37,926 bases of DNA from a virus (IMGVR_UViG_3300030101_002552:1-37926); one strand, 5' to 3'; positions 1 through 37,926 are shown, counted from the stretch's first letter. The notes: a model not told the origin generated them from the letters alone. Made by a program: numbers and translations.

Positions 1-135
1 AGAATACTGATTGTAAAATATGAGATTGTTGGAACTAGAATGTCCGGCAAAGATGGACAGTATTGGATTAATGAAAGTCCCGGTTTGAAATATATTTCAG
101 CAGAGGAGTATATTTCAGTGGAAGAAGAGGAATGA
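1..135 (+). CDS. 3' end of an unknown protein (truncated by window edge)
   Basis: An open frame enters from the left edge and ends in TGA at 133-135, giving 44 visible residues with an acidic tail (VEEEE). The start lies outside the window. The stop is followed two bases later by the ATG of the next gene, the same tight packing as the rest of this strand. No motif is recognisable in the visible part, and no function is proposed. Confidence 0.6.
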   Translation, partial: RILIVKYEIVGTRMSGKDGQYWINESPGLKYISAEEYISVEEEE

Positions 136-137
136 AT

Positions 138-278
138 ATGAACATGACACCTAAGAAAGCAGGTTACATTAGTTTCCTAGAACTGATTGCTAAAAAAAGC
201 ACCAGTCAAAAAGACAGAGAGTATGCAATTGACCAACTGGTTCAGATGGCCAATGGTGCTACATACAACGGAGAGTGA
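138..278 (+). CDS. Small unknown protein (46 aa)
   Basis: This short frame starts at an ATG two bases after the previous stop and ends with TGA at 276-278. The purine-rich GAAGAGGAA just upstream can serve as the ribosome binding site. The product is lysine-rich at the N-terminus and predicted mostly helical, with no cysteines or membrane segment. Its 3' end lies in a diverged copy of the seam sequence repeated at 6.5-7.4 kb (270-286), which also carries the start of the next gene. The family is not recognised; the call rests on gene packing and on the seam. Confidence 0.5.
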   Translation: MNMTPKKAGYISFLELIAKKSTSQKDREYAIDQLVQMANGATYNGE

Positions 279-286
279 CGGCATGA
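270..286 (+). repeat. Diverged copy of the stop-start seam repeat
   Basis: GGAGAGTGACGGCATGA differs from the consensus seam GGAGGTGACGGCATGA by one extra base. The extra base changes how it is read: the upstream gene stops at the TGA inside GAGTGA, and the downstream gene starts at the seam ATG (283). It lies 6.2 kb from the main cluster of copies. Confidence 0.6.
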
Positions 287-801
287 GTAAAAGACAGTAT
301 CATTCACTCAAGACGAGTTGGTATTGTACGGAGTGTGGCGATGAACAAGAGCCATATTTCATCGAGCGAACTCCAGAGTGGGATGACCATGAAGGAGATA
401 TGGAGTGGGGTTTATGCCCTGCACATGGTGATTCAAACCGCCTCCGTCAAAGAGTCAAACTACACAAAGAACACATCAAGTATGTTCCTAAGAGTTGGGT
501 CATCCGATGGAAAGCCAACGGTGAGTTTGATTGGTCTGTGTTAGGAGTTGACAAAATGAGTGAAACGCACATAGTCGAATCAGCAGATGGAGAAACCGAA
601 TACGAAGTGTTCTGTAAAGAATGCCACCCAGACGGTGAGGTTTGCTGTGACGAATGCTTACATCACAATGGCTTTGATATACCATGCAAAGCGTGTATTG
701 GTGAAGAAGAAGAAGAGTACGATAACCTTTGTTCTGAATGCCAGTCCGAAGTAGATGGATTAGCAGACGACATACATTGGATAGCACATGGAAGGCTGTG
801 A
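283..801 (+). CDS. Zinc-finger protein with a duplicated C-terminal module (172 aa)
   Basis: ATG 283 was chosen because it sits in a seam repeat five bases after the preceding stop, with GGAGAGTGA as ribosome binding site; the frame is open further upstream but would overlap the preceding gene. The protein has several Cys pairs: CTEC near the N-terminus, a CKEC...CCDEC group, then CKAC and CSEC in the last 50 residues. It is therefore probably a multi-zinc structural or nucleic-acid-binding protein. The last 35 or so residues (acidic run, C-x-E-C, then EVDGLADDI and WIAHG) closely match the C-terminus of the protein ending at 8077, and part of the DNA is identical. Function unknown; protein or DNA binding is inference. 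Confidence 0.75.
   Translation: MSKRQYHSLKTSWYCTECGDEQEPYFIERTPEWDDHEGDMEWGLCPAHGDSNRLRQRVKLHKEHIKYVPKSWVIRWKANGEFDWSVLGVDKMSETHIVESADGETEYEVFCKECHPDGEVCCDECLHHNGFDIPCKACIGEEEEEYDNLCSECQSEVDGLADDIHWIAHGRL
748..774 (+). repeat. 27-bp repeat, copy 1 (C-terminal EVDGLADDI module)
   Basis: These 27 bases recur exactly at 8024-8050. Both copies are in frame, at the same distance (27 bases) from the stop codon, inside otherwise different genes. This is the clearest DNA-level sign that the C-terminal zinc module was copied or exchanged. Confidence 0.8.
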
Positions 802-805
802 TAAG

Positions 806-2911
806 ATGCAAGAATTAGTAACCGTTGAACTTTACAAACACGCTCAGTTTAGTGAGCGAGTTGGATTGAAGATGCGGTATAACTTAGACACCTTTCATCA
901 CTTGAAAGACAAAATTCCTTTCCCTCGTTATATGTATGACGCTGAAAAGAAACTGTGGAGTATAGACGCTAGCCCAGAGACTATCAATGATGTTTGTGAA
1001 TTACTTGACAACCTAGGCTACGACACTAGCATCGTCAGAACATACACCAAATCCTTTTCCAAAAACCAGCAAAACAAATCTAACTGTTGGGTAAAAAAGA
1101 AGCGTACACGGCTCTATCTTCACTGGCCTTTTATTCGAGACGAAGACCTAAGAAACAAGGTTCGTTTGACTGTAAGAAGTGTGGCAGGTTGGAAGTTTCA
1201 CGCTGATGATAAGTGTTGGAGTATTCCTATCGCACAGGCTTCTACTCTATACAGTATGCTCGCAGATTTCTACGAGCCTCTAGCCGAAGCCATCCGAACA
1301 GATGACTCGGTCAAGGCTGAGATTGAGAGTAGCATCGAGAGAGTAGAACTTAGCAGTGCGGCTGAACTTGACGATGTCAGTCTTGAAAGTATCAACGAAA
1401 GACTAGCGGGTAAGTTTCCCGAAGGTCTTGACCTATACCCATTCCAAAAAGTAGCAGTTGCTTTTGCCGAAGCCAGTAAAGGTAGGTGCCTTATCGGAGA
1501 TGAGATGGGTATTGGTAAGACAATCAGTGCCATAGGTTATGCGGCTATCAATCCGAAAGCCCGACCTGCTTTGGTTGTCTGTCCATCCAATGTCAAATTC
1601 AACTGGAAAAAGGAACTGAACAAGTGGTTACCTAATGAGACTGTTCATGTGGTGACTCCTTCTTCCGATATCAAAGCGGCTGATGTCAAGAACATTGCCA
1701 AAGAAAAAGGTGCAAAAGAATCCGACTTGAAAACGAGAAAAACGGCTGAGAAGTTTTTGGAGAGCAGAGGTATATTTGCTGACAAATACATACCGGATGT
1801 CGATTTCATAATCATCAACTACGATATGATGATGAAGTATAACAAGTCACTTTACTCAAAGATGCTCAAGTTAGTAATTCTTGACGAGAGCCACTACATC
1901 AAAAATGTCGGGAGCAAAAAGAATCCTGTTCAAAGAACTACGGCTACTTTAACAATAGCACACGCCAGTCCTAAAGTGATTGCTTTGTCTGGTACTGCCA
2001 TATCTAGTAGACCAAAAGAGTTCTTCAATACTCTCAATCTCATGAGGCCAAGTCAGTTCAATTCATTTTGGGACTTTGCACAAAGATACTGCGACCCATA
2101 CAATGACGGGTTTGGTTGGAACTTCAACGGTGCATCTAACATCAAAGAACTCAATGAGCGCACAAGAGACTTGTGTATTCGTAGACTCAAGAGTGAGGTG
2201 CTACCCGAACTACCACCGAAGACACGGACTTTCTTCCCTATCGAATTAGATAAAGCGGTAAGAAGCCCATACGATTTCGCTCAAGAAGAATGGGACAGGC
2301 AGATTGATTCTTACTATCTAAATGGCCAACCTTTGCCGAAAGGTATCATGCTCACTATGATTAACGACCTGCGACAGATATGCGGTCACATCAAGGTTAA
2401 TTATGCGGCTGATTGGATTGAACAGTATAGAGAGCAAACAGGTAAGCCGATAGTGGTATTCGCACATCACCGTGAGGTAGTCGAAAGACTGGCCAAGAAA
2501 GTGAACGGTAAGATAATATCCGGTGCGACTGATTCAAAGACAAGGCAAGAACTTGTTGACGACTTTCAAGCGGGTAAGATTGGTGTCTTAGTCTGTAATA
2601 CTATTGCGGCAAAGGAAGGTATCACTCTTACCATGGCTGACACAGTCTTGTTCATCGAAAGAGAATGGACACCGACTGATGAAGAGCAAGCCGAAGACCG
2701 TGTATATCGTATTGGACAGGAGAGTCAACATGTACACGCTGTCTACTTGTCATGTGTTGGAACAATTGACGAACACTTTGACAGGGTTGTAGAGCAGAAG
2801 CGACAAGTTGTCAAGGCTGTTCTCGACGGTGGTAATGTCCAACAGCGAAAGGGTCTTGTCAGTGAACTAGTTAAGCGATTAAAGAAAGAGCGAGGCTGGA
2901 GGTTCAAGTGA
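806..2911 (+). CDS. SNF2-family DNA-dependent ATPase, SMARCAL1/HARP-like
   Basis: This is a superfamily 2 SNF2 ATPase that would remodel or anneal DNA at forks or nucleoprotein. Walker A is DEMGIGKT (residues about 232-239), Walker B is DESH (about 360), motif III is LSGTA, and the C-terminal lobe ends in EDRVYRIGQ (about 630-638), the typical SNF2 motif VI. The N-terminal 200 residues contain two repeats, each with an aromatic-lysine-Trp-Ser-Ile signature (KKLWSID and DKCWSIP), resembling the HARP repeats of SMARCAL1. ATG 806 is preferred because GGAAGG lies about ten bases upstream and it avoids overlap; an in-frame ATG at 788 would add six residues. At about 700 residues it is a full-length enzyme. 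The motor call is certain; the HARP assignment is by eye. Confidence 0.93.
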   Translation: MQELVTVELYKHAQFSERVGLKMRYNLDTFHHLKDKIPFPRYMYDAEKKLWSIDASPETINDVCELLDNLGYDTSIVRTYTKSFSKNQQNKSNCWVKKKRTRLYLHWPFIRDEDLRNKVRLTVRSVAGWKFHADDKCWSIPIAQASTLYSMLADFYEPLAEAIRTDDSVKAEIESSIERVELSSAAELDDVSLESINERLAGKFPEGLDLYPFQKVAVAFAEASKGRCLIGDEMGIGKTISAIGYAAINPKARPALVVCPSNVKFNWKKELNKWLPNETVHVVTPSSDIKAADVKNIAKEKGAKESDLKTRKTAEKFLESRGIFADKYIPDVDFIIINYDMMMKYNKSLYSKMLKLVILDESHYIKNVGSKKNPVQRTTATLTIAHASPKVIALSGTAISSRPKEFFNTLNLMRPSQFNSFWDFAQRYCDPYNDGFGWNFNGASNIKELNERTRDLCIRRLKSEVLPELPPKTRTFFPIELDKAVRSPYDFAQEEWDRQIDSYYLNGQPLPKGIMLTMINDLRQICGHIKVNYAADWIEQYREQTGKPIVVFAHHREVVERLAKKVNGKIISGATDSKTRQELVDDFQAGKIGVLVCNTIAAKEGITLTMADTVLFIEREWTPTDEEQAEDRVYRIGQESQHVHAVYLSCVGTIDEHFDRVVEQKRQVVKAVLDGGNVQQRKGLVSELVKRLKKERGWRFK
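1061..1079 (+). repeat. 19-bp repeat, copy 1 (inside SNF2 gene)
   Basis: AAAAACCAGCAAAACAAAT occurs here in the SNF2 coding sequence and again at 3198-3216 in the leader upstream of the DUF932-like gene. The meaning is unknown; the A-rich composition makes chance similarity possible. Confidence 0.5.
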
Positions 2912-3150
2912 TGATAGACTTTAGCGAAGTTGGTACAATAGTATTACACGACATCGAGGGCACTAAGTGCGTTCAGTTATTTCCACATGAAGGTAAAACC
3001 ATTCAAGATATGTTGGAAGTTTTAGACGAAGGGCTAGGAAAAATGAATCATGATAGTTCTTCAATTATCCAAAGAGGTATTCTACTTGACCGTGAAGAGT
3101 ATAAAATCAAGCGGAGTACACCGATTCCATGCGTTTTTCTGTTCGATTGA
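2911..3150 (+). CDS. Small unknown protein (79 aa)
   Basis: The ATG at 2911 shares its A with the stop of the SNF2 gene (TGATG), and GGAGG lies eight bases upstream, so the two are translationally coupled. A GTG at 2908 is in frame but less well placed. The product is soluble, with an acidic N-terminal half and a C-terminal half rich in Ile and Arg/Lys; no motif is recognised. It is the last gene before a promoter-bearing gap, so it probably closes the first operon. Confidence 0.65.
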   Translation: MIDFSEVGTIVLHDIEGTKCVQLFPHEGKTIQDMLEVLDEGLGKMNHDSSSIIQRGILLDREEYKIKRSTPIPCVFLFD

Positions 3151-3160
3151 GCGCAGATTC

Positions 3161-3171
3161 ACTATATAAAG
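3161..3171 (+). promoter_or_regulatory. Archaeal TATA box upstream of the DUF932-like gene
   Basis: ACTATATAAAG is a strong archaeal TATA element within the 103-base gap at 3151-3253, which holds no gene. Initiation about 25 bases from its centre would fall near 3194, leaving a leader of about 60 bases before the ATG at 3254. The leader contains the second copy of the 19-bp A-rich repeat. Confidence 0.6.
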
Positions 3172-3197
3172 AACCAACAAAGGATAGGTAGCGAACA

Positions 3198-3216
3198 AAA
3201 AACCAGCAAAACAAAT
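3198..3216 (+). repeat. 19-bp repeat, copy 2 (leader of DUF932-like gene)
   Basis: This is an exact match to 1061-1079. It lies between the two TATA-like boxes, close to the predicted start of transcription from the upstream box. Confidence 0.5.
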
Positions 3217-3220
3217 GGTA

Positions 3221-3232
3221 AAAAATATAAAG
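3221..3232 (+). promoter_or_regulatory. Second TATA-like element
   Basis: AAAAATATAAAG is centred about 27 bases before the ATG at 3254, the spacing expected for a leaderless archaeal transcript. However, a GGAGGA ribosome binding site follows at 3241-3246, which argues that the upstream box is the one used. It may be a second promoter or simply A-rich leader. Confidence 0.35.
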
Positions 3233-3253
3233 AGAAACAAGGAGGAACAAAAT

Positions 3254-4771
3254 ATGACAGAAGTAGTATTGATAGGCAAGATAACACAGAGCACACAGAA
3301 TTTGGTAGAAGTCGAATACCCAACCGTAACGGGCGTTCACACTATTAGGCTGACAAGGACAATGATAGCACGATTCGAGCGCATCGAAGGTGGCAGAGTT
3401 GCACTGTTAGTAAGACCGGATGACGGAACAGTAAGAGGCGCACACATCGCCAAGATAGTTCAAGGCGACTGGGCACCACTTCATGTGACTCAAGAACACA
3501 TTGACATAGTGACTGCTATGGAGATGCACGAAGATATACCGGTAACTACACAAGCAGAAGAATCAGATGATGTACCTGTATGGTCTTCGCCACAAGAAGC
3601 ACCGACTATTACATTAGTAGACGAGGACAGTGGCACTGAAACGGTGGTCATGCCAGATGGCCCATTCGATGAAATGCTGTTTAGTGGCGGAAGAAAGAAG
3701 AAAGACACAATCAACTGGGACTTTGAACCTGTAAGAAAACCTGCTTTCGTAGTTCATGAAGAGGGTCAAGAAGGCGCTACTGTTGCTAGAGTAAATAACG
3801 AAGCAGGTGAGCCAATTGCTTACCACATCTTCAATCCACTCTACCAAAGTAACAAGCGACCTGCTGGTGCTTACTTGGGAACATTCAGTCCGACATACTA
3901 TCCTATGCCTTATCGAAAAGGATATGGCCCAATATTGGATATGGCCGCTGAGAAAGGTTGGCCAGCACAAGTTATTGCATGGAATGAAGGTAAGGCATCT
4001 GCCATGTTTGTAGACGCTACCAGTAATGTAGATTGGGAAAAGGCCACCTCTCACTTAGGAGACAAGTGGACAAGGAGAGGCTTCCGTAACCAAGGCGACT
4101 ATCGTATTGGCTTTGCTATCTACAACAGCCTCGATGGTTCATCAGCGTTCAAAGTTCAAGCAGTTGCTGAAAGACTACAGTGTTCAAACGGACAGGTGTT
4201 GGGCGACAGTGCCACCATTGTCAACCTTAAACACACAACCAATGCACTAGGTAACTATGACTTTGAAGGCTTGGCTGAAAAGATAATGGAAGTACTAGAA
4301 GTAGCGGCTCAAGAAATCATCGTAGCCGAGTCAATGAAAGATATACAAATCAATAGAGATGTCTTTGAAAAACTAATGACCGTTTGCCAAAGAAAGAAAC
4401 TAATCACTAAGCCGGTTGTCAAGAGAGACGACGCAGGTAATGTTACTGGATTGAGCAGAGGTTACATGTGGAGACTCATGGGACAAGGTTGGACTAACCC
4501 AAGCGAGCCTTGGGTAGCAGTCAGCCCTAAAGACCAAGGAACTCTATATCAAGTCATGAACATATTGACGGGTGCTATCACTCACAAGCCAGAGTGGACA
4601 GACGGTAAGGGAACTAACCTGAAAGGTTCTACGCTCAACTACAATACTATGACTGACAGATTACAGACAGTTCACAAAGTGCTTGGCGATATTACAAGAA
4701 AGAGTATTGACGGAGTATCTATCGAAAAGCAACTTGAGAACATACCAATGTTCAGTCAAATCCTATACTGA
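3254..4771 (+). CDS. DUF932-like phage/plasmid protein (505 aa)
   Basis: ATG 3254 is chosen over an in-frame ATG at 3215 because GGAGGA lies eight bases before it. The N-terminal 60 residues look like a small beta domain (LIGKIT...RVALLV). An acidic linker follows, then a central region with the pattern of DUF932/TIGR03299 phage- and plasmid-encoded proteins: RGFRNQGDY, then NSLDGSSAF and an ERLQCSNGQ segment. The C-terminal part is helical. DUF932 proteins are common in phages and plasmids and have no settled role. The gene has its own promoter, the only clear one in the first 10 kb, and a leader, suggesting strong expression, perhaps early. The family match is moderate and by eye; the N-terminal domain is not recognised. 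Confidence 0.75.
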   Translation: MTEVVLIGKITQSTQNLVEVEYPTVTGVHTIRLTRTMIARFERIEGGRVALLVRPDDGTVRGAHIAKIVQGDWAPLHVTQEHIDIVTAMEMHEDIPVTTQAEESDDVPVWSSPQEAPTITLVDEDSGTETVVMPDGPFDEMLFSGGRKKKDTINWDFEPVRKPAFVVHEEGQEGATVARVNNEAGEPIAYHIFNPLYQSNKRPAGAYLGTFSPTYYPMPYRKGYGPILDMAAEKGWPAQVIAWNEGKASAMFVDATSNVDWEKATSHLGDKWTRRGFRNQGDYRIGFAIYNSLDGSSAFKVQAVAERLQCSNGQVLGDSATIVNLKHTTNALGNYDFEGLAEKIMEVLEVAAQEIIVAESMKDIQINRDVFEKLMTVCQRKKLITKPVVKRDDAGNVTGLSRGYMWRLMGQGWTNPSEPWVAVSPKDQGTLYQVMNILTGAITHKPEWTDGKGTNLKGSTLNYNTMTDRLQTVHKVLGDITRKSIDGVSIEKQLENIPMFSQILY

Positions 4772-4780
4772 GGTAATCAC

Positions 4781-5488
4781 ATGAACGAAGAAACACCAGA
4801 AGAAGCCGTGAAACTAATACTAGAACGGTTGAGAGAAGGAGGGCTTTGGCAACCGCACGGCTTAGGATTATCTTATGTCAAAGAAAGTGGTAATCAAGTT
4901 ACCTTGACAGCACAAGAAAATACTCCCATGAGTGCCCAAGCGAGGATACGAATGAGGCTGTTGCTGGAGGATGTCGGATGGAAAGTAGACGAAACTACTT
5001 GTCAACTTGTTGAAGTAGAACATTTAACTCCAGAGCAAAAGCACATCAAAGAAATGCAGATGCGACAAGAGTTGGCACAGAGTTGGAAATGTTCTTGTGG
5101 TACACCGCTGTCGGCTTTTCCACTTGAGGAAGGTGTATGGAAACACGAAGGTCAACAAGATATGATGTTACCTAACGGTGAGACTGAAATGGTAGAACAG
5201 TGGCATGTCTTGATAACTTGCCCTACTTGTGATGCAGAAATACCCACCGACCCTTATGACTACGGTTTGCTCGCTGGCGACGACGAAGCAATGCTAACTT
5301 ACAAAACCGACAAAATAGTTTACACTGCCATTGATAGACCTACGATTATCGACATGATAGATAGCAAAGTAGGTGACTCCTTGTTAATACTTGGAACATT
5401 CTGTCCGTTCAACGGTGATTTGTTACCTCCTCATGTAAGAGGTGCTGTAGTCACATTCAAAGAAATAGAAAGGAGTGAAGAAGAATGA
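4781..5488 (+). CDS. Unknown protein with a zinc-ribbon pair (235 aa)
   Basis: The start follows the previous stop by nine bases, with GAGGTAATC as ribosome binding site. The N-terminal about 95 residues are charged and helical with alternating strands. A CSCG pair in the middle and a CPTC pair about 45 residues later can form one zinc ribbon. The C-terminal 60 residues are hydrophobic and strand-rich, with no membrane helix. The last codons overlap the next ATG by four bases (ATGA). No family is recognised; the zinc ribbon suggests nucleic-acid or protein binding. Confidence 0.7.
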   Translation: MNEETPEEAVKLILERLREGGLWQPHGLGLSYVKESGNQVTLTAQENTPMSAQARIRMRLLLEDVGWKVDETTCQLVEVEHLTPEQKHIKEMQMRQELAQSWKCSCGTPLSAFPLEEGVWKHEGQQDMMLPNGETEMVEQWHVLITCPTCDAEIPTDPYDYGLLAGDDEAMLTYKTDKIVYTAIDRPTIIDMIDSKVGDSLLILGTFCPFNGDLLPPHVRGAVVTFKEIERSEEE

Positions 5489-5580
5489 AAAGAGAATATA
5501 AATTTGCAGGGCTTTTTACAATTGAGCAAGTAAGAAGGATAGAAGAATTATTTATGTTATTTGAGGAGGAGGAGAAATGA
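5485..5580 (+). CDS. Micro-protein of 31 aa
   Basis: A 32-codon frame starts at an ATGA overlap with the previous gene and ends at an ATGA overlap with the next, and a GGAGTGAAGAAG stretch lies upstream. The product is a basic-then-acidic helix (KREYKF..., then EEEEK). Filling a gap exactly with overlaps at both ends supports it as a real gene, although the acidic end also carries the GGAGGAGGAG ribosome binding site of the next gene. No function can be proposed. Confidence 0.5.
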   Translation: MKREYKFAGLFTIEQVRRIEELFMLFEEEEK

Positions 5581-5855
5581 GAATCGAAATGTTACAAGCA
5601 GTAGACGGCGATTCCTTACCGTTTATCAGAGCACTCGTAGTGAACAAAAATGATGCCAGTAAACCCTGTGAAAATTGCGGGAAGCGTTCTTATACTCACA
5701 AACTACTCGCTAAAGAAGACACTGATTGGTGTTTGAATTGTAACGATGAATACTATAGGAAGGGTTGGTCGGAAATGAAAATGGGTCTGTGGTGCATGGA
5801 ACAGATGACCAAAGGTATGGCTATTGCAGTAGTAACCGAAGAATCAGAGGAATAG
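5577..5855 (+). CDS. Small zinc-ribbon protein (92 aa)
   Basis: The gene begins in an ATGA overlap, with GGAGGAGGAG just upstream as a strong ribosome binding site. CENCG near residue 31 and CLNC near residue 52 form a classic four-cysteine zinc ribbon. The C-terminal 30 residues are Met-rich and end acidic. Compact proteins of this kind in archaeal viruses are often DNA-binding or adaptor proteins, but nothing here identifies a partner. It lies in a run of several very small genes. Confidence 0.7.
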   Translation: MRIEMLQAVDGDSLPFIRALVVNKNDASKPCENCGKRSYTHKLLAKEDTDWCLNCNDEYYRKGWSEMKMGLWCMEQMTKGMAIAVVTEESEE

Positions 5856-5857
5856 AT

Positions 5858-5992
5858 ATGGGATATTTTGAAAAAGCAATTGTTGGACTGCTAAGTATAG
5901 CAATAGCGCACATAGACAACGGTGACATAGACAAAGCAAGAGCCACGATGTTAGGACTCATAGATTCATTAGAAGGACAGGTGGAAGCATGA
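5858..5992 (+). CDS. Micro-protein, helical (44 aa)
   Basis: ATG 5858 follows the previous stop by two bases, and the stop overlaps the next ATG by four bases. The first half is hydrophobic (AIVGLLSIAIAHI) but short and interrupted, so a membrane segment is possible but weak. The second half (IDKARATMLGLIDSL) looks like an amphipathic helix. Frame use that fits both neighbours exactly supports a real gene. Function unknown. Confidence 0.6.
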   Translation: MGYFEKAIVGLLSIAIAHIDNGDIDKARATMLGLIDSLEGQVEA

Positions 5993-6504
5993 ACATATTT
6001 GTACTAGACGAAGACCCAGCGCAAGCCGCTAGATACCTAGACGATGTTAGACTACCCAAGATGTGTGTGGAGTCAGCACAGATGATGGCATCAGCCCTGC
6101 GTAGGCATGGTGCTACTGATGAGCAGATGCCTCTAACTAAGAAAGGAACACCTTACATTGGTGGCTACAAGCATCACCCATGCACAGTATGGGCTGGCGA
6201 CAGTCGCTGTAATTTCGTATGGCTTGCTTTACACGCAATTGAACAATGCAAGGAATACACTCGAAGGTTCGGTAAAGAACACGCTTGTTCTGGTCCAATC
6301 AATCACATGGCTCGAATGTATAGCACTGTTAAATTTGAGGAAGAATACATGACACCATTTGCACAGGCTATGCCAGACGAATACAAGTCCGATGACGATG
6401 TGGTCAAAGCCTACAGGTCTTACTACAAGTCTAAGGAATACAGCAAAGGTGGTGTTCGATACATCCGAGCAGATGTTCCTACTTGGTGGGAGGTGACGGC
6501 ATGA
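5989..6504 (+). CDS. Conserved phage-type protein beginning MNIFVLDEDP (171 aa)
   Basis: The N-terminus (MNIFVLDEDPAQAARYLDD, then a KMCVESAQMM segment) resembles a family of uncharacterised proteins I recall from many tailed phages, whose members begin similarly and continue with a KMxxESAQ helix. A central GGYKHHPCTVWAGDS block is rich in residues that could bind metal or nucleic acid (two His, Cys, Trp, Asp). No catalytic activity is known to me for the family. The C-terminus reads WWEVTA because the gene ends in the first full copy of the seam repeat, whose GGAGGTGA also serves the next gene through an ATGA overlap. Confidence 0.75.
   Translation: MNIFVLDEDPAQAARYLDDVRLPKMCVESAQMMASALRRHGATDEQMPLTKKGTPYIGGYKHHPCTVWAGDSRCNFVWLALHAIEQCKEYTRRFGKEHACSGPINHMARMYSTVKFEEEYMTPFAQAMPDEYKSDDDVVKAYRSYYKSKEYSKGGVRYIRADVPTWWEVTA
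6487..6504 (+). repeat. Seam repeat copy 1 (TGG + GGAGGTGA + CGGC + ATGA)
   Basis: This is a full copy of the 16-base core GGAGGTGACGGCATGA (6489-6504). In one frame it encodes the C-terminal EVTA and the stop of the gene starting at 5989. It also carries the ribosome binding site and ATG 6501 of the next gene. Confidence 0.85.
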
Positions 6505-6665
6505 TTATGATGAAGTGTAATATTGTTGATTGTCGTGTTAAGACTTTCATTGTTGGTAATTGGGAGGATGAAGTATGGGAATACGAAGAGTCATCAGCAT
6601 GGTCTATGTTGAAAAACAACTGTTGTCCGGGGTGCGGAGAAGAAAGCGTGGAGGTGACGGCATGA
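6501..6665 (+). CDS. Micro-protein with zinc-knuckle cysteines (54 aa)
   Basis: The start ATG 6501 lies in a seam repeat, four bases after a perfect GGAGGTGA. Two Cys near the N-terminus (CNIVDC) and CCPGC near the C-terminus make a four-cysteine zinc site across a short strand and acidic loop (WEDEVWEYEE). The product ends SVEVTA from the next seam copy. The seam extends upstream to the serine codon, so the last six residues look acquired with the seam rather than specific to the protein. Family unknown. Confidence 0.65.
   Translation: MIMMKCNIVDCRVKTFIVGNWEDEVWEYEESSAWSMLKNNCCPGCGEESVEVTA
6645..6665 (+). repeat. Seam repeat copy 2
   Basis: The extended form of the seam (AGC GTG plus the 16-base core) encodes SVEVTA-stop and contains ATG 6662 of the next gene. 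Confidence 0.85.
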
Positions 6666-6772
6666 ATTGGGCTATACACAGGGCGTATTACATTGACCTA
6701 CTCAAGAAGGGTTGGCCTCTCAAGAAGGCTTATGATGAAGCAATTAGACTAAGCGTGGAGGTGACGGCGTGA
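6662..6772 (+). CDS. Micro-protein of 36 aa between two seams
   Basis: This is the shortest member of the array. ATG 6662 is in one seam and the TGA is in the next, so only about 30 codons are unique. The unique part is a basic and aromatic helix pair (MNWAIHRAYYIDLLKKG, then PLKKAYDEAIRL), followed by SVEVTA. There are no cysteines. It is likely translated because it has the perfect GGAGGTGA site on its 5' side, and its own stop also forms the GTG start of the next gene. Function unknown. Confidence 0.6.
   Translation: MNWAIHRAYYIDLLKKGWPLKKAYDEAIRLSVEVTA
6752..6772 (+). repeat. Seam repeat copy 3 (GTG-start variant)
   Basis: This is the same extended seam, with GGCGTGA in place of GGCATGA. 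The downstream gene therefore starts with GTG at 6769, while the upstream C-terminus remains SVEVTA. Confidence 0.85.
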
Positions 6773-6963
6773 TTAGGTGCTATGGAATTGCATACGGCAA
6801 AGACGACTTTTTGCATGTTGATGTTTCTAAAACTGAAAGAGGGGCGAAGATGTATGCAACTCGTAATGGCTACACTAAAGTCACAATTAGGGTAGGCTAT
6901 CACGCTGAAATAATTGCTGAAAAGGTAAATGGTAAGTGGCAAAGCGTGGAGGTGACGGCATGA
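6769..6963 (+). CDS. Small unknown protein (64 aa), GTG start
   Basis: The GTG at 6769 lies four bases after GGAGGTGA, in the seam variant with GGCGTGA; there is no ATG nearby in frame. The product is a compact alpha-beta protein: MIRCYGIAYGKDDFLHVDV, then a helix (TERGAKMYATRNGY), then strands (KVTIRVGYHAEIIAEKV), ending SVEVTA. The fold could be a small dsRNA-binding-like or ferredoxin-like module, but no family is recognised. Confidence 0.65.
   Translation: MIRCYGIAYGKDDFLHVDVSKTERGAKMYATRNGYTKVTIRVGYHAEIIAEKVNGKWQSVEVTA
6943..6963 (+). repeat. Seam repeat copy 4
   Basis: The extended seam again encodes SVEVTA-stop and provides ATG 6960 through an ATGA overlap. Confidence 0.85.
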
Positions 6964-7295
6964 ATGGAAAAGATGTAGTTTGGAGTAAAGAGATGAAGGA
7001 CATGGCAGTTTATTGTATGACAAGTAGCACTGCAATTGAAAGTATAGGACATTACTTAGTTGAATACATTGCACGAGAGGATGCATCAGTTTGCATCCAT
7101 AATACATGGCGACCGTCTCAGAAGGAAATAGACATTTACAATACAGCGTTGACTAAAGCAATTCAAAAATCGAAGCACTTCAAAGACATAAAGAAGTTTT
7201 TACAAACGGCTTCTGATTACTACGGATACAGCGATTACTTTCATTCTTTGGTTAAATGGCTAAAGGAAAAATATGACTTGGAGGTGACAGCGTGA
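6960..7295 (+). CDS. Unknown helical protein (111 aa) in the seam array
   Basis: This is the largest member of the array. It starts at ATG 6960 in a seam and ends LEVTA in the next seam, a variant whose preceding codon is TTG instead of GTG. The sequence is mostly helical (EMKDMAVYCM, AIESIGHYLVEYI, KAIQKSKHFKDIKKFLQTA, then YFHSLVKWLKEKY). It has many aromatic residues and a basic C-terminal half. No metal site or catalytic motif is seen. A role in binding a host protein or DNA would be a guess. Confidence 0.7.
   Translation: MNGKDVVWSKEMKDMAVYCMTSSTAIESIGHYLVEYIAREDASVCIHNTWRPSQKEIDIYNTALTKAIQKSKHFKDIKKFLQTASDYYGYSDYFHSLVKWLKEKYDLEVTA
7278..7295 (+). repeat. Seam repeat copy 5 (variant)
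   Basis: GGAGGTGACAGCGTGA differs from the core by two transitions (GGCATGA becomes AGCGTGA in part). EVTA is retained because ACA still encodes threonine. The next gene starts with GTG 7292. Confidence 0.8.
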
Positions 7296-7447
7296 GTTGC
7301 GATTGTGATTGGGAAAGACTCAACATAAATCCCGTAGGCTACACTTCTACAGGTAGAGAGCAACACGAATGGTATTGTTCATTCTGTAAGAGTAGAAGAG
7401 TATCTTCTAAATACCCTTACAAGCGAAGCGTGGAGGTGACGGAGTAA
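7292..7447 (+). CDS. Micro-protein with zinc-ribbon cysteines (51 aa), GTG start
   Basis: The GTG at 7292 is four bases after GGAGGTGA in a seam copy. The protein starts MSCDCDW and has CSFC in the middle, giving a four-cysteine zinc ribbon around a strand region (REQHEWYC), then a basic tail (KSRRVSSKYPYKR). It ends SVEVTE rather than SVEVTA because the last seam copy reads GAG TAA. Small basic zinc ribbons like this are usually nucleic-acid binding, but nothing more specific can be said. Confidence 0.65.
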   Translation: MSCDCDWERLNINPVGYTSTGREQHEWYCSFCKSRRVSSKYPYKRSVEVTE

Positions 7448-7449
7448 TG
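7427..7449 (+). repeat. Seam repeat copy 6 (terminal variant)
   Basis: The extended seam starts as in copies 2-4, but the last bases are GGAGTAATG instead of GGCATGA. The upstream gene ends SVEVTE-stop and the next begins at ATG 7447 by a TAATG overlap. It is the last copy on this side, at the edge of the array. Confidence 0.8.
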
Positions 7450-7719
7450 GCACACATCAAATCTATGAGTGAAACCGCCAAGAAATATATCGACATCATC
7501 ATGAGCGACGGTAAGGTTCGTAATGCTGGGCAGATACTTGACGCATTATATGAAAGTAGAAAACGAAGTTCTAACAGATACATACCAACGAAAGGTGAAT
7601 TGAAAGATTACATGCAAAGGAACTATTCAAGTGAGGTCAGAAGGGAAAGGCATCCTTTGGCACTGCCTAATATGAGAAACAAAAGACACCCAGTTACATA
7701 TTATTGGAAGGAGGATTAA
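7447..7719 (+). CDS. Possible winged-helix protein (90 aa)
   Basis: The start overlaps the previous stop (TAATG), with GGAGGTGACGGAG upstream. The sequence reads as helix (ETAKKYIDIIMSDGK), helix (NAGQILDALYESRKR), turn, helix (TKGELKDYMQRNY), then a strand-loop-strand with basic residues and a final strand (VTYYWKED). That order fits a winged helix-turn-helix DNA-binding domain, so it could be a viral transcription regulator of this small-gene region. The assignment comes from secondary-structure reading only. It ends two bases before the next gene. Confidence 0.65.
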   Translation: MAHIKSMSETAKKYIDIIMSDGKVRNAGQILDALYESRKRSSNRYIPTKGELKDYMQRNYSSEVRRERHPLALPNMRNKRHPVTYYWKED

Positions 7720-7720
7720 C

Positions 7721-8077
7721 ATGACATTAACTAAGATTATCGAATACAGAATACATTACGGAGAAGACGGAGAATCACGCGACACACTCCTTTACGAGGG
7801 AAAGGACTGGCGAAATTGGAAACAACACATTGGCGAAGAAGGAGTCCAATGGATTGAGAGAGTAGAAGACCAGATTTGTGATTGCAACGGTGTTGTTCAT
7901 ACTGATTACGAAATACTGTGGGAGTCTGACGAATGTCTCAGAGCAGAGGGTAGATGCAGAGCATGCACAGAGTGGTCCGATGGGGAAGAAGAATACGACG
8001 ACATGTGTGCTGAGTGTCAATCGGAAGTAGATGGATTAGCAGACGACATATACTGGATAGCACACGGTGAGTTGTAA
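7721..8077 (+). CDS. Zinc-binding protein sharing the EVDGLADDI C-terminal module (118 aa)
   Basis: GGAGGA lies eight bases before ATG 7721. The N-terminal 70 residues form a small acidic alpha-beta domain with no known match. The C-terminal half has CRAC and CAEC pairs, then EVDGLADDI and WIAHGEL. This last part is nearly the same as the C-terminus of the protein ending at 801, while the N-terminal parts differ. It therefore looks like a shared zinc module attached to different front domains. The stop overlaps the next ATG (TAATG). Function unknown. Confidence 0.75.
   Translation: MTLTKIIEYRIHYGEDGESRDTLLYEGKDWRNWKQHIGEEGVQWIERVEDQICDCNGVVHTDYEILWESDECLRAEGRCRACTEWSDGEEEYDDMCAECQSEVDGLADDIYWIAHGEL
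8024..8050 (+). repeat. 27-bp repeat, copy 2 (C-terminal EVDGLADDI module)
   Basis: This is identical to 748-774 and at the same place relative to the stop codon. The flanks have diverged but still encode similar residues. Confidence 0.8.
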
Positions 8078-8346
8078 TGGCGAGAGGATTCGAGCAGACG
8101 ATTCGCTGGCGAGTGCCATGCACTTCTGTCAGATGGCGAGGCAAGGCCGAGGTAGTCATGAGTGTGGCTGACCCGATTAGCAACAGCCCTGCTATGATTG
8201 ACATCAGAACTAGAAGAACAATCGAACATCACAAAGGTGAAGGCTTTACGAAAGAGGGCGTAAGGCTGACACAGGAAGATGCAATGAGTCTAGCCAAAGC
8301 ATTACTACACACCCTCGAAGAACTGAGGGAAACAGATGCCGTTTGA
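8077..8346 (+). CDS. Small unknown protein (89 aa)
   Basis: The gene starts in a TAATG overlap. The N-terminal half is basic and strand-rich (IRWRVPCTSVRWRGKAEVVMSV). The C-terminal half has a strand (AMIDIRTRRTIEHH) and a helix (TQEDAMSLAKALLHTLEELRE). The C-terminal EELRETDA is encoded by a 23-base stretch repeated at the end of the next gene. That stretch also supplies the ribosome binding site (CTGAGGG) and the ATG of the following gene, so this gene overlaps its successor by 11 bases. No family recognised. Confidence 0.65.
   Translation: MARGFEQTIRWRVPCTSVRWRGKAEVVMSVADPISNSPAMIDIRTRRTIEHHKGEGFTKEGVRLTQEDAMSLAKALLHTLEELRETDAV
8317..8339 (+). repeat. 23-bp seam repeat of a second type, copy 1
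   Basis: This 23-base stretch is identical to 8741-8763. It encodes EELRETDA at the end of one gene and contains the GAGGG ribosome binding site and ATG (8336) of the next. It works like the EVTA seam but has an unrelated sequence. Confidence 0.8.
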
Positions 8347-8773
8347 CTGCCCCGTATGTGGTAAATACGCACCCGGCGGTCGGAGGTTTTGTAGTAAGCC
8401 TTGTAGTAAAAAGGTCAAGCGAATGTGTAGGCGAATAGGTTGCACAGAAACTTGGCATGCTACTGAGCAGAACCGTAAAAGATATTGTAGAAACTGTATA
8501 CCTCAGTCTTATCCTAATCCTATTTACCCCTACAAACTCAACAAACAGTGCGTTCATTGTGGTGAAAGATTTACAGTAGAAATACATAATGAAGAAGAAA
8601 GAACAAGTAAAACTACTTGTGAGTCTTGTAGTAAAGTCTTTAATTCAAGAGCATGGAAATGTATGAGGCTACTTGCAGAAAGTGGAATATCCTCTACTCA
8701 ACTTAACAAGATGGATATAGAAACCATAAATTGGTTTTATGAAGAACTGAGGGAAACAGATGCTATTGGCTGA
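8336..8773 (+). CDS. Multi-zinc-finger protein (145 aa)
   Basis: ATG 8336 lies inside the first copy of the 23-bp seam. Cysteine pairs run through the protein: CPVC, CSKPC, a CRRIGC segment, CRNC, CVHC and CESC, enough for three zinc sites. A CSKPCSKKVKRMC stretch resembles the short fingers found near phage HNH and DUF zinc proteins. The C-terminal helix (KMDIETINWFYEELRETDAIG) contains the repeated EELRETDA. No nuclease His-Asn-His pattern is evident. Nucleic-acid binding is likely; anything beyond that is unknown. Confidence 0.75.
   Translation: MPFDCPVCGKYAPGGRRFCSKPCSKKVKRMCRRIGCTETWHATEQNRKRYCRNCIPQSYPNPIYPYKLNKQCVHCGERFTVEIHNEEERTSKTTCESCSKVFNSRAWKCMRLLAESGISSTQLNKMDIETINWFYEELRETDAIG
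8741..8763 (+). repeat. 23-bp seam repeat of a second type, copy 2
   Basis: This second copy again joins two genes: the zinc-finger protein ending at 8773 and the ligase-like gene starting at ATG 8760. Confidence 0.8.
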
Positions 8774-10214
8774 GGCGGCAAACATTTCTGAGAGTCTCAG
8801 GAAACTGTATAGGAACTACATGACTGATGCAGAGAATCGGTCTACCCACTTCCGTCACTCGATAGAAATTATCAGAGAAGCGGTTAACAATGCGCTGGAT
8901 GACTTAGGTGAATTGATTGAGATATTCTATCCTAAGCATTCACGCTACCCTAGGCAGTTCATTTCCTTTAGAGAGTTGAGAGATGATGTCTGTAAGAAGT
9001 TATCAATCTCTCCCCTAGTATGGGATGAGTCCTTTGCAGGTAAACCAATGGTGCCCCTGCTGTCGTTAGAGTCGCCTGAATATGGAGGGGAAGGGATGAC
9101 AGTCAAGCAGGCACTCAATCTTATGGCTCGTGTAAGAGATGTGGGCTTTCTCGAAATTGCCAGCAAAATGCATGAGAAAGAAGCCCTACTCTTTTGGTCA
9201 AGAGCAACCGGTGAAAGGCCAATGATGCCTATCGCTAGATTCTTGCAGATGGTTACTTACCTTACTGACGGTCATGCTCAGAGTCTACAGTCAATCAGAC
9301 AGATGATGGAAACCATGCAGCCTGCTGAGATTATTCAGAAGTTGTTTGGTGATGGTATGACTGACATGGAGGTGAGAACCATGCAACCCGGACAGGCTTT
9401 CAGTGGTCCTATCTATCGAGCATGGGACAAACTAATAGCACCTAGTAATGCATACGCTGAGGTTATCAGTCATCCTCGTAGATACCTACACATCACTGAG
9501 TTCCCCAAGGGACAGTTCAAAGGAGTTCTCTACAACAGAGACCGGCAGGTCATTGGTAAGACTGGTAACCTACCTCTTGAGCAAGAAGGTATATTTGAAG
9601 TAGAAGCAGAAGGTGTAGAGATAAAGTCAGTCAATGACATCATGGCACTCGGTAATGATTGGGACATCTACAAGTTAGATTACACAGACAGAGTATCCTT
9701 CCTTGAAAGGCTCAACTTATCAGTGCCACTCAAGACAGGTAAAGTCATCGAACCTTCTTCGGATATCAGCCAAATGCTTGAGATTCTGGAGGACAGTGAA
9801 AGACTGAGGTTGATTTCCACTGGACCCTTCTCCATCGGAGGAGAAGGGGGTTGGCTAGTTCTCAAGGATGCTTTCCATGTTCATCTGTTAGTAAACGCTA
9901 TCATGAGAGATGAGGAATACAATGTTCACATTCGAGTATCATCATTAGATGGATACGAAATATACGAGGTTGGGCAGATGAAACTAAAGACCAATGTGGC
10001 TCAGCATGTAAGGCAGCGCCTAGCCCAACAAGGGGTTCTTGTTGGAATGAACTGGTTGCCTGTAGATGAATACGCAATTGTGATTACCATGGAAATAAAT
10101 GAGTTTGATTTGAGCGCTTTATCGATTAAGAATTGTAAGGTCGAATATGTTGATGACAATCTTGGCTATAGTGATGTCTCACAACTGACAGATTTGATAG
10201 AAATGGGGGCATAA
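8760..10214 (+). CDS. Degenerate ATP-dependent DNA ligase-like protein (484 aa), tentative
   Basis: ATG 8760 lies in the second 23-bp seam. The N-terminal 200 residues are helical, like the DNA-binding domain of archaeal ligases. Further on, three stretches fit nucleotidyltransferase/OB motifs of ligases: DIYKLDYTD...FLERL (302-316, like the motif III region), GGEGGWLVLKDA (360-371, like motif IV EGxxxK) and QMKLKTN (406-412, like motif V). Where the catalytic KxDG should be (about 250), the sequence reads PKGQFKG, lacking the Asp-Gly. The enzyme may be inactive, or it may be another protein with chance resemblance. It starts the replication block and is followed by the RFC promoter. This is inference; a profile search is needed. 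Confidence 0.6.
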   Translation: MLLAEAANISESLRKLYRNYMTDAENRSTHFRHSIEIIREAVNNALDDLGELIEIFYPKHSRYPRQFISFRELRDDVCKKLSISPLVWDESFAGKPMVPLLSLESPEYGGEGMTVKQALNLMARVRDVGFLEIASKMHEKEALLFWSRATGERPMMPIARFLQMVTYLTDGHAQSLQSIRQMMETMQPAEIIQKLFGDGMTDMEVRTMQPGQAFSGPIYRAWDKLIAPSNAYAEVISHPRRYLHITEFPKGQFKGVLYNRDRQVIGKTGNLPLEQEGIFEVEAEGVEIKSVNDIMALGNDWDIYKLDYTDRVSFLERLNLSVPLKTGKVIEPSSDISQMLEILEDSERLRLISTGPFSIGGEGGWLVLKDAFHVHLLVNAIMRDEEYNVHIRVSSLDGYEIYEVGQMKLKTNVAQHVRQRLAQQGVLVGMNWLPVDEYAIVITMEINEFDLSALSIKNCKVEYVDDNLGYSDVSQLTDLIEMGA

Positions 10215-10222
10215 TTTGACTT

Positions 10223-10233
10223 CTTTTATAAAG
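10223..10233 (+). promoter_or_regulatory. Archaeal TATA box for the RFC gene
   Basis: CTTTTATAAAG in the 45-base gap is centred about 32 bases before ATG 10260, so transcription would start only a few bases before the gene. A GGTGTGA stretch sits just upstream of the ATG as a possible weak ribosome binding site. It probably drives the replication operon. Confidence 0.6.
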
Positions 10234-10259
10234 GTCCTAAGTAGGTATGGTGTGATTCT

Positions 10260-11186
10260 ATGACATTGAGAGAGAAGTATAGGCCGTCTACAGTGACAGA
10301 TTTGGTTGGATGTAAAGAATTTACTGAGCCGGCCCAGACTTGGACACTTGAGTCTTGCCCGCCGAACTTGCTAATTGCTGGACCTCCCGGTGTAGGTAAG
10401 ACTAGTGCTGCCTACGCTTTAGCAAGAGACTTGCTGGGCGAATACTTTGACCCAATGAATTTCATCGTAACCAATGCAAGTGATGACAGGGGGATAGATT
10501 ACATTCGTTCCCTTAAGATGATGAGCAAGCAGAAGGGAATTGGTGTAAGTCGTAGAATCATATTTCTCGACGAGGCTGACAACTTTACAGCCCCTGCCCA
10601 AAAAGCACTTAGACAGATTATGGAAGAGAGTTACAAGACTACCATATTCATACTCACTGCTAATGATGTGTCAGCGATACACCGAGCGATACTTGACAGA
10701 TGTGTCAAGTATTCATTCAAGGGTATAGACCCAGAGGATAATGAGCGCCTCGCAATGATAATTGAACAGGAAGGAATGCCACAAGAATGGATGGCAAACC
10801 TTCCACACCTAATCAAATTCACAGGCGGAAGCCTAAGACAGGCCATCGACATACTTGATAGCCTTCCAAGAGAGTCGGATGCACTCATCAAAAGCATCAA
10901 ACGAGATACACAATATCTCAACAAAGCGGCTGTCAATCTTCTAGGAGGAGACTTCTCGAAGGTGACTGCTTATCTGGCACAGGCTCTTGAGGCTGGTCAG
11001 TCAAGACTGGGACTTCTCAAGGGTCTTAGGTATCGTGCCAAACCACTCATGGGGAGTGACGAAGAATGGCACAATTTCATGCTCACATATGGCGAGTTCG
11101 TCATACTGGCCACTCAGTGGCCCGATGATGACTTGGCGTTTGTCGAGTATTTTATAGCAAAAATGAAAAACAATATGGAGAAATAA
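10260..11186 (+). CDS. rfcS: Replication factor C small subunit (clamp loader)
   Basis: This AAA+ ATPase would load the sliding clamp encoded 2.5 kb downstream. Motifs seen are EKYRP at the N-terminus (RFC box II-like), Walker A GPPGVGKT (41-48), Walker B FLDEAD (102-107), sensor 1 LTAN (132-135) and LDRC (145-148), a variant of the SRC motif. At 308 residues it is close to the usual 310-330 for archaeal RFC small subunits. No large subunit is seen in the window, so it may act as a homo-oligomer or with host RFC-L. It has its own TATA box just upstream. The call is secure. Confidence 0.95.
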   Translation: MTLREKYRPSTVTDLVGCKEFTEPAQTWTLESCPPNLLIAGPPGVGKTSAAYALARDLLGEYFDPMNFIVTNASDDRGIDYIRSLKMMSKQKGIGVSRRIIFLDEADNFTAPAQKALRQIMEESYKTTIFILTANDVSAIHRAILDRCVKYSFKGIDPEDNERLAMIIEQEGMPQEWMANLPHLIKFTGGSLRQAIDILDSLPRESDALIKSIKRDTQYLNKAAVNLLGGDFSKVTAYLAQALEAGQSRLGLLKGLRYRAKPLMGSDEEWHNFMLTYGEFVILATQWPDDDLAFVEYFIAKMKNNMEK

Positions 11187-11188
11187 AT

Positions 11189-12478
11189 ATGAGCGAAAGT
11201 AATGAAAAGAAATGGCCAGAAGATGTTCTGGAGAGATTGACCGGATACGGTGAAAGAGTAGGTAAGAAAGTAGGCGAAGTTGTGAATGAGTTCACTGCTT
11301 GGCTAAAGGCTGAATACAGTGTGGACAACCCATTGTCAGAGGACCCTTTCTATCTGACTCAGTGGAGTGAGCAGTTTGTAATAGAGACTAGAAACTTGGG
11401 CGGCTCAAGCGGCGGTGGTCGTGAGACGGTTACCTTTGTCGGTATGTTCATCGGAGCCGAAACAGAGAACAGAGACCAAAGAGCAAATGTCATGGAAAGG
11501 GCTATGAGTGTATTCAAGTCCAACCGTGGTAGAGCAGTTGACGAAGGACACATTGGTATTGTTACTGCTAAGGGCGGAGAGTGGCATGTCAATGGTCAGC
11601 CCAGCGGCGAAAGATTACAGGGTAGTGATTTACCTTGGTTCGCATTTGAGCACAACGATGAGATACTCTGTTTGTTGAACAAGCAAAACGACAGTCCTAA
11701 GCCCATCGCACCTACCAGTATCAGTAGGACAATCTATTTCCTAGGTTCCGCTGAGGATAGTAATGAGATTAAGAAGTGGCGTGTGAATGTCACAGGCAAC
11801 AACATGGATGCTCCCTACAAGCAGTGGACCGCTTGTAAGATTCAAGTAATCGAACCGAAAGAAGATAGAGATACTCTTTACACTAACAGAGACTTTGTTG
11901 AAAAGGTAGAGTATACAGACAAGTGGCTACCAGAAACATTACGCAGAGCGTTCTCAGCAGAGCGCTTACTAACAGATGATAACATGCACAGCGAGTATGT
12001 TGACTTGGCTGATTTACTTGAGGCACATGGTGAGAGGAAAGTGATTGGTGCAAACGGAACTACTTACAATCCTGTAGTGATTACTAAAGGCTACATCAGC
12101 CTACTCAACAAAGAACCATCAGAAAGCACAGTAGACCCTACAGGTAGAAGTTACAGATTGAACATCACCAATCTAGGGTTGCAGTCAAGATATGGTAGAG
12201 ACAGTTTTGCTTCTAGTGTAACTGTATGGATTCCGGGTAGGATGCATGACGAAGGTCATCCGTTTGAATATGAGTTAGATGGCATCGAAGGCAACTGGAC
12301 TCCTTACGCAGAGAAGACGCAAGTAATCATAGTGGGTCGATTGAGAATAAGACCATACAAGGATGAGATGTTACCAAGTATAGGTGCACTGGGCATCTAT
12401 GTTCCACACAAAACAGCCAGACCGTCTGGTGGGACTGGTAACACTAATCTAAATCAGTTCGGAGGTGACCTAGAATGA
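11189..12478 (+). CDS. Candidate single-stranded DNA-binding protein (429 aa)
   Basis: The ATG is two bases after the RFC stop. The protein is soluble and strand-rich, with three stretches that read like OB-fold barrels: near residues 80-120 (VTFVGMFIGAE), 160-200 and the C-terminal third (VITKGYISLL...VIIVGRLRIRPY). The C-terminus is Gly/Asn-rich and ends in an acidic LE. Its place between the clamp loader and a RecA-like ATPase, and the apparent lack of enzymatic motifs, suggest an RPA-type ssDNA-binding role. This is inference only; I see no diagnostic RPA motif. The gene overlaps the next by four bases (ATGA). Confidence 0.6.
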   Translation: MSESNEKKWPEDVLERLTGYGERVGKKVGEVVNEFTAWLKAEYSVDNPLSEDPFYLTQWSEQFVIETRNLGGSSGGGRETVTFVGMFIGAETENRDQRANVMERAMSVFKSNRGRAVDEGHIGIVTAKGGEWHVNGQPSGERLQGSDLPWFAFEHNDEILCLLNKQNDSPKPIAPTSISRTIYFLGSAEDSNEIKKWRVNVTGNNMDAPYKQWTACKIQVIEPKEDRDTLYTNRDFVEKVEYTDKWLPETLRRAFSAERLLTDDNMHSEYVDLADLLEAHGERKVIGANGTTYNPVVITKGYISLLNKEPSESTVDPTGRSYRLNITNLGLQSRYGRDSFASSVTVWIPGRMHDEGHPFEYELDGIEGNWTPYAEKTQVIIVGRLRIRPYKDEMLPSIGALGIYVPHKTARPSGGTGNTNLNQFGGDLE

Positions 12479-13509
12479 GTGGTTGGGGAGCATTAGCAGA
12501 AGGTAACAATCAGACAGGTTTGTCAGATATCGAGCAAGTAGTTGAAAAGGTCATGGAAGATTCCGCCCCTGCCCAGCCAAAACCTCAGCAACCTATCACA
12601 TCATCCGAGTTTGTCAGCAGTTTCCCTGACATAGAGGCGGAGATGAATGCTCAATCAGACAATCCCATAATATCACCTAGTAGCATTTTCTGTGGTGTAG
12701 TTGGACACGAGGGGACTGGTAAAAGTGGTGTTGTATTTGACGCACACTTCAATCGTTATCCTGATGGTCTGATGATGGCCATAGACTTCGACAATGGAGC
12801 ACTATCATGCAAGCAGGCTCACTATAGAGAGAGTAACAATGTTAGGATATTCAGTCCTTGGGTCATGCAAATGGAAGACAGGACCGCTTACAACTACTTA
12901 CTTACATTCCAACGAGTTATGGACTTAGGTCGCTACGCTATTGAGTATGCACAAAGACAACAACATGCAAGTTTCGACGGACCAATGCTGAAAACATTCT
13001 TTGTCACTGGTGTAGACCAGTTCGATGCAATGTGTATTGATTGCATGAAGATTTATGATTTAGACATGGATGCGAAAGACGCTATCGAGGCAAGTCACTC
13101 AAAGTTGAACCAAGAGGTTGGTTGGAACTGGAACATTCGTGCTACACGATTCAAGCAACTCACAGGTATCTGTAGGAAATTGAACGCTTTGGGTGTAGAT
13201 GTTTATTGGGAAAGCCATCTGAAAGAAGACAAGGATAGCCAACCGGAATTTGAAGGATGGAAGTTCGCATGGCACGCAAGCGCTAACAAGGACCTGTGGC
13301 AGATTATCTGGTGCAAGGGTAAGAAGGTTAGAGACAATGACGGTTCGACTACCGGGGAGATACGACACACTGCTACTTTCTTCAAGTCCAAGTTGAATCC
13401 AAATCTAAAGCACCAAGAGAGACTTTACTTTGTGACCAACACGGGAGAAGATGCCAAGTGGTATGGGCTTCCCGAACTAAGAGACGGAGCGATTGGAGGA
13501 GTTCAGTGA
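12475..13509 (+). CDS. RecA/RadA-like P-loop ATPase (AAA_24 type)
   Basis: Walker A is GHEGTGKS (residues 77-84). A hydrophobic strand ending in Asp (FFVTGVDQFD, about 165) is the probable Walker B, and a VYWESHLKEDK segment fits the downstream RecA-like core. The N-terminal 65 residues are low-complexity, with Gln and Pro, and are probably disordered. The DNA-binding N-terminal HhH of RadA is absent. This places it with the phage RecA-like ATPases (Sak4/AAA_24 type) that help recombination or act with ssDNA-binding proteins; the neighbour upstream is a candidate for that partner. Followed by a 137-base gap. Confidence 0.8.
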   Translation: MSGWGALAEGNNQTGLSDIEQVVEKVMEDSAPAQPKPQQPITSSEFVSSFPDIEAEMNAQSDNPIISPSSIFCGVVGHEGTGKSGVVFDAHFNRYPDGLMMAIDFDNGALSCKQAHYRESNNVRIFSPWVMQMEDRTAYNYLLTFQRVMDLGRYAIEYAQRQQHASFDGPMLKTFFVTGVDQFDAMCIDCMKIYDLDMDAKDAIEASHSKLNQEVGWNWNIRATRFKQLTGICRKLNALGVDVYWESHLKEDKDSQPEFEGWKFAWHASANKDLWQIIWCKGKKVRDNDGSTTGEIRHTATFFKSKLNPNLKHQERLYFVTNTGEDAKWYGLPELRDGAIGGVQ

Positions 13510-13646
13510 TTATTCTCATGGGGGTTTATCAGGTAATAACGGGAAAATTTTCACAACCCTTGAGATAGTGTCCGTAGGTTTGCTTTTTGGTGTATTTTCC
13601 TTTTTCAGCACGAACTCGTTTCCCCCGCCTTTTACAGGTGATAAGT
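13510..13646 (+). other. Gene-free gap upstream of the PCNA gene
   Basis: This 137-base gap is the longest in the window. It holds a perfect 10-base palindrome GAAAATTTTC (13543-13552) and a pyrimidine-rich tract (about 13578-13635), but no clear TATA box. A 20-codon frame from a GTGA overlap at 13506 ends at 13568 and is not convincing. The gap probably holds a promoter or leader of the PCNA-PolB operon. Confidence 0.4.
13543..13552. repeat. 10-bp palindrome GAAAATTTTC in the PCNA leader
   Basis: A perfect inverted repeat in a gene-free stretch; a dimeric regulator site or an AT-rich promoter element is possible. There is no second copy in the gap. Confidence 0.35.
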
Positions 13647-14408
13647 ATGGTAGATTTTACAGTAAGTAGAGAGACATTCAATAACTTCCTTGGTAGTTTT
13701 GGTAAAGACTTAGGTGACTTGGTTATCAAAGTTACAGGTCAAGGTATAACAGCGTCTGTGGGTCAACAGACTCACTACATAAGAAGAAAGATAGATTGCG
13801 GAACTGGACAGGCAGGTAATATTTACATCAGTGATATACCCAAACTCAAATCATTTATCACTACGGCGAAGAGTGCTGACCTGAATATCATCCAAAGCGC
13901 TAAAACTGGCACACTACATGTTCAATGTGATAAGGCTAGTCTACAATTACCCACATCTTCTTACATCAGGTCGCAAGAAATGGTCGGATTGATAGAGAAG
14001 TTGATTCGTCAATCAGAGGATAGTATGTGGCAAAAGTGGGCTAACTTATCTCTGAACTACCACGCTAGAGTTACAGCCGAATCCTTGAAACCAGCAACGG
14101 GATTCAAGAAAGTCTTAGGTGACAAGTATTCCTGTAAGACTGAATTTGACCCGCAAGGCCAAGAGTTAGTCATACGAGGGGGTAAGTCGGCAACTGGTAA
14201 AATGTTCGTGCGGGCTCCTCTGAGTGACATCGCTTCGCCTGAGATTTCCGCAAGGTCAGCATTTGACAAGTGGTTACCAGAGTTATTGTCCAATCTACCT
14301 AACGGTGAGTTGAACCTGTATACAGGGGATGAAACGGTGCTTGTGTTAGAGCAGCCGTCTACTCACTTCCTAATGGTGGTAATGGACCAAGAATATGAAG
14401 AGGACTGA
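13647..14408 (+). CDS. pcn: PCNA-like DNA sliding clamp (253 aa)
   Basis: ATG 13647 is chosen because GGTGAT lies six bases upstream; an in-frame ATG at 13587 would add a non-conserved pyrimidine-coded stretch. The protein is 253 residues, the usual PCNA size (about 245-260). It opens VDFTVSRETFNNFL, like the first clamp domain, and has the repeated strand pattern of two PCNA domains, ending VLVLEQPSTHFLMVVMDQEYEE, the usual place of the last strand pair. The sequence is diverged, and the interdomain loop is not clearly identifiable. The next gene is PolB, three bases on, and RFC is upstream, which strongly supports a clamp that tethers the viral polymerase. Confidence 0.85.
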   Translation: MVDFTVSRETFNNFLGSFGKDLGDLVIKVTGQGITASVGQQTHYIRRKIDCGTGQAGNIYISDIPKLKSFITTAKSADLNIIQSAKTGTLHVQCDKASLQLPTSSYIRSQEMVGLIEKLIRQSEDSMWQKWANLSLNYHARVTAESLKPATGFKKVLGDKYSCKTEFDPQGQELVIRGGKSATGKMFVRAPLSDIASPEISARSAFDKWLPELLSNLPNGELNLYTGDETVLVLEQPSTHFLMVVMDQEYEED

Positions 14409-14410
14409 AT

Positions 14411-16762
14411 ATGATAATTGATACATTTCGACCAGACCCCACAGGCCCCGACCACATCTACAAGAGGTGGCGTGATGCTGAGGGTAATCTGATTGAGGAA
14501 ACAGTTACGGACTTTGAACCGTATTTCTGGATTAAGGCTTCTACTCCAAAGCGAGTAATTGAGCGAGTCTTGAACAGATATCCCGGCTCCTATGTAGACG
14601 AGGCAGACACAGCAGAAGCGCTGAGAACTGGTGACTCACTAATCAAAATTTACGCATATCGTAACAGTGACATCAGAGACATGGCGAGAGAGTTTGGCTT
14701 CACATGGGAGGCTGACCTCAGTCTGGTCGATAGGTATCTCATTGACAACATATTAGAGATGCCCGAATGGAAACCAAGAGTGTGGCACTTTGACCTTGAG
14801 TGGGACCCGAAGACAGATGAAACGACTGTCATGGCTGTCGTCGATTCCTACAACAATCGGAAAGTGGCCTTCTGTTGGATGAAGGACAACCCTACAGGTC
14901 TCTATGAGATGGACAAATACATTGAAGAGAAAGAGGTAGAATACACTGTGAACGATACACCTGTCAAATTTACTTATGAGAGACATCTGTATGGCTCAGA
15001 AGAGGACATGCACACTGCTTTCCTCAACTACATGAAAGAATGTAACCCAGATGTATTTGTAGCCCATGCTATCATGTGGGCTGACCTACCTCATCTGGTT
15101 AGAAGATTATCTGACCACAGGAAACTCAGCCCTCTTGGTAGAGTCATCAGGCCAAGACAAGATGGCTCATATGATTATGTAGCACAACCTATCATAGGAA
15201 GACTATGCTTTGATACAGCCGCCCCTCTGAGAAGTGGTAGTGGCTTTGAGCGTGTATGGAAAGACAGTGGTAAGCCTCAGTTAAAAAATCTCAAACTAGA
15301 CACTATAGCCAGCACGCTGGGATATGGCGGTAAGTTTGACATGGATGTATTCACTGGTTGGACTGAAAGGTTTGATGACTATGTTGACTACTGTATGCAA
15401 GATACTATACTTCTCAAAAAAATAGATGAGGAAAACCATGTCCTCAACTTCTTTATGTCTCTACAGAGAATCTGTGGAGTATCATTCCCATCGTGTCACA
15501 ATGTGACAAGATTCGCTAGAGGGCTTCTCAGCAGAAGAACTCACTGGAAAGCGCCGACTCGCTCTCGGCAAGAGAAGCAAGAGTATGAAGGTGCTTTCAT
15601 TCCACCTCCCAAGCCCGGTAGATATGAGGGTGTGGCTTGTGTAGATTACAAGGGTCTGTATCCAAGTATCATACTAAGCCATAATCTATCTTGGGAGACC
15701 CAAGTTCCAAACCATCGCAAAAATGAAGCCAATGTTAGAGAACTACCTGACGGCACATGCTGGATACAAGGCACAGACGCATTACTTCCTAAGATTGTCA
15801 ATGAGATGTTTGACCTTCGTGACATGTATAAGAAGAAAATGCGAGACGCCCTTTCTGAAAATGAGAGAAACGGATGGAATACATTGCAGTTAGCAGTAAA
15901 GCGTGTAATGGCTTCTTTCTATGGTATGACTGCTAGCGCTTATTGGGGATGGTCTGATTTCGATATAGCCAGTGCTATCACAGCCTGTGGTCGAAGAGCA
16001 ATCAAGGCTCTCATGGAAGAGTCAGAAAAGGCTGGTTACAAGTCATTGTATGGTCACACCGATTCAGCATTTGTTCAGGTGCCGTTTGATGAAGCACCTG
16101 CTTTGGCTAAACATCTAACTGAGACCATACAGCGTGACCATGAAGCAAGTCATCTGATTGTAGAGTTCGAGGCTTACATGCCTTACTGGATTGTCGGTGG
16201 TAAGAACCTATACTATGGTATATGCTCTTGGCCACCAGAAGATGAAGGCAAGAAGAAATCAGCAAGGTGGGGTAAAATCAGCACCCTTGCTCCAATTTCT
16301 AAAAACTTAGAAAACGATGTATTGACAGCGATATGCAGCGGTGCCAGTGAGGATGAGGTCATCGGCATGATTAGGCCTATATCTAAGAGAATCAGACGAG
16401 GGGATGTTGAGTTGTCAGAAATAGCCAGCACCACAAGACTACAGAAGTCCCTTGGTGCATATTCGTCATCGACAGGTGGTGCTGTAAAAGGTGCAAGATA
16501 CTTCAATCAACATCTGGCTACTACAGACAAATTCGGTGAAGGAGACAGTGTAAACTGGGTTTATGTTATCAAGACACCTGACCACTTACCACCCACTGAT
16601 GTGGTAGTATATCAGAAAGAAACAGACCTACAGGGATTCGATTTAGACTATGATAAGATGGTCGATAAATTAGTTAAGCAAAAGATGAAGGGTATCTTTG
16701 GCGCTTTGGATTGGAACTTAGAGTTCGCATCTGGTGCCGCACAGCCCAAGAAGTATTGGTGA
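14411..16762 (+). CDS. polB: Family B DNA polymerase with 3'-5' exonuclease
   Basis: This is the replicative DNA polymerase, 783 residues, typical for archaeal and viral PolB. The exonuclease domain shows exo I FDLEW (D128, E130), an exo II region ending D225 in which the usual Asn is Ala (A220), and exo III YCMQD (Y327, D331). The polymerase domain shows motif A DYKGLYPSI (D412), motif B KRVMASFYG (K497, with Ala where Asn is usual) and motif C YGHTDS (D551), with His for the first Asp. The essential Asp of A and the second Asp of C are present, so activity is expected. It lies directly after PCNA with a two-base gap. Confidence 0.95.
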   Translation: MIIDTFRPDPTGPDHIYKRWRDAEGNLIEETVTDFEPYFWIKASTPKRVIERVLNRYPGSYVDEADTAEALRTGDSLIKIYAYRNSDIRDMAREFGFTWEADLSLVDRYLIDNILEMPEWKPRVWHFDLEWDPKTDETTVMAVVDSYNNRKVAFCWMKDNPTGLYEMDKYIEEKEVEYTVNDTPVKFTYERHLYGSEEDMHTAFLNYMKECNPDVFVAHAIMWADLPHLVRRLSDHRKLSPLGRVIRPRQDGSYDYVAQPIIGRLCFDTAAPLRSGSGFERVWKDSGKPQLKNLKLDTIASTLGYGGKFDMDVFTGWTERFDDYVDYCMQDTILLKKIDEENHVLNFFMSLQRICGVSFPSCHNVTRFARGLLSRRTHWKAPTRSRQEKQEYEGAFIPPPKPGRYEGVACVDYKGLYPSIILSHNLSWETQVPNHRKNEANVRELPDGTCWIQGTDALLPKIVNEMFDLRDMYKKKMRDALSENERNGWNTLQLAVKRVMASFYGMTASAYWGWSDFDIASAITACGRRAIKALMEESEKAGYKSLYGHTDSAFVQVPFDEAPALAKHLTETIQRDHEASHLIVEFEAYMPYWIVGGKNLYYGICSWPPEDEGKKKSARWGKISTLAPISKNLENDVLTAICSGASEDEVIGMIRPISKRIRRGDVELSEIASTTRLQKSLGAYSSSTGGAVKGARYFNQHLATTDKFGEGDSVNWVYVIKTPDHLPPTDVVVYQKETDLQGFDLDYDKMVDKLVKQKMKGIFGALDWNLEFASGAAQPKKYW

Positions 16763-16766
16763 TAAA

Positions 16767-17129
16767 ATGAGTAGAATAGAAGACGAAGTATGTAAGAAGA
16801 TACAGGGCCGAGCAGAAGTCGGTAAAAGTAAGTATGGAGTTACTATGGAGACTGCGCCCCTATCTAGGCTAGAATGGCTAATTCATGCTCAAGAAGAAGC
16901 GATGGACCTAGCGGTCTATTTGCAGAAATTGATTGAAGGAGAGCAAGATGCAATGATGCTGAATCAAATGCTTAATGACATTGACGAACAGAAGCGTAAC
17001 GAGACATTGAGAGAAGAATGGGAAAAGAAAGAACAATCTTCACCTGACTGGAAAAAGAAATTTAGAAATGTCAAGGGTGCAATATCGTATCACCAGAGGT
17101 GGCTCAAAGAGAAGGAGGAATCGGAATGA
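16767..17129 (+). CDS. MazG-like NTP pyrophosphohydrolase family protein (120 aa)
   Basis: Residues 22-50 read KYGVTME, then LSRLEWLIHAQEEAMDLAVYL. This is the all-alpha NTP pyrophosphatase pattern (KYG, then a helix with EExxD: E43, E44, D47) seen in many phage dNTP pyrophosphohydrolases, which cleave dNTPs to dNMP and pyrophosphate. The C-terminal half is a charged coiled-coil-like helix (DIDEQKRNETLREEWEKKE). The start ATG follows the PolB stop by four bases. A nucleotide-pool role beside the polymerase is plausible. The family is by motif; the substrate is unknown. Confidence 0.75.
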   Translation: MSRIEDEVCKKIQGRAEVGKSKYGVTMETAPLSRLEWLIHAQEEAMDLAVYLQKLIEGEQDAMMLNQMLNDIDEQKRNETLREEWEKKEQSSPDWKKKFRNVKGAISYHQRWLKEKEESE

Positions 17130-18127
17130 GTAGAGATTGGGCAGCATACGCTAAATCCACATACCAGTGGGAACCGGGACATGAAAAAATGCTCCGCATC
17201 ACTAAGTCTAGTCTTACCAGCGACTTTGATTTCTGCCCCAAGCAATATCAATACAAGCGTATTCACCGACTACCAGAGCCTGAGACAACGGCTATGATAA
17301 AGGGAACTAATGTTCACAATGCTGTGGAGGCGTTTTATGACAATGCTATGCCCATTGTGCATGAAATGTTCAAACTTATGCAACGAGACAAACGAGAGGA
17401 AGCGTTAACTTTGGCCCTTAGTATATTACCAGAAGAAGATTATACTTTGGGCGAAGAACCCATTATAGAAACTCGCATTCGGTGGGACTTAGAGAGACTG
17501 TTGTCAGTGGGTCCAGATACTTATCTACCAATCATGAATGAGTTAGAGGTTCATGCTTATGTGGTAGAGGAGTTTGAATTTAATGGAGAAACGCTTGAGA
17601 TACCTATTCACTATGCAGGAAGCATTGACCGTGGTTTCAGTGAAGAAGATGGTGGAGTGGCCATAATGGAATTGAAAACAGGTAAATGGGTGCAATCTAA
17701 AAACAAAGACGACGAGTGGAATGACTCGAAGTTTAAGATGCAGTCGATGAGAACAGAGATGGCTTTCTATCGGTATCTATTAATCAAAGCAGACCACCAC
17801 CATCAGAATGTAACACACTGGGGATGGGTCTATCCCGCAGGTTCCAGTGCTCAACTAGATACTTACAACAAATACGGATATGAGCAGAGAGCAGTAGATA
17901 GGATTGTATATGAAACACTTAATACTAGAACAATCAACACTTACAGAAAAAGGGTTGAAAAACTTAAAACAGCCTTGCTTACGGCTTACATGACAGACGA
18001 TTTTCCAACTAAGGCTAGTGCAGGTAAGTGTGCATGGTGCTCATTCAAGAGCATCTGCCCAAGTTGGGATGGAAGCGATAACCCACAAGAATACTTAGAT
18101 GAATATGGAAGTGATAAAGATGAATGA
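17126..18127 (+). CDS. Cas4/RecB-like PD-(D/E)XK nuclease with Fe-S cluster
   Basis: This is a RecB-family exonuclease of 333 residues. The first Fe-S cysteine is C37 (FDFCPKQYQYK), followed by the GTNVH segment with H64, D168 (SIDRG) and E182-x-K184 (MELKTGK), the PD-(D/E)XK active site, then Q206 of the QxxxY motif (KMQSMRTEMAFYRY). The last three cysteines are C302, C305 and C311 (GKCAWCSFKSIC), completing the four-cysteine [4Fe-4S] pattern shared by Cas4, AddB and RecB-like viral nucleases. ATG 17126 is chosen because of its ATGA overlap and the GGAGGA ahead of it. It probably processes DNA ends in recombination or packaging; no cas genes are nearby. Confidence 0.92.
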   Translation: MSRDWAAYAKSTYQWEPGHEKMLRITKSSLTSDFDFCPKQYQYKRIHRLPEPETTAMIKGTNVHNAVEAFYDNAMPIVHEMFKLMQRDKREEALTLALSILPEEDYTLGEEPIIETRIRWDLERLLSVGPDTYLPIMNELEVHAYVVEEFEFNGETLEIPIHYAGSIDRGFSEEDGGVAIMELKTGKWVQSKNKDDEWNDSKFKMQSMRTEMAFYRYLLIKADHHHQNVTHWGWVYPAGSSAQLDTYNKYGYEQRAVDRIVYETLNTRTINTYRKRVEKLKTALLTAYMTDDFPTKASAGKCAWCSFKSICPSWDGSDNPQEYLDEYGSDKDE

Positions 18128-18377
18128 AGATATGATAGGAAGAACAGTAGAGGTGCTTTTGTCACCTCTTGTCGGTAGACCAGTGGATGCTACCTTTACC
18201 AAATTAGGCGTTGGTAGATACTATTCACTGGCAATGCAGAAAAGCCTGTATGAGTTTGATGATAGTGACGGTAAAAAGGGTCCTATGTATCTAAACTTGA
18301 ACAGGATTTTGCTGACTGATTTAGACAAACTTGTTCAGACATTGAGAGAAATAATTGAAGAAGTAAAGAGTGAATAG
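18120..18377 (+). CDS. Small unknown protein (85 aa)
   Basis: ATG 18120 overlaps the end of the Cas4-like gene by eight bases, and GGAAGTGATAAAG lies ahead as a weak ribosome binding site; an in-frame ATG at 18099 would extend the overlap. The protein reads as a small beta barrel (VEVLLSPLVGRPVDATFTKLG, then YYSLAMQKSLYEF), then a C-terminal helix (DLDKLVQTLREIIEEV). No family is recognised. Placed between a nuclease and the primase, it may be an accessory replication factor, but this is a guess. Confidence 0.65.
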   Translation: MNEDMIGRTVEVLLSPLVGRPVDATFTKLGVGRYYSLAMQKSLYEFDDSDGKKGPMYLNLNRILLTDLDKLVQTLREIIEEVKSE

Positions 18378-18378
18378 A

Positions 18379-19482
18379 ATGAAGATAGTATTTGATTTTC
18401 CTAGAGAGGTTATGGAACTTAGCACCGAGAAGGGTAAAGGTTTCAGAAAACTTGTCAGGTCAAATCAAGACTTAGAAAGATACTGGGCGGGTAAGAATGG
18501 TGTATCAAACGCTTTCATGACAGTTTATGGTTACCGAGGTTTGCAGCAACCGCACAACAAGCGGGTTGATTTGATGACCCCTATAGTTAGGCATTTTGTT
18601 ATGGATTTTGACCCTAAGAATTTCAGGGAAAGGGATAGGCCAAATGTAGAGATAGAAGAAGCCTTAGAGCAAACTTTGAAACTACATTATTTTCTACTTG
18701 AAAGAGACACATCTCACGCTGTTTGGTATAGTGGTGGCGGCTTTCATGTTTGGGTTATGTTAGATAAAGAATACATGCCAAGTGGACCTAATAGTTTGTC
18801 ATCAATCAAAGAAGCAGGTATGCAAACTGTAAATGATTGGGTTATAGAGATGAACTTGTTTTGTTCTGACCCGGCGGTTCCTTTCGATACTAGTGGCATG
18901 ATAAGAATACCAAACTCATACAATGCAAAAAGAGGACTATGGTCCATACCATTGTCTACCACTGATATGGAAAGAGGCATAGACCATATCATGGATAAAG
19001 CAGAAGATGCTAAAACAGGTATGATATCTTACGGTAATCAAGGTTTAGAACTAACCGTTAGGAAAATAAAAGAAAGAAGTCAGATATTCAACCCTAATTC
19101 TACTCCGATTGATTTACCAACGGCTTCAATGGATGGAGTAATTATACTACCTTGTTTGAATTCAGCAGCCTGTAGAATAGGTAGTAACCCTAGTCATGAT
19201 GCAAGGGTGCAACTTGCTAAATTCTTATCAAAACGGCTGAGATATTTCATGCCCGCTTGGAAGTTGACCGAGGAAAATAAAGCCAAACATACCGAAATCA
19301 TTGTAGGCTACATTCGCTCACTTCAATGGGCTGACTTCAATGAAAGCACTACCCGATATCAAGTAAGCACAATAATAGGCACGGATTATCCACAGACATG
19401 TTCAATGCTTTGGAAAAAGGGTATGTGTTTGGGTAAGTGTAGATACTGGGATGGAACAGGTGCAATAACGGAGGAAGAATAA
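18379..19482 (+). CDS. Archaeo-eukaryotic primase, PriS domain fused to a PriL-like Fe-S domain
   Basis: Residues about 60-200 carry the AEP catalytic pattern: D76-F-D78 (motif I), SGGGFH with S118 and H123 (motif II), and the PriS-like segment with D170, R176 and K184 (FDTSGMIRIPNS...). This makes RNA or DNA primers. The C-terminal 110 residues match the Fe-S domain of the primase large subunit: LPC (C259), a SHDAR...LAKFL helix, a W-x-D-F (317-320) and TTRYQ (324-328) segment, then C341, C350 and C354. Four cysteines at that spacing can ligate [4Fe-4S]. The N-terminal helical domain of PriL is absent. ATG 18379 is chosen; a GTG at 18370 is less likely. The primase call is firm, and the PriL domain is likely. 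Confidence 0.88.
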   Translation: MKIVFDFPREVMELSTEKGKGFRKLVRSNQDLERYWAGKNGVSNAFMTVYGYRGLQQPHNKRVDLMTPIVRHFVMDFDPKNFRERDRPNVEIEEALEQTLKLHYFLLERDTSHAVWYSGGGFHVWVMLDKEYMPSGPNSLSSIKEAGMQTVNDWVIEMNLFCSDPAVPFDTSGMIRIPNSYNAKRGLWSIPLSTTDMERGIDHIMDKAEDAKTGMISYGNQGLELTVRKIKERSQIFNPNSTPIDLPTASMDGVIILPCLNSAACRIGSNPSHDARVQLAKFLSKRLRYFMPAWKLTEENKAKHTEIIVGYIRSLQWADFNESTTRYQVSTIIGTDYPQTCSMLWKKGMCLGKCRYWDGTGAITEEE

Positions 19483-19721
19483 TGTCATTGTATTACTGTG
19501 AAATATGCAATAATCGTGTTAGGGCTACAAAGACAATGAGAGACAGATATTCTTCTTATGATGACCCAGTAATCATATGCCAAGTGTGCAGATACAAAAA
19601 AATGGTTCCGAGAGAGTTACTGTGCACAAGAGTAATCAGAACCGGTCGTTTATGTAATGGCGTGAGATTTGACAGGAACGGAGACAAATGTGCTCTGTGT
19701 AGGAGGAAAGGGTATGAGTAA
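19482..19721 (+). CDS. Double zinc-ribbon protein (79 aa)
   Basis: The start overlaps the primase stop (TAATG). Four cysteine pairs (CEIC, CQVC, a C-x(10)-C region and CALC) make two zinc sites. The chain is rich in Arg and Lys (VIRTGRLCNGVRFDRNG), as expected for nucleic-acid binding. It could be an accessory factor of the primase or of the nuclease that follows, with which it overlaps by eight bases. No closer family is recognised. Confidence 0.75.
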   Translation: MSLYYCEICNNRVRATKTMRDRYSSYDDPVIICQVCRYKKMVPRELLCTRVIRTGRLCNGVRFDRNGDKCALCRRKGYE

Positions 19722-20424
19722 GTCACCGTTAATCATAGACAGTAATGAAAGAGGACCTTTGCACGATGCAGTTGTAAGGGCTGCTGAAAGACAAGGTTTC
19801 CCTATCAAAAAAGAGCACCTACAAGGGATGGGTGATTACAAGGCGGGTAATGCTCACATAGAGTGTAAGAGTCTTTCTGATTTATTCCAATCCAGTCACA
19901 GCGGTCATTTGATGAGGCAAATAGAAAACTTAGACGCTAATTGCCAAAGAGTATTTCTCGTCGTGCATGGTGACATAGCGAAGTATGTAGCATTATCAAA
20001 GAAACAAGGTAGAAATATATCATATTCCAAGGTCATGAATGAACTTCTAGGCACATTTGCACGAATAATGGCCGACTTCGATTGTCACATTTATCGTGCC
20101 AAAGACCATTCAGAAGCGGCTATGTTCATAGCCAAATTACACAGCAAGATGCACAAGCCAGCGAGTAGGCATGGTGCGAGAGCAGTAACAAGAGTGAGCA
20201 CTAATGATGTAAGGGCTGATATGCTAATAACCATCCCCGGCTTTGGTCCAGATTTAGTAGACAAATTACTCGCTAGATGCGGTTCTATAGAAGAAATGCT
20301 CTTCCCAGAATCGTTAAAACAAGTCAGGGGCATGGGAACAACTTTGAGACAGCGGTTGCTTGAAGTCCTAACATCAGAAGAGCCAGTCAGAGTCCAAAAG
20401 ACATACAACAAGAGAGGGAAATAA
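19714..20424 (+). CDS. XPF/ERCC4-like structure-specific nuclease with HhH2 domain (236 aa)
   Basis: The N-terminal 100 residues carry the ERCC4 nuclease pattern: D9 and E12 (DSNER), GDY with D41, and E50-C51-K52 followed by D56 (ECKSLSD), the ERKxxxD motif with Cys for Arg. The C-terminal 65 residues hold two helix-hairpin-helix motifs (ITIPGFGPDLVDKLL about 172-186, VRGMGTTLRQRLL about 204-216), the DNA-binding part of XPF and Hef. Such enzymes cut forked or flap DNA. The helicase domain of Hef is absent, so this is the short nuclease-HhH form. ATG 19714 is chosen for the GGAGGAAAGG upstream and the overlap with the zinc-ribbon gene. Confidence 0.9.
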   Translation: MSKSPLIIDSNERGPLHDAVVRAAERQGFPIKKEHLQGMGDYKAGNAHIECKSLSDLFQSSHSGHLMRQIENLDANCQRVFLVVHGDIAKYVALSKKQGRNISYSKVMNELLGTFARIMADFDCHIYRAKDHSEAAMFIAKLHSKMHKPASRHGARAVTRVSTNDVRADMLITIPGFGPDLVDKLLARCGSIEEMLFPESLKQVRGMGTTLRQRLLEVLTSEEPVRVQKTYNKRGK

Positions 20425-20425
20425 A

Positions 20426-21865
20426 ATGATGGAACACAGAGCAGAGAATTACGAATGCGTGCACAAATATCCTATATTGAAAGGTTACCTAGACCATTTC
20501 AATCAGGTGAGTAAGAATAATGAAATACCGGGATTACTATCCTTTTTCTTCATATTAGGCCAAGCGTCAGTAGGGAGTGTAAGGATACCAGTGGGAGGGA
20601 GTAATCTCGACCCTAGGGTCAGTGTATTTTGGATTCAAGACACTAGAACAGGTAAGTCGGCGTCTTATCAGATAATAGAAAAGGTGCTGAAAGCAGCCGG
20701 ACTCAAATCCGTTGATTACAACTCTGGTAATGACGCTGCTTTAGTGGGAACGCTTGTTCCAGACCCAGATTCAGAAGACCCAAGAAATCCTGACATGATT
20801 GTAAGAGAAGGAATCTTGGGTGGTAGGAAGGGATTGAATTTTGATGAGGGCTCTGTTCTACTCAAAGGCGGTCAACACAATGAGAACACCACTTTATTCT
20901 TGCAGTCAGCACTAAATTCTGCTGGGACAGGTCGTAACATACTCACTAAGCACATGGCAAGGGATACATTTAGCGTCAAATCTGAGGTGTCTTTATGGAT
21001 TACTACATATCCTCCAAAGGGTATCAAAGAGCATGTCTTAGACAAAGGTATATTCCAGCGTGTTCTGACTTATTGGAGGCATTGGACTCTTGATATGAAA
21101 AGAGATGTTAATCACGAGTTAGCCCAATCGGTTCACAATAGTCCTGAATTTGAAGTCTCTTTCGACGAAGTATCAGATTTCTTTTCCGAACTTAAGAATA
21201 GACTTAGAGATAGAGTATTAGACCTTAGTGGTCTATCTCACTTAGAATGGACAGAAATGCATGACGATGACAAAGAAACTACCGTCATGAGTGTGATGGA
21301 CAGAATGTTCAAAATAGATTCATCCTATGTTCCTGCTTTGATACTGGCCATAGATGAGTATTACACACTGGTAGAACCTATGGGTCCAGAAAAACAGGGT
21401 ATATGTGCGTCTTTTATTATGGGCTTGCAGAATTACACTAATGTTTTAGCACATCACATGGCAATGATAGAAGGTGTATGGACAGTTACAGGAGACCACA
21501 TTGACATGGCTAAAGAGATACTGTTTGACTTATATCAAAATCTAATACAATGGCTTGAGTCAGAAGTCAAAGTCGGCTCTGGCGGTAGTGAGAAGAAGAA
21601 GATGGAAGGTCACTGGAAAGATGCTTATAATCGCTGTGAAAGATTTGACTTCGACGACCACAGAGGTGTTAACTGGGTAAAGAAGGCTGAGATGTATAAG
21701 GTGTTTGGCAACCTTGCTAATCTAAGTAGTAAGGGCTCGGTGAATGGAAAATACAACGATTATGGTGCTAAGATGTTTAAAGAAACTAGAGAAGGTGTAT
21801 CAAAGTATGTCAAACTTAGAGATGATTATATCAGTAAATCTAAACAGAACGGAGGAAAACAATAA
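20426..21865 (+). CDS. P-loop ATPase, candidate replicative helicase (479 aa)
   Basis: The core contains a Walker A-like segment IQDTRTGKS (residues 70-78; the usual first Gly is Gln71), a Walker B GLNFDEG (136-142), and a sensor-like WITTYPP (191-197) followed by a GIFQRVLTYW segment with a conserved-looking Arg (R212). This order is that of ring helicases of the AAA+ or DUF3987 type carried next to primases in phages. The C-terminal 250 residues are helical and end with basic residues. The position after the primase and XPF genes fits replicative helicase. No MCM hairpin or zinc motif is seen, so the exact family is open. Confidence 0.7.
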   Translation: MMEHRAENYECVHKYPILKGYLDHFNQVSKNNEIPGLLSFFFILGQASVGSVRIPVGGSNLDPRVSVFWIQDTRTGKSASYQIIEKVLKAAGLKSVDYNSGNDAALVGTLVPDPDSEDPRNPDMIVREGILGGRKGLNFDEGSVLLKGGQHNENTTLFLQSALNSAGTGRNILTKHMARDTFSVKSEVSLWITTYPPKGIKEHVLDKGIFQRVLTYWRHWTLDMKRDVNHELAQSVHNSPEFEVSFDEVSDFFSELKNRLRDRVLDLSGLSHLEWTEMHDDDKETTVMSVMDRMFKIDSSYVPALILAIDEYYTLVEPMGPEKQGICASFIMGLQNYTNVLAHHMAMIEGVWTVTGDHIDMAKEILFDLYQNLIQWLESEVKVGSGGSEKKKMEGHWKDAYNRCERFDFDDHRGVNWVKKAEMYKVFGNLANLSSKGSVNGKYNDYGAKMFKETREGVSKYVKLRDDYISKSKQNGGKQ

Positions 21866-22020
21866 TGTCCTCTATTTGGAACTTTGAATGTATATTCTGC
21901 GAATCTAAAATAGGAAAAGACATAGGGGGGTTCTACATAGGAATGCACTGGAAGAACCCTGTATTGGTGTGCGACTGGTGCAAAATGTGTATGGAGGATG
22001 TAGTATGTCAACCATGTTAG
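21865..22020 (+). CDS. Small zinc-ribbon protein (51 aa)
   Basis: A TAATG overlap with the helicase-like gene, plus GGAGGAAAAC just before, support the start. CIFC and CDWC form a zinc ribbon, and three more Cys occur in the last ten residues (MC, VC and the final C). The gene overlaps the next by 16 bases, the longest overlap in the window. Family unknown; a metal-binding accessory protein is the most that can be said. Confidence 0.6.
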   Translation: MSSIWNFECIFCESKIGKDIGGFYIGMHWKNPVLVCDWCKMCMEDVVCQPC

Positions 22021-22613
22021 CCTTAGATATAGAAACAGCAAACTACTCACATGAGATAGGAGGCTGGGGTCACAGTCATTTGTTTGAGCCGACCGTGGTT
22101 GCTACATGGGATGGGGAAACGGGAACTGTATATTCAAACGAATCAGTATCTAAATATCTACCCGAAGGCACAATCGTTAAGAAAATGCATCCCAAAATTA
22201 TTGGCGATGACTTAGCGGAACATGTCGCAAAAGGTGGTATGGTGCTTGGGCACAACCTAAAGGGATTCGATTTACCTATCATCAGAGACGCACTCGATTG
22301 TTGGACAGCCGGAGACATAATGGCAAAGTCACAGGAGCAGGTGTTTGACACATCTGTTTTGCTGAAAAACATAGTGGGACACGCAGTGCCCTTATCAGAT
22401 GCATGTTATCATACCTTGAACAAAGGTAAACTTATGAATAGTCACGATGCGCCTATAGAATGGCGCAAAGGTAATTACAGTAAAGTCGCTGAGTATTGTT
22501 TGAAAGATGCTGAACTTGTATATGAACTTTGGAAACACGGAGTTGAAGAGGGGATTGTAAAAGCAAGGTGTAGAAAAACAGGAGATGTCAAAGAATACGA
22601 GGTGGACTGGTAA
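22005..22613 (+). CDS. DEDDy-type 3'-5' exonuclease (202 aa)
   Basis: This is a stand-alone DnaQ-like exonuclease. Exo I is LALDIET (D8, E10), exo II is GHNLKGFDLP (N84, D89) and exo III is YCLKD (Y164, D168). The catalytic set is complete and is of the DEDDy kind. ATG 22005 has GGAGGA six bases ahead; an in-frame ATG at 22014 is possible. It may degrade ssDNA ends or help proofread, since the exo II motif of the polymerase lacks its Asn. The chaperonin gene follows after a 21-base gap. Confidence 0.88.
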   Translation: MSTMLALDIETANYSHEIGGWGHSHLFEPTVVATWDGETGTVYSNESVSKYLPEGTIVKKMHPKIIGDDLAEHVAKGGMVLGHNLKGFDLPIIRDALDCWTAGDIMAKSQEQVFDTSVLLKNIVGHAVPLSDACYHTLNKGKLMNSHDAPIEWRKGNYSKVAEYCLKDAELVYELWKHGVEEGIVKARCRKTGDVKEYEVDW

Positions 22614-22634
22614 TGAACTTTGAGAGGGATATTA

Positions 22635-24131
22635 ATGAGCGAGCAAGAACAAAACATTAGTGCAGTAGTGCACAATATTAGAGCAGCAAAAAGAACCGTT
22701 GGAACAGTAAAAACAACACTGGGTCCGATGGGGATGGACAAAATGATGGTAGACTCTGGCGGTAATGTAATAGTTACTAATGACGGTGCTACCATACTAC
22801 AAGAGTTGGATGCAAGTCATCCTGCCGCTAAAATGGTAGTCGAGGCTGCCAACACGCAGGAGAGTATGTGCTATGATGGCACCACAAGCACTGTTGTATT
22901 AGCAGGTGAACTATTAGGTAACAGCGAACTCTTGTTTAACAAAGGGCTACACGCCAATGTAATCTGTAGAGGTTACAGGCAGGCATCTAGGTGGACTACG
23001 GAACATCTTGAGACACTCAAAGTAGATGCTAAAGACCATTTACAGAATGTGGCTAAGACTTCAATCACAGGCAAAGCGCTTGAATCTAGCATAGAGCATG
23101 TAAGTGCTTTGTGCGTAGAAGCAGTCGAAAAAGCCGGTGGAGAGTTTGACCGAATCCGTGTCCTTTGTCAACCCGGTGGTAGCCTAGATGATTCATCTTG
23201 CTTTAGCGGCGTAGTTCTCCATAAGGAGTTTATGTTACCTGCCATGCCTATGAAGCCAAAAGGCAAGGCCTTACTCATCAACACCAGTCTGAGTGACAGT
23301 AAAAGCGATGACAATGTGCAACTAAGTTTGGGTTCGGCTGCTGAATACCAGCAATACAAGCGACAAACCGGGCGTGACAACTGGGTCGAAAAAGCGCAAC
23401 AAATCATCAATATGTTACCAGATGGCGGTATAGTATTTGTTAGAGATAGCGTAAATGAAGTGGTTGCGGCGACAGTGGCGAGACAAGGTATTTCTATGGT
23501 CCATAGAGTTCCTGAGAGTGACATGACTGCTTTGTCCAAACTACTCAATACTACAATAGCGCACACTACAGAAGACCTACAAGAGGCTGTAAAGTGCGAC
23601 GCAGAGTGTAAGACTATCGGCGACATGAAGTATGTCGTAGTCAAGGGCGAAGGAGAAGTTACTACACTTATCCTAAGAGGCGCTACTAAGCAAACTCTCG
23701 ATGAGACTGAGCGTGGCTTTGAAGACGCACTGGGTGTGGTCTGCTTGGCTTACACCACTTTAGGCGTAGTGCCCGGTGGAGGCTCTGCCTATCTCAATGC
23801 AGCCCTCCATCTAAGGCAAAGGGCTGCGGAAGCAGGTGGTAGAGAGCAGATGGCTATCGATGCATTTGCTGAGGCTCTTGAGTCTATACCTGCCACTATC
23901 GCTGAGAACGCAGGCCATGACCCACTAGACACTGTATTGACTCTAAGAAATGAACATCAACAAGGTAACAGCGACGCTGGTCCAGACATAGAGAATGGTG
24001 GGGCTTGTTCCATGGTAGAAGCCAATGTATGGGAGCCACTTAACTTAGTCAAGCAAGCAGTGCAATCTGCTAGCGAAGTCACCATCAGCATACTAAGGAT
24101 AGACGATATCGTAGTAAAGCGTGGTGAGTAA
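22635..24131 (+). CDS. Group II chaperonin (thermosome-like)
   Basis: This ATP-driven ring chaperonin would fold viral proteins in the host cytoplasm. Signatures are TTLGPMGMDKMMVD near the N-terminus, TNDGATIL (48-55), YDGTTST (80-86, with Tyr for the usual Gly of GDGTT), MPMKPK near 205, LGVVPGGG (376-383), NAGHDP and, at the C-terminus, SEVTISILRIDDIVV. At 498 residues it is shorter than cellular thermosomes (about 540-550), mainly by a shortened apical/intermediate part, and it lacks the Gly-Met-rich tail. ATG 22635 follows GAGAGGGA. Viral thermosomes are a hallmark of magroviruses. The position at the end of the replication arm suggests middle or late expression. Confidence 0.93.
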   Translation: MSEQEQNISAVVHNIRAAKRTVGTVKTTLGPMGMDKMMVDSGGNVIVTNDGATILQELDASHPAAKMVVEAANTQESMCYDGTTSTVVLAGELLGNSELLFNKGLHANVICRGYRQASRWTTEHLETLKVDAKDHLQNVAKTSITGKALESSIEHVSALCVEAVEKAGGEFDRIRVLCQPGGSLDDSSCFSGVVLHKEFMLPAMPMKPKGKALLINTSLSDSKSDDNVQLSLGSAAEYQQYKRQTGRDNWVEKAQQIINMLPDGGIVFVRDSVNEVVAATVARQGISMVHRVPESDMTALSKLLNTTIAHTTEDLQEAVKCDAECKTIGDMKYVVVKGEGEVTTLILRGATKQTLDETERGFEDALGVVCLAYTTLGVVPGGGSAYLNAALHLRQRAAEAGGREQMAIDAFAEALESIPATIAENAGHDPLDTVLTLRNEHQQGNSDAGPDIENGGACSMVEANVWEPLNLVKQAVQSASEVTISILRIDDIVVKRGE

Positions 24132-24278
24132 ATGAAGAGTAAAGGAAAGGCGAAAGCCGCTGTCTGCTACAGGTGTAAACTCAAAATGAAAAGAGTTTAC
24201 GAAAAAATAAACAGCAAGTTTGTAGGAATCGGTAATAGATGCCGTTCTTGTAATACTATTTTTGTTGATGGTGAATGA
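24132..24278 (+). CDS. Basic zinc-ribbon micro-protein (48 aa)
   Basis: ATG 24132 shares a base with the end of the chaperonin gene. CYRC and CRSC form a zinc ribbon, with a strongly basic N-terminus (MKSKGKAKAA) and KLKMKR between. Zinc ribbons of this form are seen in small phage and archaeal proteins that bind nucleic acid or RNA polymerase. No closer family is recognised. Confidence 0.65.
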   Translation: MKSKGKAKAAVCYRCKLKMKRVYEKINSKFVGIGNRCRSCNTIFVDGE

Positions 24279-24280
24279 AT

Positions 24281-24376
24281 ATGAGACTTTGCTCAAAAAG
24301 AGGCTGTTTCAATCTAGCCCATAACGGATTTAGATACTGCTTAGCGTGCCTCCGTGGAAAGGAAGAGGAAGAGTAA
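24281..24376 (+). CDS. Zinc-finger micro-protein (31 aa)
   Basis: The ATG follows the previous stop by two bases. The entire product is a mini zinc finger, C4, C9, C20 and C23 (CSKRGC...YCLAC), with an acidic tail. The C-x(4)-C-x(10)-C-x(2)-C pattern resembles short zinc fingers found in HNH-associated or phage proteins, but no HNH is attached. Its TAA at 24374-24376 abuts the stop of the gene on the other strand with no spacer. Confidence 0.55.
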   Translation: MRLCSKRGCFNLAHNGFRYCLACLRGKEEEE

Positions 24377-24634
24377 CTACCTTCCTAACTTCTCAGCCAT
24401 TTGTCTGAGATAGCGAGACAAGCGACCATTGGCCTTCTTGGACAAGGGTTCAGCCTTGCGCTTACGAACACCCTTGAATCCAAGTTGGCCGTGGAACCTT
24501 ATGTATCCACAGAAGGAACACTCATGCAATACAGCAGGCTCACCTGACAGGTATTTCCCTGAGATTGTCAAAGGCAACGATTTCCTACCACAGTTTTCGC
24601 ATTTATGCCTAAGCATTTCTACTAGTCTACCCAC
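24377..24634 (-). CDS. Zinc-ribbon protein at the end of the virion arm (85 aa)
   Basis: This is the last gene of the minus-strand block. CENC and CSFC, about 30 residues apart, form a zinc ribbon, followed by a basic tail (FKGVRKRKAEPLSKKANGRLSRYL). GTG 24634 is chosen as start because it lies five bases after the stop of the preceding gene with AAGGG upstream; ATG 24616 is the alternative and would give 79 residues. The basic tail suggests nucleic-acid binding. It may be an internal virion or regulatory protein; unknown. Confidence 0.7.
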   Translation of the reverse strand: MGRLVEMLRHKCENCGRKSLPLTISGKYLSGEPAVLHECSFCGYIRFHGQLGFKGVRKRKAEPLSKKANGRLSRYLRQMAEKLGR

Positions 24635-24638
24635 AACA

Positions 24639-25820
24639 TCAACCCTTGAACAACAGGTGCCAGTCAGCGCTGTCGTAGACAAACCTCGCATATTGGCCGT
24701 TGGTTATATCAACAACGGCTGCTGATGCGTTGTTAGTTTTAGCAGTGAACTTAGTATTGAAAGAACCAGAAGTAGATATGTTCCTGACTTCGATAATGTG
24801 CCCAGTTGGGAAATCGCCGCTAGGAGTAAGTGTGGCGTGTGCGCTACCGCCGTTTGGGTTGACTAAGAATATATTCTCTTGGTCAAAAGTAAATGATGCA
24901 TTAGCCGTCAGAATAGATATCCTGTTTGGTCCTAGCACTACGGTCTCTGTAGAGGGAGTTGCGTGCAGATTCTTGGGTATACCTGCATAAATAACTCCAT
25001 GCTTACCACTCGACCTGTCCTCTCGATGGCTTTGCCAGATGGCGCCAAATGTGCTACCTCCAAAGTCTCCGTTTTCAGGAGAGGCAAAGAAAGCGTCTAA
25101 ATCAGCAGGCGAATTGATAGCGTTTGCTGTAGTTACATCTCCTATAGAACCGCCAGTCATGGGCGTTAGATAGAGCGGGCTTTTCCTTAGAAATGTCCTT
25201 CTATCAAATATGGTAGGTGAAGCGCCTAAAGACGCATTGATATTACCAGCACCACTAGAGCAAGTGTATCTAAGAACTGCTAGAACTGTTGAGTTATGAT
25301 TCAAATCTGTGTTGGCAGTTATACTTGGGTCCGATAAGAATCTGTTAGGTATCAAAGGTGTCCCAGCGGCAGCAGCAACTGGGGTGCCTATTTCATACAT
25401 CAAATGAGCGGTGGGTGAACTTCTACCTACCAAATATACTACAACAAAAACTTCACCACTCGAACTCGGAACACTAGGTAAGTCTCCAGAAAAATTACCA
25501 GTTGTGCCTACCGTAAATGCTTGTGTGTTAGTAGGACCGCCTGCAAATTTATACATGATACCATCTAATACACAGTAACCACCGTTAACCGTAACTACCC
25601 CACCACTTGACGCAGTAATAAAACCGGGCGTTCCGGTGACTATGCTGTTTCTCAAAGAGTCCCCTGCGGCACCGTCTCCTAAACGCACTATACCGTTTCC
25701 ATGTAGGCCCTCATACATGTTAGTTAGACTAGGACTAGTGAGACCATCACCATCTCTCAGACCCTGTGAATTGGCGCCATAGCCAGTTGCACTAGTATGG
25801 CCTGCTTTTGGATTGGTCAT
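24639..25820 (-). CDS. Putative tail-fibre or receptor-binding virion protein (393 aa)
   Basis: The composition is that of a beta-rich virion protein: Gly, Ser, Thr and Asn rich, no cysteines beyond two or three, no catalytic motifs. The N-terminus (GLRDGDGLTSPSLTNMYEG) may be the attachment part. The C-terminal 90 residues (NRISILTANASFTF...FVYDSADWHLLF) are the kind of beta domain that ends fibre and tail-spike proteins. It is overlapped by four bases (ATGA) by the 120-residue gene just upstream. The fibre call is inference from composition and place. Confidence 0.65.
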   Translation of the reverse strand: MTNPKAGHTSATGYGANSQGLRDGDGLTSPSLTNMYEGLHGNGIVRLGDGAAGDSLRNSIVTGTPGFITASSGGVVTVNGGYCVLDGIMYKFAGGPTNTQAFTVGTTGNFSGDLPSVPSSSGEVFVVVYLVGRSSPTAHLMYEIGTPVAAAAGTPLIPNRFLSDPSITANTDLNHNSTVLAVLRYTCSSGAGNINASLGASPTIFDRRTFLRKSPLYLTPMTGGSIGDVTTANAINSPADLDAFFASPENGDFGGSTFGAIWQSHREDRSSGKHGVIYAGIPKNLHATPSTETVVLGPNRISILTANASFTFDQENIFLVNPNGGSAHATLTPSGDFPTGHIIEVRNISTSGSFNTKFTAKTNNASAAVVDITNGQYARFVYDSADWHLLFKG

Positions 25821-26179
25821 TGTGCCACCTCTATTACTGCTGCAAACCTTATCTCATTGTTGTTAGTCTTTTCTATAGAATTGTATGTATATCTACAAAA
25901 GTCAGTAGTATCTGTGGCATCCGTAGGATTTTTGTATCGTATAACCACTTCTCTCAAAGGTAAGGAGAAACTTACATCCAATGACAATTTTGCTTCTACA
26001 GATATAGTGTTGTCATCAATCACCTTAACATCAGGTGTAACCACTACTGCTGGCCTACCTATGCCTCCGTCGTCTTGCGTAGCAACGGTTCCGTCGAAAC
26101 CAAACACTACTTCGTTTATTCTTGCTCTTAGCGTATCTATCAAAAATCTTGTTCCTTCGTTTAATACAGGCACTATCAT
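25817..26179 (-). CDS. Small tail-type virion protein (120 aa)
   Basis: An ATGA overlap joins it to the 629-residue gene upstream, and AAGGAGAGG is its ribosome binding site. The start (PVLNEGTRFLIDTLRARI, then FGFDGTVATQDDGG) resembles small phage tail proteins that open with NEG, a helix and then GxGTxxxxxxD, often encoded just before fibre genes. The rest is strand-rich (DNTISVEAKLSLDVSFSLPLREVVIRY). It is probably a baseplate or fibre-connector protein. The resemblance is by eye, so moderate. Confidence 0.6.
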   Translation of the reverse strand: MIVPVLNEGTRFLIDTLRARINEVVFGFDGTVATQDDGGIGRPAVVVTPDVKVIDDNTISVEAKLSLDVSFSLPLREVVIRYKNPTDATDTTDFCRYTYNSIEKTNNNEIRFAAVIEVAQ

Positions 26180-28065
26180 CCTCTCCTTGTCTTAGAATAT
26201 TTAGTTTGAACGACACCTATCTTGAGGTAATCGTTTCTGGACTCTGGCAAAGTATCAGGAAGTAAATACAGTTCTTGGTCATTATCGATTGAATGAACTA
26301 TTCTTGAATTTAGCGCTACTGTAGTAGCCCCCATACCAGATGATGCTCTATGACCTATCTTATTACCAGATTTGTCATAAATTGCTTGATTAGTAGTTCC
26401 AAATGCACTCGTAGCACTTGTGCCGCTTACTGTAAGAGAAGTAATAGAACCAGTAGCAGGGTTATAACCAAGTTCTTCAATTATCACTTTACCCCCACTA
26501 CCGCCACCACCAGTTATTGTAAGTTCTTCTCCTACAACATAACCAGCACCAGCAGTATGTATTTTTGCATAGATAATGTTACCAGAAGAATTTACTGTAA
26601 TGTTAACTCTTGCACTACTCCCAGAACCTCCAGAAGTTGTTGCGTTTACGGTGTTAGAATAACCTGAGCCAGCAGCAGATATTTTGAGTTTAGATACACC
26701 TGTGAAATCAATCAAAACACCTGTGCTTTGTAATGTTCGGCCCCCATGTATGGTATCTCTGTTGGGCTGACCAAGATTGAATCCTACTCCTCGATTAGAA
26801 TCGACCCGCTCTGCTATTTCCCAACTAATCTTTATCTTCAAACCAAAAGATGTGCTGAACTCTTCAACACTGAACTGTCTGTTTCTATCAAAGTTATCAT
26901 CTAAGGTATTACTGATATCTACTTCTTGGAATTTTTGTAAAACATCTTCCAATGTGCCATCAACTGAGTTGACATTTAGTTCTGTCTTACGATTTACTAA
27001 ATCATAAGTGCCACCAAGCACTATTTTCCTTTCGCTATCAAATCTTGATTGATAATTTACCAAATCACCGGGTTGAACAGCAGTTCCTGCTAGAACTTCG
27101 GTATATTTCTTAGAGCCAATGGCCTTTTTAGCCATCCTCAACATATTTTTACCTACTTTTCTAGCACTAGCCTTAGTCATCGCTGTTGGAGCGTATATTC
27201 CACCCGGAACTTCGTTGACAGTGTCGACTTGAGTGCCAAAATCATCTACCTGAACTACATTTTTGTCATTATTAGCCCTAGATTTGCCTCTAACCACCAC
27301 TCTGTTGGGCACAGCATCGTCATTAATTTCAGTTGTGCCACCAGATACTCTGTTTTCGTTAAAGTAATGCTCTCTTTCTACTCTAGTCTGTGGCACATAG
27401 AGCAAATTCCCAAACCTATCACTTCTAGGAGAGTAATAATCATGTTTAGACAGGTATCTGAGTGCAGTGATAGAATCTATGCCATAGAAATCCATCGCTA
27501 AAAATGTCCCACTAGGTGTGGTGGCTTTTATTCCGTTTATCGAACTGTTAGATGTGTTACCCACCTTTATTGCTAAGTCAGAAGTTCGTAGCCCTACTCC
27601 TATTTTCTGAGCAAAACGGATAGTTTTGTCAGTAAAACCGATATCATGTAACTTTCTACCCTTTAGGTTCTCTAATCCATACCTATTACCCTTGTTCGAC
27701 GATTTAATTTCGGACAACACTAATGCTTGGTCATGGTTTTCACTTCCAACAGCCAGTGCGGGCAGAGTGCTAGTTGTAGTGACTTTATCACCATCAAAGA
27801 ATAATGAGCCTTCATAAGTCATACTGTCTGTTGGATTGTGAAGCAAACGGATGGTATCTTCTTCTTCGATGAGTTTGTATCTGCGCTCAGGTGTAGGTAT
27901 GAAGTCCGTCTTGGTAGGCTTGTTAGCCGCAAAGCCAGCCTTTACCTTGGTGTATTGAGCGTGACGAACAGCGTTGTCGACAAAGCGTGGCTTACGAATC
28001 TTCTTCATCACAGTGTCCTGAGCAGCGTCTGCTCGACCAGTTGAGAGATTTTTACCTAACGCCAT
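26176..28065 (-). CDS. Putative tail hub/baseplate-type virion protein with glycine repeats (629 aa)
   Basis: ATG 28065 is preferred to a GTG at 28071 because GGAGTGA is five bases ahead of it. The middle part (LLYVPQTRVEREHYFNENR...PNRVVVRGKSRAN and TAVQPGDLVNYQSRFD...VLGGTYDLVNRKTEL) has the pattern of tail hub proteins (gp27/gpD-like), in which such domains line the tail end. From about residue 445 a Gly/Ser-rich stretch repeats a GxGY...GSG unit (AAGSGYSNTV, AGAGYVVGEEL, GGGGSGGK), typical of phage virion proteins. The family is tentative; virion role likely. Confidence 0.65.
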   Translation of the reverse strand: MALGKNLSTGRADAAQDTVMKKIRKPRFVDNAVRHAQYTKVKAGFAANKPTKTDFIPTPERRYKLIEEEDTIRLLHNPTDSMTYEGSLFFDGDKVTTTSTLPALAVGSENHDQALVLSEIKSSNKGNRYGLENLKGRKLHDIGFTDKTIRFAQKIGVGLRTSDLAIKVGNTSNSSINGIKATTPSGTFLAMDFYGIDSITALRYLSKHDYYSPRSDRFGNLLYVPQTRVEREHYFNENRVSGGTTEINDDAVPNRVVVRGKSRANNDKNVVQVDDFGTQVDTVNEVPGGIYAPTAMTKASARKVGKNMLRMAKKAIGSKKYTEVLAGTAVQPGDLVNYQSRFDSERKIVLGGTYDLVNRKTELNVNSVDGTLEDVLQKFQEVDISNTLDDNFDRNRQFSVEEFSTSFGLKIKISWEIAERVDSNRGVGFNLGQPNRDTIHGGRTLQSTGVLIDFTGVSKLKISAAGSGYSNTVNATTSGGSGSSARVNITVNSSGNIIYAKIHTAGAGYVVGEELTITGGGGSGGKVIIEELGYNPATGSITSLTVSGTSATSAFGTTNQAIYDKSGNKIGHRASSGMGATTVALNSRIVHSIDNDQELYLLPDTLPESRNDYLKIGVVQTKYSKTRRG

Positions 28066-28067
28066 GT

Positions 28068-28493
28068 TCACTCCCCCCTCAATATGCCGATTGCCTTGTT
28101 GTATCTTTGAGCAAGACTTTCATGCGGTTGCCTCTTTAAATTAGCATGTAAGTCAGCCAGTTTAACCTGCTTTGCTTCGGGGTGTTCGTTGACTCGTTGG
28201 ATGAAATCAAAATATTGTTCTCCTTCACGACGAGTCAAGGCATCAATTGCTGAACCGACTTCTGGCCCGAATCTTTCATGAATTTCATCTAAACCTATAC
28301 CTGTATCTTCTACGACATCATGTAAGTAAGCAATTCGCTGTAAATGAGGGTCGGTGAATCCACTCGCTACATCTTCTACATGGGTCATATAAGGCTGTTC
28401 GCCATACATTTGGTCACCATGTGCCTGTGTAGCAAATTCACGAGCCTCTTGAGGCATCTTGAGTAATCGCCAAGCCTTATCCATTGGTGTCAT
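28068..28493 (-). CDS. MESH1/SpoT-type HD hydrolase (alarmone hydrolase-like), 141 aa
   Basis: The motifs of the ppGpp hydrolase domain are in order: AHGDQMYGEQPYMTHV (H25, H38), LHDVVEDTG (H58-D59, E62-D63) and VKLADLHANL (D114, N118). The length is that of a stand-alone small alarmone hydrolase. No synthetase domain is present. It would remove the 3' diphosphate from (p)ppGpp or act on a similar nucleotide such as NADPH. ATG 28493 is chosen because GGAGTGA is five bases ahead; a GTG at 28502 is in frame. It lies between two virion genes with only short overlaps, an unusual place for a metabolic enzyme. The family call is strong; the substrate is unproven. Confidence 0.88.
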   Translation of the reverse strand: MTPMDKAWRLLKMPQEAREFATQAHGDQMYGEQPYMTHVEDVASGFTDPHLQRIAYLHDVVEDTGIGLDEIHERFGPEVGSAIDALTRREGEQYFDFIQRVNEHPEAKQVKLADLHANLKRQPHESLAQRYNKAIGILRGE

Positions 28494-28498
28494 ACGCT

Positions 28499-31400
28499 TC
28501 ACTCCCCACTATGGTCTCCGGTATTATAAGATGCATCCCCTTTGCTACCCTTTGGATGTAGCGTCTGGCTATGTCTTGGCTGAACACTGTAATCACCCTC
28601 ATCGTCATCTATAGAACGACGACTTGCGTCGGCTCGGAAGTGCTCAAGAGTATTTTCTGACATGACCATTCTGGCCACTGGGCTGGTAATATCTGACTTG
28701 TCATAACCTGTGACATCAACACCGGGTATCTTCGGCCCTTGACTGTCTGGAACAGTGATGCTACTAGTCGGGTCTACAGTGTATACAGGTGCGTAAGGTG
28801 GGCTACTTGGTGTGCCTGTGCGAGCACCGGGCGCATCACTAGTAAACATACCATACTTACCACCAGCAGTCGCTCTGTAGAAGTTTGAGTTTTCTTGAGG
28901 ACTACTACCCTTCAATGCTACATAAGACCTGAACATTTGACTGTGCTTGAAATCAAGTCCAAATGCAGGTCTATATAAGAACTGTATGTTACTATCAAAG
29001 TGATTTAAGTTTTCCTTCGTCGGGTGCTGATGGTTGCTATCTTGATAAGGGTTAGATGATGATGTAACTCCATCTTTACCCCAACCAGTGACATCGAGAT
29101 TGCCAGCGTGTTTATTCCAATCAATTACATAAGTTCCACCAAGGGGCCACATAGCATGAGCGTCAGAATGCCTAACCACACCTGTAACCGGCCCAGCACT
29201 CCAGTTTAGCGCAGTCATATCTAAATCCTTGAGAGTTCTACTTCCAAAGTCATGTGCTCCTCTAATATTGGTTCTTTGGCCAACTTCTCTGTCTGTGTGT
29301 AGACTGTGAGCCTCCGTTGACATGACGATGTATTCTCTACTTACACCATCGTTTAGTTCGGCGATAGTATCTACATCCAGTCCTAATCTAACATCATCCC
29401 TCGAAACAGGTTCGGCACCTCTAATATCTGCGTTGATAGTTTCTGTGGCTTCACCAACATTTGCACTTGGCTTGAGCAAACCATCATCGGAGTCTAAATC
29501 TACTCTATCGCTAATACCCCTTTCGATTTCACCTGACTGTAATGTTTCATTGCTTGGTCTAACTAAGCCTTGTCCATAAATAGGTTCGGCTGTATTACTT
29601 GACAATACTAAACCTGTAGCATCGTGATTTTCGCTAACGGCCATGAGCAAACTTTCGTTGAACACAGTAGGCCATCTGCATCCTCTACCATCTCCCCGGT
29701 CACCTACTCTCAACACGCTTGCCGGATTGAACCAATCGACCACACCCATGTTAGTAGCGTCGTTGTTTACTGTATTTGCATTACCGCTTTGTCTATCGCT
29801 ACCGTCGCCTCCAAACAGATTAGTAGCAGAAGGTCTGTGCGTTACATTCGTGTCTGCATATGCGTCTTCTGGGTCCCAAGATGGTCGAAGCCCGAATCCT
29901 CTTACAGGGAAACGCCTGACATCTTCGCCACGGGTGTTACCCCACCAATCAACCATGTAATGCCTATGCGCTCTGGCTAACTCGGCTACACCTTGACCAA
30001 CTTCGTCGTTGGGAAAGAAACGAGTCACGGTGGATGCATTTCTTATTGTCCTAACAGGGCAACCAAACGACCCTGTCATTCTCCTACCATCACTATACCT
30101 AACTTGTCGACCAATTTGGTCTTGGCCAAGTAAACTAGAAACCTGAGTTAAACGCTCAAGTATACCTACATTAATGGCAGTTAGCGCTTTGTCATCTAGG
30201 CCGTTAGCCCCATTATATCTCCAAGTTCCGTCATCTTGTTGTATAAACGGGCCATTGTAGTAACCTAACATTGCTTGGCTGCTAGATACTTCTAGCCAGC
30301 CACGAATGTAAGGAGACCACCTTGGTCGGTTATACAGTTGCCTGACCGCCATCCTGTAACCGAAACATCTGTTTCTGTCGTTAGGTAAAGAGAGAGTCGC
30401 AACTCCAGTTGAGTCTTGATATGTTTCGCAATCCATGCCGAATGTATCACTGCCCCATCCCATAACAGAGTGACCATAAGAATCTAACCGACTGACACCT
30501 CCTCCTCCACGAGAGCCGCCCGGCCAGAACCCAAAGAAGTTATATTTATCCGAGCCTACAGTTCCTCCTTGATGATTTAGCGTTCCAGAGCCGTCAGCAA
30601 GTGCGTCTATTTGTGCGGCAGTTTTGACTACTCCATCATGTGACAGCGCAGTCCCGGCGTTGTTGTCATGGTCACGAGGAGGCACAACTGTCTGTATACC
30701 AAAAGCAAATGGTCCCTTACTAGCCACATAGTTGAAATCGTGATAATGTATGGTTTCAAAATGCTCTGGAACATGATTGTAGGCTTTTTGGTCAACAGGA
30801 GTATCAGCAGTAGCAGCCTTTGTGTATATACTCCTAGAAGCATCGTCGCTATACCAAGTAAACGGCCTACCTAAATTAGGATGCCACATGCACAAGAAAG
30901 CATCTGCTGGATGCAATGAATTAGTATCTCTACTTCCATTAGCAAACTGCGGTAAATTTCTAGTCAAAGCGCTAGTATCAGAATCAAGATAAAGTTCTGA
31001 TGAACTACCGTTGTCATAAGGTCGAGTCAGTCTTAGCACTGTCCCTGCTGCAATGTTAGACCAAAAAGACGCATCTGCTGTAACATTGTCAAAACCGTGT
31101 GTTCTGCTGTGGGACCCGGTTCCCCCAAATGTCCCAAGTATATTTTCATACTTAGCAGTATATCTAACTCCGTTTTTTGTATATTCTAACCTTTCATTAT
31201 AATAAGGGAACGCCGGGAACAAATCAGAACTATCCTTGACATCTATAAGACCACCCGAACTGGTTCCACCGGAACTGCTTGCTGTCTTCACCACGCATGT
31301 AGGAGATAGACTTCTGATTCTTTTGTGAACTTCGTAAATATCTAAGAAAGATGTTGGATACCCTGCAAGAGTTATTTGAGCACCTACAGCGCCGTAGTTT

Positions 31401-34400
31401 GCTCTACACAGTTCATAATAATTGTCTGGTTTATACCATTCAAGATGTCTAAATTTATCAGCACCTGTTGCTAAAGCGCCATCTTTGTGAAGCACACTCC
31501 ACCAAGGTATTGTTAAAGTTCTACCCGGAGTGGAACTTAAAAACATACCCGGCCTGTAGGGTAAACTTCTACGAGTAAAAGCAGGACTAATAGACTCCTG
31601 AACACCAAGCGGATTGTAAAGAGCAAGAGGTGGTAAACTAGCAAATTGACTACCGGGGTCGGGGTCAATATCCAGAATGACTTCATTTAGTATTACCTCA
31701 CAACCTCTGACATCAGCCATCATAGCCTCTGCAAGTATAAGGGCATACGCCCCCCTACTACTGACATTTCTTTCTATAGCAACTACGGTGTTCACTTGCT
31801 GACCCGTAAGTTCAGTAACCAGTGAACCAGATTCACTTGGTGCTTTATTTTCAACACTATGATTGCGATGAAAACCTTGTAATTGCTGTTTGAACACATT
31901 CGGCTGAATAATAATTTGATATGACCCTACTTCTAATGGGTCTGGGAAGTGATTGTTCATAGTGTATGTAGCCGCTGCTTCGAGGACAAGCGTGTGTCCC
32001 CCCGCTGCATTTACATCACCAGCGTTTGAACCTACACTGGCTGCTATTCCATAACCTTCGTATTTCAGTTTGGTCTCAGTCAACAATGTGAATGCACCAC
32101 CATGTATGTCACTAGGCCCGTAAGCAGCACTTGCAGCAGAAAACCAAACAGTTGGGTCTCTGCCAAATCCTGTTGTAGTCACAGTGTTAGTATCAAGACT
32201 CAGCCTGCTTGCTTCATTTGTTCCAATGAGCGAGCCTTCAAACAAAGAATGGTTAGAACTTTTACAGGCATGGTGTAAATCATACATTCTTTGATATGCA
32301 GGATGTGCATAATGTCCGGGCATCAAGGCCATGGTGGGTGTAACATAATGGTGCCCCATTCTCGGTATAGGCATGGGTGTCATAACTGGAGCAGTAATAT
32401 GCTGACTTGGAACAGAGTTAGCAGCAAAAGCCCCTGTATTTGCAGGTAATGAATTATACATACTAAACCAATCTATTTTTTTCATATCTGGACTTGCACC
32501 GCTATATTCACTATGGTCACGCAAACGCTTAGATGCAAACATTCTGGTTGTCCCAGCAGGTATGTAATACGAAGGAACTATCAATAAATTATTAGTCAAA
32601 ATGTTGTGGTTGTCTGTGATAAACTGCTCAAAATCTGGACTGAATATAACTTTATTAGATGAAGTGCCAAAGCCTTTCTTCGCCGCTAAGTGAGTATAAG
32701 AGGCAATTACTCCTTTATCAGTTTCAGGATTGTAGACTCTCAAGAAATATCTGCCACCGCTTAATTGCGTAGTATCTAACCAAATGCTAGAATCCGCATT
32801 AACATTAGTGTGTATAACTCCATCTTCTATTGAATAGCCCATAAAAGTTAATTCTTGCAAGTCATGTCGATGTGTCATAGTAGTTCCCATTCTAGTGACA
32901 TGGAAATATAAGGACCTATCATGCGGCTCGAAAGCAGATTTAAGCGGATTGCTATCAGTATGTTCAGTCCACTTGCCTAATTCTGAATCGGGGAAGTTAG
33001 AGTCTTGAGACAAATGTTCCCATCCGTTGTTTTCCCATGTTGGCCAAGTTCTCGGACTAGCATACTCATGCTCAAACATTTCTCTAATATGAGTGATGTT
33101 TTGGGCAGGATGTTGTAAACCACCTGAGCCGATGGTTTCGTTTTGATATCCCTGTATTCTATCAAAGCCTGACCTAATTACTATGTTGCCGGGCACTTCA
33201 TCTGGCTCTGGTAATCTTATTCTTAAGTTAGGGCTAACGCCAGCACCTGCCAAAGCAGGAGCCAAACCTTCTATTTCTCTGTCACTGATATGTCTAAAAT
33301 CCATAATTACTGTGCCAAATGGCGAGCCGCCCTCGATTCTATGTTCTTGTCCGGTGTCATCTATAACATTGAGGCTAGCAAATTGCTTATGCTCGTTGGG
33401 TATCATCAAAGCATTCCTTACCTCTATTGGATGTTGTTCTGCTAGTTGAGGATGTCCTAATTCTTGCGCTTGTATAATAGGGAACATTGCAGCATTAGTA
33501 GTTTCAAAACTAAATCTGACATTACCTAACACCTTTTCACCTACTACCTTATACGCACCTAAAGAGTCTTTACGCTTTACCCAAGGTATCATGCCTAATC
33601 CACGAGCGTTCAGTGCTGGCATAGTTAAACTACCGCCATCCATTCGCTTCCAAACCACATGTTCTGGTAAAAAGTTTCTAGCGGCACTTCTTTTGTTATA
33701 AAATCCAAACAATCCGGTATTGCCTTGGTTAGCGCTAAATGATAGGTAATGCGTTTTTCCAGTTATACCTATACATTCTGTCGCATAGTCAGATTGATTT
33801 TCGTGTATACTGTTACTAACGACTGTGCTTTCATCCCAGAACAAGTCACCCGTTGGATATCTACAGGCATTGGCTCTAACCATATCGCCGCTTTGTATGG
33901 TGCGATGCCATTGGGCATCTGACGGTAAAGCATTTCCATTAGGGTAATCGCTTTCATTACCAACAGGCACGAATTGGTCTTTGTGAATTTGAACTTCTAC
34001 ATGGGGGCCAGCAGTAGCAGGTCCGACATAACGGTCTTTGTTATGAACAAGACCAGTAGAAAATGCTATAGTGCCTGCTTTGGTTATGCTAGATTCTTGG
34101 CTGGCTAACAACATGTCACCAGTGCAAGTTACTCCGTCAATATCGGCCTTTGCTATCAAAGGTAATTCACTTTCGTGACTTACAACTACTAAGTGTCTAC
34201 TCGACAAACCAATGACACATGTGTCACCTGTAAAAGTCGTTGACGCAGATTCTGAGTTAGTAACCACAGGAGCAGAGTCTGCTAAACATGTTTCAGCAGC
34301 CCCATAAGGATTGAACCCTAAAAACGGATGCCATGCGCCCAAACCAGCAGCATAAGTATTACTACCCAAGTCTAAAGAATTTAGATAGGAGTATCTCTCA

Positions 34401-37400
34401 CCATGCCAACCTATCGCTCCTACTGGTCTAGTTCTATCTACAGCATCTATAAATCCACTATAATGCACTTGGCACATATGGTCTCTGGATGTGTTACCTG
34501 AATCATTGTTATGCCTGTGTGTTCCTGCCTTAGTCCAAATGTAAACTTCGTAAGTGGTGGCATCGCTAAAATTAAACTCACTACTATCGTGAGGGTTGAT
34601 TAAATTAGTAGAGCCGCCATCAGGACTTTTACCCAATGTCAATGTAAGGTTCGGTGCAGAGTAAGATGTAGATACATACGGCGCATAATGAGCATTTGTT
34701 CCGTCACTTATTCTCACCCATCCATATTCTGGTAGATTAGTTAGACTGCCGTTAATCACTAAACTAGCAGCAGTTCCGCTGTTTTCTGCGGTATAACTCA
34801 CTATGGCCGATTTTACCCAACCATATCTGTCTTGCTTGTGAGCGTTTTGCATTGATGGCATGAATGTTCCGCCCATGGCTTTCAATGGGTCTTGTCCGGG
34901 GAATGTGTTTATTGAAGCGCTAATTATTGTCGCCAACTCTTCTGCGTTTTGCACCCTAGTTCCATCAATGATTACAACATTGTCATGAACCTCTTGATTA
35001 GTCGGTGTGCCTCCGTAGTAACCTAAGTAAGCCTTTGCTAACAAACCACATGGCCTGAAAGCAGAAGTGTTATGTGTAGCATCGCTACCAGTATTTAATC
35101 TACCAGTTGTTGGATGTGCAGGATTTTTACTTACATGATTGTCTAAGAAATGTCCACCCGGATGATAACCACCATCCATATGCCAAATAGCAGCAGACGC
35201 TCTAGTTTGTAAAAAGTTAGAGCCGCCAATGGTGTTAGCAGCACCTCCGGCAATTGCTACAGGTATGTGATTGAACGGATGATAATGCTTAGGCAGGCTG
35301 GCTGTTGTAGCCACGCTACCTTCATAATAAAATGCTTTATCAAAAGTTTGATTGTAGTTTTTAGTAGCACTAGCGTCTTCTGACGGGAATCCTTTGGTAG
35401 GTTGCCAATTCATAACATAATTGAATCCCTCTTCATTGTTTTTCTGGAAAAAGGTAGACATAGGCAAGTGAGCCTCGGCACTACCTCTGTTGAAACCACT
35501 ATGTTCAGTTTGGTCACCGTTGGCTAATTGATTAGGTAGAAATGTATCTTTAGTCGCATCGCCGTCGAAATGAATAGGGACTGCACTGTAGCCATTACCC
35601 AGTGTAACTATGCGAGAACCTTGTGGTTCGTGTGCTGCTGTGTTGTGTGGGAAAGCCTGACCGGGACCAAATATCATGTATGTAGTATGATGAGCATTGC
35701 TTCCCGTCGGACTATATCTAGCATGCGGTTGGGCAAATCTTAACACTATTGGGCTAGGAATATTGACACTGACCGTATTAGTGCCATCTGTATAGTCTAT
35801 CCCAGTAACTTTAGAGTTAGCATTTTTAGCCATATCAAAAGTAAGCATAGCATCTTGATTAAAGAATGGTGGATTGTTTTGACCTTTATGTTGGTCAAGG
35901 TAAGGCGTGCCGGGGAACATAGCCAGCATAGCGTTGGTATCTAGCAATGCGTAAGAGCCAGCCACTTCTCCTATATTCTGCATACCGGCACTACCTGTTG
36001 GACCAGAAGAGTATGGATGTGTGTAGAATTCGCTGTAGTCATTTTGTGTTCCGTCGTTGACATCTACGACAGCCCCACTGAATCCACCACCAAAGTATAA
36101 CGGCACCCAGTGGTCAGGGCTGTCCCGACCTCCACGGAAGAATAGGAACGGACTAGATTGTTTACTACCTGCTCTTCTAATACCATCCGTTTTGATAGCG
36201 TCGTATGTGTTAGCGTAACCCTTGAACACTATGTCATTAGCAGATGGCGTAGACCAGTTAGAAGAACTGGCATTACCTACATAGATGACTCTGGTAACGC
36301 TAGATGAACCGGGTTCACTTCTTACTGTAGCGTATTTGTCAGAACTGTATCTAATCAAAAAAGGTTGGCCCCAACTATTAGCATTGTTGGATGCAAGTTT
36401 ACCAAACAAAGCCCATGTTTGACCGCCTGCTACATCTATGTTGGTAGTTCCACTTGCAGCACTTATTAGCGCAGACGGTGAATCAACTCTAGGTATAACC
36501 CTGTCACCTGCTACATCAATGAAGTTTTCACCTCTTAAATTTCTTTGCCATGTAGTAGTGTCAACAATGTTATTCTGACTATCCACCAAAACAGGAGTGG
36601 CTGTGTTAGCATTAGCGCCTCTATATTTAGTGGTAATCTGTAGCAAGGTTTCAGGTATGTAACCGACATCTAATCGAGTGCCGCTATCTATTTCGCCTGT
36701 GCTAAGACCTCCTGTGTGTTTACTAGTTACTGTTGCATCGGTCGATGCTCCATCAAGTAATCCAAAGTCTTTAGTTCTCTTTGCCTCAAACAACTTACTC
36801 AAAGGTGTTTTTTTATCTGCTCTTAATTTTATTCTGATAGCAGTAGGACTAACACCCCATTCCCCTAATGTTTTCCCGTCAGGAGCAAACATGTGCGTGC
36901 AATCAAAACTCGTTGCGCCTATGTCATCCAATCCAGCATCTGGCATATTGATAGCATGTTCTACAGCAGCAGCAATTACCTCATCTGTCAACAAACAAGT
37001 AAAATTTATCCTTGGGCTCAATATTAGCCCCGGTCCACCATCTACGATTTCTGTAGTGTTAGTGACCCCGTAAAAGAAGTGCTTGTTAGATGCACCGCCC
37101 GACTTACCAAAATGAGAACGACTGGTGTAGAATGTAGTCATACCTTGGTCGCCGCTAGTTCCTGCATCATCACTTAGTTGTAACATACCTGATTCTGGGA
37201 AACCAAGATAACCTAGTATATCTGGGTGAGAAAAAGAGCCTCCGTTGTCATACGGGCTGGTTAAAACGACTTCTAATGTTGTTCCGTTAAGAGTCGCAGT
37301 TACATGTATACCTACATGTGGACTAGGGTAATTGTTCCACAAGTTACCTTTGTAAGGCTGCAAAGTGCCGCCAGTTAGTTCTCCACAAACTTCCCCTTGA

Positions 37401-37918
37401 CCTACTACATGCTTTCCTATAGTAAATCCACCTTGCCCGACATCTCTATCATCAAAATGAATGATAACTTCTTCATCTAATGTAGGTGGTAAGTATGTAT
37501 TGTCATTAGCAAATGATTGTCCGAACTGTCTATACACCATCCGTATGGTATGATTGTTACCTCGGTGGTCAACAAATCTAAATCCATAAAGTGGTGCTCT
37601 ACCTATGTTTTCTTTCTTCATGTCTTCTTTAGGTATGTAGCCACCTGCATTGTTGACTGTCATACTAGACATAGCGGTATCTGCATTAGAAGCGTTCCCA
37701 TACTTAGACTGAAAAATAAGTTGAGTTCCGTCGTTGTCGTAACCCCACCTGCTTACATCTGGTGCCCATCCGGGTATACCTGCCTGTGTCAATCCACCAA
37801 AGTTTATTCTAGCCTTTGCTCGACTGCCAACTCTCAATCCTTCGACTAAGGTTGAGGCAGGGCTTTTGGTTTCAAAGGACTCGTTGAGCAATGTGTTTGC
37901 GTTTCTACCACTAACCAT
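28499..37918 (-). CDS. Giant virion-type protein, at least 3139 aa, 5' end uncertain
   Basis: A single open frame of 9.4 kb ends in TGA at 28499-28501. The ATG at 37918 is the last visible one, but the frame is still open to the window edge, only eight bases away, and no ribosome binding site is seen, so the protein may be longer. It is rich in Gly, Asn, Ser, Thr, His and aromatic residues, poor in Cys, with no coiled coil or membrane helix. It therefore does not look like a tape measure. The composition and its place upstream of hub- and fibre-type genes suggest a giant tail or adhesion protein. No domain is recognised, and only faint echoes (PYDNGGS and PYDNGSS) hint at internal repeats. 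Confidence 0.75.
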   Translation of the reverse strand: MVSGRNANTLLNESFETKSPASTLVEGLRVGSRAKARINFGGLTQAGIPGWAPDVSRWGYDNDGTQLIFQSKYGNASNADTAMSSMTVNNAGGYIPKEDMKKENIGRAPLYGFRFVDHRGNNHTIRMVYRQFGQSFANDNTYLPPTLDEEVIIHFDDRDVGQGGFTIGKHVVGQGEVCGELTGGTLQPYKGNLWNNYPSPHVGIHVTATLNGTTLEVVLTSPYDNGGSFSHPDILGYLGFPESGMLQLSDDAGTSGDQGMTTFYTSRSHFGKSGGASNKHFFYGVTNTTEIVDGGPGLILSPRINFTCLLTDEVIAAAVEHAINMPDAGLDDIGATSFDCTHMFAPDGKTLGEWGVSPTAIRIKLRADKKTPLSKLFEAKRTKDFGLLDGASTDATVTSKHTGGLSTGEIDSGTRLDVGYIPETLLQITTKYRGANANTATPVLVDSQNNIVDTTTWQRNLRGENFIDVAGDRVIPRVDSPSALISAASGTTNIDVAGGQTWALFGKLASNNANSWGQPFLIRYSSDKYATVRSEPGSSSVTRVIYVGNASSSNWSTPSANDIVFKGYANTYDAIKTDGIRRAGSKQSSPFLFFRGGRDSPDHWVPLYFGGGFSGAVVDVNDGTQNDYSEFYTHPYSSGPTGSAGMQNIGEVAGSYALLDTNAMLAMFPGTPYLDQHKGQNNPPFFNQDAMLTFDMAKNANSKVTGIDYTDGTNTVSVNIPSPIVLRFAQPHARYSPTGSNAHHTTYMIFGPGQAFPHNTAAHEPQGSRIVTLGNGYSAVPIHFDGDATKDTFLPNQLANGDQTEHSGFNRGSAEAHLPMSTFFQKNNEEGFNYVMNWQPTKGFPSEDASATKNYNQTFDKAFYYEGSVATTASLPKHYHPFNHIPVAIAGGAANTIGGSNFLQTRASAAIWHMDGGYHPGGHFLDNHVSKNPAHPTTGRLNTGSDATHNTSAFRPCGLLAKAYLGYYGGTPTNQEVHDNVVIIDGTRVQNAEELATIISASINTFPGQDPLKAMGGTFMPSMQNAHKQDRYGWVKSAIVSYTAENSGTAASLVINGSLTNLPEYGWVRISDGTNAHYAPYVSTSYSAPNLTLTLGKSPDGGSTNLINPHDSSEFNFSDATTYEVYIWTKAGTHRHNNDSGNTSRDHMCQVHYSGFIDAVDRTRPVGAIGWHGERYSYLNSLDLGSNTYAAGLGAWHPFLGFNPYGAAETCLADSAPVVTNSESASTTFTGDTCVIGLSSRHLVVVSHESELPLIAKADIDGVTCTGDMLLASQESSITKAGTIAFSTGLVHNKDRYVGPATAGPHVEVQIHKDQFVPVGNESDYPNGNALPSDAQWHRTIQSGDMVRANACRYPTGDLFWDESTVVSNSIHENQSDYATECIGITGKTHYLSFSANQGNTGLFGFYNKRSAARNFLPEHVVWKRMDGGSLTMPALNARGLGMIPWVKRKDSLGAYKVVGEKVLGNVRFSFETTNAAMFPIIQAQELGHPQLAEQHPIEVRNALMIPNEHKQFASLNVIDDTGQEHRIEGGSPFGTVIMDFRHISDREIEGLAPALAGAGVSPNLRIRLPEPDEVPGNIVIRSGFDRIQGYQNETIGSGGLQHPAQNITHIREMFEHEYASPRTWPTWENNGWEHLSQDSNFPDSELGKWTEHTDSNPLKSAFEPHDRSLYFHVTRMGTTMTHRHDLQELTFMGYSIEDGVIHTNVNADSSIWLDTTQLSGGRYFLRVYNPETDKGVIASYTHLAAKKGFGTSSNKVIFSPDFEQFITDNHNILTNNLLIVPSYYIPAGTTRMFASKRLRDHSEYSGASPDMKKIDWFSMYNSLPANTGAFAANSVPSQHITAPVMTPMPIPRMGHHYVTPTMALMPGHYAHPAYQRMYDLHHACKSSNHSLFEGSLIGTNEASRLSLDTNTVTTTGFGRDPTVWFSAASAAYGPSDIHGGAFTLLTETKLKYEGYGIAASVGSNAGDVNAAGGHTLVLEAAATYTMNNHFPDPLEVGSYQIIIQPNVFKQQLQGFHRNHSVENKAPSESGSLVTELTGQQVNTVVAIERNVSSRGAYALILAEAMMADVRGCEVILNEVILDIDPDPGSQFASLPPLALYNPLGVQESISPAFTRRSLPYRPGMFLSSTPGRTLTIPWWSVLHKDGALATGADKFRHLEWYKPDNYYELCRANYGAVGAQITLAGYPTSFLDIYEVHKRIRSLSPTCVVKTASSSGGTSSGGLIDVKDSSDLFPAFPYYNERLEYTKNGVRYTAKYENILGTFGGTGSHSRTHGFDNVTADASFWSNIAAGTVLRLTRPYDNGSSSELYLDSDTSALTRNLPQFANGSRDTNSLHPADAFLCMWHPNLGRPFTWYSDDASRSIYTKAATADTPVDQKAYNHVPEHFETIHYHDFNYVASKGPFAFGIQTVVPPRDHDNNAGTALSHDGVVKTAAQIDALADGSGTLNHQGGTVGSDKYNFFGFWPGGSRGGGGVSRLDSYGHSVMGWGSDTFGMDCETYQDSTGVATLSLPNDRNRCFGYRMAVRQLYNRPRWSPYIRGWLEVSSSQAMLGYYNGPFIQQDDGTWRYNGANGLDDKALTAINVGILERLTQVSSLLGQDQIGRQVRYSDGRRMTGSFGCPVRTIRNASTVTRFFPNDEVGQGVAELARAHRHYMVDWWGNTRGEDVRRFPVRGFGLRPSWDPEDAYADTNVTHRPSATNLFGGDGSDRQSGNANTVNNDATNMGVVDWFNPASVLRVGDRGDGRGCRWPTVFNESLLMAVSENHDATGLVLSSNTAEPIYGQGLVRPSNETLQSGEIERGISDRVDLDSDDGLLKPSANVGEATETINADIRGAEPVSRDDVRLGLDVDTIAELNDGVSREYIVMSTEAHSLHTDREVGQRTNIRGAHDFGSRTLKDLDMTALNWSAGPVTGVVRHSDAHAMWPLGGTYVIDWNKHAGNLDVTGWGKDGVTSSSNPYQDSNHQHPTKENLNHFDSNIQFLYRPAFGLDFKHSQMFRSYVALKGSSPQENSNFYRATAGGKYGMFTSDAPGARTGTPSSPPYAPVYTVDPTSSITVPDSQGPKIPGVDVTGYDKSDITSPVARMVMSENTLEHFRADASRRSIDDDEGDYSVQPRHSQTLHPKGSKGDASYNTGDHSGE

Positions 37919-37926
37919 CTCTACAT

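Follow-up and report, generated by a model that had tools for sequence, protein, structure and literature searches.

A 16-base seam shared by gene end and gene start borders exchanged small cassettes in probably magrovirus-like viruses

The seam array and the virus that carries it

The window analysed here covers an entire virus record (37,926 bases). Downstream of a conserved gene of the Pyr_excise type, referred to below as the anchor gene (5989–6504, 171 aa; PF03013, Pfam E 1.1e-8; phrog_624, PHROG E 2.4e-54), six copies of the sequence GGAGGTGACGGCRTGA, the seam, join five small genes, the cassettes. Anchor gene, seams, cassettes and exit gene all lie on the + strand. The first seam (6489–6504, GGAGGTGACGGCATGA) is carried by the 3′ end of the anchor gene itself. 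It is followed by cassette 1 (6501–6665, 54 aa, with the C-terminus VEVTA; family 99, seen only in this array), seam 2 (6650–6665), cassette 2 (6662–6772, 36 aa), seam 3 (6757–6772, with a GTG start), cassette 3 (6769–6963, 64 aa), seam 4 (6948–6963), cassette 4 (6960–7295, 111 aa), seam 5 (7280–7295, GGAGGTGACAGCGTGA) and cassette 5 (7292–7447, 51 aa). An exit variant, seam 6 (7432–7449, GGAGGTGACGGAGTAATG), leads into the exit gene (7447–7719, 90 aa, MAHIKS...).

Seams 1 to 4 match the seam exactly with RTG as the start codon, seam 5 has one mismatch and seam 6 has two; at no more than two mismatches, no further copy was found in the whole 37,926-base record. By chance, a mean of 0.24 copies per window is expected at up to three mismatches, and the observed count was reached in none of 100 shuffles. 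A sequence-only reading of the window had described six seams and five genes of 36–111 aa between an entry and an exit gene, and this layout is found far above chance, with some corrections of detail. The array does begin with a seam, at 6489 rather than 6487. The upstream extension AAGCGTGG is present, but at four seams (6650, 6757, 6948 and 7432) instead of three. Stop and start overlap as RTGA at seams 1 to 5, and the overlap claimed for the last seam also holds, by one base (TAATG), but its Shine-Dalgarno (SD) core lies 7 bases before the ATG and not 4.

A second IMG/VR contig (L127) carries the array unchanged: 32 of 12,501 positions differ from the window, none of them within the array. 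Nineteen of these 32 differences are packed into 300 bp just upstream of the anchor gene (window 5309–5609), a cluster that likely represents a recent recombination tract.

Profile searches of the window found an SNF2 helicase, DUF932, a clamp loader, a B-family DNA polymerase, an ERCC4 nuclease, a PD-(D/E)XK nuclease and a chaperonin-like ORF, a gene content that fits an archaeal tailed virus. The viruses that carry the array are probably marine, magrovirus-like and archaeal. No close relative was found in the GenBank phage set, where the best PolB matches (~25%) are to haloarchaeal tailed viruses. A candidate recombinase with the Walker A motif GHEGTGKS (12475–13509, + strand, 344 aa) is encoded 5 kb downstream of the array. 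Its product has a weak Pfam match to AAA_24 (21.8 bits, below cut-off) and neither a PHROG match nor a PDB sequence match. The predicted structure, a model of moderate confidence (mean pLDDT 65), has the RecA-type ATPase core fold. Compared with known structures (VIA), it reaches Z up to 12.8 (rmsd 3.1 over 174 residues), the matches listed being RadA, RAD51, DMC1 and RAD51 paralogues, and Sak4 is among the Foldseek matches listed. The model thus makes this protein a candidate RadA/Rad51-fold ATPase. The PD-(D/E)XK nuclease (17099–18127, + strand; PF12705, E 8e-17; phrog_1218, exonuclease, E 5e-12) is a candidate recombination partner. The DUF932 protein (3215–4771) was considered as an annealing protein; its model is poor and gave no informative fold match.

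Anchor-gene relatives and the cassette pool

The anchor gene has 386 relatives in viral contigs. Among 87 deduplicated IMG/VR contigs with the anchor gene and enough downstream sequence, 56 have a seam at the anchor end, and 33 of these 56 continue with one to eight complete cassettes, giving arrays of 0–8 complete cassettes behind the same gene. There is no seam at the anchor end in the other 31 contigs, and the system is therefore confined to part of the group. The sequence after the anchor gene is different in most contigs. All 100 seams found at no more than one mismatch in 25 records lie on a single strand in each record, mostly in one cluster, as against no match for a reversed control pattern in the same records. 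Open frames were present on both sides of 331 of 352 seams. Relatives thus do not repeat the same genes in the same order, nor does the seam occur at chance frequency: contents differ, and the seam is nearly confined to arrays. One contig (G023, the contig of L076) has two separate seam arrays (9987–10587 and 13247–13679), about 2.7 kb apart.

A search of 84,980 species' genomes gave 10 stretches of the extended 21-mer. Nine of them are in unrelated, mostly actinobacterial records and the tenth is in a viral contig that is probably mis-binned, so that no host source of the seam was found in this set. A sequence labelled Maricaulis sp. (NZMJ01000078.1; L301, 1–1259) contains an anchor-gene end and a row of ORFs ending in EVTA, and is probably a mis-binned virus contig.

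Because a wide 16-mer scan of viral contigs mixes in chance matches from GC-rich phages, conservative counts were restricted to contigs in which the anchor gene or the extended 21-mer is present. This set contains 129 different reading frames that run from seam to seam, 29–248 aa long (median 53 aa), which fall into 77 families unrelated to one another by blastp. The C-terminus is EVTA in 94 of the 129 cassettes and EVxx in most others, and GTG is more frequent than ATG as a start codon (81 versus 46). In a wider set, 60 of 105 families have CxxC pairs, compared with 18 expected from residue shuffling. Among 80 representatives scanned, there was one clear N6/N4 DNA methyltransferase, one C5 methylase match and a few zinc-ribbon matches; the rest had no assignment. 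Thirty-three families recur elsewhere beside different neighbours.

Two genes of the window outside the array resemble cassettes. A member of cassette family 3 (271–551, + strand) lies behind a seam remnant, GAGAGTGACGGCATGA, at 271, and shares 91% DNA identity with cassettes of two other contigs (L260 and L254), both ending in EVTA. Its frame continues into another gene (MSETHIVESADG..), where the cassette copies stop at EVTA. The gene at 7721–8077 resembles cassette family 2; the cassette ends in ..LWEVTA and the window protein continues (..LWESDECLRAEG..). This comparison suggests that cassettes may be trimmed genes with the seam as a new C-terminus.

Exchange from seam to seam and its possible causes

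The contents of the array change between kept seams. Three contigs (L128, L129 and L136) are 89–93% identical to the window in three flanking genes, yet they contain none of its five cassettes. Cassettes 2, 3, 4 and 5 of the window are each found elsewhere with other neighbours. Cassette 2 is the sole cassette behind the anchor gene in L142 (98% DNA identity, versus 74% for the anchors), and cassette 5 is the first after the anchor gene in L199 (96% versus 60%). Cassette 3 is flanked by other neighbours in L076 (92% DNA identity), and cassette 4 stands alone in L185, lies within other arrays in L193 and L195, and is also present in L255. The identity of cassettes exceeds that of anchors in 30 of 31 pairs, a figure not counted as proof, since selecting similar cassettes biases the comparison. 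Empty sites were found as well: a single seam joins the anchor gene to the clamp-loader gene (RFC) in L164, L165 and L167, and the same two genes are separated by one cassette, different in each, in L142 and L185. The sequence-only reading had proposed a cassette array with constant seams and variable contents, which agrees with these comparisons.

The exchanged units end at the seams. Among 58 same-family pairs with DNA identity above 0.7, both 100-nt flanks are at the level of unrelated sequences in 45. Averaged DNA identity is ~0.93 inside the cassette, 0.88–0.99 over the 16 seam bases and 0.22–0.34 (~0.27) just outside, with a shoulder of 0.34–0.50 over the 9 bases upstream of the seam, around GCGTG. 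Swapping of viral genes generally takes place at gene ends. Since selection removes broken genes, any gene-wise swap should leave its breakpoints there, and these sharp edges alone are therefore no proof of crossing-over in the seam.

A hybrid seam was also found. L129 has no cassette, and its sole seam, GGAGGTGACAGCGTAATG, joins the anchor gene directly to the exit gene. L136 has two cassettes and an exit seam identical to that of the window. The left part of the L129 seam is as in the first seam of L136 (GACAGCG) and the right part as in its last seam (GTAATG), and the two contigs are 97% identical in two downstream flanking genes and 92% identical in the anchor gene. Crossing-over between those two L136 seams would be expected to yield just such a sequence.

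We further compared all RTGA junctions in these contigs. The share of informative pairs in which one side is conserved and the other unrelated is 0.988 at seams (0.943 without the anchor gene), 0.527 at other Shine-Dalgarno overlaps and 0.31 at overlaps without a Shine-Dalgarno sequence, a class that includes chance frames. In a de novo count of k-mers that recur at non-homologous places, the seam ranks first and two other junction types come next. Other recurrent junction words are AGGTGAAGAAGAATGA (coding GEEE and a stop) and AGGAGGAATGAAYATG, found for example in L128 near 5013 and in L150 near 643; one-sided conservation is seen at AGGAGGAATGAAYATG as well. The evidence for exchange is comparative throughout and comes from metagenome contigs.

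Could selection alone have produced this pattern? Swaps would then be illegitimate and fall anywhere, only clean in-frame joins would survive, and the seam would simply be the best coupling or ribosome-binding site in this host, with no part in the exchange. The seam core does combine an ideal SD sequence with the RTGA overlap, shuffling is also seen at other SD overlaps of these genomes, and AGGTGAAGAAGAATGA and AGGAGGAATGAAYATG are further recurrent junction types. However, spacers are diverse at the other SD junctions, where shuffling is about half as frequent, the CGGC spacer of the seam has no pairing role to 16S rRNA, conservation extends weakly upstream into GCGTG, and the hybrid seam of L129 also speaks against selection as the only cause. 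We regard this explanation as unlikely, though it is the strongest of the alternatives.

The base composition of the seam is relevant to the same question. Among 237 non-redundant junctions, all 16 positions of the consensus GGAGGTGACGGCRTGA hold more than 0.9 bits and a few preceding positions 0.2–0.5, values that are inflated because the set was picked by similarity to the seam. The part that would pair with an archaeal 16S 3′ end is GGAGGTGA. The CGGC spacer is present at 93 of 141 perfect GGAGGTGA-plus-RTGA junctions, in contrast to 1 of 95 other GGAGG junctions at equal spacing, which makes it unlikely that convergent selection has favoured a single spacer. The sequence-only reading had argued that convergent selection would not keep the EVTA codons and CGGC. 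This argument is upheld by the excess of CGGC over an SD-only model, but it is not conclusive, as selection for a favoured spacer could still yield the same excess.

In a first linkage profile, seam bases 8–12 appeared to be linked to the downstream gene only. This claim was dropped because anchor pairs dominated the profile and linkage to both sides emerged in a test with balanced families. The balanced test did not locate the crossover position within the seam; spacer bases 8–9 correlate with the genes on either side, upstream as well as downstream. The seam extensions (−6 to −1) are no more alike within arrays than between arrays, and there is therefore no sign of homogenisation.

One constant site, one orientation, an ordered array and single-ORF cassettes would also fit a dedicated site-specific recombinase that recognises the seam, as in integrons. 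No tyrosine integrase domain (Phage_integrase, PF00589) was found in the 25 records (~2.0 Mb, possibly incomplete), while all 14 control genomes were positive, and no serine recombinase (Resolvase) domain was found in the same records, with 10 of 14 control genomes positive. The 100 seam contexts fold no better than shuffled sequences (mean z 0.03) and form no hairpin. The absence of an integrase and of an attC-like hairpin, stated in the sequence-only reading for the window, thus extends to these records and contexts. A site-specific system is very improbable because of the missing domains and folding signal, and the seam, moreover, varies at several positions.

The conserved 3′ ends with divergent bodies and the CxxC pattern in 60 of 105 families could be taken for an old tandem duplication, with the cassettes being diverged copies of one ancestral gene whose end and start were kept, but the families are unrelated by blastp, range from 29 to 248 aa, include DNA methyltransferases and occur at high DNA identity in distant genomes, and we give this idea next to no weight. 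Mis-joining of contigs at a repeat, conceivable for metagenome contigs with several seams each, is equally negligible because repeats of 16–22 bp are shorter than the usual assembly k-mers and identical arrays are found in contigs of different data sets (L173/L174, L183/L184, L191/L194 and L180/L182); in addition, the L127 array equals that of the window with SNPs elsewhere, and cassettes are in frame across the joins.

A proposed mechanism and the nearest known systems

We consider it probable that the locus is an exchangeable, promoterless cassette array of an archaeal-type (magrovirus-like) virus, translated by termination-reinitiation and exchanged through short homology in the seam. Each cassette would be one small ORF whose last bases, GGAGGTGACGGC, specify the C-terminal E-V-T-A and also the Shine-Dalgarno sequence and spacer of the next gene, with stop and start overlapping as RTGA. 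Because GGAGGTGACGGC doubles as C-terminus and next ribosome-binding site, any cassette could follow any other while keeping the frame and a functional ribosome site. The array would be translated from a single upstream transcript. Such coupling is suggested by analogy: in Haloferax and E. coli, 13 of 14 overlapping stop/start pairs examined proved to be coupled (Huber et al., PMC6728339). Cassettes may be gained from co-infecting relatives, lost and re-ordered, for which crossing-over or strand annealing within the 16–22 bp of seam homology would be the simplest route. The virus's own RadA/Rad51-like ATPase and PD-(D/E)XK nuclease are probable helpers, and the cassette proteins may have an accessory role in host take-over or counter-defence. 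Much more tentatively, the array might be seen as a gene-capture platform, in which a ribosome-binding site fused to a C-terminus serves as universal connector and recombination site, a pool of micro-genes is traded without integrase, promoter or spacer through the virus's own RadA/Sak4-like recombinase, and genes enter by trimming, with the seam as a new C-terminus; we would rather doubt than assert this wider claim.

Integrons have a tyrosine integrase (IntI), attC hairpin sites and single-ORF cassettes behind a fixed gene. The seam arrays resemble them in their single-ORF cassettes, one orientation, ordered array, constant boundary and precise gain and loss behind a fixed gene, but they differ in that no tyrosine integrase, attC hairpin or spacer is present (25 records; 100 seam contexts) and that the site is part of coding sequence and sets translation. 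PeSL, the promoter-terminator motifs of T4-type phages, were reportedly described by Arbiol in 2010 and Comeau in 2014. As presented in two other reports (PMC4503421, PMC3950731), PeSL is a short conserved motif between small hypervariable ORFs that is held to mediate modular shuffling and that consists of an early promoter and a stem-loop in intergenic DNA; a similar motif is reported there in the haloarchaeal virus HGTV-1 (PMC3950731). The seam is likewise a conserved motif bordering shuffled small ORFs in a hypervariable region. The seam arrays, however, have neither intergenic DNA (RTGA overlap) nor a stem-loop signal, and in contrast to PeSL as presented there, the seam codes for the C-terminus of one protein and contains the ribosome-binding site of the next, which makes it an element of coding and translation.

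In cluster K mycobacteriophages, the 13-bp Start-Associated Sequence (SAS) GGGATAGGAGCCC precedes the starts of unrelated genes, has SD character, is nearly absent from host genomes and is conserved beyond the part that pairs with 16S rRNA (PMC3203893). The seam is similarly a short conserved SD-like element directly before the start codons of unrelated genes, but its consensus GGAGGTGACGGCRTGA differs from GGGATAGGAGCCC and is not the 13-bp SAS element, and the description of SAS mentions neither a common C-terminus with overlapping stop and start nor a place at the borders of exchanged cassettes in an array. Coupling at ATGA overlaps (PMC6728339) shares the RTGA stop-start overlap with SD; ordinary pairs, however, are fixed neighbours with variable sequences, whereas the seam is a fixed sequence with changing partners. 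In archaeal viruses, early anti-defence genes have been recognised by the regulatory sequence they have in common, a promoter in front of single genes (PMC11065993). There too, small accessory genes without relation to one another are linked by one regulatory sequence, but it is a promoter in that case and a translation seam inside an operon here, and the functions of the cassettes are putative. The PeSL of T4-type phages and HGTV-1, the cluster K SAS and integron cassettes are the nearest known systems, and each matches part of the picture. None of the compared systems, as described, has an exchanged boundary that unites a shared C-terminus with stop, start and ribosome site. Our literature search found no description of such seams in magroviruses, and a 2023 magrovirus survey is silent on cassettes, repeats and recombination.

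With a 16-base connector that supplies stop, ribosome site and start, accessory genes could be swapped singly without breaking expression. The old idea that short boundary sequences guide modular viral exchange is opened to a direct test, as sequence alone reveals the site, the units exchanged, the empty sites and a hybrid seam. Used as a search string, the seam also gives easy access to a pool of small viral proteins of unknown function. More than half of them carry CxxC motifs and at least one is a DNA methyltransferase; in marine archaea, these proteins may serve host take-over or counter-defence. As a natural scarless connector for polycistronic genes, the seam may also be of use in synthetic biology.

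Two further observations concern the window outside the array. The genes at 187–801 and 7721–8077 have a common C-terminal module, ..CxECQSEVDGLADDIxWIAHG.L, which also terminates separate genes in L128, L129 and L136. A 23-bp direct repeat, GAAGAACTGAGGGAAACAGATGC (8317–8339 and 8741–8763; coding ..EELRETDA), flanks a 145-aa gene (8336–8773). This gene is absent from L128, where one copy of GAAGAACTGAGGGAAACAGATGC joins the flanking genes directly, and it appears to be a second, independent seam-like insertion.
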